Assembly: GCA_019112635.1 (NCBI GenBank)
Contig: DXIX01000023.1
Location: 1-64,000 of the forward strand
Source of the DNA: Candidatus Blautia intestinigallinarum
Lineage (GTDB): Bacteria > Bacillota > Clostridia > Lachnospirales > Lachnospiraceae
Length of the DNA stretch: 64,000 nucleotides
Direction: 5' to 3'
A program made the translations under genes and the position numbers. Positions 1 through 64,000 of this stretch are shown here, piece by piece (the first letter of the stretch is position 1; the number at the start of each line of letters is the position of its first letter). The notes under the pieces were generated by a model. The model saw nothing but the letters and a program-made list of their open reading frames with translations. It was not told the DNA's origin and ran no database searches.

Positions 1-28
1 TGACAAGACAGAAAATAAGAAGTATGAT
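1..28 (+). promoter_or_regulatory. Probable promoter of the GntR/asparaginase operon, cut by the window edge
   Basis: The window opens with TGACA, which would be a TTGACA -35 box if the preceding base is T. A TATGAT -10 box follows at 23-28 after a 17-base spacer. Transcription would begin near 35, just ahead of the ACTAGT repeats and the GntR gene. The first -35 base lies outside the window, so that part is assumed. Confidence 0.5.
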
Positions 29-41
29 GTATGGGAAATGT

Positions 42-72
42 ACTAGTGATATATTACTAGTATATTATTAGT
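42..72. promoter_or_regulatory. ACTAGT direct repeats, candidate GntR operator
   Basis: The palindromic hexamer ACTAGT occurs at 42-47 and 56-61, 14 bases apart, and a weaker ATTAGT follows at 67-72. The repeats lie between the predicted transcription start and the ribosome binding site of the GntR gene, where an autoregulating repressor would block transcription. The assignment is by position and symmetry only. Confidence 0.35.
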
Positions 73-107
73 TATTTACGTGTAAACGAGTGGAAGGAGG
101 GCAGAGG

Positions 108-749
108 ATGGCAAAGCGGCAATCGATGACGGAATGTGTGCTGGAAGCTTTGAGAAATGACATCATTAATTGGAACTATGAAGAGAATGACGTAATCACG
201 GAAGCTGAAATTTCCAAGAAATTTGGCGTGAGCAAGACTCCATCCAGAGAAGCCCTGAATTATCTGTGTGTGGAAGGATTTTTGGAGAAGATACCAAACA
301 AAGGGTATCTGGTGAAAGGAATCTCTGTCACGGAACTGCAAAGCCTCATTCAATTTCGTGGAATTCTTGAGAAAGCGTCAGCGCAGTTGGCTATTCAGTA
401 CGCCACAGATGAGGAACTTAAAAGTCTGCGGGATTTTGCGAAACAACAGGTCAGCATGATGGAAGGGAATTCCTATCAGGAATATAGTGCAATGAATATG
501 CAGTTTCACATGTCCGTAGCCTATCTCTCAAGGAATTCTTATTTGATGTCAGCCCTTGAAGGAACTCTTAATAAGCTTCGGCGTGTTCTGGTGAAGGATT
601 GGAAAAGTTCTAAGGCTAAGAGTCTGATGGAAGCTCACTTAAAGTTGGTGGATGCCTTGATTGAGCGAAATGTGGAACGGGCGCAGGAGTATGTGGAAGA
701 AGAACTGGAAGGCGTAGAATATCGATTATACTTTAAGAGGGAGAGATGA
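108..749 (+). CDS. GntR-family transcriptional regulator (FadR/FCD type)
   Basis: A 213-residue regulator with an N-terminal winged helix-turn-helix (about residues 5-70, containing the GVSKTPSREAL recognition region) and an all-helical FCD-type ligand domain from about 75 to the end. The ATG at 108 is chosen because GGAGG at 96-100 precedes it; the upstream GTG at 90 would overlap that site. It is the first gene of an operon with an asparaginase, an NCS1 permease and a creatininase-family hydrolase, so it probably senses the transported substrate or a product of it. The stop overlaps an ATG of the next frame (ATGA at 746-749), which suggests translational coupling. The ligand cannot be told from sequence. 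Confidence 0.88.
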   Translation: MAKRQSMTECVLEALRNDIINWNYEENDVITEAEISKKFGVSKTPSREALNYLCVEGFLEKIPNKGYLVKGISVTELQSLIQFRGILEKASAQLAIQYATDEELKSLRDFAKQQVSMMEGNSYQEYSAMNMQFHMSVAYLSRNSYLMSALEGTLNKLRRVLVKDWKSSKAKSLMEAHLKLVDALIERNVERAQEYVEEELEGVEYRLYFKRER

Positions 750-760
750 GAGACGGTGTT

Positions 761-1762
761 ATGAAAAAAGTATTACTGTTGACTACTGGGGGCACCATCG
801 CAGCCAGAGAGAGCGGACAGGGTCTCACTCCAGGAATTCACTGCGAAGATCTTTTGCATATGCTGCCGGAGTTAAAAGATTATTTTCAGATTGACAGTCA
901 GGATATTTTGAACCTGGATAGTTCGAATATTCAGCCGGAAGAGTGGCAGTATATCGCCCAGATTGTCGCAGAAAAACTTCCATATTATGATGGAATTATC
1001 ATCACTCATGGAACCGACACGATGGCTTATACTGCGTCAGCTCTCAGCTATATGCTGCAGAACCTTCAAAAACCGGTGGTTTTGACCGGGGCGCAGATCC
1101 CTATTGAGAGAATGTTTACTGATGCCAAGAGAAATCTGCAGACAGCTTTTGCGGCGGTAGATCAAGGGATTAAAGGTGTGACGATTGCTTTCGATGACAA
1201 AATTATCAATGGCTGCCGGGCAGTGAAAGTGCGTACGATGGGATTTAATGCTTTTGAGAGTATCAGTGCCCCTTATATCGGCGAGGTGAGCGCAGATGGT
1301 CTGCACATTTATCATCGGCAGACAAAAGATACAAGAGAACCATTTTGCCTGAAAAAAGAATTGTGCGCAGATGTTTTTTTGCTGAAATTAATCCCCGGAA
1401 CAAATCCGCAGATTTTTGACAGACTAAAGGAAATGAAGTACCGGGGAATTGTGATTGAAGCCTTTGGCGCAGGGGGTACGCATTTTGAGAGAAGAAATCT
1501 GATTCCCAAACTGAGGGAATTGGTTGAGAGCGGAATTAGTATCGTGGCGTGCAGCCAGTGTCTCTATGAGAAGAGCGATTTTTCCCTCTATGAGGTGGGA
1601 AGAAAACTTCTGGAATGCGGAATTATTCCGGGAAGGGATATGACGACGGAGGCTATTGTGACCAAACTGATGTGGGCACTGGGACAGACAGAGGATCCGC
1701 AGAAGGTAAGAGAAATTTTTAAGACGGATTATGCCGGCGAAGTAACGCTGGAAAATCAATAA
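761..1762 (+). CDS. Asparaginase-family amidohydrolase
   Basis: A 333-residue cytoplasmic enzyme of the asparaginase/glutaminase family, hydrolysing a side-chain amide to acid plus ammonia. The N-terminal TTGGTIA motif (residues 8-14) supplies the first catalytic threonine and THGTDT (82-87) supplies the second catalytic threonine and the aspartate. There is no signal peptide, which fits a type I-like intracellular enzyme. The ATG at 761 is preceded by GAGAG eight bases upstream; an earlier ATG at 746 sits almost on top of AGGGAG and is less likely. Placed between GntR and an NCS1 permease with a creatininase-like hydrolase downstream, it may act on an amide released in that pathway rather than on free asparagine. 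Family confidence is high, substrate confidence low. Confidence 0.88.
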   Translation: MKKVLLLTTGGTIAARESGQGLTPGIHCEDLLHMLPELKDYFQIDSQDILNLDSSNIQPEEWQYIAQIVAEKLPYYDGIIITHGTDTMAYTASALSYMLQNLQKPVVLTGAQIPIERMFTDAKRNLQTAFAAVDQGIKGVTIAFDDKIINGCRAVKVRTMGFNAFESISAPYIGEVSADGLHIYHRQTKDTREPFCLKKELCADVFLLKLIPGTNPQIFDRLKEMKYRGIVIEAFGAGGTHFERRNLIPKLRELVESGISIVACSQCLYEKSDFSLYEVGRKLLECGIIPGRDMTTEAIVTKLMWALGQTEDPQKVREIFKTDYAGEVTLENQ

Positions 1763-1820
1763 AGTGTCGAGATATTCTGGCACAAAAATTAAAGGAAAGA
1801 TACCGGGAGGGAGGTCTTTT

Positions 1821-3239
1821 ATGCAGAAGCATGAGAAAAATATGGTTACAGAAGAGGCAGTGGATGAAGAGTATATGCTGGAGGCAGTGCCGCAGAACAA
1901 ACGTCGATCTACTTATAGCCAGATTATGGTGTGGGTAGGATTTGGTTACTGTGCGACAGGACTTTTTGTCGGAGGTACGTTGGCTGGTTATGGAGGCGCA
2001 CCTGGTCTGAATCTGATGGATGCGATTTTGGCGATTATCATCGGAGAGGGATCGCTGTTAATTATGACGGCATTTCTTGGTATTGCCGCTCAGAAGACAG
2101 GTCTGAATCTATCTTTGATTTCGCGTTATTCCTACGGAAGTAAAGGATTCATCATTCCTATGGCAGTGATGGCGATACTAACGTTTGGATGGTTTGCCAA
2201 TATCGTGGGTATGGTGGCGGATATCTGGGGTGGATTTCTAGGAAATCCCACAGGAATCACTGTATTCAGCCCGTCAGATTGGGGTTATACAGGTGTTGCG
2301 GACATTACATTGGAAGTGTTGATCGCTGTGATATTCTGGGGTGTCGTGTTCACAGTCAGTGCGGCACGCGGAATGTCTGCCATTGAGAAGATTGCGAATG
2401 TGGTCTGTCCGATTATTCTGATTGTGGCTTTGATTGCCGGTGTGGGAATGATCATGGATGGCGGAGGTGTCGGTGTTTTCGCACAAAAAGCAGGAAAACT
2501 TGGTGGCCTTGGAATTGGAACGGGCATCAATGCGATTGTCGGAAGCTGGGTAGCCGGAGCTGTGATGGGCGTAGATATGTTTCGTTTTAACAAGAGTCGT
2601 AAGGCAGTCTGGTGGTGCGCAGCAGCCTGTTTTGTATTTACCAATCCGCTGCTCAATTTTGTAGGATATATTGGAAGCGTGACAGTGGAACAATACAATT
2701 ATGTAGCATGGATGATGGGATTCAGTGTAATTTTGGCATTGGTGGCAGTATTCACTTGGACAACATCACTTTGGACCACAGACAATAGCGAATTATACTG
2801 CAATTCTTTGTATATGGGTCCAATTTTTGATTCCCTTGGTATGAAGGTAGGCAGAAAGCCGATTGTTGTGGTCTGTGGTATTCTGGGGACGATTCTCGGC
2901 GCGATTGGTTTTTACCAGATCTTTTTTGCTGACTTTATCAATATCTTAGGTGCTATGGCGCCGCCTCTTTGTGCGCCGATTCTGGCAGATTATTATCTGA
3001 TCGGGCGTAAAAAATATGACAACAAGCTTTTACATACACAGCCGAAATGGCGTCTGGCAGGTGTACTTACCTTTATTATCGGAGCAATCCTTGGATATAT
3101 TTTCCAGTACGTAATGCCTCTGCCTTTTAATCTTCCGGCAGGTTTGGTGGCAATGATTATTTCGATTTTCATCTATTATGTTCTTTATCAGATCCTTCCG
3201 GATAAAAAGGAAGATGCCAAACTAATGAACACATTATGA
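1821..3239 (+). CDS. NCS1-family permease (cytosine/purine/allantoin type)
   Basis: A 472-residue integral membrane transporter of the nucleobase:cation symporter-1 family, with about twelve hydrophobic segments and the family's early Gly-rich helices (a GGTLAGYGGAPG stretch in the first pair). The ATG at 1821 follows GGGAGGGAGG; an in-frame GTG at 1764 lacks such a site. It probably brings a small cyclic nitrogen compound such as a nucleobase, hydantoin or creatinine into the cell with a cation. Neighbours encode an amidohydrolase and a creatininase-family enzyme, pointing to a cyclic amide or imide used as a nitrogen source. The exact substrate is inferred, not shown. Confidence 0.87.
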   Translation: MQKHEKNMVTEEAVDEEYMLEAVPQNKRRSTYSQIMVWVGFGYCATGLFVGGTLAGYGGAPGLNLMDAILAIIIGEGSLLIMTAFLGIAAQKTGLNLSLISRYSYGSKGFIIPMAVMAILTFGWFANIVGMVADIWGGFLGNPTGITVFSPSDWGYTGVADITLEVLIAVIFWGVVFTVSAARGMSAIEKIANVVCPIILIVALIAGVGMIMDGGGVGVFAQKAGKLGGLGIGTGINAIVGSWVAGAVMGVDMFRFNKSRKAVWWCAAACFVFTNPLLNFVGYIGSVTVEQYNYVAWMMGFSVILALVAVFTWTTSLWTTDNSELYCNSLYMGPIFDSLGMKVGRKPIVVVCGILGTILGAIGFYQIFFADFINILGAMAPPLCAPILADYYLIGRKKYDNKLLHTQPKWRLAGVLTFIIGAILGYIFQYVMPLPFNLPAGLVAMIISIFIYYVLYQILPDKKEDAKLMNTL

Positions 3240-3274
3240 TAGAAATATAAAAAGCGGTAAAGGAGCGGATCAAA

Positions 3275-4048
3275 ATGAAAAAAGTATTTTTGAATGAATT
3301 CAGCGCATTGGAAGTAAAAGCCATGCTGGAAGAAGCAGACCAGTGGACGGCAATCACCTGTTTTGGTTCTTGCGAAAGCCATGGATGGCACTGCTGTCTG
3401 GGACCAGACTATTTTGTTCCCACAGAGGTAGCAAAAAGAGTTGCCGAGAAATTGGATAAAGTAGTGGTCGTTCCCAGTGTACCTTTTGGAACCTCGATTC
3501 ACTACAACCAGTACCCCATGTCTGTGACTCTTCGCTACGATACGGAGATTGCGATCGCGGAAGATATCTTTGAGAGCCTGATTAACAATGGAATCAAGCA
3601 TATCTATATTCTGAATGGACATGATGGGAATATTCCGGCTCTGGAGATTGCAGCGCACAATGTAAAAGATCGCCACAAAGACGCAAGATTCCTGTACATG
3701 CCTGCATGGTGGAACAAAGTCGGTCCGATCATGGGTGACCGGTTTGAAGTGTGGAATGGTTTGGGACATGGCGGAGAAGGTGAGACTTCCATTATGATGG
3801 CAGTACGTCCGGATCTGGTGAATCTGGAATATGCTGAGAGTCAGGTTCCGGAAAAAGTGATTGATGTGAATAAGACCACAGATATTATCTGGGATATCAA
3901 AGAGATCACCAAGACTGGAGCAACCGGTGATCCCACTAAGGCTACCATTGAAAAAGGAAACCAGATGTTGGATATTCTTGTGGGCTTGGTATCTGATGCT
4001 ATTGAAGAGATGAGAAAATCCGAGTGGAAATATGGAAATAATCAGTAA
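3275..4048 (+). CDS. Creatininase-family amidohydrolase
   Basis: A 257-residue metal-dependent hydrolase of the creatininase superfamily, which opens cyclic amides or cleaves formamides. Metal-ligand motifs are visible: E34, H36 and D45 in a GSCESHGWHCCLGPD stretch, NGHDGN at 114-119 and HGGEGETS at 165-172. E34/H36/D45 occupy the positions of the ligands in characterised creatininase. The family also holds formamidases and peptide-processing enzymes, so creatinine is only one candidate. An AAAGGAG site precedes the ATG. It is the last gene of the GntR-led operon and is followed by a hairpin terminator. Transport by the NCS1 protein, ring opening here and deamidation by the asparaginase-like enzyme would make a coherent route, but that is inference. 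Confidence 0.85.
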   Translation: MKKVFLNEFSALEVKAMLEEADQWTAITCFGSCESHGWHCCLGPDYFVPTEVAKRVAEKLDKVVVVPSVPFGTSIHYNQYPMSVTLRYDTEIAIAEDIFESLINNGIKHIYILNGHDGNIPALEIAAHNVKDRHKDARFLYMPAWWNKVGPIMGDRFEVWNGLGHGGEGETSIMMAVRPDLVNLEYAESQVPEKVIDVNKTTDIIWDIKEITKTGATGDPTKATIEKGNQMLDILVGLVSDAIEEMRKSEWKYGNNQ

Positions 4049-4079
4049 AAAACTTATGAAGTGATGTAATGAAAAGAAG

Positions 4080-4116
4080 AGAGGCATTTGTCGGTGGAAA
4101 GACAAATGCCTCTTTA
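4080..4116 (+). terminator. Intrinsic terminator after the creatininase-family gene
   Basis: A perfect 13-bp stem (AGAGGCATTTGTC at 4080-4092 pairing with 4101-4113) encloses an 8-base loop and is followed by only a short T tract. It ends the GntR operon ahead of the riboswitch promoter. Confidence 0.7.
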
Positions 4117-4177
4117 TGATATTGGAAAATATTCAAAAAATAATAAATGAAATAAATGAAGAGAAGAAAATTTTGAC

Positions 4178-4206
4178 TTGAAAAAGAAAAAACGCAATGT
4201 TATACT
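4178..4206 (+). promoter_or_regulatory. Promoter of the cobalamin-riboswitch transcript
   Basis: TTGAAA at 4178-4183 and TATACT at 4201-4206 are separated by 17 bases. Transcription would begin near 4213, about 27 bases before the recognisable aptamer. Confidence 0.55.
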
Positions 4207-4239
4207 TGAACCAGCAAATTATTTGAAAATTAAATAAAC

Positions 4240-4405
4240 AGTTGGTGCCGCAGGCTACGGCTTGCGGAGAATAGGGAAACAGGTGAGAAGCCTGTGCGAT
4301 CTCGTCACTGTATACAGGAATGTATCGCAAAATATGTCACTGAGAAATTGGGAAGGCTGCGATACGTGTTTTAATCTGTGAGCCAGGAGACCTGCCAGCT
4401 GTGGT
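4240..4405 (+). promoter_or_regulatory. Cobalamin (B12) riboswitch
   Basis: This leader has the conserved blocks of the adenosylcobalamin aptamer in order: GGTGCC near 4244, GGGAAACAGGTGAGAAGCC near 4274, two CACTG elements near 4305 and 4338, GGGAAGGC near 4350 and the B12 box AGCCAGGAGACCTGCC at 4381-4396. Such elements normally lower expression of downstream cobalt or corrinoid uptake genes when coenzyme B12 is plentiful. The downstream terminator hairpin suggests control by premature termination. Confidence 0.93.
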
Positions 4406-4464
4406 ACGGGGATTTTAAATTCCAGATCACGAGGTTTGATTGTACCGAAAAAACTGTTTTCGAC

Positions 4465-4501
4465 AATCCAACTGCGTCTATGCGTTGGATTTATTTTTTT
4501 C
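4465..4501 (+). terminator. Expression-platform terminator of the B12 riboswitch
   Basis: An 8-bp stem (AATCCAAC at 4465-4472 with GTTGGATT at 4484-4491) has an extra GC pair inside its loop and runs into a T-rich tract ending at 4500. It lies between the aptamer and the first gene, so it is the likely off-switch. A small CGAAAA/TTTTCG hairpin at 4446-4462 precedes it and may be part of the alternative fold. Confidence 0.75.
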
Positions 4502-4561
4502 GTATCGTTTTTTATTTGATTTCAGATAAACTGCAAATCTAAGAAAAAAGGAGAGAAAAAA

Positions 4562-6193
4562 ATGAGAAACAGAAAAGTAGCTATTTTGTTGTGCGCAGTG
4601 GCCGTATCCTGCTCTTTGGCGGCTGGATGTGCCGGAGGCAGTACGCAGAGCAGCAGTGATTCTGCCGTGGAAGAAACCACACAGGAGGAAGAGGCGTCTT
4701 CCGATTCCTCCGGGAAAACTTCAGATCAGGAGGCGGCAGATCACGTGGCAGACCTGATTGACGGGATTTATGTTCAGGAGAGAACCGATCAGACGGATGC
4801 ACAGTGCGAGGAAGCCAAAGCAGCCTGGGACGCTCTGACCGATACACAGAAAGAATTGGTGTCCGGAGAATTTGCAGATCCTGACTATTTTGGCAGAGAT
4901 ACTGGAGATGCATCGAAAGATGATCCGCGCAACGGGGATGAGATTGGAGAGAATGAGCTGTTAGTAGTAAGTTTTGGTACTTCCTTTAATGACAGTCGTG
5001 TGGAAGACATTAAATCCATTGAAGACAAGCTGCAGGAAGCCTATCCGGATTATTCAGTGAGAAGAGCTTTTACTGCTCAGATTATCATCAATCATATCCA
5101 GGCCAGAGACGGAGAGAAGATTGACAATATGCAGCAGGCATTGGAGCGTGCAGTGGACAATGGTGTGAAAAACCTGGTAGTTCAGCCCACGCATCTGATG
5201 CACGGAGCAGAATATGATGAGTTGACAGAAGCAGTGGAAGCCTATGCCGATCAATTTGATTCCGTGAAAATCGCAGAGCCGCTCCTGGGGGAAGTGGGAA
5301 ATGATGCCACTGTTGTAAATGAGGATAAGAAGGCTGTGGCAGAAGCTATTACCGAAAAAGCCGTGGCAGATGCAGGTTATGACAGTCTGGATGCGGCAAA
5401 AAAAGATGGAGTGGCCTTTGTGTTTATGGGACATGGAACTTCCCACACAGCGAAAGTTTCCTACAGTCAGATGCAGACTCAGATGGATGAGCTTGGATAT
5501 GAGAATGTATTCATTGGAACGGTAGAAGGGGAGCCAACGGAGACTTCCTGTGAAGCAGTGATTGACAGTGTCTCGGAGGCAGGATATACGAAAGTAATTC
5601 TTCGTCCATTGATGGTTGTAGCTGGCGACCATGCGAATAATGACATGGCTGGTGACGATGACGACTCCTGGAAAACTATGTTTGAGGCTTCCGGGAAGTT
5701 TGAAAGTGTGAAGACACAGATTGAAGGACTGGGATCCATTGAGGCCATTCAGGATCTTTATGTTGCCCATGCAGGTGCTGCAATGGGAGAGACAGAAACA
5801 AAAGAAGACGGAAATGTATTGGAGGATGGAGTCTATTCGGCGGATTTTGATACGGACAGCAGCATGTTTCATGTAAATGAAGCCTGTGATGGAAAAGGAA
5901 CTCTCACGGTGGAGAATGGAAAAATGACGATTCATATTTCTCTGGCATCGAAAAATATTGTAAATCTTTATCCGGGATTAGCTGAGGACGCTCAGAAAAA
6001 AGGTGCGGAAATTTTGGAGCCTACCGTGGATACCGTGACCTACAGTGATGGTATAACAGAAGAAGTCTATGGCTTTGATGTTCCGGTTCCGTCCTTAGAT
6101 GAGGAGTTTGATCTGGCTTTGGTAGGAACTAAGGGCACCTGGTATGATCATAAAGTCAGTGTGTCAAATCCAGTAGCTGAGGAAATGAAATGA
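4562..6193 (+). CDS. Extracytoplasmic CbiK-like chelatase lipoprotein with C-terminal NEAT-like domain
   Basis: A 543-residue exported lipoprotein: the signal peptide ends in the lipobox LAAGC (Cys23). A low-complexity acidic linker and a short helical region (about 60-110) follow, then a CbiK-type anaerobic cobaltochelatase domain (about 131-408). H211 in QPTHLMHGAEY and H291/H295 in FMGHGTSH match the metal-binding histidines of that family. The C-terminal 120 residues (421-541) look like a NEAT-type beta domain (DGVYS... through ...YDHKVSVSNP), a fold that binds haem in Gram-positive surface proteins. CbiK normally works in the cytoplasm on sirohydrochlorin; an exported form is known in Desulfovibrio. 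Under B12-riboswitch control this protein may capture, load or strip metal in tetrapyrroles outside the membrane. Start: GGAGAG shortly before the ATG. Confidence 0.82.
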   Translation: MRNRKVAILLCAVAVSCSLAAGCAGGSTQSSSDSAVEETTQEEEASSDSSGKTSDQEAADHVADLIDGIYVQERTDQTDAQCEEAKAAWDALTDTQKELVSGEFADPDYFGRDTGDASKDDPRNGDEIGENELLVVSFGTSFNDSRVEDIKSIEDKLQEAYPDYSVRRAFTAQIIINHIQARDGEKIDNMQQALERAVDNGVKNLVVQPTHLMHGAEYDELTEAVEAYADQFDSVKIAEPLLGEVGNDATVVNEDKKAVAEAITEKAVADAGYDSLDAAKKDGVAFVFMGHGTSHTAKVSYSQMQTQMDELGYENVFIGTVEGEPTETSCEAVIDSVSEAGYTKVILRPLMVVAGDHANNDMAGDDDDSWKTMFEASGKFESVKTQIEGLGSIEAIQDLYVAHAGAAMGETETKEDGNVLEDGVYSADFDTDSSMFHVNEACDGKGTLTVENGKMTIHISLASKNIVNLYPGLAEDAQKKGAEILEPTVDTVTYSDGITEEVYGFDVPVPSLDEEFDLALVGTKGTWYDHKVSVSNPVAEEMK

Positions 6194-6744
6194 AAAAAGT
6201 ACAAAGAGCTGGAGTAGAAAGAAAAGCCATTACGTATCTTTGTATGGTTCTGATATCTTTGCTGTTGACTTCGATGATCTGTATGGGAGCTTCAGGAGAA
6301 GCAGTGCAGACAGATCTGGAAGACGGAGAGTATTCGATCGAAGTAAAAATGGAAGGAGGCTCCGGACGGGCACAGATTGTGACACCGGCTGTTCTGATTG
6401 TGAGAGATGGATATGCCTATGCGCAGATCCAGTGGGACAGTTCAAGCTATGATTATATGAAGGTGGAGAATGAGAAATATCTCCCTATCAATGAAGAAGG
6501 AAATTCAACATTTGAGATTCCGATCACCGTATTCGGGGAGCCTATGACAGTGATTGGTGATACAACGGCGATGAGTGTACCCCATGAGGTAGAATATACA
6601 TTAACTTTTGATGAAAATTCGATATCTTCAGGAGGAGGGAAAGTATCTGCCGGAAAGATGCTTCCGGGAGTTGTGATCGGAATTGTGGCCATAGGCATTG
6701 CAATCGTTCAAATTAAACGAAAGAATGGTAAGAAGAATGAATAG
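6190..6744 (+). CDS. Membrane-anchored NEAT-like domain protein
   Basis: A 184-residue protein with an N-terminal signal/membrane segment (about 13-32), one beta-rich domain (about 38-150) and a C-terminal transmembrane helix (about 160-177) followed by a basic tail. The domain opens with LEDGEYSIEVKM and closes with VPHEVEYTLTFDE, the pattern at the ends of NEAT haem-binding domains. The classical haem-ligating YxxxY helix is not obvious. The gene overlaps the preceding one by four bases (ATGA), so the two are co-translated. It is likely a surface relay that passes a tetrapyrrole or corrinoid to the binding protein encoded next. The fold call is by eye. Confidence 0.65.
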   Translation: MKKVQRAGVERKAITYLCMVLISLLLTSMICMGASGEAVQTDLEDGEYSIEVKMEGGSGRAQIVTPAVLIVRDGYAYAQIQWDSSSYDYMKVENEKYLPINEEGNSTFEIPITVFGEPMTVIGDTTAMSVPHEVEYTLTFDENSISSGGGKVSAGKMLPGVVIGIVAIGIAIVQIKRKNGKKNE

Positions 6745-7885
6745 GAAATGGTTCATAGTATTGTTCAGTATGATTTTGTTATTCGTTCTGTCTGGGTGCG
6801 GCAAAGCGCGTGAGGCTTTCTCATTGGATCAAAGAAATACAGATATCAGTGAAGAATTAAATTTTGATCATAGTATGGAATTATCTTATGCCCGGGAATT
6901 TGCAGTGGATTACTATGAGAAGGATTATGCTCTGATTACGATTTCTGATGGCAGTCAATATCTTGTGATCCCTGAAGGAGAGACGGAGCCTTCTGATTTG
7001 AGTGAAGAAATTGTGGTTCTTCAAAAACCCGTGGAAAACATTTATCTTGTGGCTTCTGCGGTCATGGATATGTTTGTCTCACTGGACAGTCTGGACAGTA
7101 TTCGGTTCAGTGGACTTCAGGAAAATGGATGGTACATCGAAGATGCCCGAAAGGCGATGCAGTCCGAGGATATTTTATATGCTGGAAAATATTCTGCACC
7201 GGATTATGAGAAAATTCGGGAAGAAGGGTGTGACCTTGCCATTGAGAACACCATGATTTATCATACACCGGAAGTTCAAGAGCAGTTGGAAAAGTTCGGG
7301 ATTCCTGTTCTGGTAGATTATTCCAGTTATGAGGAAAACCCTCTGGGAAGAACAGAGTGGGTGAAGCTCTATGGACTGCTCACGGGACATGAGAAGGAGG
7401 CAGAGGAAGCTTTTGCATCGGAAAAAGAGGCTTTTGAGACTGTGAGTGATTCCGAGCAGACTGGCAAGACGGTGGCGTTTTTCTATATCACTGCGAATGG
7501 TGAGGCAAATGTGCGCAGACCGGAAGATTATCTTTCAAAGATGATTGAGATGGCCGGAGGTGAGTATGTGATTCAGGATACAGGAGATGAGGACAGTACT
7601 TCTTCTACCATAACAATGCAGATGGAAGAATTTTATGCCCAGGCGAAGGATGCGGATTATATTATCTACAACAGTACCATAGACGGGGAGATTAGGACAA
7701 TTGAAGAATTACTCGGGAAGAGCCAGCTTCTGAAAAATTTCAAAGCGGTACAGGAGGAAAATGTCTACTGTACCACGAAGAATTTATATCAGTCGACGAT
7801 GGAGTTGGGAACTATTATCAGGGACATCCATGGCATGCTGCATGACAACGAAGAAGATCTGACCTATATTTATAAGCTGGAGTGA
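6737..7885 (+). CDS. ABC importer substrate-binding lipoprotein (BtuF/FepB-like)
   Basis: A 382-residue lipoprotein with lipobox LSGC (Cys21) and the helix-linked two-lobe layout of periplasmic-binding proteins for iron complexes, haem and B12. It sits directly ahead of a FecCD-type permease and its ATPase. The ATG at 6737 puts the signal peptide at the N terminus; an alternative ATG at 6725 would add only four residues. It overlaps the end of the NEAT-like gene by eight bases. Riboswitch control favours a corrinoid or cobalt-tetrapyrrole ligand, while the NEAT-like partners would equally fit haem. Confidence 0.82.
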   Translation: MNRKWFIVLFSMILLFVLSGCGKAREAFSLDQRNTDISEELNFDHSMELSYAREFAVDYYEKDYALITISDGSQYLVIPEGETEPSDLSEEIVVLQKPVENIYLVASAVMDMFVSLDSLDSIRFSGLQENGWYIEDARKAMQSEDILYAGKYSAPDYEKIREEGCDLAIENTMIYHTPEVQEQLEKFGIPVLVDYSSYEENPLGRTEWVKLYGLLTGHEKEAEEAFASEKEAFETVSDSEQTGKTVAFFYITANGEANVRRPEDYLSKMIEMAGGEYVIQDTGDEDSTSSTITMQMEEFYAQAKDADYIIYNSTIDGEIRTIEELLGKSQLLKNFKAVQEENVYCTTKNLYQSTMELGTIIRDIHGMLHDNEEDLTYIYKLE

Positions 7886-7890
7886 TAAGA

Positions 7891-8904
7891 ATGAAACAAA
7901 AAAGATATTGCGCAGCATTCATCGTTGTGATTGTACTTGTGGTTATTTTCCTTATCTTGAATCTATGTATAGGAAGCGTAAATATCCCCATATCAGAAAT
8001 TCCCAAGATTCTGTGGGGAGAGGGAGCCGATGCGACTTATGGAGATATTGTCAGAGAAATCCGGGCTCCGAGAGCCGTGGCGGCGGTTTTGCTGGGAGGA
8101 GCTTTGGCATTATCTGGATATCTTTTGCAGACGTTCTTCCATAATCCTATTGCCAGCCCGTTTACTCTGGGCATCTCATCTGGAGCGAAGTTGGTTGTGG
8201 CTCTTGTTATGGTAGCTTCCCTTAGTTACTCGATACAGATCAGCTCCTGGCTTTTGATTTTTGCTGCTTTTATCGGAGCGATGATCTGCATGGGGTTTGT
8301 GGTTTTGATGTCCAAAGTGATTAATCAGATGTCTATGCTCATTGTCAGTGGTGTGATGATTGGCTATATCTGTTCAGCAGTCACAGATTTTGTGGTTACC
8401 TTTGCGGATGATTCTGATATTGTCAATCTTCATAACTGGTCCCAGGGAAGTTTTTCAGGAATTAACTGGGATAATGTGGCAATCATGGTGGTTGTGGTTG
8501 TGATAACAGGAATCTGTGTCTTCTTATTATCGAAGCCAATCAGCGCTTATCAGATGGGAGAAGCTTATGCACAGAATATGGGGTTGAATGTTCCGCTCTT
8601 TCGAATTGCGTTGGTTGTTTTATCCAGTATTTTATCTGCATGTGTCACGGCATTTGCAGGTCCCGTATCTTTTGTGGGAATTGCGGTCCCTCATCTGGTG
8701 AAAAGTCTTTTTGGAACGGCGCAGCCTATTTTCATGGTGCCTGCCTGCTTTCTAGGCGGAGCAGCTTTTTGCCTGTTCTGTGATCTGCTCGCGCGAACCA
8801 TGTTTGCCCCTACGGAATTGTCCATCAGCACGGTGACAGCCATGTTTGGCGCACCGGTGGTGATCTACATTATGATACGTCAGAAAAAGGAGAAGATGGA
8901 GTAG
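7891..8904 (+). CDS. FecCD/BtuC-family ABC permease
   Basis: A 337-residue polytopic protein with about ten membrane helices and family signatures of FecCD permeases: REIRAPRAVAAVLLGGALALSG near the N terminus and the GPVSFVGIAVPHLVK cytoplasmic loop that contacts the ATPase. GGAG at 7877-7881 precedes the ATG at 7891; a GTG at 7882 overlapping the previous stop is less likely. It forms the channel of the B12-riboswitch operon. Confidence 0.9.
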   Translation: MKQKRYCAAFIVVIVLVVIFLILNLCIGSVNIPISEIPKILWGEGADATYGDIVREIRAPRAVAAVLLGGALALSGYLLQTFFHNPIASPFTLGISSGAKLVVALVMVASLSYSIQISSWLLIFAAFIGAMICMGFVVLMSKVINQMSMLIVSGVMIGYICSAVTDFVVTFADDSDIVNLHNWSQGSFSGINWDNVAIMVVVVVITGICVFLLSKPISAYQMGEAYAQNMGLNVPLFRIALVVLSSILSACVTAFAGPVSFVGIAVPHLVKSLFGTAQPIFMVPACFLGGAAFCLFCDLLARTMFAPTELSISTVTAMFGAPVVIYIMIRQKKEKME

Positions 8905-8908
8905 AACG

Positions 8909-10006
8909 ATGGAGAAATATTATTTCCGCACAGAAGGGCTGACCGTTGGTTATCACGGGGTTCCTCTGATTAAAAATATTGAGATGGAGATAAAAAAGGG
9001 CGAGATTCTGACTCTGATTGGACCAAATGGTGCGGGAAAGACAACGATTCTTAAAAGTATTATCCGCCAACTTACTCCCATCTGCGGTGTGGTCTGGCTG
9101 GACGGGGAAAAGATTCAGAAGATGAGTGGGACAGAACTGGCCAGAAAAATGTCTGTGGTATTAACACAGCGTGTCCGGCCGGAGATGATGACCTGCAAGG
9201 ATGTGGTGGCGACCGGGAGATATCCTTATACGGGAAGGTTTGGTATTCTTTCTGAAGAAGATTGGAAGATCGTGGAAGATTCTATGGAATTGGTTCATAT
9301 TCAGGAATTCAAGAACCGGGCCTTTTCTGAGATTAGTGATGGGCAAAAGCAAAGAGTCATGCTGGCCAGGGCACTGTGTCAGCAGCCGGACATTCTTGTA
9401 TTGGATGAACCTACGTCTTTTCTGGATATCCGGTATAAACTGGAATTTCTGTCCATTATTCAAAAGATGTCCAGGACCAGGAACCTCACCGTGCTTATGT
9501 CGCTTCATGAATTAGATCTTGCTGGAAGAATTTCTGATAAAATTGCCTGTGTGAGAGAGGATAAAATTGACCGTTTCGGGACACCAGAGGAAATTTTTAC
9601 TTTAGGTTATATACCGGAACTGTATCAGATGACGACAGGTTCCTACAATGAACTGACGGGAAGTCTGGAATTAACCCCCATATTGGGAAAACCGGAAATT
9701 TTTGTGATCGGGGGAAATGGAATGGGAACAGCTGTGTACCGGAGATTGCAAAGAAAGGGAATTCCATTTGTCACAGGAATTCTCTGGGAGAATGATTTGG
9801 ATTATCCGTCTGCCAGGGCGCTGGCAGTGGAAGTGATCTGGGAGAGAGCTTTTTGTGAAATCGATCCAGGACGGGTAGAACAGTCGAAGAAGTGGATTGA
9901 CCGGTGCAGACAGGTGGTCTGCCCTGTTAATCTGGAGGAAAGACACAGATTCTGCCGTGAATTGATTGAATTGGCAGATTATGCAAAAGCGCAGAGAAAA
10001 CTATGA
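8909..10006 (+). CDS. ABC ATPase (BtuD/FepC-like) with C-terminal Rossmann-like extension
   Basis: A 365-residue ATPase beginning four bases after the permease. Walker A GPNGAGKTT is at 38-46, the signature SDGQKQR at 143-149, Walker B ILVLDE at 162-167 and the switch histidine at 200. After about residue 255 the protein goes on for some 105 residues with an IFVIGGNGMGTAVYRRL stretch and further alpha/beta pattern, resembling a nucleotide- or cofactor-binding module that plain BtuD/FepC proteins of about 255 residues lack. The extension could be a sensor or a salvage activity linked to the imported corrinoid; its function is not known to me. Confidence 0.87.
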   Translation: MEKYYFRTEGLTVGYHGVPLIKNIEMEIKKGEILTLIGPNGAGKTTILKSIIRQLTPICGVVWLDGEKIQKMSGTELARKMSVVLTQRVRPEMMTCKDVVATGRYPYTGRFGILSEEDWKIVEDSMELVHIQEFKNRAFSEISDGQKQRVMLARALCQQPDILVLDEPTSFLDIRYKLEFLSIIQKMSRTRNLTVLMSLHELDLAGRISDKIACVREDKIDRFGTPEEIFTLGYIPELYQMTTGSYNELTGSLELTPILGKPEIFVIGGNGMGTAVYRRLQRKGIPFVTGILWENDLDYPSARALAVEVIWERAFCEIDPGRVEQSKKWIDRCRQVVCPVNLEERHRFCRELIELADYAKAQRKL

Positions 10007-10026
10007 AATATCATGATGATTAAAAA

Positions 10027-10081
10027 TTAAGGTACCTTGACAGAAAACGGTGGACAGCCGTATAATGTTAAGGTACCTTAA
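10027..10081 (+). promoter_or_regulatory. Promoter with two palindromic operators, MarR/ABC exporter operon
   Basis: TTGACA at 10037-10042 and TATAAT at 10061-10066, 18 bases apart, form a near-consensus promoter. A palindrome with core AAGGTACCTT lies at 10029-10038 across the -35 box, and the 14-bp perfect palindrome TTAAGGTACCTTAA lies at 10068-10081 just after the -10 box. Two identical operator cores bracketing a promoter are typical of an autoregulating MarR repressor such as the one encoded 80 bases downstream. Confidence 0.8.
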
Positions 10082-10163
10082 TTTATTAAACGGAAAGACT
10101 TTCTGGAGAGCTTTGAATTCCAGGGTTTTACAGAATCTTAAAAAAGTTTGAAAGGAGCCGACA

Positions 10164-10589
10164 ATGGATCAAAATGATAAATTAATTCAGAGCCTGAGAC
10201 ATATTACCCGCACAATCGAAGCATTGGATGAGGGAAGGAGCAGCCAGAAACGTGTTTTGATTATCTTGAATAAGACAGGATGCATCACACAGAAGGTGCT
10301 GACTGAGAAGCTGGGAATTCAGCCAGGGTCAGCCAGCGAGGTGATCGGAAAGCTGGAGAATCTGGGAATGATTCGCAGGACACCCAGTCAGACGGATCGG
10401 AGAACGCAGGAAGTATGTCTGACTGAGAAGGGAAGAAAGGAAGCAGAAGAGGCGGTTCTTAGACGAAGCCGGAGCCACCAGAAAATGTTTTCCTGTCTGA
10501 CAGAGCAGGAAAAAGAAAATTTTCTGTTGATCTTAGAGAAACTGGACGCTGACTGGGAAGAACGTTATCGGAAAAAACACCGTAGATAG
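10164..10589 (+). CDS. MarR-family transcriptional regulator
   Basis: A 141-residue winged-helix repressor. The DNA-binding region covers about 45-105 (TEKLGIQPGSASEVIGKLENLG followed by the DRRTQEVCLTEKGR wing), with dimerisation helices at both ends. AAAGGAGC precedes the ATG. It leads an operon whose other gene is an ABC multidrug-type exporter, so it probably derepresses the exporter when a drug, bile component or similar compound binds. The TTAAGGTACCTTAA elements upstream are its likely operators. Confidence 0.9.
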   Translation: MDQNDKLIQSLRHITRTIEALDEGRSSQKRVLIILNKTGCITQKVLTEKLGIQPGSASEVIGKLENLGMIRRTPSQTDRRTQEVCLTEKGRKEAEEAVLRRSRSHQKMFSCLTEQEKENFLLILEKLDADWEERYRKKHRR

Positions 10590-10626
10590 GTGACAGATTT
10601 GGGAGAAAGGCAGGGGGAAGGGGTTT

Positions 10627-12118
10627 ATGTGGAAGTATATCGGAAAATATTTGCCTTTTGCCATATTGGCCGCCGATTTTATGCTGGGGGAAGTGTGGAT
10701 GGATCTGCTCCAGCCAGGACTGATGAGCCGGATTGTGGACGAGGGGATTTTACGGGCAGGGGGCAGTGACCTACAGATCATCAAAAAACTGGGACTGCAG
10801 ATGATTTCTCTGGCTTTTCTGGGAATTTTCTGTGGATCGATGAATAACATTTTTGTGCATCTTTCTTGTCAGAATATCGGCAACGGGATTCGCAAGGACT
10901 GTTTTTGTCACAAAGTTCTTGTCGGGCAAAGTCCGCAAGTTCTCCAGAAAAAGGCAGGCATATCTGGGGAAACTCAATGCGGCGGCAGAGGAAATGATCA
11001 CGGGCTATCACACTGTGGCCGCTTACAATCATCAAAAAGCATCTATTGAACAGTTTTGCAAGGTCTCAGACGCCTTGACAAAAGCCGGAATCCGAACAGA
11101 TATTTTCAGCGGCGTGATGGGACCGGTGATGAACGGGATCGGCAATATTGGTTTTGTGTTGATTGCAGTTTTCGGCGGCTACTTTGCGGTGAAAGGACTG
11201 ATTTCTGTGGGGGTGATCTCTGCCTTTATTGTGTATGCTAAGCAATTCAGTCGTCCCGTGAATGAGATTGCTCAGATTTACGGGCAGCTGCAGACAGCCC
11301 TGGCAGGCGCAGAGCGGGTATTTAAGGTTCTCGATGAAGGAGAAGAGGAGAAAAGAGGAACTCTCTTTGACGATCACGGTACAGCAGAGATTTCTTTTGA
11401 GAATGTCTGTTTTTCTTATCAGAAAGGACAGCCAGTGATCCGGAATTTTACCTTGCATGTGCCTTCCGGCAAGAAAGTAGCTTTCGTGGGAGCTACAGGA
11501 AGCGGAAAGACAACTTTAGTGAATTTGCTGATGCGTTTCTATGATATTGACAGTGGCCAGATTCGAGTGAATCAGCAAAACCTTTCTGATCTATCGAGGG
11601 AAAGTCTTCGGAAAAATGTCGCAATTGTTTTGCAGGATGCGGCACTGTTTTCCGATACAGTGGAGAATAATCTGAAGTATGCCAATGAGAATGCCACAGT
11701 GCAGCAGATCCAAAAAGCGGCCCGTATGAGCTGTTGTGAGGATATGATTGAGAGGCTGCCAGAGGGATACAGCACAGTTCTGGCCGGACAGGGAGAGAGA
11801 CTCAGCCAGGGGCAGAGACAGCTTTTGACCATTGCCCGGGCATTTGCCGCAGATCCCAAGATTCTGATCTTTGATGAGGCAACCTCCAATGTGGACACCC
11901 GAACGGAGAAAGCCATCCAGGATGCGATGCAAAATGTTATGAAAAACCGTACCAGCATTGTCATTGCACATCGTCTCTCCACCATCCGTGAGGCAGACAT
12001 GATTGTGGTAATGGATCACGGAGAGATGGCAGAGGCAGGAACACACGAGGAGCTTTTAAGGAAAAAAGGAAAATATTATGAATTATATAGGACGCAGTAT
12101 GCTGGATTCTCTACATGA
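10627..12118 (+). pseudogene. Chimeric, out-of-frame remnant of a two-gene ABC exporter
   Basis: The first 93 codons or so (from ATG 10627, opening MWKYIGKYLPFAIL) match the start of the first half-transporter of a heterodimeric multidrug ABC exporter and stay in frame to IRKDCF near 10905. The remainder, in a different frame and ending at 12118, corresponds to the partner half-transporter from its last two or three membrane helices (KFSRKRQAYLGKLN onward) through a complete ATPase with GATGSGKTT, LSQGQRQ and ILIFDEATS. About half of each transmembrane domain and the whole first ATPase are missing. The joint lies around ACTGTTTTTG at 10898-10907, readable as sequence of either gene. A deletion of roughly 2 kb between the paralogues is the simplest reading; an assembly collapse would look the same. 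A truncated protein could start at an internal ATG but would lack a full membrane domain. Confidence 0.75.
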
Positions 12119-12126
12119 TGTTGATT

Positions 12127-13989
12127 TTACGGCGACAGAAAAAAGGAGAATAACTGTGCGCAGGAGGAAAACAAAAAACAGGCAGTCATCCCCATTAGAG
12201 TGGGGAGTAAAATGGCGGCAAGCGTCCATTTCAGACTTCCGGTTTCCCGGTGAATGGTAAGAATGGTGGTGCCGCAGGGCCAGTGCATGAGAGAAAATAG
12301 GAGCACACACACGGCGGTGATCCAGGTCCAGCCGTTGTCGGCGAGTAACTGTCCAATGAAAGCAAGATCTTCGACTTGCAGAATGCTTCCCTGGGCCAGA
12401 TAGGTCATCAGCATAATGGGAATGACGATTTCGTTGGCCGGCATTCCCAGAAGGAATGACATGAGAATTACGCCGTCCAGCCCGAGAAGTCTTGCGAAAG
12501 GATCCAGGAAGCTGACACAGTGGCGCAGAATGGTGGTGTCACCGAGCTGTATATTTGCCAGAATCCAGATCAGGAGTCCTGCGGGAGCGGCAATCAGTAC
12601 AGCACGGCCGAGAACAAAAACCGTGCGGTCAAGGACAGAACGGAGAAATACTTTGAAAAATTGCGGTCTGCGGTATGGCGGCAGTTCCAGAGTAAAAGAG
12701 GAGGGAAGTCCTCTTAGCAGCGTTTTTGATAAGATCCAGGAGGCTAGCAAAGTCATGGAGATACTGAACAGAATTACCAGTGTCAAGACGAAAGCTGCCC
12801 CCAGAGAAGCTGATATGCCGGTATTCCCTGTGAAGAAAAAGAGGGAGGAGACCGTGAGAATGACTGGAAACCGCCCATTGCACGGGGTCAGACTGTTGGT
12901 GAGGACGGCGATCATCCGCTCTCTGGGAGAATCGATGATACGGCATCCAGTCACACCGACAGCGTTACAGCCAAGCCCCATACAGACCGTGAGAGCCTGC
13001 TTGCCGCAGGCGTGACATTTCTGAAAACAACGATCCAGACAAAAAGCAATTCTAGGCAAATATCCAAAATCTTCCAGCAAAGTAAAAAGCGGAAAGAAAA
13101 TTGCCATGGGTGGAAGCATGACAGAGACAACCCAGGCGAGTACCCGCAGAATCCCGGACAGCACAGGAGCGTATAAGATTTCGGGAATTTGGAGGTTTAT
13201 CGCAAGTTTTTCTAATTGTTCCAGAACCCAGAACAGTCCGTCATACAAGAGAGAGGAGGGCAGGCTTGCCCCGCTGATGGTGATCCAAAAGAGAAATAAA
13301 AGTAGAAGAAATAAGATGGAAAATCCTGTTTTTCTGCTGGTAAAAATATGATCCAGCCTGCGGTCAAAGCGGTCGTAATGTGGATTTTCAAACCGGACTG
13401 CCTTGCGGCAGATTGCTTCACAGCGATGGATAAAGGCAGCAGTCTGTGTGTCCTGAAGGAATTTCGCGGAATACTGGTCAGGTGAAGCATTCCTGTGAGT
13501 GTCAAGGGCTTGCTGGACAGCAGGAAATATCTGATTCAGTCCACTCCTCTGGCGGGCACAGATACCGATCACAGGAATTTTCAGTTCCTGGGAGAGAAGT
13601 TTGAGATTGACCGAGATCTTTTTCTTTTTGGCTTCATCCAAAAGATTGACACAGAGAATAACCGGAACTTCTGTGGACAGAATCTGCAATACCAGATTCA
13701 GGTTGCGTTCCAGACAAGTGGCATCGCAGACCGCGATCACCGCATCTGGATGTCCTGCACAGATGAAATCTCTGGCAATTTCCTCCTCTTCTGAGTGAGC
13801 CATCAGAGAATAGCAGCCGGGCAGGTCGACCAGAGTATAGGTATCCTCACCGTGCCGGCAAATTCCCTGCGCACAGGAAACCGTTTTTCCAGGCCAATTT
13901 CCAGTATGTTGGTTCATGCCAGTTAAGGCATTGAATAAGGTACTTTTTCCTACGTTGGGATTCCCGGCCAAAGCCACTGTTTTATGCAT
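12127..13989 (-). CDS. feoB: Ferrous iron transport protein B
   Basis: A 620-residue iron(II) transporter. The N-terminal G domain carries the G1 motif GNPNVGKS (residues 9-16) and the DLPGCYSL G3 region, followed by the helical GDI-like region and a membrane domain with the two Gate-type repeats. The start is the ATG at 13989, five bases after GGAGG; a GTG at 13995 touches that site. It is shorter than the 700-770 residues of enterobacterial FeoB, as is common in Clostridia. feoA lies 15 bases upstream. The 3' end is only eight bases from the convergent exporter remnant, with no terminator visible between them. Confidence 0.95.
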   Translation of the reverse strand: MHKTVALAGNPNVGKSTLFNALTGMNQHTGNWPGKTVSCAQGICRHGEDTYTLVDLPGCYSLMAHSEEEEIARDFICAGHPDAVIAVCDATCLERNLNLVLQILSTEVPVILCVNLLDEAKKKKISVNLKLLSQELKIPVIGICARQRSGLNQIFPAVQQALDTHRNASPDQYSAKFLQDTQTAAFIHRCEAICRKAVRFENPHYDRFDRRLDHIFTSRKTGFSILFLLLLFLFWITISGASLPSSLLYDGLFWVLEQLEKLAINLQIPEILYAPVLSGILRVLAWVVSVMLPPMAIFFPLFTLLEDFGYLPRIAFCLDRCFQKCHACGKQALTVCMGLGCNAVGVTGCRIIDSPRERMIAVLTNSLTPCNGRFPVILTVSSLFFFTGNTGISASLGAAFVLTLVILFSISMTLLASWILSKTLLRGLPSSFTLELPPYRRPQFFKVFLRSVLDRTVFVLGRAVLIAAPAGLLIWILANIQLGDTTILRHCVSFLDPFARLLGLDGVILMSFLLGMPANEIVIPIMLMTYLAQGSILQVEDLAFIGQLLADNGWTWITAVCVLLFSLMHWPCGTTILTIHRETGSLKWTLAAILLPTLMGMTACFLFSSCAQLFSFFLSP

Positions 13990-14004
13990 AGACACCTCCA
14001 GATT

Positions 14005-14262
14005 TTATGAATATTGCTCTTGATGGGATGGGGAAGCCTTCTTCGGAGTGATGAGAATTTTGCTGGCGTCCTCTCTCCGCAGAGCGATGACAGTCCCGCG
14101 GATTAGATAAGCGGTGGGGTCTCCCAGTGGACTTCTAAAGAGACATTTAATTCTGGTGCCTTGAACAAATCCAAGATCCAGAAGTCTTCTTTGAATGTTC
14201 AGATTTTTACTCAAAGCCAGGATTATGCCAGACTGGCCAGGAGAGAGTTGAGATAATCGCAT
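14005..14262 (-). CDS. feoA: Ferrous iron transport protein A
   Basis: An 85-residue SH3-like protein that assists FeoB. The core QRRLLDLGFVQGTRIKC and the later PLGDPTAYLIRG segment are the usual FeoA hallmarks. It is the promoter-proximal gene of the feoAB pair on the minus strand. The approximately 390 bases upstream are AT-rich and divergent to the carbohydrate operon; no clear Fur-type box was recognised. Confidence 0.93.
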   Translation of the reverse strand: MRLSQLSPGQSGIILALSKNLNIQRRLLDLGFVQGTRIKCLFRSPLGDPTAYLIRGTVIALRREDASKILITPKKASPSHQEQYS

Positions 14263-14373
14263 AGAAAGGCTCCTTTATGGACATATTTTTTAGCAGGAAA
14301 GAGATTTGTTTGGATAAAACCATGTGTAATACCCTATGCAATTAGAAATGGATTTGTTCATTATGAATTGGAA

Positions 14374-14414
14374 AGAAGTATCGAAATACAAAAGTATTTT
14401 GTACTTCTTTTTTT
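14374..14414 (+). terminator. Orphan plus-strand intrinsic terminator in the feoA-kinase gap
   Basis: A stem with AGAAGTA (14374-14380) pairing with TACTTCT (14402-14408) and an inner AAATAC/GTATTT pair is followed by six more T residues. It terminates plus-strand transcripts, yet no plus-strand gene precedes it closely: feoA reads away. It could end a short RNA begun between about 14270 and 14370, or trim convergent transcription. The rest of the 14263-14658 gap is AT-rich and shows only the promoter described next. Confidence 0.6.
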
Positions 14415-14552
14415 GCGATTATTTGTACAAAAATGATGTAAATAGAAAAAATATAATTCTACATAAAAATTAAAAAATATTAAGATTATTAAAAGGATTC
14501 GTAGAAAATTTAAGAAGATATTTGTAAAATATTCACAATATTAATTGGATTC

Positions 14553-14593
14553 ATGATAAAAGTATTGACATAAATAATATATATGTTTATCAT
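14553..14593 (+). promoter_or_regulatory. Promoter and inverted-repeat operator of the carbohydrate operon
   Basis: TTGACA at 14565-14570 and TATCAT at 14588-14593 are spaced by 17 bases. The 8-base arms ATGATAAA (14553-14560) and TTTATCAT (14586-14593) form an inverted repeat around the -35 box and over the -10 box, a good position for a repressor such as the DeoR-type protein at the end of the operon. Confidence 0.6.
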
Positions 14594-14658
14594 AAAAACA
14601 CAAAATAAATCAAAATAAATCGTAATATTTCAAAATGTATCATGAAAGGAGGAAAAAG

Positions 14659-16161
14659 ATGAATTATGCACTCGGGATTGATGTGGGTACTACGTCAGTA
14701 AAAGTGATTATGATTTCGGATAATGGTGAAATATTTGATGAGACAAGTGTTCCGCATGATCTAATTTCTTTACATCCGAATTGGGCAGAGGAAGATGCAG
14801 ATATTTGGTGGAATAATACAAAAACAGCTTTGAGATATATGAATGAAAAACATCCTTCAGAAATGAAAGATATAAAAGTTATCGGCTGTAGCGGAATGGT
14901 TCCTGCAATTGTGCTTTTGGATAGGGAGGGAAGACCGCTTAGAAATACAATCCAGCAGAATGATGCTCGCGCAGTAGAGGAAATCCAGAAAGTATCAGAA
15001 GTTATTGATCAGGAAAAATTGTATCAAATGACAGGAGGAAGGACTAATCAGCAGCATATTTTGCCGAGACTTCTTTGGGTCAAAAATCACGAACCAGATA
15101 TCTGGGATCAGACAGTTACAGTTATGGGATCTTATGACTGGATTGTCTATAAGTTAACGGGAGAAAAAAGTCTTGAGATTAACTGGGCTGTAGAAAGTGG
15201 CGCCATGGACATTCGAACTCGAAAGTGGATGTCTGATGATTTAGAACAATTTGGAATTTCTGAAAGTTTATTTCCGAAAATTAATTTATCTATGGATGTG
15301 GTGGGAAGAACACAGAGTACGTGGGAAGAAATACTTGGAATTCCTGCTGGAACTCCGGTAATAGCTGGAAGTGCAGATCATGTTGCGTCAACTTTGGCTG
15401 CGGGTATTGTTAATCAGGGGGATTTGTTGATCAAATTCGGTGGAGCAGGAGATATTTTATATTGCGTGAACGAAATTGTGACAAATGAAAAGTTATTCTT
15501 TGACTATCACATTGTTCCGGAGAAATACCTGTTGAATGGATGTATGGCTGCGAGTGGTTCACTGGTGAAGTGGTTTACAAAAGACATTATTCATCAAGAT
15601 TCTCCGGATGTGTTTCAAAAATTAGATGAACAAGCTTTAAAAGTACCGCCTGCTTCAGAAGGATTAATCATTCTTCCATATTTTCTTGGTGAAAAAACGC
15701 CTATTTTCGATCCCAATGCAAGAGGAGTTTTGTTTGGACTGACGTTGTCTCACACGAATGGTCACATTTTTAGGGCAATATTGGAATCTGTTATCTATGG
15801 ATTCAGACATCATGTGGAAGTGTTGAGTGATATGGGATATAAGCCAAGAAGAATTATGGCGACTAATGGCGGAGCCAAGAGTAAGTTCTGGTGTCAGATT
15901 GCTGCCGATGTATTAGGACAGCCGATTCGTTCTTATCCATCTCATCCAGGTTCGGCATTAGGGGTAGCTTTTCTTGCAGGTATGAGTATCGGAATGTATC
16001 AAAATTGGGAGGATATACAGAAATTCTTGAAGGATTATCGGGAATTCACTCCAAATCCAGATGCAGTGGAAATATACAATAAATCATATCGTATTTACCG
16101 TCGCTTATATAAACAGCTTAAACCATGTTTTATGGACATCACTAAATTGTATAAAAAATAG
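14659..16161 (+). CDS. FGGY-family carbohydrate kinase (xylulokinase-like)
   Basis: A 500-residue sugar kinase of the actin-like FGGY family. The first phosphate loop GIDVGTTSVK is near the N terminus, the catalytic aspartate lies in GSADHVAS (near 240), the adenosine site in KFGGAGD, and NGGAKSKFW follows in the C-terminal domain. Phosphorylation of a ketose or polyol by ATP in the cytoplasm is expected. The ATG at 14659 follows AAAGGAGG; the ATG at 14635 would overlap that site. It is the first gene of an operon with an SDR, a HAD phosphatase, an ABC importer and a BtpA/SgcQ-like barrel. Resemblance is closest to xylulokinases, but the true sugar is undetermined. Confidence 0.87.
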   Translation: MNYALGIDVGTTSVKVIMISDNGEIFDETSVPHDLISLHPNWAEEDADIWWNNTKTALRYMNEKHPSEMKDIKVIGCSGMVPAIVLLDREGRPLRNTIQQNDARAVEEIQKVSEVIDQEKLYQMTGGRTNQQHILPRLLWVKNHEPDIWDQTVTVMGSYDWIVYKLTGEKSLEINWAVESGAMDIRTRKWMSDDLEQFGISESLFPKINLSMDVVGRTQSTWEEILGIPAGTPVIAGSADHVASTLAAGIVNQGDLLIKFGGAGDILYCVNEIVTNEKLFFDYHIVPEKYLLNGCMAASGSLVKWFTKDIIHQDSPDVFQKLDEQALKVPPASEGLIILPYFLGEKTPIFDPNARGVLFGLTLSHTNGHIFRAILESVIYGFRHHVEVLSDMGYKPRRIMATNGGAKSKFWCQIAADVLGQPIRSYPSHPGSALGVAFLAGMSIGMYQNWEDIQKFLKDYREFTPNPDAVEIYNKSYRIYRRLYKQLKPCFMDITKLYKK

Positions 16162-16176
16162 TAGGAGGAGAGAATT

Positions 16177-16962
16177 ATGAAATTACCAAATGAAGGACAA
16201 ATTGCATTTATTACAGGTGCTGGCAGTGGAATTGGACGTGCGATCGCAAAATGTTTTGCAAAATTAGGAGCTACAGTGATTGTTACAGATCTAAATTTAG
16301 ATACAGCGGAAGAAACTGTATCTATGCTTGAAAACCCCACAGGAAAACAGGTACATGAAGCTATGGCATTGGATGTAACTAAAAAAGCAGATGTATGGCG
16401 AGTTGCTGATGTAGTCAAAGAAAAATATGGAACAATTGACATTTTAATGAATAATGCGGGTGTATCTTCAATGAAAAGAATTGAAGATATTACAGAGGAG
16501 GAATGGGACTTTAATTTTAATGTGAATATTAAAGGGATGTTTTTAGTTACCCAAGCCTTAGTTCCTTTGATGAAAGAAAAAGGCGGAAGGATTGTAAATA
16601 CAGCGTCGATGGCGGCGAAAAAAGCGGATCCTCTGCTAGCACACTATACGGCTTCTAAATTTGCTGTGGTCGGTTTTACTCAGGCAGCAGCCATCGAATT
16701 TTCACAGTATAAAATTACAGTGAATTGCGTGTGCCCTGGATTTGTCAAGACAAGCATGCAGGATCGGGAGGTTGTTTGGGAAGGTAATTTGAGAGGAATG
16801 ACTCCTGATGAAGTAAGACAAGATTATATTAATCGTACTCCTTTGGGACGTATGTGTTTTCCTGAAGATGTCGCTGACGTAGTAGGTTTTCTTGTATCAC
16901 CGCAGGCAAGTTTTGTGACTGGCGAAGCAGTAAATGTTGCAGGTGGGGCCAATATTGTATGA
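16177..16962 (+). CDS. Short-chain dehydrogenase/reductase
   Basis: A 261-residue classical SDR. The cofactor motif TGAGSGIG is at 13-20, an acidic D follows beta-2 (VTDLNLD), pointing to NAD(H) rather than NADP(H), NNAGVSS lies near 90 and the catalytic YTASK near 155. It probably interconverts a polyol and a ketose, feeding the kinase encoded before it. AGGAGG precedes the start, and its stop overlaps the next gene's ATG by four bases. Confidence 0.9.
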   Translation: MKLPNEGQIAFITGAGSGIGRAIAKCFAKLGATVIVTDLNLDTAEETVSMLENPTGKQVHEAMALDVTKKADVWRVADVVKEKYGTIDILMNNAGVSSMKRIEDITEEEWDFNFNVNIKGMFLVTQALVPLMKEKGGRIVNTASMAAKKADPLLAHYTASKFAVVGFTQAAAIEFSQYKITVNCVCPGFVKTSMQDREVVWEGNLRGMTPDEVRQDYINRTPLGRMCFPEDVADVVGFLVSPQASFVTGEAVNVAGGANIV

Positions 16963-17744
16963 GGCGCATAATATTAAATGGAAAATCTTATGATATTCGG
17001 CTGTTTGTTTTTGACAAAGATGGATTAATGTTTCAAAGTAAGCCTTTTTGGATTGCATTGGCTCAGTCCAGAATTGATGCTATGACAAAGGAATACCCTG
17101 ATATTGCAAAAATATTTGCAGAAAAATGGATGCAGTTTGTTGGCGCAAAGTGTGAATGGGAAGATGGAACTTTAAAGGTAAAGGATATGGATCCGATGGG
17201 AATATTTGCTGTTGCTTCGGTTCCTGAAGAAACGACAGCAGCGGCAGCTTTTTTTGCGGAACATTTAAATATGAATTGGATAGAAGCAAGAAAAGTAGCT
17301 GAGAATATTTTTGATTTCAGTGATGCTTTTTTTAGATTGGACCAAGCTCTGATACCAAGAAAAGGATTCCCGGATATTTTACAAAGGCTGAATAAGGCAG
17401 GTATTCCTTATGGAATTGCTACATCTGATACTAAAGAAAGGGTGAGACAATCTTTAGAAATCTTTGATGATTATTCAAAGGTGAAATTTGTTGTCACCAT
17501 AGAAGATGTGGAAAAAGGAAAGCCAAGTCCGGATATGCTTCAATGGATACAAGCTTTCACTCAAATTCCTATGGAAAATATAGCTATGGTAGGAGATTCT
17601 CTGGTGGATGTTCAGATGGCAAAATATGCTGGAGCGATAGGAATTGGAATTCCAGAACATGAAGAGATGAGAAACAAAATGATGGGAGTAGCGGATGAAA
17701 TCATAGAAGATTTGGACTGTATCACTATCAGGGAAGGAAGGTGA
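16959..17744 (+). CDS. HAD-superfamily hydrolase (phosphatase, subfamily IA-like)
   Basis: A 261-residue haloacid-dehalogenase-fold enzyme. The nucleophile motif is FDKDG (D19, D21), the second motif ATSDT lies near 157, the lysine is in EDVEKGKPSPDM and the terminal acidic motif is MVGDSLVDVQMAKYAG. A helical cap domain sits between motifs I and II, as in phosphoglycolate phosphatases and beta-phosphoglucomutases. It overlaps the SDR gene by four bases. In this operon it would dephosphorylate or isomerise a sugar phosphate; which one cannot be read from the sequence. Confidence 0.85.
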   Translation: MRRIILNGKSYDIRLFVFDKDGLMFQSKPFWIALAQSRIDAMTKEYPDIAKIFAEKWMQFVGAKCEWEDGTLKVKDMDPMGIFAVASVPEETTAAAAFFAEHLNMNWIEARKVAENIFDFSDAFFRLDQALIPRKGFPDILQRLNKAGIPYGIATSDTKERVRQSLEIFDDYSKVKFVVTIEDVEKGKPSPDMLQWIQAFTQIPMENIAMVGDSLVDVQMAKYAGAIGIGIPEHEEMRNKMMGVADEIIEDLDCITIREGR

Positions 17745-17748
17745 TCCC

Positions 17749-18570
17749 ATGCATAAAAAATACATAATTGGAAGAGTTTTTATACATATAGGATTAATTA
17801 TTACATCATTATTTTTTCTTCTTCCGTTACTTTGGATTCTGCGTACTTCTCTGATATCGAAAGTAGAAGCTTATCAGATACCTCCCAATTGGTCAGCTTC
17901 ATTCACATTGGAAAATTATATAAATGTTTTAAATGGGAACAGTTATTTACAGTACTTTTTCAACAGTTTTGGAATTTCAATCATTACAACAGTGATTGCG
18001 GTTATATTTGGAGCAATGGCATCTTACTGGATTGCGAGATTTGCAATAAAGGTAAATGCGATTAAAATTTCTGTTTTGCTCATTCAAATGATCCCGCCTG
18101 TTGTGCTGATTATTCCATTTTCAATGATTATCAGTCAGATGCGTTTGAGTGATACCTGGATTTCTCTGATTATTACATATTTGTCATTCACACTCCCATA
18201 TGTGATGTGGATGTTAGTCGGTTTTTTTGAAGGTGTACCAAAAGATTTAGATGAGGCAGCCAAAATTGATGGATGTAATAGTTTGCAGACGTATTTTCGG
18301 ATTGTATTGCCGCTTGCAATGCCGGGTATTATGGCCACAGCTGTCTATAGTTTTATTGTATCCTGGAATGAATTTATGTATGCTTTGAATTTGACAGGTC
18401 TAAATGCGAGAACAGTTCCTGTTGCAATTGCTAATATGGATACTTCTCAGGGAGTACAGATTGCAGAGTTATGTGCCAGTGTGTTGATTGGAATTATTCC
18501 GATTATTATTTTGTCGTTATTCATTAAAAAGTATTTGGTGAGCGGATTGACTTTTGGTTCTGTCAAATAA
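17749..18570 (+). CDS. ABC sugar importer permease, MalG type
   Basis: A 273-residue inner-membrane protein with six hydrophobic segments and the EAA loop DEAAKIDGCNSLQTYFRIVLP, which contacts the ATPase. The short N terminus and single leading helix are typical of MalG-type subunits. The gene starts four bases after the HAD gene. Its partner permease lies beyond the binding-protein gene and is frameshifted, so a working channel is in doubt unless another MalF-type subunit substitutes. Confidence 0.9.
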   Translation: MHKKYIIGRVFIHIGLIITSLFFLLPLLWILRTSLISKVEAYQIPPNWSASFTLENYINVLNGNSYLQYFFNSFGISIITTVIAVIFGAMASYWIARFAIKVNAIKISVLLIQMIPPVVLIIPFSMIISQMRLSDTWISLIITYLSFTLPYVMWMLVGFFEGVPKDLDEAAKIDGCNSLQTYFRIVLPLAMPGIMATAVYSFIVSWNEFMYALNLTGLNARTVPVAIANMDTSQGVQIAELCASVLIGIIPIIILSLFIKKYLVSGLTFGSVK

Positions 18571-18601
18571 GAAATTTATTTTGGAAGGAGGTATTTCAAA
18601 A

Positions 18602-19891
18602 ATGAAAAAGAAAATAGTTGCGATGACTTTGGTTGGGACGATGACAATGAGCCTTTTTGCAGGATGCGGAGGGAATAATGACCAACAGCAAGAGGCAAGT
18701 AGCAGTGATACGATCAATATTTTAATGGAAGACGTAGCGGATACACAGATTGTTCAAAAACATATTGATGAATTTGAAGAAGAAACGGGAATACATGTAA
18801 ATATTGAGACAATAGGATATTCGTCCATGCATGAAAAACTTTTGACTCAAATGATCAGTAATACGAACGCATACGATGTTGTGGTTGTAGACTGCTATTG
18901 GGTAGGTGAATTTACGGAAGCAGGATGGCTTGAAGACCTGGGACCGTATATTGAAGAAAGCGAATTTGATACCAGTCCATATCTGGATTCTATGATGAAT
19001 ATGGTAGGGGAAGTTGATGGAACGACATATATGATTCCATTTTATAATTATATGATGTCTTTGATTTATCGTACAGATATTTTTGAAAACGAGGAGATGC
19101 AGACAGCATATGAGAATGAATTTGGAAAACCATTTGAAATGCCTGCGAATTTGGAAGAATATGTAGAACTGTGTAAATGGATTACCTCTCAACAGACAGA
19201 AATTTCTGGCGTAGTTATGCAAGGAGCAAGACCAGATCCAACGGTGGTAGAGTGGTGTAATTATCTTTTCTCTTGTGGTGGAGATTTTTATGATGAAAAT
19301 GGTGAAATCGTAATTAATAGTGAGAAGGCAGTAAAAGCTTTGGATCTTTATGTGGATAATATGATCAATGCTGCCCCGGAAGGATCAAAAAGCTTTGGTT
19401 TTGACGAAGCGTTTAATGTATTTGCCCAGGGAGATGCTTTTTCTTATATAACATATAATTGGATGATCCCGAGATTAAACAATGCGGATGAATCCTCTGT
19501 ATCTGGCTTGGTGGATATTGTGCCGATACCAGATGGCATTTCGTTAAATGCCGGATGGGGCTGGGGAATTCCCGCCAATGCAGCTAACAAGGATGCTGCT
19601 TGGAAATTTATTTCTTGGATAGAATCAGCAGAAATGACGAAAACGAGAGCTTTAGAGGGTGGGTCCCCAACTAGAGAAGATGTTATGCAGGATGAAGAGG
19701 TATTGGAAGCTTATCCGTACTTGGGAACTGTGTATGATATTATGAAAACTGCAAAAATGATTCCGATTATGGAAGATGCAACGCAACTGGTAGAAGTACT
19801 TGGAAGGGAAATATCGCTGACAGTAACGGGGGATAAATCCAGCCAGGAAGCTTTAGATACTGTTGCGGAAGAAATGAAGGATATGAGCTGA
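18602..19891 (+). CDS. ABC sugar importer solute-binding lipoprotein
   Basis: A 429-residue family-1 solute-binding protein. A lipobox-like LFAGC ends the signal peptide at Cys22. The body has the mixed alpha/beta layout of maltose/multiple-sugar binders, with aromatic-rich stretches (WGWGIPANAANKDAAWKFISW near 320) that resemble their ligand-side helices. GGAAGGAGG at 18583-18591 fixes the start at 18602. It lies between the two permease genes, an unusual order since the binding protein often comes first. Confidence 0.9.
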   Translation: MKKKIVAMTLVGTMTMSLFAGCGGNNDQQQEASSSDTINILMEDVADTQIVQKHIDEFEEETGIHVNIETIGYSSMHEKLLTQMISNTNAYDVVVVDCYWVGEFTEAGWLEDLGPYIEESEFDTSPYLDSMMNMVGEVDGTTYMIPFYNYMMSLIYRTDIFENEEMQTAYENEFGKPFEMPANLEEYVELCKWITSQQTEISGVVMQGARPDPTVVEWCNYLFSCGGDFYDENGEIVINSEKAVKALDLYVDNMINAAPEGSKSFGFDEAFNVFAQGDAFSYITYNWMIPRLNNADESSVSGLVDIVPIPDGISLNAGWGWGIPANAANKDAAWKFISWIESAEMTKTRALEGGSPTREDVMQDEEVLEAYPYLGTVYDIMKTAKMIPIMEDATQLVEVLGREISLTVTGDKSSQEALDTVAEEMKDMS

Positions 19892-19917
19892 CTTTTATTT
19901 GAGCGAGGAGGAGAAAA

Positions 19918-20786
19918 ATGCTGAAAAACAGAAAACGTAATTTTGCTATCTTTATGCTTCCTTCCGTATTAATTTTGATTGTTGTACTTGCAGTTCCTCT
20001 AATTTATTCATTAGTTGTCAGCTTTTTTGATACGAATTTAAAATCGTCTGGATTGGGAAATTTCGTGGGACTTCAAAATTACCTTTCAGCATTGACGGAC
20101 AGTTATTTTCTTGGATCCATGGGAACAACTTTTATTTTTACTGTGGGTGTTGTCTGTGTGGAATTTGCCGTTGGATTGGATTCGCATTGCTTTTAAATAG
20201 CAATGTAACTGGAAAAAATATTTATTTTTCTATTATTCTGGTTCCTATGATGATTACTCCGGTAGCGGTAGGACTGATTTGGCGGCTTTTACTTCATTCA
20301 GAACTTGGAATTGTCAATTATTTGCTTGAACAGATCGGAATTTCAGGGCAGGCCTGGCTGGCAGATTCTTCCCTGGCATTGAAGACGGTTATGTTCATTG
20401 ATGTGTGGCAGAATGTTCCCTACATGGTTTTGGTAATTTTGGCTGGATTAGTATCTTTGCCAGGAGAACCTTACGAAGCTGCCAGAGTGGATGGTGCATC
20501 AGGATTACAAAGATTTCGCTATTTGACATTGCCGATGATGGTTCCTACTTTTATGGTTGTGCTGTTAATGAGGGCGATTACAGCTTTGAAAACGTATGAT
20601 TTAATTTATGTTCTTACCAAAGGTGGACCAGGAGTTGAAACGGAAGTGATCAGTTATCATATTTATCAGGAAGCATTCCGAAATCTTGAGATTGGCAGTG
20701 CATCTGCAATGTCCTATCTGTTGGTGTTGGTCATTGCACCGATCGCTTTCATTTTTATTAAGATTTCAAAAAATAATACACAATAA
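19918..20786 (+). pseudogene. Frameshifted ABC sugar importer permease, MalF type
   Basis: From ATG 19918 the reading frame encodes the first helices of a MalF-type permease but meets a stop at 20194-20196, just after a sudden change to VGLDSHCF. The next frame carries the remainder from ALLLNSNVTGKN to 20786, including the EAA loop YEAARVDGASGLQRFRYLTLP. Adding a single G at 20178-20179 restores VGLGFALLLNSN and a continuous protein of about 289 residues, so one base is missing in a GG pair. The lesion may be a true mutation or a sequencing error. The gene is preceded by AGGAGG and lies between the binding protein and the BtpA-like gene. Confidence 0.85.
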
Positions 20787-20801
20787 TTAGGAGGAAAAGA
20801 G

Positions 20802-21611
20802 ATGAGTTGGTTAAAAGAAGTAATAGGAACGGAAAAAGCGATTATTGCTATGTGTCATTTAATGCCGTTGCCAGGGGATCCATATTTTAAAAATGGAGAA
20901 GACAGTATGGAACAGGTAATTGAGTGGGCAAGAAAAGATTTAAAAGCTCTGCAGGATGGAGGCGTGGATGCAGTAATGTTTTCAAATGAATTCAGTCTGC
21001 CATATCTGACAAATGTGGAACCTGTTACGGTTGCCTGCATGGCCAGAATTATTGGAGAATTAAAAAATGATATTGAGGTTCCATTTGGAGTCAATGTACT
21101 TTGGGATGCGAACAGATCGCTGGATCTGGCAGTGGCAACAGGAGCTAGATTTGTCCGTGAAATATTTACTGGGGTGTATGCAAGTGATTTTGGTATGTGG
21201 AATACCAATGTGGGAAAAACGATCAGGCATCAGCATGAAATAGGTGCTCAGAATGTTAAGTTACTGTTTAATATTCTTCCGGAAGCTGCTCGTTATTTAG
21301 CAGACAGAGATATTGAAGAGGTCGCAAAGTCTACAGTATTTAATAATCGGCCAGATGCACTTTGCGTTTCAGGGTTAACTGCTGGAGCAATTACAGATGC
21401 TCAGATTCTCAAAAGGGTAAAAGATGTAGTGCCAGATACGGTTGTTTTGGCAAACACTGGAGTTCGTTATGAGAATGTAGAGCAACAATTAGCTGTTGCA
21501 GACGGAGCGGTGGTCGGAACGACATTTAAGTATGATGGTGTGTTTGAAAACCATGTGGATCAGAGCAGAGTGAAGCAATTTATGGATAAAGTAAAGAGCA
21601 TCAGAAATTAA
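20802..21611 (+). CDS. BtpA/SgcQ-family (beta/alpha)8-barrel protein
   Basis: A 269-residue member of the BtpA family, recognisable from AMCHLMPLPGDPYF at the start, FGVNVLWDANRSLDLAVATGARFVR in the middle, and LCVSGLTAGAITD plus VLANTGVRYENV towards the end. The family is named after a cyanobacterial photosystem assembly factor, but in gut bacteria (for example sgcQ of Escherichia coli) it sits in sugar operons and probably acts on a phosphorylated sugar, perhaps as an aldolase. That would complete kinase, dehydrogenase, phosphatase and cleavage steps here. The reaction is unproven. Confidence 0.85.
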   Translation: MSWLKEVIGTEKAIIAMCHLMPLPGDPYFKNGEDSMEQVIEWARKDLKALQDGGVDAVMFSNEFSLPYLTNVEPVTVACMARIIGELKNDIEVPFGVNVLWDANRSLDLAVATGARFVREIFTGVYASDFGMWNTNVGKTIRHQHEIGAQNVKLLFNILPEAARYLADRDIEEVAKSTVFNNRPDALCVSGLTAGAITDAQILKRVKDVVPDTVVLANTGVRYENVEQQLAVADGAVVGTTFKYDGVFENHVDQSRVKQFMDKVKSIRN

Positions 21612-21634
21612 ATTTCATTAATTAGGTTTTTAAG

Positions 21635-21680
21635 AAAGAATCCGTAAAGAGTATTGTCTGTTTACGGATTCTTTACTATA
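21635..21680 (+). terminator. Hairpin after the BtpA-like gene
   Basis: A 14-bp perfect stem AAAGAATCCGTAAA (21635-21648) pairs with 21661-21674 around a 12-base loop and runs into TTTACTATAATAG. The T tract is short, so termination may be partial. TATAAT-like elements directly after it (near 21678 and 21686) could drive the regulator gene separately. Confidence 0.65.
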
Positions 21681-21760
21681 ATAGTATAATCGTAAGAATA
21701 AATTGGTAATTTATTCCAAATAATGAAGATTATCAATGTTTTGTGGAGAGTATACAGGCG

Positions 21761-22522
21761 ATGATAAGAGATGAACGTTTAAATAAGATGGAAGCTTATA
21801 TTAATGCTCATCAATATGTGAGTGTCGATGAGCTTGTGGAACAATTTCATGTATCAAAAGCAACGGTACGTAGAGATTTAGATATTCTTGGTGAACAGGG
21901 AATGATATGTCTTTTGCGTGGCGGGGCAAGAAAAAAGGGCGATGTGGAAAAAGAATTGAAATATTCAGAAAAACTGAGTCGTAATCGTGAAGAAAAAGTA
22001 CGAATATGTCAGTTTGCGTCTGCTTTGATTCAAGAGGGGCAGACAATATTTCTTGATACTGGTGTCACAGCGAGAGAAATGATTCCATTTTTGTCGGAAA
22101 TGCAGGATGTTCATGTAGTTACTAATGATATTTGGATTGCAACGAATCTTTCCACAAATGCGAACATAAAAGTAACTGTGCCAGGCGGCGATATTCGGCG
22201 AGGTTATTTTACCATTAAAGGATCTGAAACAGAACAGTTTTTATCAAATTTATATGTGGATATTGCATTTATCAGTATTGATGCCATAGATCGTAAGTTT
22301 GGATGCTCTATTACTAATAATGATGAAGTATTAATTAAACGGCAAATGATCTCTCATTCAAAAAAATCAGTGATGATTGCGGATCATTCTAAATTTGAAT
22401 CAATGGCAAGCTGGCGGGTGTGCCGTCTGAGTGAAATTGATTTGTTCATTACAGGCGAAGAACTTGCTGTGGACATCCTTCGTTGCTATGAACAAGAAAA
22501 TATTTCAATTCGTACCGTATAA
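21761..22522 (+). CDS. DeoR-family transcriptional regulator
   Basis: A 253-residue sugar-operon repressor: the N-terminal winged helix (about 1-55, VSVDELVEQFHVSKATVRRDL) is followed by the DeoR sensor domain with FLDTGVTAREMI and the later HSKFES phosphate-loop segment. Such proteins respond to a phosphorylated sugar. The ATG at 21761 follows GGAGAG; a GTG at 21743 is also possible. Its position after the carbohydrate operon suggests it controls the inverted repeat at 14553-14593. Confidence 0.88.
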   Translation: MIRDERLNKMEAYINAHQYVSVDELVEQFHVSKATVRRDLDILGEQGMICLLRGGARKKGDVEKELKYSEKLSRNREEKVRICQFASALIQEGQTIFLDTGVTAREMIPFLSEMQDVHVVTNDIWIATNLSTNANIKVTVPGGDIRRGYFTIKGSETEQFLSNLYVDIAFISIDAIDRKFGCSITNNDEVLIKRQMISHSKKSVMIADHSKFESMASWRVCRLSEIDLFITGEELAVDILRCYEQENISIRTV

Positions 22523-22537
22523 TCTTCATATTTCAGC

Positions 22538-22566
22538 TTGACAAGATAGTGGATGTTTGTTATAGT
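22538..22566 (+). promoter_or_regulatory. Promoter of the DnaJ-like gene
   Basis: TTGACA at 22538-22543 and TATAGT at 22561-22566, with a 17-base spacer, predict a transcript start near 22573. That gives a 170-base untranslated leader before the ATG at 22745. Confidence 0.75.
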
Positions 22567-22586
22567 ACATATAGAACATGAGAGAT

Positions 22587-22660
22587 TCTGCTCTAGGAAT
22601 ATGACGATTAGGGCTGGCGATGAATTCTTTCCCCCGGAGCAGACCGGGGGATTTTCTTTT
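22587..22660 (+). terminator. Leader terminator/attenuator upstream of the DnaJ-like gene
   Basis: CCCCCGG (22631-22637) pairs with CCGGGGG (22644-22650) across a 6-base loop and is followed by ATTTTCTTTT, a strong intrinsic terminator inside the leader. TCTGCTC at 22587-22593 is complementary to GAGCAGA at 22637-22643, which spans the last stem base and the loop, so an alternative pairing could open the hairpin. That is the arrangement of an attenuator; no known riboswitch class or leader peptide was recognised. Confidence 0.55.
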
Positions 22661-22744
22661 GAGGAAGGCTGCGCTGCGTGGGTTTGCAAAAGGGACGGTT
22701 TTCTGATCGGCAGTCCTGGAATTTATAGATTGAGGGTGATTGAC

Positions 22745-23764
22745 ATGACAGGAAAGAGAGATTACTATGAAGTTCTCGGTGTTGACCGAAACGCAGATGA
22801 GAAGACGATAAAAAGAGCATATAGAAAACTGGCGAAGAAATATCATCCGGACACAAATCCGGGGGATAAACAGGCAGAACAGAAATTTAAGGAAGTCACA
22901 GAGGCTTACACCATTTTGACAGATCCGCAGAAGAAGAAAATGTATGATCAGTTTGGTCATGCGGCGTTTGATGAAGGTGCAGCGAACTCAGCTTACGGCG
23001 GTTTCGACGGAAATAAGGGAGGCTATCAGGAATTTCATTTTGAAGGCGGCAATATGGATGATATTTTTGAAAATCTATTTGGAGGCATGTTCAAAAATGC
23101 CGGCAAAAGCGGCTCAAAAAGTTATCATTTCCATCAAAGCGGTTTTCAGGGAGATGACTTCCGCAATCATTTCTATGGAAACAGTTATGGCAGTGGGGCC
23201 TTCCGTCAGAAGGGATCCGATTTGACTGCAGATGTGAATGTGACTTTCGATGAAGCAGCCTTCGGGTGTGAAAAGGTTATTAGCCTAAAAGGTACTGATG
23301 GCCGGGTTCAATCTCTCCAGGTGCATATTCCAGCCGGTATGGAGGATGGAAAGAGTGTCCGCTTACGTGGTAAGGGAATGCCAGGAACCGGAGGCGGAGA
23401 GAATGGTGATCTGATGCTGCGGGTGCATGTGGCTGAGAAACCTGGTTTCCGGAGGGAAGGTCTTGATGTATATACGACTGTGAATATTCCGTTTACGACA
23501 GCTGTTTTCGGCGGTGAGGCTGTGGTTCGTACTTTGAATGGGCAGGTAGTGTGCAAGATCAAAGAAGGGACACAGTCGGGAACGAAGATTCGTCTGCGTG
23601 GAAAAGGAATTGTCTCTATGAAGAATCCGTCGGTGTATGGAGATTTGTATGCTGTCGTTCAGATTCAAGTACCAAGAAATCTAAGCGCAGAGGAGCGTCA
23701 GAAATTAAAGGAGTTTGAGGCAGTGTCCGCCAGGCGCCAAAAGAAAGCGTCAAGCATGGCATAA
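22745..23764 (+). CDS. DnaJ-like co-chaperone lacking the zinc finger (CbpA type)
   Basis: A 339-residue type-II J-domain protein. The J domain (1-70) contains HPD at 34-36, the DnaK-stimulating motif. A Gly/Phe/Ser-rich segment follows (about 75-150), then two peptide-binding beta domains, each with the FTTAVFGGEA or FDEAAFGCEK pattern. The four CxxCxGxG zinc-finger motifs of DnaJ are absent. The ATG at 22745 is chosen because the J domain begins there; the frame stays open upstream through the leader terminator, which is not coding. The housekeeping dnaJ is not in the window, so this is probably an accessory partner of DnaK. Confidence 0.88.
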   Translation: MTGKRDYYEVLGVDRNADEKTIKRAYRKLAKKYHPDTNPGDKQAEQKFKEVTEAYTILTDPQKKKMYDQFGHAAFDEGAANSAYGGFDGNKGGYQEFHFEGGNMDDIFENLFGGMFKNAGKSGSKSYHFHQSGFQGDDFRNHFYGNSYGSGAFRQKGSDLTADVNVTFDEAAFGCEKVISLKGTDGRVQSLQVHIPAGMEDGKSVRLRGKGMPGTGGGENGDLMLRVHVAEKPGFRREGLDVYTTVNIPFTTAVFGGEAVVRTLNGQVVCKIKEGTQSGTKIRLRGKGIVSMKNPSVYGDLYAVVQIQVPRNLSAEERQKLKEFEAVSARRQKKASSMA

Positions 23765-23813
23765 ATCAGAGTCATTAGCTTAATTTGACAAGATAGATTT
23801 TTGTTATGTATGA

Positions 23814-23857
23814 AAAAAAGCTCATACTTTTTCTTTTTGGAAGGGTATGGGCTTTTA
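23814..23857 (+). terminator. Intrinsic terminator after the DnaJ-like gene
   Basis: AAAAAGCTCATAC (ending at 23827) pairs with GTATGGGCTTTT (23845-23856), including one G-U pair, around a T-rich loop. The right arm ends in a T tract. Confidence 0.65.
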
Positions 23858-23882
23858 TCAGATAGTGGAAAAGTGAGTTTAT

Positions 23883-24776
23883 ATGGAAATGATCAAAAAG
23901 ATTCTTAAAATAGCAGCGCTGATCATTCTTTTGCTGGTGCTTATAGTGGCAATTTTTTTCGGGCTTCTGATCTATGTGCTCCGATATAAAATTGAAACGA
24001 AGGATCAATCAGAATCTCTTGATGGAGCGTATACGTTATTTTTACAGTCAGTGGGGACTCCGTTTTTTTTCGGTCCCTCAAATGGACGCCTGCTCCTTGA
24101 GGAGGATGGGAAAAAAGTCTCTTTGTACCGATTTACCCTCTATGATGACGGAAAAGTGATCCGGCCGGAGAGTTGGCAGGTCTCCTGGGAAGAGGAGTAC
24201 GTGGAAGTACAGCTCTTTGGGGAGGAGCAGTACGATGTTCAGGTGCGGCTGTTTTACGATGGAAAATCAGAAAGCGAATCTCTTTCCACACAGGAGGGGG
24301 AAGCTGTAGGGAACAGTGGAGAATCTAAAGGGGCTTCCACGGAAGAAAATTTACAGTCACCGGGGAATCAAAAAGATGAGACAGATATTTTTTCGAAAAA
24401 CCAGTCGGAAATCCATATGAGGCAGTTGAGAATAGAAGAGGGATTTCAGGCGGTTTATGACGCAGTTTTCGCGGGAAGAGGAGATACGTATACAAAGAGC
24501 AGTGATGCCAAAGGAAATTTGCGGATTATTTTGGAGGAAGATAAGACACAGATCCGCTATCTGGCTTATGATCGGGAATCAGAGAATGGACAGTGCGGAC
24601 TGTATGTGGCATACCTTTGTGAAAAGGCGGCAGATGGCAGCTGGTCGCCTATGGAAGCCAAGATGCTGGATACTTATGCTTATGTCTACGATACCGGCAA
24701 GGTGATTGCCAGTGGAAAGACAAGCTGGGAGGAAGGCGGATCTTGGGAATATCAGGAAGCCACCGGGGAGTTCTAA
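23883..24776 (+). CDS. Membrane-anchored hypothetical protein
   Basis: A 297-residue protein of unknown function. One strongly hydrophobic helix (about 9-33) anchors it; the rest is predicted outside the membrane. An N-terminal beta-rich part (34-125) is followed by a Ser/Glu/Lys-rich, probably disordered linker (125-180) and a second folded part ending in WEEGGSWEYQEATGEF. No catalytic motif was seen. It lies between two terminators and looks monocistronic, with a poor ribosome binding site (GTGAG before the ATG). Confidence 0.75.
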   Translation: MEMIKKILKIAALIILLLVLIVAIFFGLLIYVLRYKIETKDQSESLDGAYTLFLQSVGTPFFFGPSNGRLLLEEDGKKVSLYRFTLYDDGKVIRPESWQVSWEEEYVEVQLFGEEQYDVQVRLFYDGKSESESLSTQEGEAVGNSGESKGASTEENLQSPGNQKDETDIFSKNQSEIHMRQLRIEEGFQAVYDAVFAGRGDTYTKSSDAKGNLRIILEEDKTQIRYLAYDRESENGQCGLYVAYLCEKAADGSWSPMEAKMLDTYAYVYDTGKVIASGKTSWEEGGSWEYQEATGEF

Positions 24777-24794
24777 GATACTGTGAAAGTACCA

Positions 24795-24873
24795 AGAGCC
24801 TTACCTTGTATTATAGGGATAGATGATTAAGGGGTATCTATCCGCTATTTTCTGGCAGAGAGGCTCTCTTTTT
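24795..24873 (+). terminator. Branched hairpin terminator
   Basis: AGAGCCT (24795-24801) pairs with AGGCTCT (24861-24867), followed by CTTTTT. Inside, GGATAGAT (24817-24824) pairs perfectly with ATCTATCC (24836-24843). The two nested stems make a larger structure than a plain terminator; it ends the hypothetical gene's transcript. Confidence 0.6.
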
Positions 24874-24903
24874 GAGAATAGAATATGGGCTATTCAAATA
24901 AGT

Positions 24904-24944
24904 GTAGAGGAGAGGAGCGCGCAATTAGCCGCACCTCTCTCTAC
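24904..24944 (-). terminator. Hairpin after the MFS transporter gene
   Basis: GTAGAGGAGAGG (24904-24915) pairs imperfectly with CCTCTCTCTAC (24934-24944). It lies directly past the stop of the minus-strand transporter, but the T tract on that side is weak. Confidence 0.45.
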
Positions 24945-24967
24945 TATTATAAGGTGGTGAAGGTTAG

Positions 24968-26236
24968 CTAGGAATTCATTTTCTCTGCAAATCCTTTTTT
25001 CAATATTACGAGTCCTACAAGGAATACGGCTATGTACAGGATCCCATAGCAGAGAAATGCCAGGTTGTAGGAGCCATTGAGATCGTAAATGGTAGCGGAG
25101 AACGGCGAGGCAACGATGGGCCCGATATATATCGCAAAAGATACCAAACCGAAAATATTCGCGAAATCCTTGCTTCCCATGGCGTAAACCGTAATCAGCG
25201 GCGCCATTACATTGGTGGCGGAGAAGCTGATGCCGAATAAAACAGCAGATACATAGGCACAGACCACGTTTTTTGCCGTGAAAAGTGAGAAAATCCCAAA
25301 GATTCCGATCGCAGCGATAATCAGAAAATTTCGGTATGTTCCCAGTTTATCATTCAGCCAGCCGAAGAAGATTTTCGAGACTGCCATGCTCAGACTGATC
25401 AGGCTGACCAGCGTTGCCGCTAGGGCTGGGCTGTGGCCGATATCTGTCAGATAAGAAGCCATCTGGGAGAAAATACCAATCGCTCCGGCTGAGAGACCGA
25501 AGGAAATAAAGCATACGCCCCAGAAAGCGGGGGTATGCAGGGCTTGGGTACGGGTGTATCCTTCTGTCTGAACAGCTGCTAAATCTGCTTTTGTTGATTC
25601 CTCATTTGAGGCTTTCTTCTCATCTCCATAGGGAAGGAGGCCTTTTTCTTCCGGTTTGTAGACAAAGAGAATTAGAATCGGAAGGATGCAGAGCAATGCG
25701 CAGATCCATAAGCCGCGAAAAGCAGTCTGATATCCGAAATGAAGAATTAAGACACTGCCCAGCGGATTGAAAACCATACTTCCGAATCCGGATCCGGTGG
25801 AGGCAAATCCCATAGCGAAGCCTTTTTTTGCGTGAAACCAGTTGTTTAAGATAATATTGACTACAACGGCTCCGGCGACAGAAGAACCGATACCAATCAA
25901 AATAGCCATAACGTAGAACAGTTGAATATTAGGCACAAAGGAAAAACCAAGCCAACCAATTAGCATAAGGATGCCGCCCAGTGTTACCACACGCTTTGGC
26001 TTGAATTTTTCAAAAATGCTTCCCACAAATGGTGATAATGCCATGACTGCAAGGGAGATGAAAGAGGTGGACAGCGAAAACTGCCCTCGTGTAATATTCA
26101 TCGCTTCACAGACTGGTTTCTGAAATTGTGTCATGGAATTGATGAACATTCCTGTGGAGCATGCAGTGAGCAGCCACGCGGAAATCAGCAACAGCCATCC
26201 GTAGAAAATTTTCGTTTCTTTTTTATCAGTCATCAT
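24968..26236 (-). CDS. MFS transporter, oxalate:formate antiporter/monocarboxylate type
   Basis: A 422-residue twelve-helix major facilitator. The N terminus (IFYGWLLLISAWLL) and the NWFHAKKGFAMGFASTGSGFGS loop after helix 4 are typical of the OFA/monocarboxylate group. It is the last gene of the minus arm after an acyl-CoA synthetase and a TPP-binding oxidoreductase subunit, so a likely role is release or exchange of the carboxylic acid they form. The start overlaps the synthetase by 11 bases, with GGAAAAGA ahead of it, indicating coupled translation. Confidence 0.87.
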   Translation of the reverse strand: MMTDKKETKIFYGWLLLISAWLLTACSTGMFINSMTQFQKPVCEAMNITRGQFSLSTSFISLAVMALSPFVGSIFEKFKPKRVVTLGGILMLIGWLGFSFVPNIQLFYVMAILIGIGSSVAGAVVVNIILNNWFHAKKGFAMGFASTGSGFGSMVFNPLGSVLILHFGYQTAFRGLWICALLCILPILILFVYKPEEKGLLPYGDEKKASNEESTKADLAAVQTEGYTRTQALHTPAFWGVCFISFGLSAGAIGIFSQMASYLTDIGHSPALAATLVSLISLSMAVSKIFFGWLNDKLGTYRNFLIIAAIGIFGIFSLFTAKNVVCAYVSAVLFGISFSATNVMAPLITVYAMGSKDFANIFGLVSFAIYIGPIVASPFSATIYDLNGSYNLAFLCYGILYIAVFLVGLVILKKGFAEKMNS

Positions 26237-28355
26237 TCTTTTCCTTTTCTTTTTGATATTTTACAATCAGTGCGTCCACGGCACAGACTCCCTGTCCTTT
26301 TGGGTATACAAAGACTGGATTCAGATCCATTTCTTTAATCTCATCTTTGTGTTCCGCTGCGTAATCCGATATTTTTACCATAAGATTTTTCAGGGCTTCC
26401 AGGTCACAGAGGGAAGAGCCGCGGTATCCGGCCAGCAAAGGATAAGCACGGAGTTTTTCTAGCATGGTTCCGGCTTCCTGCCGATTTACTGGGATGGGAT
26501 AGAGGGAGACATCTTTGAAGATTTCCACATAGATGCCACCCAGTCCTACAAGAAGCATCGGTCCGAATTGTTTGTCGTTGGTAATTCCGATGATCATTTC
26601 CACACCAGAAGGAACCATCTCCTGAACTAAAATCCCATCCGTAGCAGCATTTGGTAATTTTTTCTTTACATTGGAGAGAATCTCTTCATATGCAGCTGCT
26701 GCCTCCGTTATGTTTTGAATATTCAGCTTCACTCCACCGGCTTCTGTTTTGTGAAGAATTTCGTTGGAATTGATTTTCAGTACTACCGGGTATTTCATAC
26801 CACTCAGGGCAGTCTGCAATTCTTCTTTGGATCTTACGACAGCCTGTGCCGGAACCGGAATTCCATATTGGATTAGTTCATTTTTACTGTCGAATTCAGA
26901 CAGCGCATAGGCGGTTTCATCAGAGCTGTGGTTTTTGGGGACACAGTCCGCAAAGCTTTTCAGTGTATATTGATATTCGCCGAATTCCGCGATTTTTCGA
27001 AGACAGCGGAATGCTGTTTCCATGGAGGACATCATGGGGATACCGGCGTCTTCCAGGACTCTTCGGCTGGCTCTGTGGCGGTAGTCCTCCAGAGAAGGTA
27101 TGGCAAAGACCGGTTTTGTGACGATTCCTTCCCGTACCGCTTTGGCCATGGCCAGACACAGTTCATAGTTGGTTTCATCTTTCTTCCGTTCAATGTTTGC
27201 GCCCACTGTGATCCCGGCCACAGCAGGGTCGTCATTGAAAGCTTTCAGAAGTCCGATGGTTCTGGGTTCATCTCGGAACAGAGCGGTTGTGGCGTCTAGA
27301 GGATTTTTCGCCGTGGCAAAAGCGGGAATAAATTTTTGAATGTTTTTCTTTGTCTCGTCAGAGAGTTCCGCAAGATTGGCGCCCATGGCTTCGGCCACAT
27401 CCGCGCTTACAGTACTCTCGCCGCCGGAGAAGCTGATGACGCCATAGCTGTTGTGTTTCGGGAAATTTCCTCGGAGAACACAAAGGGCCTGGGACAAGCA
27501 CATGAATTCTTCAAAAGATTCTGCCACAATCACACCGTATTTTTCGAAAATACTGTCAAAAGCTTTGCTGGAGCCGGCCATACTTCCTGTGTGTGATGCG
27601 GCAGCAGCAGCGCCCCGTTCGGATTTGCCAGATTTTAAAATTACAATCGGTTTGTGAATCTTAGCTGCCCTCTCAAGAGATGCGAGGAAGCTTTTGGGAT
27701 TTCTTACGCCTTCCAGATAAAGTGCGATGACAGATACTTCCTCGTCGTCTATCATCAGGCTCAGGAAATCTTCCAGTGTGCAGATATTTCCATTTCCTGA
27801 GGAAACTGCATAGGAGATCGTAAAGAAATCGGTATTCAGAATCTGAGCGGATACGAAACCGCTTTGTGCGATAATCGCGATGCCGTGGGCAGGATCGTCC
27901 AGATCCCAGTAGGTGTGGCAGCCCCACATATTGATTTTGTCCACGTTGTTGATAAAACCCATACCATTGGGGCCTAATACAGCAATGTCATACTGGTGAG
28001 CGATTTCTTTTAATTCCTGTTCCAGCTGTCGGCCTTCCAAGGTGCCTTCTTCGGAGAAACCGCTGGCATAGACAATGGCGGCACCGATTCCTTTTTCACC
28101 GGCTTCTCTGAGCAGTCCCGCAATAGTCTTCGCCGGGGTACACAAAACTACACAGTCAACAACTTCCGGGAGGTCCGTAATTGTCGGATAACATTTTTTC
28201 CCTTCGAACTCGGTCCTTCTAGGATGTACAAAGTAAACATGATCACGAATTTTGCTGTTTAACGTGCCTTCTGCGGCGCTCTTTCCGAATCCGTGTTTGT
28301 CACTGACTCCGACCACTGCAATACTTTTGGGTTGGGTTAACTTTTTTAACTGCAT
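26226..28355 (-). CDS. NDP-forming acyl-CoA synthetase (fused alpha-beta), copy 1
   Basis: A 709-residue enzyme that turns acyl-CoA, ADP and phosphate into acid, CoA and ATP. Domains in order: CoA-binding Rossmann fold (1-130, SIAVVGVSD), succinyl-CoA-ligase-like domains with the candidate phosphohistidine H255 in SHTGSMAG (about 150-460), and a C-terminal ATP-grasp domain (about 490-705, VVLKINSNEILHKTEAGGV). The gene is preceded by and overlaps a 2-oxoacid oxidoreductase beta subunit by ten bases and is followed by an MFS carrier. A close paralogue lies at 31967-34066 in the opposite arm. The specific acyl group (branched, aryl or propionyl-like) cannot be deduced. Confidence 0.9.
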   Translation of the reverse strand: MQLKKLTQPKSIAVVGVSDKHGFGKSAAEGTLNSKIRDHVYFVHPRRTEFEGKKCYPTITDLPEVVDCVVLCTPAKTIAGLLREAGEKGIGAAIVYASGFSEEGTLEGRQLEQELKEIAHQYDIAVLGPNGMGFINNVDKINMWGCHTYWDLDDPAHGIAIIAQSGFVSAQILNTDFFTISYAVSSGNGNICTLEDFLSLMIDDEEVSVIALYLEGVRNPKSFLASLERAAKIHKPIVILKSGKSERGAAAAASHTGSMAGSSKAFDSIFEKYGVIVAESFEEFMCLSQALCVLRGNFPKHNSYGVISFSGGESTVSADVAEAMGANLAELSDETKKNIQKFIPAFATAKNPLDATTALFRDEPRTIGLLKAFNDDPAVAGITVGANIERKKDETNYELCLAMAKAVREGIVTKPVFAIPSLEDYRHRASRRVLEDAGIPMMSSMETAFRCLRKIAEFGEYQYTLKSFADCVPKNHSSDETAYALSEFDSKNELIQYGIPVPAQAVVRSKEELQTALSGMKYPVVLKINSNEILHKTEAGGVKLNIQNITEAAAAYEEILSNVKKKLPNAATDGILVQEMVPSGVEMIIGITNDKQFGPMLLVGLGGIYVEIFKDVSLYPIPVNRQEAGTMLEKLRAYPLLAGYRGSSLCDLEALKNLMVKISDYAAEHKDEIKEMDLNPVFVYPKGQGVCAVDALIVKYQKEKEKNDD

Positions 28356-29098
28356 TCGTTTTCACTTCCTTTTTTATTTTTCAATTCTCCCAAAGGAAAA
28401 TAAGGAACGATTTCATCGTTCATCCATTGAGATGAGCTTAACACATTTTTTTTCCAGTTTGTAGGACAGGGTGCCAGAATTTCGACAAGAGAATAGCCTT
28501 CTCCAAAGAGCTGTGTTTCAATAGCACGTTTGATGTATTTCTGAAGCTGACGAATTGCTTTGGCATTATGAACGGATCCCCTTGCCACATAAGCCACATT
28601 TTCAAATGTGGAAACGATTTCTGGAACTTTGATGGGAAATCCGGTTTTCTTCGGATCACGGCCCTGAGGGCTTGTGGTGGTAATCTGACCTGGCATAGTG
28701 GTCCAGGACATCTGTCCGCCGGTCATGGCAAAATTGTTGTTATTTACCACAAATACAGTAATCGGTGTATTGCGGTAGGCAGCATTGAGGGTCTCGGCAA
28801 GCCCAATCACATAGGCGTCTCCGTCACCCTGATAAGAGATCGAAAGCAGATCAGGGCGGGCAACTTTCACGCCGGTTGCGCAGGCAGATCCTCTTCCGTG
28901 GGCTGCCTGAAGCATATCACCGCTCCAGTATCTGGACATATTCCAGGAACATCCCACGCCCAGAGTTAAGATAGTCTTTTTTTCGTATCCGATTTCCTCT
29001 AACGTTTCAGCGATAAGTCGATTAATAATTCCATGACCGCACCCAGGACAAAAAGAGTGTGGTTTTTGTGCAAGTTTTGGTATGATCTTTTCTTTCAT
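28346..29098 (-). CDS. 2-oxoacid:ferredoxin oxidoreductase beta subunit (TPP-binding), second copy
   Basis: A 250-residue subunit carrying thiamine diphosphate and a [4Fe-4S] cluster. The cluster cysteines are C17 and C20 (CPGCGHG), C50 (GVGCS) and C211 (APCPTNW). The TPP motif runs from GDGD (91-94) to the NNNN near 119-122. The start at 29098 follows AAAGGAGA. No alpha, gamma or delta subunit accompanies it on this strand; the complete set lies across the divergent promoter. Its middle is almost identical to the other beta subunit (30681-31418), while the stretch from 51 to 70 differs. Confidence 0.9.
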   Translation of the reverse strand: MKEKIIPKLAQKPHSFCPGCGHGIINRLIAETLEEIGYEKKTILTLGVGCSWNMSRYWSGDMLQAAHGRGSACATGVKVARPDLLSISYQGDGDAYVIGLAETLNAAYRNTPITVFVVNNNNFAMTGGQMSWTTMPGQITTTSPQGRDPKKTGFPIKVPEIVSTFENVAYVARGSVHNAKAIRQLQKYIKRAIETQLFGEGYSLVEILAPCPTNWKKNVLSSSQWMNDEIVPYFPLGELKNKKGSENECS

Positions 29099-29405
29099 TT
29101 TCTCTCCTTTCCCCAAATAGCAAATATGAAATGGTACAATAATTTCTATACAAAACAAAAATGAAAAAATAATTTCAGCAAAATGGTATCACCTATTAAT
29201 TGATTCGTCAATATCAAAAAAGAAATTTAATTTTTGGAAATTCGATAAAAAGAAATTCAAATTTCAAAAAAGTATTGACGCAGTGGAAAGTTGATGTTAC
29301 GATATGTATGAAAAAATAATTTCGCAAAAATAATATAAGTAAAATATTATATCTCAAAATAATATATTTCAAAATAATATATTTCAAATCAAAGGAGGGA
29401 TTTTC
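29099..29405. promoter_or_regulatory. Divergent promoter region of the 2-oxoacid oxidoreductase locus
   Basis: The region is AT-rich. For the plus arm TTGACG (29275-29280) and TACGAT (29298-29303) are 17 bases apart. The 16-mer ATGAAAAAATAATTTC occurs identically at 29161-29176 and 29308-29323, one copy near each arm, and a 15-mer AAAATAATATATTTC is repeated in tandem at 29356-29370 and 29371-29385 just ahead of the first plus-strand ribosome binding site. These repeats are candidate operators for joint control. Confidence 0.6.
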
Positions 29406-29624
29406 TTGGAAAAGTTACGGATGTATGTGGAGAAATGTAAAAGCTGCAGTTATTGTGTGATTTCATGTCCACAAAAAGCCCTGAAATTGTCAGGGAATCT
29501 GAATAAAGCCGGATATGATTATGTGGAATGCGATGACAGCAAATGTGTGAAATGCGGTATTTGCTATACCGTTTGCCCGGACATGGTATTTGAAATTATA
29601 AATGAACAGGAGGGATCAAAATGA
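29406..29624 (+). CDS. Ferredoxin-like delta subunit of a 2-oxoacid oxidoreductase
   Basis: A 72-residue two-cluster ferredoxin domain: CKSCSYCVISCP (11-22) and CVKCGICYTVCP (about 47-58) each supply ligands for [4Fe-4S]. It begins with TTG, seven bases after AGGAGG (29393-29398); the next ATG at 29421 is badly spaced and would cut into the fold. It passes electrons from the TPP subunit to free ferredoxin. It overlaps the alpha subunit gene by four bases. Confidence 0.9.
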   Translation: MEKLRMYVEKCKSCSYCVISCPQKALKLSGNLNKAGYDYVECDDSKCVKCGICYTVCPDMVFEIINEQEGSK

Positions 29625-30679
29625 AAAAAATGTGGAAAGGCAATCATGCGATTGCAGAAGCGGCCATGAGAGCAGGATGTCTCTTCTATGCAGGATATCC
29701 GATTACACCCCAGACAGAAGTAGGAGAGTATTTATCTGCAAGGATGCCGGAATTAGGAAGAACATTTCTTCAGGCAGAGAATGAGATGTCCGCAGTGTAT
29801 ATGATTTTTGGAGCGTATGCATGCGGAATGAGATCCATGACCAGTTCATCCGGCCCGGGATTTTCCCTGAAACAAGAAGGAATCGGCTATTTATGTGCGA
29901 ATAATCTTCCAGCCGTACTGGTAAATGTTCAGAGATGGGGGCCGGGACTTGGATCTCTGGATTCCTCCCAGACAGACTATCTTCGAGATACCAGAGGCGG
30001 AGGAAACGGAGACTACCGTGTGATTGTTCTTGCTCCCAACAGCATTCAGGAAACGATTGATCTGATATATAATGCCTGGGATTTGGCTGAAAAATACAGA
30101 AATCCTGTAGAGATTTTGTCGGAAGGTTCTTTGGGACAGATGATGGAGGCGGTGGAATTTCCGGAATTTAAAACAAGAGAAGAAGACCTGGGATGGACCT
30201 GGGATGGAACAGGGAGAGATCATAAGAAACTGGAAAGTTCTGCAAAACCGGCAGCTACCAAAGCCAAAATCGCATTGATGACGGAAAATGAACAGCGCTG
30301 GGAAAGTTTTCAGACAGAAGATGCGGAATACATTATCGTTGCTTTTGGCCTGCCATCCAGATCTGCCAAGAACGCAATAAAACAGATGAGAGCACGGGGA
30401 GAAAAGGTAGGGTTGATCCGCCCGATTTCCGTATGGCCATTCCCGTATAAAGCGTTTGAACAGGCAGCGGCAGCTTCTCCCAATTTAAAAGGCTTTATCT
30501 CTGTGGAATCTACAGATGCCGGGCAGCTGGTGGAAGATGTCGTGATTGCAGCAAAAAAAGCAAAATTAGGAATGCTTCCGGTTTATGGATTGTTCTCAGG
30601 ACAGCATATCCCAAAATCGAAAGAAGTGATAGAGTTCTACGAAAAAGTAAAGGACGGAACAGAAAAGGAGGTATTCTGA
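29621..30679 (+). CDS. 2-oxoacid:ferredoxin oxidoreductase alpha subunit
   Basis: A 352-residue subunit with the pyrimidine-binding TPP fold: YPITPQTE at 26-33, AENE at 52-55 and SSSGPGFSL at 74-82, followed by a transketolase-C-like domain. Gene order delta-alpha-beta-gamma matches the 2-ketoglutarate/2-ketoisovalerate type of complex rather than one-chain pyruvate:ferredoxin oxidoreductase. With a broad-range acyl-CoA synthetase downstream, the likely substrates are oxoacids from amino acids. Confidence 0.92.
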   Translation: MKKMWKGNHAIAEAAMRAGCLFYAGYPITPQTEVGEYLSARMPELGRTFLQAENEMSAVYMIFGAYACGMRSMTSSSGPGFSLKQEGIGYLCANNLPAVLVNVQRWGPGLGSLDSSQTDYLRDTRGGGNGDYRVIVLAPNSIQETIDLIYNAWDLAEKYRNPVEILSEGSLGQMMEAVEFPEFKTREEDLGWTWDGTGRDHKKLESSAKPAATKAKIALMTENEQRWESFQTEDAEYIIVAFGLPSRSAKNAIKQMRARGEKVGLIRPISVWPFPYKAFEQAAAASPNLKGFISVESTDAGQLVEDVVIAAKKAKLGMLPVYGLFSGQHIPKSKEVIEFYEKVKDGTEKEVF

Positions 30680-30680
30680 T

Positions 30681-31418
30681 ATGGCAGTTAGAATGATTCC
30701 AGAATTAGTCAGTCGTCCTCATGTATTTTGTCCAGGATGCGGTCACGGTATCATTAACCGCTTGATTGCTGAAGTAATTGAAGAGTTTGGATATCAGAAA
30801 AAAATGGTTTTGACGCTGGGAGTGGGATGCTCCTGTAACATGAATGATAACTGGAGCTGTGATGTCCTTCAGACGGCACACGGAAGAGCTGCAGCAAGCG
30901 CAACGGGAGTGAAAGTTGCAAAGCCGGAGCTTTTGTCCATTTCCTATCAGGGTGACGGAGACGCCTATGTAATTGGGCTTGCTGAGACACTCAATGCTGC
31001 CTATCGCAATACACCGATAACGGTATTCATTGTCAACAATAATAATTTTGCTATGACCGGCGGACAGATGTCCTGGACCACTATGCCAGGTCAGGTTACG
31101 GCAACCAGTCCGCAGGGGAGAGATCCGAAGAAAACCGGGTTTCCGATTAAAGTACCGGAGATTATCGCAGGGTTTGAGGGTGTGGCCTATGTGGCCAGAG
31201 GATCTGTACATAGCGTAAAGGAGATTCATCGACTGAAAAAGTATATTAGAAATGCGATTGAAGCACAGATAAACGGCGAGGGTTATTCTATGGTGGAGAT
31301 TTTAGCCCCATGTCCGACAAACTGGAAGCTGGATGTAAAGAAATCCATTCAGTGGATGGAAGAGGAAGTGGTTCCGTATTTCAAGTTGGGAGAATTGAGA
31401 GAAAGGAGTCCGAGATAG
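30681..31418 (+). CDS. 2-oxoacid:ferredoxin oxidoreductase beta subunit (TPP-binding), first copy
   Basis: A 245-residue partner of the alpha subunit. Cluster cysteines C17, C20, C50 and the late PCPTNW cysteine, and GDGD at 91-94, match the copy on the opposite strand position for position. It follows alpha by one base. AGGAGG stands before the ATG. This copy has additional cysteines near 52 and 60 (GCSCN, WSCD) that the other copy lacks. Confidence 0.93.
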   Translation: MAVRMIPELVSRPHVFCPGCGHGIINRLIAEVIEEFGYQKKMVLTLGVGCSCNMNDNWSCDVLQTAHGRAAASATGVKVAKPELLSISYQGDGDAYVIGLAETLNAAYRNTPITVFIVNNNNFAMTGGQMSWTTMPGQVTATSPQGRDPKKTGFPIKVPEIIAGFEGVAYVARGSVHSVKEIHRLKKYIRNAIEAQINGEGYSMVEILAPCPTNWKLDVKKSIQWMEEEVVPYFKLGELRERSPR

Positions 31419-31420
31419 GT

Positions 31421-31951
31421 ATGGAAATTGTTTTTGCAGGATTTGGAGGACAGGGTGTACTGACAGCTGGTCTGATCGTGTCAGAAATGGCTCTGGAAGA
31501 AGGAAAAAATGTAACATGGATGCCGGCATATGGACCAACAATGAGAGGTGGGAAAGCATACAGTGTGGTGAAATACAGTGATGATGAAATCGGATGTCCG
31601 GATATGGAAGATATCGATATTCTGGTTGCCATGAATGAGCCTTCCCTTGAATATACCAGTTTCCTGAAGGATGGAGGAACGGTTATTGTAAATACCGATA
31701 ACATCCCAGAGGATGTGGAGATTGACAGCAAATATCATGTTGTCAAACTGCCTTGTCTGGAGATGGCGCTGAATGTTAACAATAATAAGGGAACTACTAT
31801 TGTCGCTATTGGAGCAATGATCCATAAATGTGAACTGTTTTCCTGTGATTTATCGAAAAAAGTTCTTTATGAAATATTTGCGTCAAAGGGAAAAGAAAAA
31901 TATGCCGCAGGCAATGAAGCGGCTCTTATGGCAGGATGGAACGCAGTCTGA
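31421..31951 (+). CDS. 2-oxoacid:ferredoxin oxidoreductase gamma subunit
   Basis: A 176-residue subunit with GFGGQGV (7-13) and PAYGPTMRGG (35-44), which contribute to the CoA and interface regions. The ATG at 31421 follows GAAAGGAG; the frame is open further upstream over the beta gene's end, but family alignments start here. With the three preceding genes it completes one oxidoreductase. Confidence 0.92.
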   Translation: MEIVFAGFGGQGVLTAGLIVSEMALEEGKNVTWMPAYGPTMRGGKAYSVVKYSDDEIGCPDMEDIDILVAMNEPSLEYTSFLKDGGTVIVNTDNIPEDVEIDSKYHVVKLPCLEMALNVNNNKGTTIVAIGAMIHKCELFSCDLSKKVLYEIFASKGKEKYAAGNEAALMAGWNAV

Positions 31952-31966
31952 AAATGGAGGTGAAAT

Positions 31967-34066
31967 ATGGATCTGAAAAAACTGTTAAAACCAGAAAGTA
32001 TAGCGGTTGTCGGTGTGAGCGACAGGGGATTTGGCCGCTGTGCTGCGAACGGTGCGTTGGAGAGCAGCATTTCAGATAATGTGTATTTTGTCCATACCAG
32101 AAGAAGTGAATTAAACAGAAAAAAATGTTATCCATCTATTACTGCAATACCGGATTGTGTGGATTGTGTTGTTTTGTGTACGCCGGCGAAGACCATCGCG
32201 GGACTTCTCAGAGAAGCCGGCGAAAAAGGAATCCAAGCGGCTGTTATCTATGCCAGCGGTTTTGCGGAAGAAGGAACCGAGGAAGGGAAAGCACTGGAAG
32301 CGGAAATAAAAGCGATTGCAGACCAATATGACATGGCCGTGCTTGGTCCCAACTGTATGGGGATTATCAATAATCGGCAAAGAGTAAATATGTGGGGCGG
32401 TAATGTGAGTTTATCACAGAATTCTTTCTCAGGAATCGGAATTGTTGCTCAAAGCGGGTTTGTCTGTTCTGAGATTCTGTCGACCGGATATTTCTCGATT
32501 TCCTATGCGGTTTCTTCTGGTAATGGGAATATCTGTACGCTGGAGGATTTCCTGGATTTTATGGTTGAGGATGAAGAGGTGTCGGTTGTTGCTCTCTATC
32601 TGGAAGGCGTGAGAAACCCGGCGAATTTTCTGTATTCCATAAAAAAAGCAGCAAAGAAACACAAACCAGTTGTTGTAATGAAAACAGGAAGGACAGAGAA
32701 AGGAGCTGCAGCAGCAGCTTCCCATACGGGGAGTATGGCAGGTTCCAGCAAAACTTTTGCCAGCATTTTCCGGAAATATGGAGTTATCGAGACCACTACG
32801 TTTGAAGAATTTGTCTGCATGACACAGGCTCTGTGTGTTTTAAAAGGAAATTATCCAGGAAAGGGAGGCTATGGTATGATCAGTCTTTCTGGAGGAGAAA
32901 GTACACAGAGCGCAGATCTTGCCATTGAATCGGGGGTGGCATTGGCAGATCTGACAGAAGAGACGCAAAAGGCAGTAAAGAATTTTATTCCTGCCTTTGC
33001 GTCTGTAAAAAATCCTCTGGACGCCACCACTGCATTGTTTGGTGATGAAGAGAGAACCATCGGTCTTTTAAAAGCATTTAATGATGATCCGGGAGTTTGC
33101 GCAATTACCGTTGGTGCTAACGTAAAATATAAGATGAACCCAACCATGAAAACCTTGTGTGATGCTATGGCAAAAGCTGTAAAAGAAGGAGTAGTGACGA
33201 AACCGATTTTTGCGATTCCTTCTCTGGAAAATTATCGTCATCAGGAGACCAGGGAAATTCTGGAAGAGGCGGGCGTTCCGCTGATGTCTTCTATGGAGAC
33301 GGCTTTCCGTTGTCTGAGAAAAATAAAAGAATTTGGCGAATATCAAAGTGCCGAGAGAATGTTGACGGCATGCATTCCGGTGCAGACAGGATGTTCAGCA
33401 ACTGCTTTATCTGAGTATGACAGCAAAAACGAGTTAAAACGATATGGCGTTCCGGTTCCGGTGCAGGCAATCGTACGATCGGAGAAAGAGTTGGAGAAGG
33501 TTCTTTTGAATATGCGATTCCCTGTGGTATTGAAAATTAATTCGGATGAGATTCTTCACAAAACAGAAGCTGGCGGAGTGAAGCTGAATATTCAAAGCAT
33601 AACTGAGGCAGCGGCCGCATATGAAGAGATTCTTTCCAATGTAAAGAAAAAAGTTCCCAATGCTGCTACAGACGGAATTTTGGTACAGGAGATGGCAGAC
33701 CCTGGAGTAGAAATGATCATTGGCATTACTAATGACCGGCAGTTCGGTCCCATGCTTTTGGTGGGACTGGGTGGAATTTATGTGGAAATCTTTCAGGATA
33801 TCTCCCTGTATCCGGCGCCAGTGAATAAAAAAGAAGCAGGACAGATGCTGAGAGAGTTGAAGGCATATAAACTGTTAACCGGTTACCGGGGAACTGCACC
33901 GTGTGATCTTGACGCATTGGAAGATATGATTGTGAAAATATCACAATACGCGGCAGAACACAAAGATCATTTAAAAGAGATGGATCTAAATCCTGTATTT
34001 GTGTATCCAAAAGGACAGGGCGTCTGCGCAGTGGATGCGCTGATCGTTCAATATAATCATTCATAA
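31967..34066 (+). CDS. NDP-forming acyl-CoA synthetase (fused alpha-beta), copy 2
   Basis: A 699-residue paralogue of the gene at 26226-28355, with the same order: CoA-binding domain (1-130), ligase domains with candidate phosphohistidine H253 in SHTGSMAG, and ATP-grasp domain (about 480-695). It lies 15 bases after the gamma subunit with GGAGG before the ATG. It probably conserves the thioester made by the oxidoreductase as ATP. The two copies are nearly alike in the ATP-grasp part and differ more in the middle, which may set acyl preference. Confidence 0.92.
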   Translation: MDLKKLLKPESIAVVGVSDRGFGRCAANGALESSISDNVYFVHTRRSELNRKKCYPSITAIPDCVDCVVLCTPAKTIAGLLREAGEKGIQAAVIYASGFAEEGTEEGKALEAEIKAIADQYDMAVLGPNCMGIINNRQRVNMWGGNVSLSQNSFSGIGIVAQSGFVCSEILSTGYFSISYAVSSGNGNICTLEDFLDFMVEDEEVSVVALYLEGVRNPANFLYSIKKAAKKHKPVVVMKTGRTEKGAAAAASHTGSMAGSSKTFASIFRKYGVIETTTFEEFVCMTQALCVLKGNYPGKGGYGMISLSGGESTQSADLAIESGVALADLTEETQKAVKNFIPAFASVKNPLDATTALFGDEERTIGLLKAFNDDPGVCAITVGANVKYKMNPTMKTLCDAMAKAVKEGVVTKPIFAIPSLENYRHQETREILEEAGVPLMSSMETAFRCLRKIKEFGEYQSAERMLTACIPVQTGCSATALSEYDSKNELKRYGVPVPVQAIVRSEKELEKVLLNMRFPVVLKINSDEILHKTEAGGVKLNIQSITEAAAAYEEILSNVKKKVPNAATDGILVQEMADPGVEMIIGITNDRQFGPMLLVGLGGIYVEIFQDISLYPAPVNKKEAGQMLRELKAYKLLTGYRGTAPCDLDALEDMIVKISQYAAEHKDHLKEMDLNPVFVYPKGQGVCAVDALIVQYNHS

Positions 34067-34088
34067 ATTTCAAAGGAGGGGAAAGAGA

Positions 34089-35360
34089 ATGAGTATCAAA
34101 AGCATGGCGGCGGCACATTCGGCCGGAAAGGGACATTCTGATGTGAATTTCAGTGCTGCGACGGAAGCCAGGACGGCACTGGTTCAGTTTGGAAAGGATA
34201 ACATTGTGGATGCGACGCTGGGCGTTGTAAAAAACGAGGAAGCGGATTTCGCGACACTTCCAACGGTGGAAAAATGTTACCGTAATATGCCGGGCAATGA
34301 ATTAATGGACTATGCGCCGATCTCCGGACTGGATGATTTCTTAAGCGGTGCAGTGGATTTTGTCTTCCAGGGACACCAGCCAAAAGGGACGCAGACCGCT
34401 GCGATTGCGACACCTGGCGGGACAGGGGCAATTCATCATGTAATCTACAATTACGTAGATAAAGGGGATAAGTTTCTGATTCCTTATCTGCATTGGGATC
34501 CCTATACGGAAATGGGGATTGAGATGGGAGATGTGGCAGAACGCTATCATATGTTTGGTCCGGATAATCAGTTTTCCCTTGAGGATTTGAAAGAAAAGGC
34601 GTAAGAGGCTTTGAAGACACAAAAGAATCTTCTGACCATTTTCAATACGCCTGCACACAATCCGTCCGGTTATACCATGTCCAATGAAGACTGGAAAGAG
34701 ATTACAGATTTTTTCCGTGACTGTGCGGAAGATAAAAGCAAAAGAATTATCGTACTTTGGGACATGGCTTATACGGATTATGCCGGTGATAAAGATGAGG
34801 TTCGGGATTTTCTGAAATATTTCGATGATATGCCGGAAAATATGCTGCTTCTGGTTGCATTCAGTATGTCAAAATCTTTCCTGATTTATGGAATGAGATC
34901 AGGTGCGCTGATCTGTGTGTCAACCGTTCCTGAAGTGGTGGATGAGTTTAAAACTATGAATGCGTTTTCCAACCGTGCCACCTGGTCCAACGGTTCCAGA
35001 GGTGCGCAGAAGCTTCTGGCGATGACTATGGCAGATTCGCAGCTGAAGGCAGCGATTGATAAAGAAAGAGAGTATTATAAATCTCTGATTGAGAAAAGGG
35101 CTCAGATTTTCCTGGAAGAGGCCAAAGAGGTTGAACTTCGGATTCTGCCTTATAAAGCAGGATTTTTTATTACCGTTCCTGCCAAAGATACGGTTGGCCT
35201 TTCGCAGAAACTGATTGAGAGGAAGATTTATACCATACCATTAAATGATGGTCTTCGTTTTGCAATCAGTGCAGTTCCGACAGGCAAAATTTCTGGATTG
35301 GCTAAAGCGGTCAAGGAAGTATTTGCAGGACATGAGCCGGATCCTGATGCAAAATTTTAG
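34089..35360 (+). pseudogene. PLP-dependent aminotransferase (class I/II) interrupted by an in-frame stop
   Basis: One frame encodes a full fold-type I aminotransferase of about 422 residues, but codon 172 is TAA (34602-34604), splitting LEDLKEKA from EALKTQKN. The first part carries the TPGGTGAIH phosphate-binding region; the second holds the WDMAYTDY aspartate/tyrosine pair and the catalytic lysine in FSMSKSF. No frame change is needed, so a single substitution explains the damage. A second polypeptide would have to begin at a TTG (34611) with no clear ribosome site and would lack the N-terminal half. In its place after the acyl-CoA synthetase, the intact gene would make the 2-oxoacid substrate from an amino acid. 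Confidence 0.85.
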
Positions 35361-35507
35361 TGTAACCGCAAACATGTAATGTGCAGAAGAGAAGCAGATA
35401 CATAATGCCCTCTGGATGAATTCCAATGTTTGTGCTTTTTTCTGCAAGAGGGAACACGCTAATTCTGTAATAAAGGTGTTACAGTCAGCTTTATGAGAGG
35501 TAGTAAT

Positions 35508-36916
35508 ATGGAGAGTAAAAGTTATATTTTGGTAATTGCTGGCATTTACATGTTGGTTATGATTTTGATCGGTTTTGTTGGAAAGAAAAGGCTGAAAAAG
35601 CAACAGATTACCTGCTTTGTGGAAGAAATCTGGGAATTCTCATGACTTCCGCGACCATAGCTGCGACTCAGATTGGTTCGGGTGTTATTGTCGGCGGCGC
35701 GACAACAGGAATGGATTCTGGTGTCTGGCCTGGAATGTATTATGCGTTGTCATGTGGCTTGGGATGTATTGTATCAGGATGTTTTATCGCAGGAAAAATG
35801 AGAGCTGCGGAAGCCGTTGTGCCAATGGACTATTTTGAGGCACGCTACGGAAAGAAAAGAATTACAAGATTCTGGGCATGGCTGTCTAATGTTCCCAGTC
35901 TGCTGGGTGTGTTTGTGGCTCAGATTCTTGCCTGCGGAAGTATTTTTGCGGCATTTGGTATTTCTTACACTGCAGGTGCGTTGGTTTGTGCTGCCGTTAT
36001 TCTGATCTATAGTTCTCTTGGAGGAATGTGGTCGGTTGCAATTGGTGACTTTGTGCAGATTATCATTATCATTGTCTGTATTCCAATTTGTGCGTTTATT
36101 GCGATTGGACAGGTTGGTGATGTGGGAGCTGTTTTCGGGACGCCGTTTATTCCTGCCGGGACGTTAGGACAGTTCGTATATCTGGTATCTCCGATGCTGG
36201 TATCGATTGGCGTGTCCTATGATTCTTTCATGAGATATCAGTCTTCCAAGGATTTCCGTACCGCGAAATGGGGATGTATTATCGGCGGTATTGTCACGAT
36301 TATCATCGGTACCTTTGCATCTGCCATTGGCGTAGCCGGCGGAATGCTGTTTCCGGACGCATCGTCAGACAGTATCTTTGCTTACACGATTGCGAATACA
36401 ACAGGACCAATTCTTTCAGCATTTGCAATCATCGCGGTTCTTGCGGCAGCGATGTCTTCCGGAAATGGTTTGTTGGTTGGTCTGGGAGCTTCTTTCTCAA
36501 AAGACTTTTACAATGGACTGCTTCATCCGGACAAAAAAATGGAAGAACTTCCGCAGGCAAAAACCATCGCGAGAGTTACCATCATTCTTGCCTGTATTAT
36601 CGGAACATTTATTTCTTTTAAGCTTACGAATATTCTGGATGCCATTATTTTGTTCAACTATCCATATATGGGAAGTATGCTGGTTCCGCTTTATGCTTCT
36701 CTTTTATCCAAAAATTCTACGGCGAAAGGTTGTTATTGTGCAATGATCGGCGGTGGCATCATTGGTGTGGTAGCCTTTTTGGGCGGTCTTGGCATTGTAC
36801 CGCTGAAAGCAGACTGGGGCTTATTTATTGCCTACGCAGTGAGTATGGTGATCATGTTTGCAGTCAGTGCGGGAGATAAACAAAATCGTGTGCCGATGGT
36901 AAAACAGGACTTTTGA
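35508..36916 (+). pseudogene. Sodium/solute symporter (SSS family) with a frameshift near the N terminus
   Basis: ATG 35508 opens a frame with the first membrane helix (ILVIAGIYMLVMILIGFVG) that stops at 35642. The following frame encodes the rest, from ATDYLLCGRNLG through a dozen helices to 36916, with the SSS core ATQIGSGVIVGG. One more A in the A5 run at 35595-35599 would join them as KKRLKKATDYLL, giving about 470 residues. Homopolymer position makes a sequencing error or a phase-variable tract plausible. A protein starting at the internal ATG 35642 would lack the first helix. The intact symporter would import the amino acid for the adjacent fermentation genes. Confidence 0.82.
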
Positions 36917-36925
36917 GTATGCTCG

Positions 36926-36957
36926 AAAATGGAGTTGCCTTTGGCAGCTCCATTTTT
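36926..36957 (+). terminator. Intrinsic terminator after the symporter
   Basis: A 14-bp stem AAAATGGAGTTGCC (36926-36939) pairs with GGCAGCTCCATTTT (36943-36956) with one G-U pair and a 3-base loop, ending in a T run. It closes the oxidoreductase operon. Confidence 0.85.
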
Positions 36958-37013
36958 GTAACATAATAGGAGGATAGTGCCGCCAACTGAAAGGCGGCGG
37001 AATGGAGATTAGT

Positions 37014-37520
37014 ATGGAACTTATTATCTTATTTGCACTTGCATTGGGCGCGGCTAGTCTTTTTGCCCGATTCCATGTGAATCAATCGAAATATGAATTG
37101 GCGTCTTCTCTGCCGGAACTGCCGTTCCAGCCGAACAAAAAGATTGACCACTATCTTTGGTTCAGTGACACAGAGTTTGCCATTCCTTTGTTGGTAAAAG
37201 GTGAGCCGAAAATTGTGAAAAAACAGAAAATTTCTGAGGCGGTCCGATATGAAATCTATGAAAATGGAAAACTGCAGGGCGGAGGAACGTTTGATGGAAA
37301 AAGAATCCCCGCAATAGAGGCATACGAACGGAACGGGAAAAAGAAATATTATGTATCTTCTTTGGGATTGAAATTATATTTTTCTACGAACGATCCTTCT
37401 GAGGTTACTCTGGAATTTATGAAAAAACCGGGAAAAACCGATACAGAGTTTTATCAGCAGGCTTACAGCAGTCTGGAAGAGGCGATAGAGACTTTTCAGG
37501 AACGAAAAAAAACGTTATAA
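37014..37520 (+). CDS. Hypothetical protein with N-terminal membrane segment
   Basis: A 168-residue protein that I do not recognise. A hydrophobic helix spans about 2-18 and is followed by a hydrophilic mixed domain with many Lys and Glu. GGAG six bases upstream favours the ATG at 37014 over 37002. It is flanked by terminators, so it seems to be transcribed alone. A role with the neighbouring transporter or regulator cannot be shown. Confidence 0.7.
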   Translation: MELIILFALALGAASLFARFHVNQSKYELASSLPELPFQPNKKIDHYLWFSDTEFAIPLLVKGEPKIVKKQKISEAVRYEIYENGKLQGGGTFDGKRIPAIEAYERNGKKKYYVSSLGLKLYFSTNDPSEVTLEFMKKPGKTDTEFYQQAYSSLEEAIETFQERKKTL

Positions 37521-37522
37521 AA

Positions 37523-37559
37523 AATACCTGAAACGATCATTGGGATGGTTTCAGGTATT
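37523..37559. terminator. Bidirectional terminator
   Basis: AATACCTGAAAC (37523-37534) pairs perfectly with GTTTCAGGTATT (37548-37559). A/T tracts on both sides let it serve the hypothetical gene on the plus strand and the RpiR gene on the minus strand. Confidence 0.8.
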
Positions 37560-37570
37560 ATAATATCTTT

Positions 37571-38416
37571 TTAAATACAGAATAAATCTTTTTGGTCACA
37601 TTTACTTGCTTCTTGTTCTAAGTTTTTGGCAACGGTTTCAGGAATATCAGCGGCGATTAGATTAACAATCAGATTGATAAGAGATAAGGTGGCAGTTTGA
37701 GTACAGTCTAGAACAAGTCCTCTCACAGGGGCTGTGAGAACATATTGACAGTTACAGGCCAGAGGATTGGTATGGCTGTCTGTAATGGCAATGGTGATCA
37801 TTCCATGTGATTTTGCGATTTCTGTAGCACTTAAAACTTCTTTAAAAATTCGTTGACTGCTGATTGCAATCAGTACGTCTCCTTCACATAGGTCACTGTA
37901 CTCTACTTTTTTCGATAGACCAATTCCAATGATACCTTTGTAGGAAATTCCCAATCTCCAGAGATAGTGGCAAAGCGCTCTTACAGCAATTTCGCTAGAA
38001 AACATTCCAACTACATATACTTTTCTAGTTTTTTCTAAAATTTGTACAATTTTATGTAAAATATCTGTGTTTAACATTTTTTCCATTGTTTCAATATTTT
38101 GGAGATCTTTATTGAGAGATTTTTTCATTACCTCGGTTTTATGATCCGTTTCCAAGTAATTTTCTATCATTTTATGAGGAGATACTAACCTCTTGTAAAT
38201 AAGACTGAGATCATCACGAAAATCAGTTAGCTTTTCGTAACCTAGTTTACGAACTAGCCGTGTCATAGAAGCAGCGGAAATGCCACATAATTCTGCCATT
38301 TGGGCACCACTTAGAAAGACAGTTTTTCCTAAATCTGCGGTTAATAGTTCGATAGCTTTTCTTTCTTTTGGTGTAAGATTTGCTTTTTTCATACGATCTG
38401 TTAGGTTTTCTTTCAT
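37571..38416 (-). CDS. RpiR/MurR-family transcriptional regulator
   Basis: A 281-residue regulator: the N-terminal RpiR helix-turn-helix (about 1-77, MAELCGISAASMTRLVRKLGY) is joined to a SIS sugar-phosphate domain (about 115-250). Such proteins sense sugar phosphates, but several control amino-acid or oxoacid loci. It faces the end of the fermentation operon; no target site was identified. Confidence 0.88.
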   Translation of the reverse strand: MKENLTDRMKKANLTPKERKAIELLTADLGKTVFLSGAQMAELCGISAASMTRLVRKLGYEKLTDFRDDLSLIYKRLVSPHKMIENYLETDHKTEVMKKSLNKDLQNIETMEKMLNTDILHKIVQILEKTRKVYVVGMFSSEIAVRALCHYLWRLGISYKGIIGIGLSKKVEYSDLCEGDVLIAISSQRIFKEVLSATEIAKSHGMITIAITDSHTNPLACNCQYVLTAPVRGLVLDCTQTATLSLINLIVNLIAADIPETVAKNLEQEASKCDQKDLFCI

Positions 38417-38529
38417 ATTTTAATCCCCATTCTATTTTATTTTGCCATTAGAACGAATAAATATATAAAAAGTATAACGAATTCACAAGGAAATATCAAT
38501 AAACTAATTTTGAGAAAAGCATATATCTG

Positions 38530-38560
38530 AAAAAAACAGGACAGAAATTTTCTGCCCTAT
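38530..38560 (-). terminator. Terminator of the DUF-type membrane protein gene
   Basis: Read on the minus strand, AGGGCAGAAAA pairs with TTTCTGTCCT and is followed by GTTTTTTT. It sits 16 bases beyond the stop of the minus-strand gene at 38576. Confidence 0.75.
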
Positions 38561-38575
38561 GTTTTGCTCACCTTT

Positions 38576-39907
38576 TTATTCTAAAGTGGATGGCTTGATG
38601 CCGTTTAACTCAGGTTTGGAGCTTGGATAACGGTGCTGCATAAGCTCATCGTCAAAATGAACATCTATGACATGTTCCCAGCCGTCAGCAGCGGGAGGTC
38701 CGCCGGCTCTTACGTCATAGCGGATCAGTGCCAGGGCTGAGACCAGGATATTCACGGACATGAAAACTACCATAACCCAGGTGAGTATGTAACCGGTGAG
38801 TTTTGGAACTTTTTCAATCAGTCCGGATAGTTTCGGATATAAGAACTTGATCCAGACAACAGCGGCGATTCCCCAGAAAAGACAGAACAGAAGATTGATT
38901 CTTCCTCCCAGATTGAAGGGGATCTGAGTGTAGTCCCAGAATACCTGTCCAAAGACCAGCTGTGAGAGCACGCTGAGCACATATTCATAGACACCGCCGG
39001 AGATTGTGCCAATCATAAAGATATAGCGGTCTGGTTTATTCATATCTTTGTGAAGGAGAGCTGTGGCCAGTGCCAGGGCCATTCCCCAGACAACACTGAA
39101 ATCTCCCCATACCAGACTGCTTCGAACCATCCATTTTCCCATGGAAAACCGGCAAAATACAGTCTCGACGAGATCTCCCACAAAAGAGCCGATGACAAAG
39201 AGCCAGAACAGTTTGTAAAAACCGCAGCCTTCTGCGAATTTGCCGGCTTTTCCTCCGACTTTTTCTGTCTTCTCCAGGATGGCCGGATAAGCTTTTGCCA
39301 TACGGTGCTCCACAAGGCGGATGATTTTAAGGAGAAAACGGTAGGAATAGATGGCGATCTTCCGATTCCAGCGGATGACAGACGGTACCTGCTTCTGAAT
39401 GTGAAAGACGGCTGCTGATGATGCCACGATGTCAAGAAGGATGACAACGAGGAAGGCCCAGAGCAGAATCGTTCTGATCAGACGCGGGATTGCATGGTAG
39501 ATAGTCAGACAGAGCTGGTTTCCATAGAGAATACTGATAACGCCCAGCACCGCCCACAGGAGTGAATATTGGAGACAGATGTATCCGTCAAAATTCCAGC
39601 GTTTTTTGGAATAGTCCCACCATTTGTGCTGATTCATCCGTTCCAGAGTTTTCCCGGTGACCCATTCGATCAGAGTACACAAAGAACCGCATCCTAGGAA
39701 GAGAAAGACAGGATTGTCAATCAGATCATCCATAGTCAGAGCGATCAGGACAGCAGCAACTCCGTAGACAAGACAGAAGGGACCGTTGGAGAAGCCGCGG
39801 TTGATAAATTTTTTCTTTTTAATTGTGCTGACAATGGTTTCACACACCCATCCCAAAAAAGAGTAGATGAAGAGAAGCCAGAGCAGCTCCATCCAGGTAT
39901 AATTCAT
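38576..39907 (-). CDS. Integral membrane protein, putative ABC-transporter type IV family, duplicated
   Basis: A 443-residue polytopic protein. The N-terminal part (LLWLLFIYSFLGWVCETI... with GFSNGPFCLVYGVAA) and a second, similar unit in the C-terminal half (IGSFVGDLVETVFCR... with RSSLVWGDFSVVWG) show that it is a tandem duplication of a family common in Clostridia and annotated only as putative ABC permease. No ATPase is near. Function is unknown. A GCCGC/GCGGC hairpin lies in its 5' leader (39921-39938), and no good ribosome site is visible before the ATG. Confidence 0.8.
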   Translation of the reverse strand: MNYTWMELLWLLFIYSFLGWVCETIVSTIKKKKFINRGFSNGPFCLVYGVAAVLIALTMDDLIDNPVFLFLGCGSLCTLIEWVTGKTLERMNQHKWWDYSKKRWNFDGYICLQYSLLWAVLGVISILYGNQLCLTIYHAIPRLIRTILLWAFLVVILLDIVASSAAVFHIQKQVPSVIRWNRKIAIYSYRFLLKIIRLVEHRMAKAYPAILEKTEKVGGKAGKFAEGCGFYKLFWLFVIGSFVGDLVETVFCRFSMGKWMVRSSLVWGDFSVVWGMALALATALLHKDMNKPDRYIFMIGTISGGVYEYVLSVLSQLVFGQVFWDYTQIPFNLGGRINLLFCLFWGIAAVVWIKFLYPKLSGLIEKVPKLTGYILTWVMVVFMSVNILVSALALIRYDVRAGGPPAADGWEHVIDVHFDDELMQHRYPSSKPELNGIKPSTLE

Positions 39908-40059
39908 AATTCGGTCTTATGCCGCGAAAGACTGCGGCGTGTAATTGCGTCAGTTTTCCAGTTGCAGATTTGTACATTATATCTTAAAATGATCGATAAA
40001 TCAACTTCTTTTCCTTGATGCTCCTCAAAGATTTGTTTATACGATTTTTAAAAATATGA

Positions 40060-40088
40060 ATGACATTCTGAAAAAAACATGTTATAAT
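40060..40088 (+). promoter_or_regulatory. Promoter of the zinc-ribbon gene
   Basis: ATGACA (40060-40065) and TATAAT (40083-40088) are spaced by 17 bases, giving a short leader to the ATG at 40149. The rest of the 39908-40148 gap shows nothing else. Confidence 0.6.
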
Positions 40089-40148
40089 GGCTCTGTAAAT
40101 GAAAGATTTGAATGATGTTTTAATTAAGAAAATAAGGAGGTTTTGACA

Positions 40149-40349
40149 ATGGCAGTAATGGATGGCTGTGAAGGCGGCAACAAGACATGGGCTTTGGACG
40201 AGAGAGAATGTCCTCAGTGTGGAACTGAGATGGATGTATATACATCAAATGGAAGAGTGGTAGAAGACTCTGTTTGTCCGAAATGTGGATACACAATTAA
40301 AGCACAGGAGCAGGTAGTACCTGGTCTGAAAAAGGAAAAAGAAGAATAA
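40149..40349 (+). CDS. Small zinc-ribbon protein
   Basis: A 66-residue protein with two CPxC knuckles (CPQC near 22 and CPKC near 44) likely to hold one zinc ion. AGGAGG at 40135-40140 selects the ATG at 40149 rather than the TTG at 40143. It is monocistronic, with its own promoter and terminator. Small zinc ribbons of this sort are widespread in Lachnospiraceae without an assigned role. Confidence 0.82.
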   Translation: MAVMDGCEGGNKTWALDERECPQCGTEMDVYTSNGRVVEDSVCPKCGYTIKAQEQVVPGLKKEKEE

Positions 40350-40371
40350 TAGATTCGAAAGCATATGATGG

Positions 40372-40397
40372 GAGGACACGAACGGTGTCCTCTTTTT
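40372..40397 (+). terminator. Intrinsic terminator of the zinc-ribbon gene
   Basis: GAGGACAC (40372-40379) pairs with GTGTCCTC (40385-40392), followed by TTTTT. Confidence 0.85.
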
Positions 40398-40450
40398 GTG
40401 TTACAGGAAAAAATTTCCTATAACACAAATGCTTTTCCTGCATAGGGCTT

Positions 40451-41383
40451 TCACAGCAGATAGAGGGTTACCATCAGCGGCATTGTCACAATGCACAGAA
40501 TCGTAGTCATGACATTGATGGTGCTTGCGTAAGGGGCATCCTGGCTGTAGATCTGGGCCATCTGCGTGACGGTGGTGGCAGAAGGGGTGATAACAGCCAG
40601 AAGACTGATGAGCAGGATTGTGCGGGCGTGAGCGGTGGGTACTGTATGGCTCAAAAAGCGCAGAAACAGAAGAATCATTCCGGGAAGAACAATCATTTTC
40701 AGCAGGGTGATCAGGTAGATCCGCTTGCCCAAAAAGACGTTTCGCCACGAGACATCCGCCAGGAGCATTCCCAGAACCAGCATGCTGATTGGTCCTATGG
40801 TGGAAGCCAGAGAATTTAAGGTATCCGCCAGGACAGCCGGGAGGGAAATCTTGGCAAAAAACAGAAATGCCCCCACGATGATGGCGATCAGATTGACGTT
40901 GCATAGAATTTTCTTCCAGTTCACAGAGGAAGTTCCCTGCATCAGGGATTGTCCGTGGGTCCACAGAACGATCATCTGCACACACATGAAGGCGCTGGCG
41001 TAAATCTCCCACTCTGCTCCCAGGACTCCTGCCACCAGAGGGATGATCAGATTGCCTGCATTGGAGTAGATAATGGAGGCTTTCTCCACGGCCTGAAAAT
41101 GGAAAAAGCGATCCAGTATCCAGGTGAGAAGAAATAAGAGGATATGGATGGATATTGCTGCGAGAAGAGCCAGCAGAAAACCATCCCGTATCTCATCGGA
41201 ATATTCAATTTGAAAAGCATTGATGATGACACAGGGCATGATCAGATAGAGGGTGAGTACGGAGAGGGTCTGACTCTCCTGAGACTGAACCAGATGAATC
41301 TTAACCAGAAAGTAGCCGCATCCCATGATCAGAAACAGCACCAGCAGCTGTTGGATCAAAAGAAAGGTAATCATACTTATCAT
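40451..41383 (-). CDS. AEC-family transporter (auxin efflux carrier/malate permease type)
   Basis: A 310-residue protein with ten hydrophobic segments in two similar halves, as in the AEC family (LYLIMPCVIINAF after the first helix and ITPSATTVTQMAQ near the end). GGGAG stands eight or nine bases before the ATG. Members move organic anions such as malate or malonate. There is no operon partner to show the substrate. Confidence 0.85.
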   Translation of the reverse strand: MISMITFLLIQQLLVLFLIMGCGYFLVKIHLVQSQESQTLSVLTLYLIMPCVIINAFQIEYSDEIRDGFLLALLAAISIHILLFLLTWILDRFFHFQAVEKASIIYSNAGNLIIPLVAGVLGAEWEIYASAFMCVQMIVLWTHGQSLMQGTSSVNWKKILCNVNLIAIIVGAFLFFAKISLPAVLADTLNSLASTIGPISMLVLGMLLADVSWRNVFLGKRIYLITLLKMIVLPGMILLFLRFLSHTVPTAHARTILLISLLAVITPSATTVTQMAQIYSQDAPYASTINVMTTILCIVTMPLMVTLYLL

Positions 41384-41505
41384 CTCCCATTGTTTGTTTT
41401 GAATTCAAAATCCAGTCGATTATACCACTGGAATGTGAAAAAATCTATACTCTGCGCAGGGAAGCTGTGTTAAAATGAAAACACGAACATCGGAGGTGAA
41501 GAATA

Positions 41506-42012
41506 TTGCAGAATATATTTGTGAAATTGGGAGATATCACAAAACTGGATTGTGACTGTATTGTGAATGCGGCGAACAAAAGTCTCCTCGGCGGAGGCGG
41601 CGTGGACGGAGCAATCCATCGGGCAGCCGGTCCGGATCTTTTGAAGGAGTGTCGGACTCTCCATGGCTGTGAGACCGGGGAGGCGAAAATCACGAAAGGA
41701 TATCGTCTGAAATCAAGATATGTGATTCATACAGTGGGGCCGGTCTATTCGGGAAGAGATAGGGATCGTCAAGATCTCGCCAATTGTTATTGGAACTCTT
41801 TGGAGCTGGCCAGAAAATATGATCTTCACAGTATTGCCTTTTCTGCTATTTCTACCGGGGTCTATGGATACCCGCCGGAAGAGGCGGTGCCGATTGCGGC
41901 GGACACAGTGAAAAAGTGGCTGAAAGAACATACGGACTATGAGATCAAGATCATTATGTGTTGCTTTAATCAGAGAATTTTCGATCTTTATCAGAGGTAT
42001 TTAAGCAAATGA
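41506..42012 (+). CDS. Macro-domain protein (ADP-ribose/O-acetyl-ADP-ribose hydrolase type)
   Basis: A 168-residue stand-alone macro domain. The ADP-ribose site motifs are visible: [20 protein letters not shown] at the start, [14 protein letters not shown] for the phosphate loop and the ISTGVYGYP stretch. It starts with TTG, eight bases after GGAGGT (41492-41497). Such enzymes remove ADP-ribose from proteins or deacetylate O-acetyl-ADP-ribose. No ADP-ribosyltransferase or sirtuin is adjacent. Confidence 0.92.
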
Positions 42013-42083
42013 AAGAAATGGCACGGACATATCCTAAACTGCTCCCAGAGAGAGTCTGTTATCTGTCTGTGCCATTTCTTTTT
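42012..42083. terminator. Long-stem bidirectional terminator
   Basis: An 18-bp stem (42012-42029 with 42064-42081, one G-U pair) encloses a 34-base loop and is followed by T residues on the plus strand. The A-rich left base could serve the PucR-type gene in the other direction. Confidence 0.75.
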
Positions 42084-42106
42084 ATCCGATGGGTAGGTTT
42101 CCTGGA

Positions 42107-43621
42107 TCATTTATTTTGCTTGCTTAATGCAAAAAAGAACCGGTAAAATAGTCTTGTATCCGGATCATCCAGGCTTTCAGTTTCCGGAAGTAATTGTTTG
42201 ATTTTATTCAGCCGCTTCATAAGGCTGCTTCGGTGAATGAAGAGTTTTTCGGATGTTTTGGTGATGCTCATCTCGTGTTGAAGGTATACATCCAGCGTAT
42301 GCAGATAATCCGTATTTCGTTTCTGATCGTATTCCATAATTGCAGTCAGACCGTCCGTGCAGAGCAAAGAAGCCGGCATATTGTTTGTACATTCGTATAG
42401 TACGTACGGAAGAATACACTGGGAGAAAGAATAAAGGAGAGAATCTTGCCGGTTGTTCTGTGACGCATAAGAAGCCTGCAGGAAGTACAGAGAAACATGG
42501 GTGAGATCTGTGAACTTATTGCTGAGGCCGGCGGTGTAATTCATACGGTGCAGAAGTTCTTGAAACAGAGTTATCGTTTCTTCCGGTGATTTGGCCAGCT
42601 TTAGCAAACCAACGATTTCACCGCGATATATCACAGAGTAGGCTTTCTGGGGAAGTAAGGTATTTAATGTGGCGTACATGTATTCTTTGGGCATATATCG
42701 GCTGTTGGGCAGTTCCTTGAGTTTAAAACAGGCCCAGTGTTCCCCTTCTTTTAAGGTGAAACAGGAGGACTCTTCCGGGGACAGAGGTTCCTGGTTCAGC
42801 AAATGAAAAAGGGCCTGGATTGTCGAAGACTCCAAGGGATTGAAACTTTGCAGATACTTAAAAAAAGCTTTTTGAAAATACGAAAAATAATAATCCATTA
42901 GGGAAAAATCACCTTTTAAGAAAGGGTGATCCATTTCGGAGACTGCGATACATCCTGCAAAATGTTCCTGAGGATAGAGATTATTGCAGTAAGAACGGAC
43001 ATTACTTTGCTCAAAAGACGAGAGATAAGGTTTTGTGATGTTGCGCTCTGTAAGGTAGACGTTTTTCAACTGGGAGCAAAGCTGAAGATCCATAGGGGTG
43101 CGTGTGTCAGTGACAGTAATCGATGTTTGTTCAGAGTTTTTTGAGTCAAATTGATAGTTTGCCTGAAGAATGAGTTGAAGAGTGTGATCTGTGACCATAA
43201 TGGCATTCTTAAGCATTTTTGCTCCTAGTACCAACACATTTTTGATATCAAAATCAATGTCTTTTTCTAATTCATTTCTAAGATCTATTTCCCAGTTGTC
43301 AAAGGTATCATAAATTTTACTGATTTCGTTAAAAACGGTCAAAAAATCCTGAGGTTCCTCAATCAGAAGAAGATCCACATGGTTTAAAATCCATTCTTGT
43401 TTAATATATTTGCCTAATACGATAAAAGAGGCGTTTTTTTGAACAGACATTTGGTTCAGTATCTCAGCCCGAAGTATGTACAGAGAACCATTTTGGATGA
43501 AAGTGGATGTATCACACAGCAAAGGCCGCAAAAGATGCAAGGAATCGACGGATTTCCCCAGCCTTTTTTTCTGAAAAGTATCGGGAAGATGATCAAAAAT
43601 AATGTCTAAATTCAGTTTCAT
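42107..43621 (-). CDS. PucR/CdaR-type transcriptional regulator
   Basis: A 504-residue regulator with the C-terminal helix-turn-helix of the PucR group (about 440-495, YLQHEMSITKTSEKLFIHRSSLMKR), preceded by a middle GGDEF-like region and a long N-terminal sensory part without clear motifs. The ATG at 43621 follows GAGGTG; the frame is open 20 codons further, but that stretch is not needed. It is divergent from the operon beginning at 44003 and very likely controls it. PucR-group proteins usually activate catabolic genes when the substrate is present. Confidence 0.87.
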   Translation of the reverse strand: MKLNLDIIFDHLPDTFQKKRLGKSVDSLHLLRPLLCDTSTFIQNGSLYILRAEILNQMSVQKNASFIVLGKYIKQEWILNHVDLLLIEEPQDFLTVFNEISKIYDTFDNWEIDLRNELEKDIDFDIKNVLVLGAKMLKNAIMVTDHTLQLILQANYQFDSKNSEQTSITVTDTRTPMDLQLCSQLKNVYLTERNITKPYLSSFEQSNVRSYCNNLYPQEHFAGCIAVSEMDHPFLKGDFSLMDYYFSYFQKAFFKYLQSFNPLESSTIQALFHLLNQEPLSPEESSCFTLKEGEHWACFKLKELPNSRYMPKEYMYATLNTLLPQKAYSVIYRGEIVGLLKLAKSPEETITLFQELLHRMNYTAGLSNKFTDLTHVSLYFLQASYASQNNRQDSLLYSFSQCILPYVLYECTNNMPASLLCTDGLTAIMEYDQKRNTDYLHTLDVYLQHEMSITKTSEKLFIHRSSLMKRLNKIKQLLPETESLDDPDTRLFYRFFFALSKQNK

Positions 43622-43825
43622 AAAACACCTCATTTCGCATAACGACGTGAATTCGTATAAAGTTCTTTCTCTGTTTTTCATTATAAAATGCCAGATGGAA
43701 AAAAACCATAAAAAAGAAGAAGATAAAAAAAGAGTCTACATTTTGTTGATTTTTGAGACAGAAAAATCGCAAATTTGATGCCCAGAAAAGAAAAATAAGA
43801 GATAAAGATTAATTATTGTGCATTT

Positions 43826-43841
43826 TGCATAAATTTATGCA
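43826..43841. promoter_or_regulatory. Palindrome TGCATAAATTTATGCA in the divergent gap, candidate operator
   Basis: This 16-bp perfect palindrome lies in the 380-base, AT-rich gap between the PucR-type gene and the divergent operon. A further TGCAT half-site overlaps its left flank (43819-43823). A possible plus-strand -10 (TATAAT, 43923-43928) lies 80 bases on, so an activator bound here would be well placed. The rest of 43622-44002 shows nothing recognisable. Confidence 0.55.
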
Positions 43842-44002
43842 TAAAAACGGGATACAAACAGGTGATAAGACCTTTACTAAGTTTCGTATTTATGCAGTCT
43901 GTTTAAAAAATATAAAAATTGATATAATTTTTTATACAAAAAGCAAATGAGCGGCACAATAGATTTCGTGAAAATGTGCGGCAAAGAAAGGAGAATCACC
44001 AT

Positions 44003-45241
44003 ATGAGTAAAAAAATTGATGAACGTCTGCCAAAAGACACGGGGAAGAAAGTGCGGGAAAGCTATGCGGCGATACGTTCTCCCTGGGATAAACTGATCAG
44101 CTACAAAGATGCCATGCATTATGTCTCTCGTTATAATTCTGTGCTGAGTGCGGCCTGTATGCAGGCATTGCGAATTCTGGTTCCAGACTATAAGGAGCGT
44201 GCCCAGTATATGTGTGAAGCGGCTTATCAGAGACTTTACTATATCCAGACAAACTATGGAGCCTATGCAATGGATCAGCACAATGTTCATCCTTTCTGCC
44301 GGGGAAGCTTTGTGGGAGCCCTTACTGGAGATGCCGGGGATGAAGGCCTGCTGATGTGCGGACGGGTTCAGGATTTTGGAACTTACCGGGCAGAAAAAGA
44401 ATTGGATGTCTGTGACTGGGACATCGTAGGATCTGAGCTGTGCCGTGCCACAACCCAGTCTTTGGAAGCGAGCAGTACAGCCTGGTCTGAGAAACTGCGC
44501 CCGGGAACGAAACTGGAATTCCATATGGTAGAGGCAAGGGGATGCGGTGACCGTCATTGCCGTATTGTGGCAGAAAGCCGGGATAAATATCCAATGCCAG
44601 CCCATGAGCAGTGGGAATGTTTCGGACCTGTTGCGACAGAAGATCAGATTAAATACACGCAGGAAGAGGATACGGTGAAAGAATCTATGGTGTTTCGTGA
44701 AGAATGTGACTATACATTCTCCAATGGAACCAATATGGAGCAGGATGACAGCAGTGTCTCAGAAATGATGAGTCATTCTAATGCGGCCTGCTTGTATATT
44801 TTCCCGACTATTGATTATCTTCTCCGGCAGGGGAAATTAGAGGAAAAGACTGTAGATCATGTCTTACGATGCGTCTGTGAAGCAGCCGGAAAGGCAGCTT
44901 TCGGAGAGTATTATGCGAAAGAAGCGCAGCGTGCATGGCTGGGGGTACCGGCCGGTCTGGAAGACGGTCGTTTGATGGGAGGACATATTGAGATGTTCCT
45001 CCAGGCATTTGGCGTTCCCTATGAGACGGAAGCTTTTAACAGCGAAGAAGTTATCTATGTAATCGACCGGGGAAAACTCACCTGTCATGCAGCTAAAATG
45101 GGAGATGCTTATGTGGCATACTGGTATGGCATGACCAGAACTCTGGTAAATGCACAGTGGTTCTTGTGGGAAGAAAAAGAGAAAGTTTCGGAGGATAAAC
45201 TTCGCATTAAAATCGCAAGGAAAATCGACAAATTCTGTTAA
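44003..45241 (+). CDS. Conserved hypothetical protein of unknown function, 412 residues
   Basis: I do not recognise this family with confidence. The protein is soluble, with no signal peptide or membrane helix. It appears to consist of two parts. The first (about 20-205) ends in EARGCGDRHCRIVAES, a pattern like the end of V4R-type small-molecule domains. The second (about 225-410) holds GKAAFGEYYAKEAQRAWLG and a CHAAK motif near the end. Several conserved-looking cysteines (CRGSF, CGDRHC, EECDY) could bind metal or a cofactor. GGAG at 43990-43993 sets the ATG at 44003. It opens an operon with a GcvT-like folate enzyme and an SDR under a PucR-type regulator, so it is probably an enzyme or binding protein for the same substrate. 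Confidence 0.75.
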   Translation: MSKKIDERLPKDTGKKVRESYAAIRSPWDKLISYKDAMHYVSRYNSVLSAACMQALRILVPDYKERAQYMCEAAYQRLYYIQTNYGAYAMDQHNVHPFCRGSFVGALTGDAGDEGLLMCGRVQDFGTYRAEKELDVCDWDIVGSELCRATTQSLEASSTAWSEKLRPGTKLEFHMVEARGCGDRHCRIVAESRDKYPMPAHEQWECFGPVATEDQIKYTQEEDTVKESMVFREECDYTFSNGTNMEQDDSSVSEMMSHSNAACLYIFPTIDYLLRQGKLEEKTVDHVLRCVCEAAGKAAFGEYYAKEAQRAWLGVPAGLEDGRLMGGHIEMFLQAFGVPYETEAFNSEEVIYVIDRGKLTCHAAKMGDAYVAYWYGMTRTLVNAQWFLWEEKEKVSEDKLRIKIARKIDKFC

Positions 45242-45268
45242 TAGTCAGGGAAAGAGAGGAACGTACAT

Positions 45269-46285
45269 ATGTATAAAAATGTATATAAATATGATGAGAT
45301 GAAGCGCAAAGAGCATATGGCCGTGAGAGAAAATGTGGGATGGTATCTGTGGACACATCAGTTGATAGAGGTGACCGGCGATGACGCATCTGCGTTTCTG
45401 GATGAATTATTTACCAAACCGATTGCCACTATCAAAGTAGGAAAAGAAAGATATACTACCATGCTGGACGAAAAAGGCGAAATTATTGATGATGTTGTGG
45501 TATTTCGCATGGGAGAGCAAAAGTATTGGATTTCTACTTTATTTGCCACATATATGCAGGCGTGGATGGAGAAGCATAGGGGAGATTACCGGGTTGTATA
45601 TGAAAATATTACACCTCAGTATCATATGTATGCTGTTCAAGGGCCAAAATCCAGAGATATGGTAAATGCTCTGGTGGAAAAACCAGTGGATGACTTGAAA
45701 TTCTTCTCTTTTGAGGAAAATAAGGCCGGGGATCTGAAAGTGATGGTGAACCGGGCTGGATTTACAGGAGAAAAGCTGGGATACGAGATTTATGTGGCGG
45801 CCGATCAGGCAGATACTATGGAAGAAAAATTAAGAGCAGCCGGAGAGCCCTTCGGAGCTGTGGAAGTGACAGAATTTCAGGTCATGGCATGGACATTGCC
45901 TACGGAGGCTGGATTTTATTACATGAGAGATCTGCGTCATGCCAATCCGTTGGAAGTGGGACTGGACAAGGGAATTGACTGGGATAAAGAGTTTATTGGA
46001 AAAGAAGCATTGCTGCAGGTAAGAGAACAGGGTCCAGCGCGGGAAATGCTGGGCTTCACAGTGGATGAAGCGGATATCTATATTCAGAGCCGTCATCTGG
46101 GAGGACCGGGTGAACATGTGATTGTGGATGGAGAGGATATCGGACGTGTGGTGAAGCTGGTTTATGGTTATGTGAAAGACACGAATATTGGCTATATTCT
46201 GGTCAAAAAAGGCGTACTCAAACCTGGAGATCATATCAAACTCCATGGATTTGACGCAGTAGTGACAGAGAAATATTTTTTATAA
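45269..46285 (+). CDS. GcvT-like tetrahydrofolate-dependent aminomethyl/demethylase family protein
   Basis: A 338-residue member of the glycine-cleavage T-protein fold. Family features seen are FLDELFTKPIATIKVGKERYTTMLDEKG at the front, NRAGFTGEKLGYEIYV in the middle and NPLEVGLDKGIDWDKEFIGKEALL towards the C-terminal barrel. There are no glycine-cleavage H or P genes nearby, so it resembles stand-alone relatives that move a methyl group from an N-, O- or S-methyl compound to folate. AGAGG precedes the ATG. Together with the unknown protein and SDR it suggests a demethylation pathway. Confidence 0.85.
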   Translation: MYKNVYKYDEMKRKEHMAVRENVGWYLWTHQLIEVTGDDASAFLDELFTKPIATIKVGKERYTTMLDEKGEIIDDVVVFRMGEQKYWISTLFATYMQAWMEKHRGDYRVVYENITPQYHMYAVQGPKSRDMVNALVEKPVDDLKFFSFEENKAGDLKVMVNRAGFTGEKLGYEIYVAADQADTMEEKLRAAGEPFGAVEVTEFQVMAWTLPTEAGFYYMRDLRHANPLEVGLDKGIDWDKEFIGKEALLQVREQGPAREMLGFTVDEADIYIQSRHLGGPGEHVIVDGEDIGRVVKLVYGYVKDTNIGYILVKKGVLKPGDHIKLHGFDAVVTEKYFL

Positions 46286-46302
46286 AGAAGAGGGAAAAAG
46301 AT

Positions 46303-47220
46303 ATGGAAAACATGAATTTTGATCCGGCGGCAATGTCTGCCATGATAATGAAAAGTTATATTAATGATACACTTCCTCTGGAAGATATGATTTATGTAAA
46401 AGGCAAAGTAGCTATTGTTACAGGAGGAACTTCTGGTCTTGGGTTCTGTGTGGCACAAAGACTCTGTCAGGGCGGAGCAAAAGTGGTGATTGCAGGAACA
46501 ACAGAGAAGAAAGGGAAAGCAGCGATTGATCTTTTGAAAGAGAAAAATTATGAGGTGACGTTCTGCCAGGCAGATGTCAGAAGTGAAGAGTCTGTGAAAC
46601 ATTTGGTTGATTTTACGGTGGAAACGTATGGATCCGTGGATATTCTGGTGACCAGCGGAGGCTCCTGGAGTTTCGCTCATGTTTATGATCTTCCGGAAGA
46701 AGAGTTTATGAAGACGGTCGATATTAATCTGACAGGTGCTTTCCGCTGTGCGAAACAGGTGAGCAAATACATGGTGGAGCATCAGGTCAAGGGCAAGATT
46801 GTCTTTGTCTCCTCGAACTGTGCGTATGTTTCTCAGCCGGTATTCGGCGGATATGCTCACTATGCGGCATCCAAGGGCGGAGTTATCGCTATGACACAGG
46901 AGCTGGCAAAAGAATTAAAACGGTTTGGAATTATGGTTAACACAGTGGCTCCAGGCGGTATGAAAACACCTGGCGCAATGACGAACGGGCCGGTGAGAAC
47001 GCTGTCTGCGGAAAAGCAAAAAGAGATGGGGAGAGAGCTGATGGTTGCTGCCGTGGATGAAGTTCCCACTGCAGACAGTGTGGCCATTGCGATCTATGGC
47101 ATGTGTACGAAGATGGCCGATGGAATTACTGGGGAATGTCTGGTGGCGGATAGCGGTATGATGAGAAACATTGTGTCCTATCAGCCGGCTGTTGCTCAGT
47201 ATCCGCCAAAAGAGGAATAA
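46303..47220 (+). CDS. Short-chain dehydrogenase/reductase
   Basis: A 305-residue SDR with an unusual 30-residue N-terminal extension before the Rossmann fold. The cofactor loop TGGTSGLG is at 40-47, the LVTSGGSW stretch replaces the common NNAG motif, and the catalytic YAHYAASKGG motif lies near 185. It is the third gene of the PucR-linked operon, 17 bases after the GcvT-like gene. It likely oxidises or reduces the product of the folate-dependent step. The missing NNAG motif may affect cofactor or substrate choice. Confidence 0.88.
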   Translation: MENMNFDPAAMSAMIMKSYINDTLPLEDMIYVKGKVAIVTGGTSGLGFCVAQRLCQGGAKVVIAGTTEKKGKAAIDLLKEKNYEVTFCQADVRSEESVKHLVDFTVETYGSVDILVTSGGSWSFAHVYDLPEEEFMKTVDINLTGAFRCAKQVSKYMVEHQVKGKIVFVSSNCAYVSQPVFGGYAHYAASKGGVIAMTQELAKELKRFGIMVNTVAPGGMKTPGAMTNGPVRTLSAEKQKEMGRELMVAAVDEVPTADSVAIAIYGMCTKMADGITGECLVADSGMMRNIVSYQPAVAQYPPKEE

Positions 47221-47242
47221 AAAACAGTTCGGGGGAATTTGG

Positions 47243-47271
47243 TATACAGATCTTTAAAAATAAGGTATAAT
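47243..47271 (+). promoter_or_regulatory. Promoter of the methyltransferase gene
   Basis: TATACA (47243-47248) and TATAAT (47266-47271) are spaced by 17 bases, separating the methyltransferase from the preceding operon. Confidence 0.55.
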
Positions 47272-47312
47272 CTAGATTGTCAAAAATAGAAAAAATGCAA
47301 GACGAGGTTGTT

Positions 47313-48074
47313 ATGGATTTATTAAAAGAAATACAGGCATACTGGAGTACCCGGACGGAAGGGTACTCAGAAGTGAATCAAAAAGAGCTGGAGGGGATGC
47401 AAAGAGGGGCCTGGTTAAAGGTTCTGGAGGAACAGTTCCCGTCATGCGAAAAAGATCAGCTTCGGATTTTGGATATTGGAACCGGTCCGGGATTCTTTCC
47501 AAGAATTCTGGCCGAGCAGGGATATCATGTGACGGCGGTGGATTATACCTATGAGATGCTTGAGAAAGCCAGGGAGAACACAAAAGGACTGGAAGAGTTC
47601 ATCACATTTTTCCAGATGGATGCTCAGAATCTGGATTTTCCAGACCAAAGTTTTGATGTGGTGATTTCCAGAAATCTGACCTGGAATCTTCCGGATCCCC
47701 GAAGAGCCTATGAAGAGTGGTACCGGGTACTGGACAAGGGTGGAAAGCTTTTAAATTTTGATGCCAACTGGTATTCTTATCTCTACGATGAAGAACAGAG
47801 AAAAGCTTATGAGCAGGACCGGCAGAATGTGGAGGAGCAGAATCTGGACGACCATTATCTATGTACGGATATTGACCGTATGGAGAAGATTGCTTACCAG
47901 GTACCGCTGTCAGCGGCTTCAAGACCGCAATGGGATGTGAAAGTACTTAGGGAGATCGGATTCGAACAGATCAAGACAGACACTCAGATCTGGAAGCAGG
48001 TCTGGAGTGAGGAAGAAAGGCTGAATTATCAGTCTACCCCCATGTTTATGATTGCGGCAGTTCGCGGAAAATAA
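47313..48074 (+). CDS. Class I SAM-dependent methyltransferase
   Basis: A 253-residue Rossmann-fold methyltransferase with motif I LDIGTGPG (53-60), acidic AVDY after beta-2, and a motif IV-like DVVISRNLTWNLPDP. GAGG six bases upstream supports ATG 47313; an earlier TTG at 47277 in the same frame has no ribosome site. It has its own promoter and terminator. The acceptor (small molecule or cofactor) is not evident. Confidence 0.85.
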   Translation: MDLLKEIQAYWSTRTEGYSEVNQKELEGMQRGAWLKVLEEQFPSCEKDQLRILDIGTGPGFFPRILAEQGYHVTAVDYTYEMLEKARENTKGLEEFITFFQMDAQNLDFPDQSFDVVISRNLTWNLPDPRRAYEEWYRVLDKGGKLLNFDANWYSYLYDEEQRKAYEQDRQNVEEQNLDDHYLCTDIDRMEKIAYQVPLSAASRPQWDVKVLREIGFEQIKTDTQIWKQVWSEEERLNYQSTPMFMIAAVRGK

Positions 48075-48075
48075 G

Positions 48076-48119
48076 GAAGAGAAGTCTTCGAGGAATATCT
48101 TTTCGGAGACTTCTCTTTC
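48076..48119. terminator. Bidirectional terminator
   Basis: GAAGAGAAGTCTTCG (48076-48090) pairs with 48104-48118 with two G-U pairs and is followed by TTCTTAATTTT. It separates the methyltransferase from the convergent ABC permease. Confidence 0.75.
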
Positions 48120-48127
48120 TTAATTTT

Positions 48128-48937
48128 CTACGGATGTGAGACTCTCTTTGAGAGGTACAGCTTTTCTGCCAGATTGATCAGACTGTACAGCACCATGGCG
48201 ATGACGCACAGGATGACGATGGACATCAGAACCCAGGAAAGTTTGAAGACCTGGCTTCCATAGATGATCAGATAGCCAAGTCCCTGTCTGGCACCGATGA
48301 ATTCGCCGATGATGACTCCCACCAGGCACAGGCCGACGTTTACTTTCATGACGCTGAAAATCAGCGGAACGGAAGATGGCAGGATCACCTTGAACAGGGC
48401 ATCCAGTTTTGTGCCGCGCAGGGTTGCGATCAGTTTCAGTTTGTCTTTGTCGACTTCGTGAAAACCAGTGTAAAGGTTGATGATGGAACCGAAGATCGCC
48501 ACGGAGATCCCTGCCACGATGATGGTTTTCTGATTGGCGCCAAGCCATACGATCAGAAGGGGAGCCAGCGCGGACTTTGGAAGACTGTTCAGAACCACGA
48601 GATAAGGTTCCAGAATTTTGGAGAGTTTCGGAAAAATCCATAGAACGACCGCAGTGCCAAGCCCCAGGACGACCACCAGGAAAAAACTGGCGATGGTCTC
48701 CCAAAGTGTGATGCCGATATGGGTGAAGAGGCTTTGGTCTTTACACATATCACAGAAAGTCTGGGTGATGATTCCCGGAGAACAGAAGATAAAGGAATCA
48801 ATCCAGCCTTTTGTTGCGCTGATTTCCCAAAGTGAGAGGAAAAGCACGAAGATCAGGATGCGGCAGACGGTGATCAGAATTTTTTCATGCTTTCTCTTTT
48901 TCAGAAACAGGATTTGTTCCTTCGAGGGATGTGTCAT
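48128..48937 (-). CDS. ABC importer permease, SsuC/TauC/ThiX type
   Basis: A 269-residue permease with six hydrophobic segments and an EAA-like loop (LIATLRGTKLDALFKVILPSS). An AAGGAG ten bases upstream supports the ATG at 48937, which lies inside the ATPase gene, giving a 53-base overlap. The family imports sulfonates, taurine, nitrate or thiamine precursors. No binding protein is adjacent. Confidence 0.85.
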   Translation of the reverse strand: MTHPSKEQILFLKKRKHEKILITVCRILIFVLFLSLWEISATKGWIDSFIFCSPGIITQTFCDMCKDQSLFTHIGITLWETIASFFLVVVLGLGTAVVLWIFPKLSKILEPYLVVLNSLPKSALAPLLIVWLGANQKTIIVAGISVAIFGSIINLYTGFHEVDKDKLKLIATLRGTKLDALFKVILPSSVPLIFSVMKVNVGLCLVGVIIGEFIGARQGLGYLIIYGSQVFKLSWVLMSIVILCVIAMVLYSLINLAEKLYLSKRVSHP

Positions 48938-49697
48938 GATCGTTCAGCTCCTTCCAGATAAGATTGAAATAATTTTTAAATTCCGGAGCATTTCTGGATT
49001 CCAGAGGCGTCCGGTTTGTCAGGCTAAAATGAATGTTCACAAGATCTTTTACTACGGCAGGTCTCTTGGACAGGATCAGGACCCGGTCTGCCATACTGAT
49101 TGCCTCGGAAATGTCATGGGTCACCAGGATGGCTGTTTTGGCTTCTCTTTTAATAATTTTTCCAATGTCATCGCTCACGTTGAGGCGTGTCTGGTAATCC
49201 AGGGCAGAAAAAGGCTCATCCAGGAGGAGCAGATCCGGCTGCAGGGCCAGTGTCCGGATCAGAGCGGCTCTTTGGCGCATTCCTCCGGAAAGCTGTGAGG
49301 GGTGGGATTTTCGGAATTTGTCCAAACCGTAGAGGGCGAGCAGATGATTCACATACGCTTTTCGTTCCTGTGTCAGCTGATGGCGGATTTCCAGTCCCAG
49401 GATGACATTCTGGTAGACGGTACGCCATTCCAGCAGATGGTCTTTCTGGAGCATATAGCCGATTTCGGCACGATCTTTTCCTTTTTGAAAACCACTTAGG
49501 ATAATAGAGCCGCTTTCCGGTGTCAAAAGACCGCAGATCAGGTCCAGAAGGGTGGATTTTCCACAGCCGCTGGGCCCTACGATCGCCAGAAATTCACCTT
49601 TTTTTACCTGGAAGGATATATTGGAAAGGGCCTGTGTCTCACCTTCGGCCGTGTGATAGGACAAACTTACATTTCTTACATCTAACAGTGTTTCCAT
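48885..49697 (-). CDS. ABC importer ATPase, SsuB/TauB/ThiZ type
   Basis: A 270-residue ATPase with Walker A GPSGCGKST (near 40), the signature LSGGMRQR (near 135) and Walker B LLLDEPFSALD (near 157). GGGAGG seven bases before the ATG marks the start. It pairs with the overlapping permease gene. Substrate unknown; the solute-binding protein must be encoded elsewhere or be lost. Confidence 0.9.
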   Translation of the reverse strand: METLLDVRNVSLSYHTAEGETQALSNISFQVKKGEFLAIVGPSGCGKSTLLDLICGLLTPESGSIILSGFQKGKDRAEIGYMLQKDHLLEWRTVYQNVILGLEIRHQLTQERKAYVNHLLALYGLDKFRKSHPSQLSGGMRQRAALIRTLALQPDLLLLDEPFSALDYQTRLNVSDDIGKIIKREAKTAILVTHDISEAISMADRVLILSKRPAVVKDLVNIHFSLTNRTPLESRNAPEFKNYFNLIWKELNDHDTSLEGTNPVSEKEKA

Positions 49698-49729
49698 TTG
49701 GTAACCTCCCTTTTGGTATATAGTAATAT

Positions 49730-49758
49730 ATGACTTTTTTGAAATCTTGTGCTATACT
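49730..49758 (+). promoter_or_regulatory. Promoter of queH
   Basis: ATGACT (49730-49735) and TATACT (49753-49758) are spaced by 17 bases, 33 bases ahead of the queH start. Confidence 0.5.
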
Positions 49759-49791
49759 GACGCTGAGCAAGAGAGGAAGAAGGTTTTCAAT

Positions 49792-50415
49792 ATGAATAAA
49801 ATCAATTATCAGAAAAAATTAGATCAGCTGATCCAGGAAATTTCAAAAGAAGACAGGGTTCCGACTTTATTTTTACACAGCTGCTGTGCTCCCTGCAGCA
49901 GTTATGTGCTGGAATATCTGTCCAGGTATTTCGCAATTACCGTCTTTTTTTATAACCCTAATATTTCTCCGGAGTCGGAGTATCAAAAGCGGGTGGCAGA
50001 GATCCAGAAGTTGATTGAGGAGCAGCCCCACCTTCACCCGGTTAAGTTTGTGGAGGGGAAATATGAGCCGCAGCGTTTTTACGATATGGCCAGAGGAATG
50101 GAGGATATTCCAGAAGGGGGTGAGAGGTGTTTTGCCTGTTACCGTCTGCGCCTGGAGGAGGCGGCGAGACTGGCGGCGGAAGGAGATTATGACTATTTTA
50201 CGACCACTTTGAGCATCAGCCCGCTGAAGAATGCAGAAAAAATTAATGAAATCGGAGAGGAGCTTCAGGAGATTTATCAGGTACGCCATCTTCCATCGGA
50301 TTTTAAGAAGAAAAATGGGTACAAGCGTTCTGTGGAACTGTCTAGAGAGTACAATCTGTACCGTCAGAATTATTGCGGCTGCGTTTTTTCAAAACGGGAG
50401 GCAGAGAATAGATAA
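49792..50415 (+). CDS. queH: Epoxyqueuosine reductase QueH
   Basis: A 207-residue enzyme that carries out the last step of queuosine synthesis in tRNA, reducing epoxyqueuosine. Signature cysteines are the adjacent pair C31-C32 with C35 in HSCCAPCSSY, and later CFACYRLRL and NYCGCVF, which bind an iron-sulfur cluster and the diiron site in the QueH family. The ATG at 49792 gives the usual N terminus; GAAGG lies upstream. It replaces the cobalamin-dependent QueG of other bacteria. Confidence 0.92.
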   Translation: MNKINYQKKLDQLIQEISKEDRVPTLFLHSCCAPCSSYVLEYLSRYFAITVFFYNPNISPESEYQKRVAEIQKLIEEQPHLHPVKFVEGKYEPQRFYDMARGMEDIPEGGERCFACYRLRLEEAARLAAEGDYDYFTTTLSISPLKNAEKINEIGEELQEIYQVRHLPSDFKKKNGYKRSVELSREYNLYRQNYCGCVFSKREAENR

Positions 50416-50530
50416 AAATAGCTGAAATTGTAAAAAAATTATTGCGGTTTTCGGTTGTTTTATGATATCTTATTTTTGTAGAGAGTAAATTTAAGAATTG
50501 CTCAACGATAACTGCATGAGGAGGGATAAA

Positions 50531-51493
50531 ATGAGAAGGAGAGTGAAAAAAGGATTTTTAGGCTTGATTGCAGGGATGCTTTTGCTGCTTGGGAGCGCCG
50601 CAGCTGTTATGGCGGCAGACCTGGAAGAGAATCTGGAACCAGCGGCACAGTTTGAGAACCGTGGTGAGGCTTTTGCATCTGCTTCATCATCGACAGTGGT
50701 TCAGACGAAGGCAACGACTTCCAGTTTTACTTTGTCCTGGGGTAAGATCACAAATGCGAAATATTATAACATTTATTACCGTAAATCGACCAGCAGTACG
50801 ACCGATTCACTCATGATGTACAGTCCGTCGGTTGTGGTCAATCACCTTTCCGCTAATTCCAAATACTATGTGAGCGTGAAGGCGTACACTTCCAAGGGAA
50901 CTTTGCTGGCAAGTACGGGGACGTTTACCTGCAAGACTCTGCCGGGACAGCCTGGATTCCGGGGAAAATCCACAAACCATTCAACGGGAAAAATGACCCT
51001 GTATTTTAAGACACCGTCAAATGCCGCAGTGGAAGGATACCGGGTCAAGTATACCAATGTGAAGACGAAGGGAAATAAGACACTGACTACATCGAACTTG
51101 AGTTATTGCTATCTTCCGCTCAAATACAGTGCTTATTACAAAGTGGAGGTCAATGGCTATATTACGCTGAATGGAAAGAAAGTATACAGCGCAAAACGAA
51201 CCATTTATTTGGCTCAGCAGCCTAAAATTTATAAAAAATCTGCTACGAAATCTACAATGACCGTGCGGTGGAACAAAGTGGCCGGAGCCACGAATTATTC
51301 GGTTTATGTGTCGACAAGTCCGAATTCCGGATATAAGAAGGTGAAGACTACCACAGGAACTACATATACCAAGACAGGAATGAAGATTGGAAAATCTTAT
51401 TACATGTATGTAGTTGCCAACAGAAGAGTGGGAAGTACAACTTATAAGTCGCCGGCAGATTATTATTCAAAATTTTATATTTATTACGGGTAA
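50531..51493 (+). CDS. Secreted protein with fibronectin type III-like repeats
   Basis: A 320-residue exported protein. A signal peptide (KKGFLGLIAGMLLLLGSAAAVMA) is followed by an acidic stretch and two or three fibronectin type III-like beta domains: one from about 55 (SFTLSWGKITNAKYYNIYY) and one from about 235 (TMTVRWNKVAGATNYSVYV), with a more divergent one between. No anchor, sorting signal or catalytic domain is visible, so it may be released or bind the wall through its repeats. GGAGGG before the ATG at 50531. It ends in a clear terminator. Confidence 0.83.
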   Translation: MRRRVKKGFLGLIAGMLLLLGSAAAVMAADLEENLEPAAQFENRGEAFASASSSTVVQTKATTSSFTLSWGKITNAKYYNIYYRKSTSSTTDSLMMYSPSVVVNHLSANSKYYVSVKAYTSKGTLLASTGTFTCKTLPGQPGFRGKSTNHSTGKMTLYFKTPSNAAVEGYRVKYTNVKTKGNKTLTTSNLSYCYLPLKYSAYYKVEVNGYITLNGKKVYSAKRTIYLAQQPKIYKKSATKSTMTVRWNKVAGATNYSVYVSTSPNSGYKKVKTTTGTTYTKTGMKIGKSYYMYVVANRRVGSTTYKSPADYYSKFYIYYG

Positions 51494-51504
51494 ATCGAAT
51501 GGGG

Positions 51505-51536
51505 GAGCACAGTCAGCCTTTGACTGTGCTCTTATT
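51505..51536 (+). terminator. Intrinsic terminator ahead of argH
   Basis: GAGCACAGTCA (51505-51515) pairs perfectly with TGACTGTGCTC (51521-51531), followed by TTATTT. Confidence 0.82.
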
Positions 51537-51648
51537 TCATGTTACACTACCGTTAACGTTGCTGTGCGCAGGAGGGTCTGGCAGTAATAGCTGGAATTTT
51601 GTGCGCATCGTATATGAAAATGAGAATATGAGGAAAAGAGGAAGAAAT

Positions 51649-53028
51649 ATGGCACAGTTATGGGGAGGCCGTTTCACAAAGGAGACGGACCAGCTGGTAT
51701 ACAACTTTAATGCATCGATATCGTTTGATCAGAAATTTTATGAGCAGGATATCCGTGGAAGTATGGCTCATGTGAAGATGCTGGCAAAGCAGCAGATTCT
51801 CACGGAGGAGGAGAAGCAGCAGATTCTGGACGGCCTGCAGGGAATTCTGGATGATGTGAGATCCGGAAGACTGGAAATTACCAGTGAATATGAAGATATT
51901 CACAGTTTTGTGGAGGCGAATCTGATCGACCGAATCGGAGATGCCGGAAAGAAGCTTCACACGGGAAGAAGCCGGAATGATCAAGTGGCTCTGGATATGA
52001 AGCTGTATGTGAGAGATGAGATTGACGAGATGGATCATCTGGTGAAGAGTCTCATGGAATCTCTGCTGAAGATCATGAAAGAGAATGTACATACATACAT
52101 GCCTGGATTTACCCATCTTCAGAAAGCACAGCCGGTGACACTGGCTCATCATGTGGGCGCTTATTTTGAGATGTTCAAAAGGGATAGGGGACGTCTCTGT
52201 GACATCCGTGTCAGGATGAATACCTGTCCGCTGGGCGCAGGTGCTCTGGCGGGAACTACCTATCCGCTGGACAGGGAGTACACAGCACAGCTTCTCGGTT
52301 TTGACGGGCCGACCTGGAACAGCATGGATTCGGTCTCTGACCGGGATTATGTGATTGAGCTGCTCAGTGCCATGTCCACCATCATGATGCACTTAAGCCG
52401 CTTCAGCGAGGAGATTATCCTGTGGAATTCCAATGAATATCAGTTCGTGGAGATCGATGACGCCTACAGTACTGGAAGCAGCATCATGCCTCAGAAGAAA
52501 AATCCGGATATCGCAGAGCTGGTTCGCGGGAAAACAGGACGGGTGTACGCAGCTTTGATGAGTCTTTTGACCACGATGAAGGGGATTCCTCTGGCTTACA
52601 ACAAAGACATGCAGGAAGACAAGGAGCTGACCTTTGATGCCATCGATACGGTGAAGGGCTGTCTGGCTCTGTTCCAGGGCATGATTTCCACCATGGAGTT
52701 CAAGAAGGACAACATGGAGAGAAGTGCCAAGAATGGTTTTACCAACGCGACAGACGCGGCAGACTATCTGGTCAATCATGGAGTGCCTTTCCGTGACGCA
52801 CACGGAATCGTGGGACAGCTGGTGCTGGTTTGTATTGAAAAGGGAATTTCTCTGGATGAACTTCCTCTTTCTGAATATCAGAAGATCAGTCCGGTCTTTG
52901 AGGAAGATATCTATGAGGCGATCAGTATGAAGACCTGTGTGGAAAAGAGAATGACCCTGGGAGCTCCGGGGCCGGAAGTGATGGAGCAGGTGATTGCCAG
53001 GGAAGAGGAGTATTTGAAAAAAAACTAA
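51649..53028 (+). CDS. argH: Argininosuccinate lyase
   Basis: A 459-residue enzyme of the fumarase/aspartase superfamily that splits argininosuccinate into arginine and fumarate, the last step of arginine synthesis. The family signature GSSIMPQKKNP is at 276-286, with TGRSRNDQVALD and GFTHLQKAQPVT earlier. The start is the ATG before AQLWGGRF, after GAGGAAG; the frame is open upstream but that part is not conserved. argG is not adjacent. The spacing to asd (about 100 bases) holds TTGCATTTTTATGCAA, a small inverted repeat. Confidence 0.97.
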   Translation: MAQLWGGRFTKETDQLVYNFNASISFDQKFYEQDIRGSMAHVKMLAKQQILTEEEKQQILDGLQGILDDVRSGRLEITSEYEDIHSFVEANLIDRIGDAGKKLHTGRSRNDQVALDMKLYVRDEIDEMDHLVKSLMESLLKIMKENVHTYMPGFTHLQKAQPVTLAHHVGAYFEMFKRDRGRLCDIRVRMNTCPLGAGALAGTTYPLDREYTAQLLGFDGPTWNSMDSVSDRDYVIELLSAMSTIMMHLSRFSEEIILWNSNEYQFVEIDDAYSTGSSIMPQKKNPDIAELVRGKTGRVYAALMSLLTTMKGIPLAYNKDMQEDKELTFDAIDTVKGCLALFQGMISTMEFKKDNMERSAKNGFTNATDAADYLVNHGVPFRDAHGIVGQLVLVCIEKGISLDELPLSEYQKISPVFEEDIYEAISMKTCVEKRMTLGAPGPEVMEQVIAREEEYLKKN

Positions 53029-53133
53029 AAAAAGTGTTGCATTTTTATGCAAGTTGTTATAGTATTATGTAACAGAAAGACAAATGTGCGCAATGCAAAG
53101 ACGCATAAATAGTAGAGTAGGAGTAAGAAGAAT

Positions 53134-54219
53134 ATGAGTGAAAAATTAAAAGTTGGTATCTTAGGTGCAACGGGAATGGTGGGACAGAGATTCATCTCTC
53201 TTCTGGACGGACATCCATGGTTTGAGGTAGTGACTCTGGCTGCCAGTGCAAGAAGCGCAGGTAAGACTTATGAGGAAGCAGTGGGCGGACGTTGGAAAAT
53301 GGATAATCCGATGCCGGAAGCTGTGAAGAAGATTGTTGTGATGAATGTCAACGAAGTTGAGAAAGTTGCGGCTACTGTAGATTTTGTATTCTCTGCTGTG
53401 GACATGTCCAAAGAGGAGATCCGTGCAATCGAGGAAGCTTATGCCAAGACAGAGACTCCGGTTGTATCCAACAACAGCGCACACCGCTGGACACCGGACG
53501 TTCCGATGGTTGTGCCGGAGATCAACCCGGAGCATTTCGATATCATTGAGACTCAGAAGAAACGTCTGGGAACCACCAGAGGATTTATCGCGGTAAAACC
53601 GAACTGTTCCATCCAGAGCTACGCGCCGGTACTGACCGCATGGAAAGAATTTGAGCCTTATGAGGTTGTGGTTTCTACATATCAGGCAATCTCTGGTGCA
53701 GGAAAGACCTTCAAAGACTGGCCGGAGATGGAGCACAACATTATCCCGTATATCGGCGGAGAAGAGGAGAAGAGCGAGAAAGAGCCTCTGAAGCTGTGGG
53801 GTAAGATTGAGAACGGCGAGATCGTTCCGGCAACCGAGCCAGTGATCACCAGCCAGTGTGTACGTGTTCCGGTACTGAATGGACATACTGCATCCGTATT
53901 TGTGAAATTTAGAAAGAAACCGACCAAAGAGCAGTTAATCCAGGCAATGAGAGAGTTCAAGGGACTTCCTCAGGAGCTGAACCTTCCGAGTGCTCCAAAT
54001 CCATTTATCCAGTATCTGGAGGAAGATAACCGTCCTCAGGTTACAGAAGATGTGAACTATGAGAATGGAATGGGTGTTTCTGTCGGACGTCTCAGAGAGG
54101 ACACCGTTTATGACTTCAAGTTTATCGGACTTTCTCACAATACTGTTCGCGGTGCGGCAGGCGGAGCGATCCTGTGTGCTGAGACACTGAAAGCGAAAGG
54201 TTACATCCAGAAAAAATAA
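53134..54219 (+). CDS. asd: Aspartate-semialdehyde dehydrogenase
   Basis: A 361-residue NADP-dependent enzyme that makes aspartate semialdehyde for lysine, threonine and methionine synthesis. GATGMVGQRF lies near residue 10 and the catalytic cysteine is C158 in KPNCSIQSY. Length and the VGGRWKMDNPMPE segment place it in the archaeal/fungal-type branch common in Clostridia. It has a separate upstream region from argH. Confidence 0.95.
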   Translation: MSEKLKVGILGATGMVGQRFISLLDGHPWFEVVTLAASARSAGKTYEEAVGGRWKMDNPMPEAVKKIVVMNVNEVEKVAATVDFVFSAVDMSKEEIRAIEEAYAKTETPVVSNNSAHRWTPDVPMVVPEINPEHFDIIETQKKRLGTTRGFIAVKPNCSIQSYAPVLTAWKEFEPYEVVVSTYQAISGAGKTFKDWPEMEHNIIPYIGGEEEKSEKEPLKLWGKIENGEIVPATEPVITSQCVRVPVLNGHTASVFVKFRKKPTKEQLIQAMREFKGLPQELNLPSAPNPFIQYLEEDNRPQVTEDVNYENGMGVSVGRLREDTVYDFKFIGLSHNTVRGAAGGAILCAETLKAKGYIQKK

Positions 54220-54225
54220 TTCAGT

Positions 54226-56244
54226 ATGAATAAAAAATCTTTGTTTATTGCGGAGAAGCCCAGTGTGGCGCAGGAATTCGCAAAAGTTTTAAAAGTAAAC
54301 GGCGGACGTCATGACGGCTATCTGGAGACAGAGAAATACGTGGTGACCTGGTGCGTAGGGCACCTGGTCACCATGAGTTATCCGGAAGCTTATGATGAGA
54401 AATACAAAAGGTGGAGTTTGGATACCCTGCCTTTTTTGCCGTGTGAATTTAAATATGAAGTGATCCCTTCTGTAAAGAAACAGTTTGAGATTGTGAGCCG
54501 CCTTCTGAATCGTGAAGATGTGGGCACGATCTATGTGTGTACAGACTCGGGGCGGGAGGGAGAGTATATCTACCGTCTCGTGGATCAGATGGCCCACGTC
54601 AGCGGGAAGGAAAAGAAGCGGGTGTGGATTGACTCTCAGACAGAGGAAGAGATTTTAAGGGGAATCCGTGAGGCGAAGGATTTGTCGGCCTATGACCATC
54701 TGGCGGACTCGGCTTATCTGCGGGCAAAAGAGGATTATCTCATGGGAATTAATTTCTCACGCCTTCTCACCCTGAAATATGGAAACAGTATCGCCAGCTA
54801 CCGGAAGACAAAATATCAGCCGATCTCCGTGGGACGTGTGATGACCTGTGTCCTGGGAATGGTGGTGCGAAGAGAGCGGGAGATCCGCAATTTTGTGAAA
54901 ACCCCCTTTTACCGGGTGATCAGTACCATGGATCTCTCTGGAAAGAAATTTGACGGGGAGTGGCGGGTCACGCAGAAGAGCCGGTATTTTCAGTATCCGA
55001 AATTATATAAGGAGAATGGATTTCTCAGGAAGCAGGATGCGGAACAACTGGTGAGGGAGTTGTCGAAGGAGCCAGTCACAGCAGTTGTGGAGAAAATCGA
55101 GAGAAAGAAAGAAAAAAAGAACCCTCCGCTTCTCTTTAACCTGGCGGAGCTGCAGAATGTATGTTCCAAGTTGTTCAAAATCAGTCCGGACGAGACTCTG
55201 CGGATTGCGCAGGATTTGTATGAGAAGAAGCTGGTGACCTATCCGAGAACGGACGCCAGGGTACTCTCCACCGCTGCGGCCAAGGAGATTGGAAAAAATC
55301 TGGCCGGACTTCAGAAATATCCGCCGGCCATGGAGGCTGCCGCGTCAATCTTGAGAGAGGGAACTCACAAAACGATCCTGAAAAGCCGTTATGTGAATGA
55401 TAAACAGGTGACAGACCATTATGCGCTGATTCCCACAGGGCAGGGGCTTCATGTCCTCGGCAAGCTTCCAGCGCTCTCTCAGCGGGTGTATGAGACTATC
55501 GTGAGGCGTTTTCTGTCTATTTTTTATCCGCCGGCGGTATATCAGAAAATCAGTCTGGTGACAGAGATTCAGACAGAGTCTTTTTTCAGCTCTTTTCGGG
55601 TGCTTCTGGAACCGGGATACTTAAAGATTGCCGCAAATTCTTCCGGGAGAAAAAACGGTGATGAGGAGGAAGGCCAGGAGACAGCCTGTGACGAAGCTCT
55701 TTTGAAAGCATTGCAGGGACTGCGCAAGAGTGCTATACTTCCAGTAGACCGGCTGACGGTGAAGGAGGGCGAGACTTCTCCGCCGAAGCGATATAATTCC
55801 GGTTCCATGATTCTGGCCATGGAGAATGCGGGGCAGCTCATAGAGGATGAAGAACTTCGGGCCCAGATTAAAGGCAGCGGAATCGGGACAAGTGCCACAA
55901 GGGCGGAGATCCTGAAGAAGCTGTTTCATATTGAGTATCTGAAGCTGAATCAGAAGACGCAGATCATCACGCCGACGCTTTTGGGAGAGATGGTCTATGA
56001 TGTGGTGAACTGTTCCATCCGTTCCCTTCTGAATCCGGATCTGACAGCCAGCTGGGAAAAAGGTCTGACCTATGTGGCAGAGGGAAGCATTACCACGCAG
56101 GAATATATGGATAAGCTGGAAAACTTTATCCGAACCAGAACGGACCAGGTTATGGGGACGAATTACCAGTATGCACTGCGCAGATTTTATGCTGCTGCTG
56201 CTGCCTGTTATCCATCGTCAAAAACGAAAAAAGGGAGTAAATAA
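54226..56244 (+). CDS. topB: DNA topoisomerase III
   Basis: A 672-residue type IA topoisomerase. The Toprim domain opens with FIAEKPSVAQEFAKVL and contains the acidic CTDSGREGEYIYR motif; the active-site tyrosine is Y339 in VTYPRTDAR. No C-terminal zinc fingers follow. Chromosomal TopB enzymes decatenate replicating DNA; plasmid and conjugative forms also exist, but the neighbours here are chromosomal. It begins six bases after asd, with no clear ribosome binding site, so it may rely on coupling. Confidence 0.92.
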   Translation: MNKKSLFIAEKPSVAQEFAKVLKVNGGRHDGYLETEKYVVTWCVGHLVTMSYPEAYDEKYKRWSLDTLPFLPCEFKYEVIPSVKKQFEIVSRLLNREDVGTIYVCTDSGREGEYIYRLVDQMAHVSGKEKKRVWIDSQTEEEILRGIREAKDLSAYDHLADSAYLRAKEDYLMGINFSRLLTLKYGNSIASYRKTKYQPISVGRVMTCVLGMVVRREREIRNFVKTPFYRVISTMDLSGKKFDGEWRVTQKSRYFQYPKLYKENGFLRKQDAEQLVRELSKEPVTAVVEKIERKKEKKNPPLLFNLAELQNVCSKLFKISPDETLRIAQDLYEKKLVTYPRTDARVLSTAAAKEIGKNLAGLQKYPPAMEAAASILREGTHKTILKSRYVNDKQVTDHYALIPTGQGLHVLGKLPALSQRVYETIVRRFLSIFYPPAVYQKISLVTEIQTESFFSSFRVLLEPGYLKIAANSSGRKNGDEEEGQETACDEALLKALQGLRKSAILPVDRLTVKEGETSPPKRYNSGSMILAMENAGQLIEDEELRAQIKGSGIGTSATRAEILKKLFHIEYLKLNQKTQIITPTLLGEMVYDVVNCSIRSLLNPDLTASWEKGLTYVAEGSITTQEYMDKLENFIRTRTDQVMGTNYQYALRRFYAAAAACYPSSKTKKGSK

Positions 56245-56245
56245 G

Positions 56246-56911
56246 ATGAAAGATTACACAATTGAGAATCTGTTGGATTTGAATGAGACCATTGCTAAAG
56301 ATTTGTTTGAGGGAAAGACGTATCCCTGGGAAGTGTTGTCCGAGATTGGTGATTTCATTCTGAAGCTGGGCGAGAGCCTGGATCCTGAGGAATATGAAAA
56401 AAGAGGGGAGAATGTGTGGGTTGCAAAGTCCGCGAAAATTGCCCCGACGGCTTATATCAATGGACCGGCGATCATCGGCAAGGAGGCGGAGATCCGTCAC
56501 TGTGCATTCATCCGCGGCAATGCCATCGTGGGAGAGGGCGCAGTTGTGGGAAATTCCACAGAGCTGAAAAATGTAGTGCTATTTAACAAAGTACAGGTTC
56601 CTCATTACAATTATGTGGGAGATTCCGTGCTGGGATTCCATGCGCACATGGGGGCCGGCTCCATCTGTTCCAATGTAAAAGCAGACAATCAGTCTGTGGT
56701 GATCCGTGCGGGAGAAGAGGAGATAAACACCCAGAGAAGAAAAGTGGGCGCGATTTTAGGAGATTGGGCGGATATCGGATGCGGCTCTGTCTTAAATCCG
56801 GGGACGGTGATCGGACGTCACACCAATGTATATCCTCTGTCGGCGATCAGAGGCTGTGTCCCGGCAGGACACATTTATAAAGACAAAGAACATATTGTGG
56901 AGAAACGATAA
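56246..56911 (+). CDS. Left-handed beta-helix (hexapeptide-repeat) transferase-like protein
   Basis: A 221-residue protein whose body (about 65-215) is a run of hexapeptide turns such as AKIAPTAYINGPAIIGKEAEI and CGSVLNPGTVIG, forming a left-handed beta helix. It resembles the C-terminal acetyltransferase part of nucleotide-sugar pyrophosphorylases, including the HAHMGAGSICSNVK stretch. The first 60 residues are helical and lack a pyrophosphorylase domain. GGGAG precedes ATG 56246, one base after topB's stop. It is probably an acyltransferase or a truncated relative used in cell-envelope metabolism. Confidence 0.82.
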   Translation: MKDYTIENLLDLNETIAKDLFEGKTYPWEVLSEIGDFILKLGESLDPEEYEKRGENVWVAKSAKIAPTAYINGPAIIGKEAEIRHCAFIRGNAIVGEGAVVGNSTELKNVVLFNKVQVPHYNYVGDSVLGFHAHMGAGSICSNVKADNQSVVIRAGEEEINTQRRKVGAILGDWADIGCGSVLNPGTVIGRHTNVYPLSAIRGCVPAGHIYKDKEHIVEKR

Positions 56912-56999
56912 GAGAAAAATGTTCCGCGAGGATGCGCAGGGATCCGGAGAAATATGATGTCAGTTGATACCGACCCGAATCCCGCGCCAAGACTCGCAG

Positions 57000-57272
57000 C
57001 TACCGGATCATTTTCATCAGGTTGATGATCTTATCCATCTTGGCAGCTTCCGCGGGGGACTGTCCCTGTTTTAAAACTTCGATGATCAGCTCCATTTCCG
57101 CGGAATTGAAATTTACCCCCTGGCTTTTTCCCTGACTGGCGGCCGCCATCAGAAAAGGAATCAGTTCAGAGGGATTTTTTTGTCCTCCCTGATCGGCCAG
57201 ACTCTGAAGAAGAGCGAGTTTGCTTTTGTCTACCCCGTTCAGACGGGGATCATTCATCCAGTCTTGTGACAT
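57000..57272 (-). CDS. Small hypothetical protein, 90 residues
   Basis: A helical, soluble protein with no known domain that I recognise. GTDKSK-type and Gln-rich segments are followed by a Lys/Met-rich end (KMDKIINLMKMIR). AGGTGATTCT before the ATG at 57272 supports this start over one 18 codons earlier. It lies 28 bases after another small minus-strand gene and is likely co-transcribed with it. Such pairs occur in Lachnospiraceae. Confidence 0.65.
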   Translation of the reverse strand: MSQDWMNDPRLNGVDKSKLALLQSLADQGGQKNPSELIPFLMAAASQGKSQGVNFNSAEMELIIEVLKQGQSPAEAAKMDKIINLMKMIR

Positions 57273-57300
57273 AGAATCACCTGTCTTTCTATAAAAAATA

Positions 57301-57657
57301 TTACGGTTCCCCTTCCGGATCGGCATGGAAGACTTCCAGCATCTGAACCATCACCAGAAGATTGATCATTTGATCAATATTTTCCTGGGTTCTTGGACCG
57401 CAGAATCTTCGGATGTCATTCAGCATACTCATAGGATCCAGAGAAGACGCAGGAGGAATCTCGCAGGCAGACAGATCGGCACCCGGATGGGAGAACAAAT
57501 CCATCGTATGCTTGAATTCCAGGAATTTTGTACACACAGATAAGATTCTCTGACCGTTTCCGGACAGATAAGGAAGGGAGGCCTTGAGCATCTGAAGGCT
57601 TCCGTCACAGACCATCTCGTCCAGAGTGGTCATGGGAATCGAATGTTCCTGACTCAT
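57301..57657 (-). CDS. Small hypothetical protein, 118 residues
   Basis: A mostly helical protein with no signal peptide, rich in Met and Leu, ending in DQMINLLVMVQMLEVF followed by an acidic tail. Its C-terminal region (RRFCGPRTQENIDQMINLL) loosely echoes the last helix of the downstream small protein, hinting at a related pair. GGAAAAG precedes the ATG at 57657. Function unknown. Confidence 0.62.
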   Translation of the reverse strand: MSQEHSIPMTTLDEMVCDGSLQMLKASLPYLSGNGQRILSVCTKFLEFKHTMDLFSHPGADLSACEIPPASSLDPMSMLNDIRRFCGPRTQENIDQMINLLVMVQMLEVFHADPEGEP

Positions 57658-57748
57658 AATCTTTTCCTTTTTTACACAGTCTATGAGGGAAAATTCGTCC
57701 TTATGACTGACCATTATGAAAAGGCAGACATATTCTAATAAAAAAAGA

Positions 57749-57779
57749 TGGCGCAGAAGTTTGTAGGAAAGATGCGCCA
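57749..57779 (-). terminator. Hairpin with a minus-strand T tract, between small genes
   Basis: TGGCGCA (57749-57755) pairs with TGCGCCA (57773-57779). On the minus strand it runs into TCTTTTTTT. It may stop read-through from the Cys/Gly-rich gene before the small minus-strand pair; on the plus strand it lies directly ahead of the ribosome site of the 46-residue gene. Confidence 0.5.
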
Positions 57780-57793
57780 AGGAGAGAGGGATC

Positions 57794-57934
57794 ATGGAAG
57801 AAAAGAAAGAAAAATTTGTGATTGATGGAAATGATGTCTACGAAATTGACCTGGAGTGCATGAGAAAAAAGCAAATGCAAAGAGAGGGGAATTCCTCCAA
57901 AGAGGAAACAGAAAAGAAAAAACAGGGGACTTGA
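57794..57934 (+). CDS. Small charged protein, 46 residues
   Basis: A short plus-strand gene with AAGGAGAGAGG just upstream of its ATG. The product is highly charged; its centre is FVIDGNDVYEIDLECM and its end is Lys/Glu-rich. Small proteins with the same VYEIDLxCM core are common in Lachnospiraceae, which argues for a real gene. No function is known to me. Its stop lies inside the hairpin at 57923-57947. Confidence 0.68.
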   Translation: MEEKKEKFVIDGNDVYEIDLECMRKKQMQREGNSSKEETEKKKQGT

Positions 57935-57947
57935 GAAAAGTCCCCTG
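57923..57947. terminator. Terminator between convergent small genes
   Basis: CAGGGGACTT (57923-57932) pairs with AAGTCCCCTG (57938-57947). On the minus strand the stem is followed by TTTTTTCTTTTC, a strong signal for the Cys/Gly-rich gene; on the plus strand the T tract is missing. Confidence 0.75.
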
Positions 57948-57959
57948 CCGGTATGCCTG

Positions 57960-58202
57960 TTAGCATCCGCCGAATCCATTGCCGCCGCAGCAGAGCAGAA
58001 GCAGGATCAGCAGCAGACAGCTGTTGTCGCCGCATCCGCAGCCATTGTTGTTATAGTTGCTGCCGCCGCAGAAATACATCAGTACGATGATCCACAGAAT
58101 ACAGCTGCAGCTGTTGCCGCCTCCGAAAAGTCCTGTTCCGCATCCGTTATCGCATCCATTGTCACATCCGCATCCACAGTTGGTTGCTGCTAAATCACTC
58201 AT
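57960..58202 (-). CDS. Cysteine- and glycine-rich small membrane protein, 80 residues
   Basis: The product has two Cys/Gly/Asn/Asp-rich segments (CGCGCDNGCDNGCG and GGSNYNNNGCGCGDNSC) and two hydrophobic stretches (CILWIIVLMYF and LLLILLLLCC). GGAGG seven bases before the ATG is a strong start. Similar high-cysteine proteins of unknown role are found in gut Firmicutes, some related to spore or coat proteins. The residue make-up would suit metal binding or disulfide cross-linking at a surface. Confidence 0.75.
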   Translation of the reverse strand: MSDLAATNCGCGCDNGCDNGCGTGLFGGGNSCSCILWIIVLMYFCGGSNYNNNGCGCGDNSCLLLILLLLCCGGNGFGGC

Positions 58203-58280
58203 GTTGAATCCTCCAAAATTTGATTACACTCCATCTTATGTCGCAGCCGGGGAATGGGTGACAGAAAAGAGGGGAAGAAT

Positions 58281-58310
58281 TTGACAGTGAAAAAGGAACA
58301 AGAGTATAAT
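58281..58310 (+). promoter_or_regulatory. Promoter of the MutS-like gene
   Basis: TTGACA (58281-58286) and TATAAT (58305-58310) are spaced by 18 bases. Transcription would start near 58317, downstream of the ATG at 58309, which rules that ATG out as the start. Confidence 0.8.
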
Positions 58311-58371
58311 GAACCCTGTGCCTGACATGCACAGAGATGTCGGCATTAGTCTGAAGAATCGGAGAAATTTT

Positions 58372-60066
58372 ATGAATCCTTATTTGACAGTCATTGGAGG
58401 GGCCTGCCTGTTTTTACTGGCAGCAGCCTGGCTGATAACCGCAGAAAACCGAAGACAGAAAAAAGAGCGGCTAAAGCAGATCAGGGAACAATTCGGTTCC
58501 GTCTGTGAACGGAGCTGTACCGGAGAGGAATTGGAGAGAATCTCAGCTTTTTCCCGGAGAGAAGACAGTAAAATTCCGGGATATCTGGATGATATCACCT
58601 GGAACGATCTGGAGATGGACACGATCTTTTCGAAGATAAACCGGACCATGTCCGCGCCGGGTGAAGAATACCTGTACCGGGTGCTGCGCCTGCCTAAACT
58701 TATGGAGACATCAGGGCATTTTCGCCAGATGATCCATTTCTTTCAGCAAAATGACAAGGCGAGGGAAGAGATGCAGCTGATTCTGGCCGATATCGGAAAG
58801 AAGACCCGGTACAATACAGAAGCTGCAGTGAGGAATCTGGAGCATGCTGCCAGGATTTCTTATCTTCCTCATTTAGTTCAGGCGGGAGCTTTGGCAGTCT
58901 CTCTGCTTCTTTTGGCGGTGTTTCCGGTGGCAGCGGTTTTTGCCACCTTTGCTCTTTTGGTCTTGAATGCGTTCACCTATCAGACGGGGAGAGACCGGAA
59001 AGCCTCCGAGCCCTGCATTCATCTGTTTGCCAGTCTGGGAAGGATTTTGGAAGCGGGGGGCAGACTGGAGAAGGTGGCCTGGCCGCAGGTTGAGAACAAC
59101 TGCAAGGCGGTGGCACGGATCCGGCGTGATCTGGGGAGATTCAGAAGGAGACTTTTTTGGTTTTCCGGCGGACAGGGAGCGGGAGGAAGTCTGGGAGGCT
59201 TGCTGCTGGACTATCTGAAACTGTTCTTTCACATTGACCTGATTGTATATCCTGGCCTTCTTGCTGAGGCAAAAAAGCACCAGTCAGAGTTTCAGGAACT
59301 TCTGGAAGCAGTGGGAGAGATGGATGCCGCAATCTGCGTCGCCTCTTTCAGGGAATGGCTTCCCTGGTATTGTGAGCCGGAATTTGACAGCAGTCCCAGT
59401 GGAAAAATAGAATTGGAAGAAGTGTATCATCCTCTGTTAAAGAATCCGGTGCCCAACACAATGGAGACTTCCGGACATATTCTTCTGACAGGTTCCAATG
59501 CCTCCGGAAAATCTACCTTCTTAAAGGCAGTGGCCGTGAATGGAATTCTGGCTCAGACAATTGACACCTGTACAGCGGCAAGATACCGGGCGCCTCGCTT
59601 CCAGATCTGTTCTTCCATCGCTTTAAGAGACAGCATTCAGGACGGTGAGAGCTATTTCATGGCAGAGATCCGCTCTCTGAAACGGATTATGGATTTCGCG
59701 CAAGGAGGAGTGCCCCTTCTGTGCGTGATTGATGAAGTTCTTAAAGGGACGAACACAATAGAACGTATTGCGGCTTCCAGCGGAATTCTGAGGAGCCTGG
59801 CGCGGCCGTCTGTGTACTGCCTGGCAGCGACACATGATCTGGAACTGACGGCGGTCCTGAAAAACTATTATGAGAATTACCATTTTGAGGAGACGGTAGA
59901 GGGGGAAGATGTCTGCTTTGGCTATAAACTGCGAAAAGGGCCTTCCACCAGCCGGAACGCACTGGTTCTGCTGGAAAAGGCCGGATACGGGAAGGAGACA
60001 GTGGAAGCCGCCCGGGTGGAGGCAGAACAATTCCAGAAGAGTGGAATTTGGGAGATTTTGAAATAA
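58372..60066 (+). CDS. Membrane-tethered MutS-family ATPase
   Basis: A 564-residue protein with an N-terminal membrane helix (about 4-22), a helical MutS core-like region that includes a further hydrophobic pair (about 168-205), and the MutS ATPase domain at the C terminus: Walker A GSNASGKST at 374-382, CVIDEVLKGTNTIER for Walker B and LAATHDLEL for the switch. The mismatch-recognition and connector domains of MutS are missing. Such proteins are widespread in Firmicutes; their function is not established. GGAGA before ATG 58372 and the promoter position decide the start. Confidence 0.86.
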   Translation: MNPYLTVIGGACLFLLAAAWLITAENRRQKKERLKQIREQFGSVCERSCTGEELERISAFSRREDSKIPGYLDDITWNDLEMDTIFSKINRTMSAPGEEYLYRVLRLPKLMETSGHFRQMIHFFQQNDKAREEMQLILADIGKKTRYNTEAAVRNLEHAARISYLPHLVQAGALAVSLLLLAVFPVAAVFATFALLVLNAFTYQTGRDRKASEPCIHLFASLGRILEAGGRLEKVAWPQVENNCKAVARIRRDLGRFRRRLFWFSGGQGAGGSLGGLLLDYLKLFFHIDLIVYPGLLAEAKKHQSEFQELLEAVGEMDAAICVASFREWLPWYCEPEFDSSPSGKIELEEVYHPLLKNPVPNTMETSGHILLTGSNASGKSTFLKAVAVNGILAQTIDTCTAARYRAPRFQICSSIALRDSIQDGESYFMAEIRSLKRIMDFAQGGVPLLCVIDEVLKGTNTIERIAASSGILRSLARPSVYCLAATHDLELTAVLKNYYENYHFEETVEGEDVCFGYKLRKGPSTSRNALVLLEKAGYGKETVEAARVEAEQFQKSGIWEILK

Positions 60067-60089
60067 TTCAGATTTTTTTAAAAATAGGG

Positions 60090-60119
60090 TTGACAAATGT
60101 GGGATTTTATCGTTATACT
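60090..60119 (+). promoter_or_regulatory. Promoter of the tyrS T-box transcript
   Basis: TTGACA (60090-60095) and TATACT (60114-60119) are spaced by 18 bases; the start would be near 60126, directly before the T-box leader. Confidence 0.75.
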
Positions 60120-60139
60120 ACAGTCAATTACTTTCATAT

Positions 60140-60404
60140 GTATCAGCATTGAGAAGAAGGAGTAATCTCAGGGATAGCGGACAGAGAACAGCCGGTTGGT
60201 GAGAGGCGTACGGGAAGACTGGGATGAATACATCTTTGAGCTTCGCACTGAACCGTAAGAGCAGTAGGCTGCGACGTGTTGACAGACGTTACACTGTCCG
60301 GGTATGTTGGTACCCATGGAGGCAGTCTGTGTGAGCAGTCTGTGAATGAAGGTGGTAACACGGGAAGTTCTCTCGTCCTTTTGGAAAGGACGGGAGTTTT
60401 TTTA
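60140..60404 (+). promoter_or_regulatory. Tyrosine T-box riboswitch
   Basis: The leader has the T-box sequence AAGGTGGTAACACGG (60349-60363) that pairs with the tRNA acceptor end, and a terminator stem CTCTCGTCCTTT (60370-60381) with AAAGGACGGGAG (60385-60396) followed by seven T residues. In the stem I specifier region GAATACA contains UAC (60229-60231), a tyrosine codon, in agreement with the downstream tyrS. Uncharged tRNA-Tyr should favour read-through into tyrS. Confidence 0.93.
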
Positions 60405-60492
60405 TACACGGAAATTCTTTTTGATTTTCAAGTGTAAAAGCCTATCAGCGGTTTTGTCCCGGTGAAAGAAAAGAGTTAAAGGAGGAAACATT

Positions 60493-61722
60493 ATGAAAAT
60501 TTTTGAAGAATTGCAGGCCAGAGGGCTGATTGCCCAGGTGACAGATGAGGAAGAGATTAAGGATCTTCTGAACGAGGGAAAGGCGACTTTTTACATTGGC
60601 TTTGATCCCACGGCGGACAGCCTTCATGTGGGACATTTTATGGCTTTGTGTCTGATGAAACGTCTGCAGATGGCAGGCAACCGTCCCATTGCTCTGCTGG
60701 GCGGCGGAACCGGAATGGTTGGGGATCCTTCCGGAAGAACCGATATGCGCCCCATGATGACAGTTGACACCATCAACCATAACATCGAATGCTTCAAAAA
60801 GCAGATGAGCCGTTTCATTGAGTTTGGTGAGGATAAGGCGATTATGGTCAACAATGCGGACTGGCTTTTGAAATTGAATTACGTAGACCTCCTAAGAGAA
60901 GTGGGTGCGCATTTCTCTGTCAACCGTATGCTGGCGGCAGAGTGTTACAAACAGCGTATGAAAGAGGGATTAAGCTTCTTCGAGTTTAACTACATGATTA
61001 TGCAGGCATACGATTTCTACCGTCTGTTCCTGGATTACGGATGTCAGATGCAGTTCGGTGGCGATGACCAGTGGAGTAATATGCTGGCCGGTACAGAGCT
61101 GATCCGCCGGAAGCTTCAGAAAAACGCATATGCGATGACTCAGACGCTTCTTCTGAATTCCGAGGGCAAGAAGATGGGTAAGACCCAGGCCGGTGCCGTA
61201 TGGCTGGATCCGGACAAGACCACACCTTTCGATTTCTACCAGTACTGGAGAAATGTGGATGACGCGGATGTGCTTCACTGTCTGAGACTTCTCACCTTCC
61301 TTCCGCTGGAACAGATCGATGAGATGGACAAATGGGAAGGCAGCCAGCTGAATCAGGCAAAAGAGATTCTGGCCCATGAGCTGACTTCTCTGGTACACGG
61401 CGAAGACGAGGCGAAGAAGGCTGAGGCCGGTGCCAAAGCACTCTTCATGGGCGGCGGAGATTCTGAACACATTCCTACCGTTGAGCTGACAGAGGAAGAT
61501 CTGGCAGAGGGATCCATCGATGTGATTTCCCTTCTGGTGAAGGCTGAGCTGGTGAATACCAGAAATGAAGGAAGACGTGCCGTTGAGAAAGATAAATGCG
61601 TCACCGTGGACGGTGAGAAAGTAACTGATATCAAATTCGAACTTGACAAGGAGAAACTGTCCGGAGATGGAATTCTTCTCGGAAAGGGCAAAAAGAGCTT
61701 CAAAAAGGTTTGCGTCAAATAG
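60493..61722 (+). CDS. tyrS: Tyrosyl-tRNA synthetase
   Basis: A 409-residue class I synthetase. The HIGH-type motif is HVGH at 45-48 and the KMSKS-type motif KMGKT at 227-231, as in bacterial TyrS. A C-terminal S4-like RNA-binding domain (about 340-405) contains the NEGRRAVEKDKCVTV segment. GGAGG stands just upstream. Controlled by the T-box ahead of it. Confidence 0.97.
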   Translation: MKIFEELQARGLIAQVTDEEEIKDLLNEGKATFYIGFDPTADSLHVGHFMALCLMKRLQMAGNRPIALLGGGTGMVGDPSGRTDMRPMMTVDTINHNIECFKKQMSRFIEFGEDKAIMVNNADWLLKLNYVDLLREVGAHFSVNRMLAAECYKQRMKEGLSFFEFNYMIMQAYDFYRLFLDYGCQMQFGGDDQWSNMLAGTELIRRKLQKNAYAMTQTLLLNSEGKKMGKTQAGAVWLDPDKTTPFDFYQYWRNVDDADVLHCLRLLTFLPLEQIDEMDKWEGSQLNQAKEILAHELTSLVHGEDEAKKAEAGAKALFMGGGDSEHIPTVELTEEDLAEGSIDVISLLVKAELVNTRNEGRRAVEKDKCVTVDGEKVTDIKFELDKEKLSGDGILLGKGKKSFKKVCVK

Positions 61723-61869
61723 ACAAATATGATATGATAGGGTTTAGTCTGAAACAGGCCACACACATGCTCATGTGTGATGGCCTGCTCAATTTTGATA
61801 CTAAATCCGGTTGGGCCTATGACGCCTGCGAGAGCATCTGTGTGCCAAACCGCCAAGGAGGAGAAAATA
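61710..61869 (+). promoter_or_regulatory. alaS promoter and structured leader RNA
   Basis: TTGCGT (61710-61715) and TATGAT (61733-61738), 17 bases apart, overlap the end of tyrS. The transcript can fold an outer stem GGGTTTAGT/ACTAAATCC (61740-61748 with 61800-61808) enclosing a 15-bp hairpin with one bulge (61755-61769 with 61773-61787). A second stem-loop (GGTTGGGC near 61809 with GCCAAACC near 61844) follows, before AAGGAGGAG at 61855-61863. It has no T-box motif. It may be a leader control element, or the hairpin may simply terminate tyrS transcripts. Confidence 0.55.
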
Positions 61870-64000
61870 TTGAAGAAATATGGAGTAAATGAGCTTCGTA
61901 AAATGTTCCTGGAATTTTTTGAGAGTAAGGGACATTTGGCATTGAAAAGCTTTTCACTCGTACCGCAGAACGACAAGAGCCTTCTTCTGATCAACTCAGG
62001 AATGGCTCCGATGAAACCTTATTTCACAGGGGCTGAGATCCCGCCGAGAAAGAGAGTGACGACCTGTCAGAAATGTATCCGTACCGGAGACATCGAGAAT
62101 GTGGGAAAGACAGCACGCCACGGAACCTTTTTTGAGATGCTGGGAAACTTTTCATTCGGTGATTATTTCAAAAGTGAGTCTCTGCGCTGGTCCTGGGAGT
62201 TCCTCACAGAGGTGATCGGGCTGGATCCGAACCGTCTCTATCCTTCCATTTATCTGGATGACGAGGAAGCTTTTGAGATCTGGAACAAGGAGATTGGAAT
62301 TCCGGCGGAGCGGATTTTCCGTTTTGGCAAGGAAGATAATTTCTGGGAGCACGGGGCAGGACCCTGCGGTCCCTGTTCAGAGATTTACTATGACCGCGGG
62401 GAGAAATACGGATGCGGAAAGCCGGACTGTACAGTGGGCTGCGACTGCGACCGTTACATTGAGATCTGGAACAACGTCTTTACTCAGTTTGAGAATGATG
62501 GCGAGGGACATTATACAGAGCTGGAACAGAAGAATATTGATACCGGAATGGGACTGGAGCGTCTGGCGACGATCGTCCAGGAAGTGGATTCCATCTTTGA
62601 TGTGGACACGAACTGCGCTCTGAGAAACAAGGTCTGCGAGGTCGCAGGCGTGGAGTATCTTAAGGATGAGAAGACGGACGTCTCTATCCGGCTGATCACA
62701 GACCATGTGAAGAGTTCCACCTTCATGATTTCTGACGGCATCATGCCTACCAACGAGGGAAGAGGATATGTTCTGCGCCGTCTGATCCGCCGTGCTGCCC
62801 GCCACGGACGCCTTCTGGGAATCAAGGGCAATTTCCTCGCGAAACTGAGTGAGGAAGTGATCGAAGGTTCCAAGGACGGTTATCCGGAGCTGGAAGAGAA
62901 GAAGGAATTTATCTTTAATGTACTGAATAATGAGGAAAATCAGTTCAGCAAGACCATCGATCAGGGTCTGAAGATTCTCTCAGAGATGGAGAATAAGATG
63001 CGGGAAGCCAAAGAGAAGACTCTGTCCGGAGAAAATGCATTTAAACTTTATGATACTTATGGATTCCCGCTGGATCTGACCAAAGAGATTCTTGAGGAAA
63101 AAGGATACCAGGTGGATGAGGAAGGTTTCCAGAAATCCATGGAGATCCAGAGAACACAGGCAAGAGACGCACGGGAAGTTTCCAATTATATGGGTGCGGA
63201 TGCCACCGTATATGATGAGATTGACCCGGCTGTGACCACAGAATTTGCGGGTTACGACCATCTCTCCTTCGAGTCTGCGGTGACGGTGATGACCACAGAG
63301 ACTGAACTGGTGTCTTCCCTTGTGGAGGGACAGAAGGGAACCATTTTTGTGGAGAAGACTCCTTTCTATGCGACCATGGGCGGCCAGGAAGGAGATACCG
63401 GTGTCATTTCTACACCGAACGGTACTTTCCAGGTAGAAGAGACGATCAAGCTGCGCGGCGGAAAATTCGGCCATGTGGGACATATGGTATCTGGTATGAT
63501 CAGTGATCAGGATATCGTGAAATTGGAAGTGAATGTACAGGGACGAAGAGACACCGAGAAGAACCACAGTGCAACCCATCTTCTGCAGAAAGCATTGAAG
63601 ACTGTACTGGGATCCCATGTGGAACAGAAGGGATCTTTGGTGACTCCTGACCGTCTGCGTTTTGACTTCGCGCATTTCCAGGCAATGACCCAGGAAGAGA
63701 TGGATCAGGTTGAAGATCTCGTAAATCAGGAGATTCAGGCAGCTCTGCCGGTCCGCACAGATATCATGGACATTGAAGAGGCGAAAAAGACAGGTGCCAT
63801 GGCACTTTTCGGAGAGAAATACGAGGAGAAAGTCCGCGTGGTTTCCATGGGCGATTTCTCCAAGGAACTCTGCGGCGGTACGCATGTGGGGAACACCAGC
63901 CAGATCTTACTGTTCAAGCTGGTATCTGAGTCTGGAATCGCTGCCGGTGTGCGAAGAATTGAGGCCCTGACTGGAAACGGTGTGATTCGTTATTATAAAG
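61870..64000 (+). CDS. alaS: Alanyl-tRNA synthetase, partial (runs past the right edge)
   Basis: The frame starts with TTG at 61870, six bases after GGAGGAG, and is open to the end of the window (710 codons; the full protein should be near 875-880). The N-terminal catalytic domain has LINSGMAPMKPYF and GRGYVLRRLIRRA; the editing domain has HSATH (H566, H570) and CGGTH (C668, H672), which bind the catalytic zinc. The C-Ala domain lies beyond the window. No damage is visible. Confidence 0.96.
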   Translation, partial: MKKYGVNELRKMFLEFFESKGHLALKSFSLVPQNDKSLLLINSGMAPMKPYFTGAEIPPRKRVTTCQKCIRTGDIENVGKTARHGTFFEMLGNFSFGDYFKSESLRWSWEFLTEVIGLDPNRLYPSIYLDDEEAFEIWNKEIGIPAERIFRFGKEDNFWEHGAGPCGPCSEIYYDRGEKYGCGKPDCTVGCDCDRYIEIWNNVFTQFENDGEGHYTELEQKNIDTGMGLERLATIVQEVDSIFDVDTNCALRNKVCEVAGVEYLKDEKTDVSIRLITDHVKSSTFMISDGIMPTNEGRGYVLRRLIRRAARHGRLLGIKGNFLAKLSEEVIEGSKDGYPELEEKKEFIFNVLNNEENQFSKTIDQGLKILSEMENKMREAKEKTLSGENAFKLYDTYGFPLDLTKEILEEKGYQVDEEGFQKSMEIQRTQARDAREVSNYMGADATVYDEIDPAVTTEFAGYDHLSFESAVTVMTTETELVSSLVEGQKGTIFVEKTPFYATMGGQEGDTGVISTPNGTFQVEETIKLRGGKFGHVGHMVSGMISDQDIVKLEVNVQGRRDTEKNHSATHLLQKALKTVLGSHVEQKGSLVTPDRLRFDFAHFQAMTQEEMDQVEDLVNQEIQAALPVRTDIMDIEEAKKTGAMALFGEKYEEKVRVVSMGDFSKELCGGTHVGNTSQILLFKLVSESGIAAGVRRIEALTGNGVIRYYK

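Follow-up and report, generated by a model that had tools for sequence, protein, structure and literature searches.

A B12-riboswitch operon with an exported CbiK–NEAT-like lipoprotein in Lachnospiraceae as a candidate surface route feeding tetrapyrroles into B12 synthesis

An operon in which a B12 riboswitch precedes the genes for an exported protein with a CbiK and a NEAT-like domain, for a second NEAT protein and for an importer of the BtuFCD type was confirmed in the window, i.e., the whole stretch of 64,000 nucleotides that was analysed (Table 1), and represents a module that is widespread in Lachnospiraceae with shuffled gene borders. We assign a probability of about two in three to the reading that this module is a B12-repressed surface pathway which would provide the Cbi pathway with an externally acquired, cobalt-loaded tetrapyrrole; this function we infer from genomes in each of its parts, namely cobalt insertion outside the cell, identity of the ring, transfer and import. 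In the proposed mechanism, the exported CbiK lipoprotein would insert cobalt into a scavenged sirohydrochlorin-type ring, or swap the metal in it, the fused NEAT-like domain and the second NEAT protein would relay the cobalt-tetrapyrrole through the wall as far as the binding lipoprotein, and import by BtuCD would let it enter B12 synthesis at the level of cobalt-factor II/III.

Table 1. Features of the operon in the window and residues aligned to the metal site of Salmonella CbiK.
Feature	Position	Strand	Evidence
Cobalamin (B12) riboswitch aptamer, RF00174	4226..4413	+	cmscan 100.3 bits, E 6.7e-24, cut-off 31.5
Exported lipoprotein, CbiK domain (residues 133-407) and C-terminal NEAT-like domain (~411-541)	4562..6193	+	
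Fused NEAT-like domain	5792..6190	+	hhalign, weak Pfam NEAT, invariant W/D/H
Second NEAT-domain protein (predicted fold), C-terminal membrane helix	6190..6744	+	AF2 model, Foldseek, conservation
Substrate-binding lipoprotein, BtuF/IsdE class	6737..7885 (ATG start)	+	Pfam Peripla_BP_2 E 1.2e-30
FecCD/BtuC-type permease	7882..8904	+	Pfam FecCD E 4.7e-82
BtuD-type ATPase, C-terminal extension of ~120 residues	8909..10006	+	Pfam ABC_tran E 1.7e-32
H291, aligned to Salmonella CbiK metal ligand His145	5432..5434	+	invariant 90/90
E322, aligned to Salmonella CbiK Glu175	5525..5527	+	invariant 90/90
H357, aligned to Salmonella CbiK metal ligand His207	5630..5632	+	invariant 90/90

The B12 riboswitch proposed in the first-pass annotation was borne out by a match to RF00174 above the gathering score, and the tight spacing described there is evident from the borders of the five open reading frames, which overlap or nearly touch from the lipoprotein gene to the end of the operon. 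A survey of relatives for the fusion and its association with B12 control, as suggested with that annotation, found the fusion to recur, a B12 box upstream of 94 of 102 loci and RF00174 at 7 of 7 operon loci tested. The FecCD-type importer likewise holds, its binding protein, permease and ATPase all being recognised by Pfam. The best NCBIfam models were BtuC for the permease (218.6 vs. 334 bits) and the corrinoid ABC ATPase for the ATPase (209 vs. 537 bits), in both cases under the equivalog cut-off.

The CbiK domain of the lipoprotein was matched by Pfam PF06180 with 254.3 bits against a gathering score of 26.2 (E 1.5e-75), and a lipobox, read from the sequence, ends at C23, in keeping with the lipobox-bearing CbiK domain annotated before; among 119 distinct close relatives, the window counted with them, a simple rule assigns a lipobox to 110. 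The domain misses the cut-off of the NCBIfam equivalog NF047852 (195.2 vs. 400 bits), and by sequence the exported protein is assigned to the CbiK family, though outside the NCBI equivalog. The structure comparison suggested earlier agreed for the CbiK part, the AF2 model of the CbiK–NEAT protein resembling 1qgo (TM 0.90), D. vulgaris CbiK 2xvz (TM 0.89) and P. gingivalis FetB 9b86 (TM 0.88), the last of which we take to be the same protein as IhtB, discussed below. The three residues aligned to the Salmonella CbiK ligands His145 and His207 and to Glu175, presumably a further metal-site residue, are conserved throughout a set of 90 sequences left from 111 stretches after thinning and capping. 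H211 together with H291 or H295 had been named as metal histidines: H291 falls on the CbiK metal site, but according to the Salmonella CbiK alignment the pair is H291/H357, and H211 and H295 are likewise invariant in the CbiK set, neither being the second metal histidine. The idea that the exported CbiK is a decayed chelatase was rejected, as the metal triad is kept in 90/90 sequences.

Both NEAT-like domains were matched weakly by Pfam, with E-values of 0.13 and 0.018 and under the gathering score. For the second protein, PF05031 reached 15.9 bits vs. a gathering score of 32.8, and 39 of 60 of its relatives matched Pfam NEAT at E ≤ 0.1, the best at 4.1e-6. When its AF2 model (pLDDT 84.7) was compared with the PDB using Foldseek, the top 46 matches were all NEAT-protein entries, 14 of them at E ≤ 0.001 and with a TM to target of up to 0.73; a NEAT fold is thus predicted for this protein, which also has a C-terminal membrane helix, and its description as a NEAT-like membrane protein stands. 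The C-terminal domain of the fusion was modelled with confidence by AF2 as a beta sandwich and was aligned to the profile of the second NEAT protein with an hhalign probability of 97.4%; Pfam NEAT matches weakly in 11 of 18 members, and in some relatives this domain is a separate lipoprotein gene. A PDB search with the whole CbiK–NEAT model, of which the fused domain is one part, listed 50 matches with no NEAT protein among them, and a sequence-profile search of the PDB with the NEAT profiles gave no NEAT match. NEAT haem binders carry a Tyr-x-x-x-Tyr haem ligand motif; instead of this, and with the strand position judged from the models, the second NEAT protein has His-x-x-x-Tyr (H132 and Y136, invariant in 60 sequences) and the fused domain an invariant His, its invariant W, D and H residues including H530 at 6149–6151.

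Across relatives, CbiK, both NEAT domains and the binding protein were found in several fusion combinations, and some relatives have an ATPase joined to CbiP, CbiD or CbiET; CbiA as an ATPase fusion partner was rejected, the best match being CbiP. About 15 changes of the CbiK–NEAT fusion state were counted on a CbiK tree of low resolution (5 of 65 branches starred). The gene order of the module is near-fixed, with two exceptions, and several relatives have a long operon of the order CbiK-NEAT-NEAT-SBP-BtuCD-CbiP-...-CbiA. Two named commensal carriers without HemC are Butyrivibrio sp. Su6, with cbiP, cbiC, cbiD and cbiF seen behind the module, and Hespellia stercorisuis DSM 15480, with cbiP alone seen there. 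Of 70 loci that could be judged, 9 have no importer permease in the 6.5 kb that follow CbiK, and a rule-based script found no cbi gene next downstream in 16 of 51 loci, one of these being that of the window.

Within 299 family genomes, 96 of the 98 carriers listed possess CbiD, and among the matches listed only 2 of 128 CbiD-less genomes are carriers; these carrier counts are lower bounds, with at most four candidates per genome scored. A looser group X comprises 26 genomes (230–304 bits), 24 of which were inspected, including four as L162–L165, with G256 and G280 left out, and G062 and G019 were dropped from the carriers on account of a CbiK without signal or module. A phylogeny-aware pair test yielded only two supported pairs and had no power. 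This distribution bears on the alternative that the CbiK fold has been turned into a surface corrinoid binder which, with the NEAT domains, gives cobalamin or cobinamide to BtuFCD. The B12 riboswitch at the head of the operon, the nearest NCBIfam models of permease and ATPase and the existence of exported B12 binders without enzymatic role in Bacteroidetes (PMC8941943, in the part available) are all in line with it; yet corrinoid capture should favour non-producers, contrary to the counts above, and it provides no pathway start for carriers without HemC. We consider this alternative unlikely, and plain corrinoid scavenging as the main role was rejected because of the confinement to CbiD-positive genomes, the invariant chelatase triad and the fusions that involve the mid-ring enzymes CbiD and CbiET and make little sense for finished corrinoids.

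In Isd systems, NEAT domains at the surface deliver a metal-bearing tetrapyrrole to an importer of the FecCD type, and the module shares with this haem relay the importer type and the NEAT fold, as predicted for its second NEAT protein. It differs in being controlled by B12 instead of iron, in having His where the ligand Tyr would be expected, in its built-in chelatase and, in many relatives, in its coupling to cbi genes. That the exported CbiK takes iron from haem and the NEAT domains carry haem, in an Isd- or Iht-like acquisition of haem or iron, appears very improbable to us, and haem uptake as the main role was rejected: a B12 box lies upstream and, in many relatives, cbi genes lie downstream, an invariant His occupies the place of the Tyr that is general among NEAT haem binders, and the link to CbiD is strict. 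Such a role would suit a NEAT fold that is nearest to haem carriers, P. gingivalis FetB being called a haem-binding protein, and IhtB, a CbiK-like lipoprotein of P. gingivalis, having as its presumed function the removal of iron from haem (PMC10913741, in the part available). The Iht system resembles the module in that its CbiK-fold lipoprotein adjoins a binding protein, a permease and an ATPase, and differs from it by an outer-membrane TonB receptor and a role described for haem and iron, with no NEAT domain mentioned in the accessible part of the source. Two further relatives of the exported CbiK are the periplasmic CbiK of D. vulgaris (2xvx/2xvz), which is likewise exported but a single domain, and the cytosolic CbiK of anaerobic B12 synthesis, which has the same enzyme family and operon company, whereas the CbiK of the module is exported. 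We know of no NEAT domain or importer operon associated with the D. vulgaris protein. In a literature search with most subscription papers outside its scope, among them the P. gingivalis B12 and IhtB originals, the pairing of CbiK with 'NEAT domain' was not found and none of the entries listed describes such a system; the first-pass annotation likewise knew of none with this architecture.

About half of the listed carriers are without HemC, and at least 46 of these possess CbiD. Searches for CbiK, uroporphyrinogen methyltransferase, CbiL and HemB covered 80 genomes, i.e., 57 of the 58 CbiD-positive, HemC-less genomes (G293 being left out) and 23 of 34 HemC-positive close carriers, namely those at least 97% complete. 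HemB was found in none of the 46 HemC-less, CbiD-positive carriers and uroporphyrinogen methyltransferase in 3, being missing in 43, whereas each of the 46 has exactly one CbiK, the exported one; no CbiX match outside the exported CbiK was obtained in such carriers (57 HemC-less genomes searched). The exported CbiK is the sole recognised class II cobaltochelatase in these 46 carriers. It lies on the same strand and contig as CbiD within 25 kb in 25 of them, while 20 do not have the two genes on the same strand within this distance and one more is undecided; contig breaks occur in some of the unlinked cases, and in the single-contig genome G232 the genes are 2 Mb apart. Conversely, 12 CbiD-positive, HemC-less genomes are without an exported CbiK among the matches listed, G094 being one of them. 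The handling of a tetrapyrrole at the surface under B12 control, as put forward in the first-pass annotation, is well supported by this comparison, and cbi neighbours, HemC-less carriers and the sole class II cobaltochelatase, none of them noticed there, together shift the reading beyond 'capture' to a 'front end of B12 synthesis'. Of the options that the annotation offered, the one that fits best is insertion of cobalt prior to import.

The importer might instead take metal-free sirohydrochlorin-type rings, with the surface CbiK mainly stripping or swapping wrong metals, as could be read from G186, where BtuFCD adjoins a CbiK–CbiD fusion without export signal, and from G094 (99% complete), where NEAT, importer and cbi operon are present and no CbiK was found anywhere. 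We regard this as quite improbable, given that the 46 HemC-less carriers have no other CbiK or CbiX for cobalt insertion inside the cell.

CbiL was not found at E ≤ 1e-30 in 25 of the 46 HemC-less carriers, which would therefore need a ring already C20-methylated outside, or another route, and this absence hints at an unexpected entry compound. A hidden CbiL was rejected as far as tested, since the Pfam TP_methylase matches are otherwise accounted for. There are four matches in 21 of these genomes, three in G100, five in each of G122 and G184, which possess uroporphyrinogen methyltransferase, and seven in G226, whose contigs are doubled; the matches in the operon are CbiF, CbiH and CbiE, and the unlinked one proved to be RsmI, an rRNA methyltransferase, in all 10 genomes sampled, the others having been judged by place and size only.

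The term 'tetrapyrrole precursor salvagers' denotes organisms with a corrin pathway but without the early tetrapyrrole steps; use of ALA has been demonstrated for three strains, and the importer or uptake route is not named in the part of the source available (PMC6461909). The 46 relatives fit this description by their genes, with CbiD present and HemC and HemB absent, and ALA could not help them, because both enzymes are missing. For carriers without early ring genes, the surface cobalt-loading pathway would explain how the corrin pathway of such salvagers is fed. Auxotrophs are not the only organisms with the module, the window genome and 33 other close carriers possessing HemC. The window genome also has CobA-HemD, precorrin-2 dehydrogenase and CbiL, with HemA read by eye, and a second, signal-less CbiK fused to CbiO (280.2 bits, under the NF047852 cut-off). 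With early tetrapyrrole genes beside the corrin pathway, the window organism falls outside the precursor salvagers; given this de novo front end, the module is auxiliary there and would be a scavenging supplement.

The module is a concrete, testable candidate for the uptake route of precursor salvagers. A wider picture, to which we give somewhat less than an even chance, is that the committed metal insertion of the B12 pathway may take place outside the membrane: gut Clostridia would load cobalt at their surface into community-derived tetrapyrroles, which in many of the species would carry the C20 methyl group beforehand, pass these along a His-ligated NEAT relay and make B12 from the imported ring, with a pre-corrin ring as a shared gut currency; IhtB may be the equivalent in a Gram-negative organism and supply the start that is missing from the B12 pathway of P. 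gingivalis, which is reported to be without precorrin-2 synthesis in the available part of PMC6461909. If true, an extracellular biosynthetic step would be added to B12 synthesis, NEAT domains would gain a non-haem cargo, a new cross-fed gut compound would be indicated, and P. gingivalis IhtB would merit a second look.

In the window, ORF reading and profile matches revealed a cobalamin riboswitch followed by five tightly packed genes (see table), as the first-pass annotation had described; the window sits on contig C6 of its genome. It is part of contig C6. The relatives closest by operon were mostly Lachnospiraceae. The genome itself (2.1 Mb, 75% complete) also encodes HemC, CobA-HemD, CbiL and a second CbiK, which carries no export signal and is fused behind the cobalt-transport ATPase CbiO. 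This fusion follows CbiM, CbiN and CbiQ, with a separate B12 riboswitch in front, and may combine cobalt import and insertion in a single polypeptide. Given the presence of HemC, CobA-HemD, CbiL and the signal-less CbiK, the module would supplement de novo synthesis in this genome.

Features of the window, of its own genome and of related loci (L-numbers, sequence loci)
Feature	Position	Remarks
Cobalamin riboswitch	window 4226-4413	Rfam, 100.3 bits
Gene 1		lipoprotein: CbiK domain and C-terminal NEAT-like domain
Gene 2		second NEAT-like membrane protein
Gene 3		substrate-binding lipoprotein
Gene 4		FecCD/BtuC-type permease
Gene 5		BtuD-type ATPase
ABC exporter half-transporter	window 10627-12118	apparently split, overlapping frames 10627-11049 and 10853-12118, as if frameshifted; adjoins MarR-type regulator
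FeoB-type ferrous iron transporter	window 12127-13995	opposite strand
T-box leader	window 60140-60383	98 bits; sole other Rfam match above cut-off in the window
CbiO-CbiK fusion	L006:6609-8270	own genome, contig C11
Third B12 riboswitch of own genome	L007:7136-7322	ahead of small cysteine-rich protein
Small cysteine-rich protein	L007:7391-7840	no NCBIfam match at 1e-5; next ORF has, by eye, a metallo-beta-lactamase-fold look
ORFs with two CbiK domains	L013:418-3222, L051:6917-9721, L098:1239-4088, L103:5771-8512	3 in ORF tally
CbiK-CbiD fusion	L182:5954-8296	no export signal; directly after BtuFCD; HemC-less genome
Importer and cbi operon of genome G094	L178:8034-12116	behind B12 box

AlphaFold2 models, built from alignments made in this analysis, reached a pLDDT of 88.4 for CbiK with its fused domain and of 84.7 for the second NEAT protein. 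The former gave TM scores of 0.90 with Salmonella CbiK (1qgo), 0.89 with the periplasmic CbiK of D. vulgaris (2xvz) and 0.88 with P. gingivalis FetB (9b86), matching the CbiK folds in agreement with the first-pass annotation. Alignment to Salmonella CbiK, whose third metal-site residue we take to be Glu175, placed the metal site at H291, E322 and H357; from the residues proposed earlier, H211 with H291/H295, H291 was retained while H211 and H295 were not. This triad was invariant in 90/90 CbiK sequences (thinned from 111). PMC7689651 names His145 and His207 as metal residues of the Salmonella enzyme.

The top 46 structure matches of the second NEAT model were all NEAT proteins, 14 of them at E ≤ 0.001. 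In the model of the whole fusion protein the fused domain is a beta sandwich; its profile aligned with that of the second NEAT domain at 97.4% (E 1.3e-11), and a weak Pfam NEAT match was found in 11 of 18 members. Both NEAT types carry an invariant histidine on the last model strand (H132 in the second protein, H530 in the fusion), a place taken by a Tyr-x-x-x-Tyr motif in NEAT domains that bind haem, and this histidine is a plausible cobalt ligand.

Altogether, 110 loci were compared (the window plus 29 plus 80, some from the same species). Whatever parts were found in the window and in the set of 80 followed the order CbiK, fused-type NEAT, second NEAT, substrate-binding lipoprotein (SBP), BtuC, BtuD, with L051 and L112 as exceptions. 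The importer permease was located downstream of CbiK, no more than 6.5 kb away, in 61/81 of these loci; 11/81 were too short to tell, and none was seen downstream of the exported CbiK in 9/81 with at least 5.5 kb readable (L042, L048, L050, L051, L055, L063, L065, L081, L112). The fusion noticed in the window proved recurrent, with CbiK+NEAT in 46 ORFs and CbiK+NEAT+NEAT in 14, besides CbiK alone (18), NEAT+NEAT (9) and NEAT+SBP (33). Changed orders occurred in more distant genomes, NEAT preceding CbiK in one protein (G168) or being fused to SBP (G072), and about 15 changes of fusion state were counted on a poorly resolved tree of 68 CbiK domains. That neighbouring parts were fused so often suggests a direct physical transfer between them.

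A simple rule recognised a lipobox in 110 of the close proteins, of which 119 were distinct; four of the other nine had a non-lipoprotein signal, one (L116) had a lipobox missed by the rule and four were cut or unclear. Export of CbiK is, as predicted from these signals, general among close relatives. The signal-less CbiK-CbiD fusion may represent an alternative version inside the cell.

For 102 loci, 500 nt or more of sequence was available upstream; a B12 box (at most two mismatches) was found there in 94/102, compared with 1/102 in the best of 20 shuffles. Rfam confirmed the riboswitch in 7/7 operon loci tested. A cbi gene followed or was fused to the ATPase in 35/51 loci by the script's rule, whose overlap limit missed a 36th (L066); by the same rule, the window ATPase is not followed by one. 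ATPase fusions involved CbiP (8 loci), CbiD (1) and CbiE-CbiT (1). In genomes such as G131, G193, G290, G297 and G100, a single long operon holds, in this order, CbiK, NEAT, NEAT, SBP, BtuC, BtuD, CbiP, unlabelled genes, CbiB, CobD, CbiC, CbiD, CbiF, CbiG, CbiH, CbiJ-CbiE-CbiT and CbiA.

At least 98 of 299 family genomes carried the module (74 close, at ≥450 bits, and 24 more distant; two were dropped). The ring enzyme CbiD was present in 96/98 carriers counted, and the module in 2/128 CbiD-less genomes among the matches listed (Fisher p ~1e-27, kinship ignored). It occurred in 46/58 CbiD+ genomes lacking HemC versus 50/113 with HemC (p ~1e-5, kinship ignored); completeness was at least 95% in 30 of these 46 HemC-less carriers. 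HemC was also absent in 25/50 genomes of the named-collection share of the 80 loci (completeness not given), including Hespellia stercorisuis DSM 15480, Oscillibacter sp. ER4 and Butyrivibrio sp. Su6, and present in Roseburia faecis M72 and Eubacterium ramulus. HemC state changed about 15 times on the CbiK tree, at least five of them on well-supported branches; a paired test had only two supported pairs.

HemB was found in 0/46 HemC-less carriers and uroporphyrinogen methyltransferase above cut-off in 3/46; each had exactly one CbiK (E ≤ 1e-10), with no CbiX besides matches inside it, and CbiL (E ≤ 1e-30) was detected in 21/46. CbiK and CbiD lay on the same strand and contig within 25 kb in 25/46, were not so linked in 20 (some contig breaks, some truly apart) and were undecidable in one. 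HemC+ carriers (23 of 34 close ones) had HemB in 20/23, the methyltransferase in 23/23, CbiL in 21/23 and two or three CbiK in 18/23; ten of the 18 have an extra copy no further than about 10 kb from HemC (e.g., L175, L177). By this gene content, the HemA/B/C-CobA-CbiK-CbiL front end and the exported module resemble two alternative ways into a single pathway.

Among the other tetrapyrrole methylases of the 25 CbiL-less carriers, none looks like a substitute for CbiL; the uroporphyrinogen methyltransferase was present in 2/25, and the unlinked methylase was RsmI in 10/10 sampled. Near-complete corrin operons were observed in 25 genomes without detected CbiL (L126-L137, L146-L163, others). Genome G094 kept NEAT, SBP, BtuCD and the cbi operon, with no CbiK or fused-type NEAT found, a content that fits an importer for rings with cobalt already in place.

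Of the known systems, Iht of P. gingivalis comes closest; PMC10913741 proposes that its CbiK-like lipoprotein, IhtB, removes iron from haem. P. gingivalis is reported to lack precorrin-2 synthesis (PMC6461909), and our guess is that IhtB might serve B12 there. The latter source showed ALA use for three tetrapyrrole precursor salvagers; carriers lacking both HemB and HemC could not use ALA. In the literature searched, no description was found of this assembly or its link to corrin synthesis; its parts are known, and the assembly is probably new.

Upon B12 shortage, the riboswitch would most likely open, and surface CbiK would load a scavenged ring of the sirohydrochlorin type with cobalt, perhaps once another metal has been taken out. 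The NEAT domains would hand the cobalt ring to the SBP, BtuCD would import it and the Cbi enzymes would complete the corrin ring. In CbiL-less species, the imported ring should carry the C20 methyl beforehand (cobalt-factor III level), or else C20 methylation would be achieved or avoided some other way. By strong comparative evidence, the module is a real and widespread candidate for a probably new surface route into B12 synthesis.
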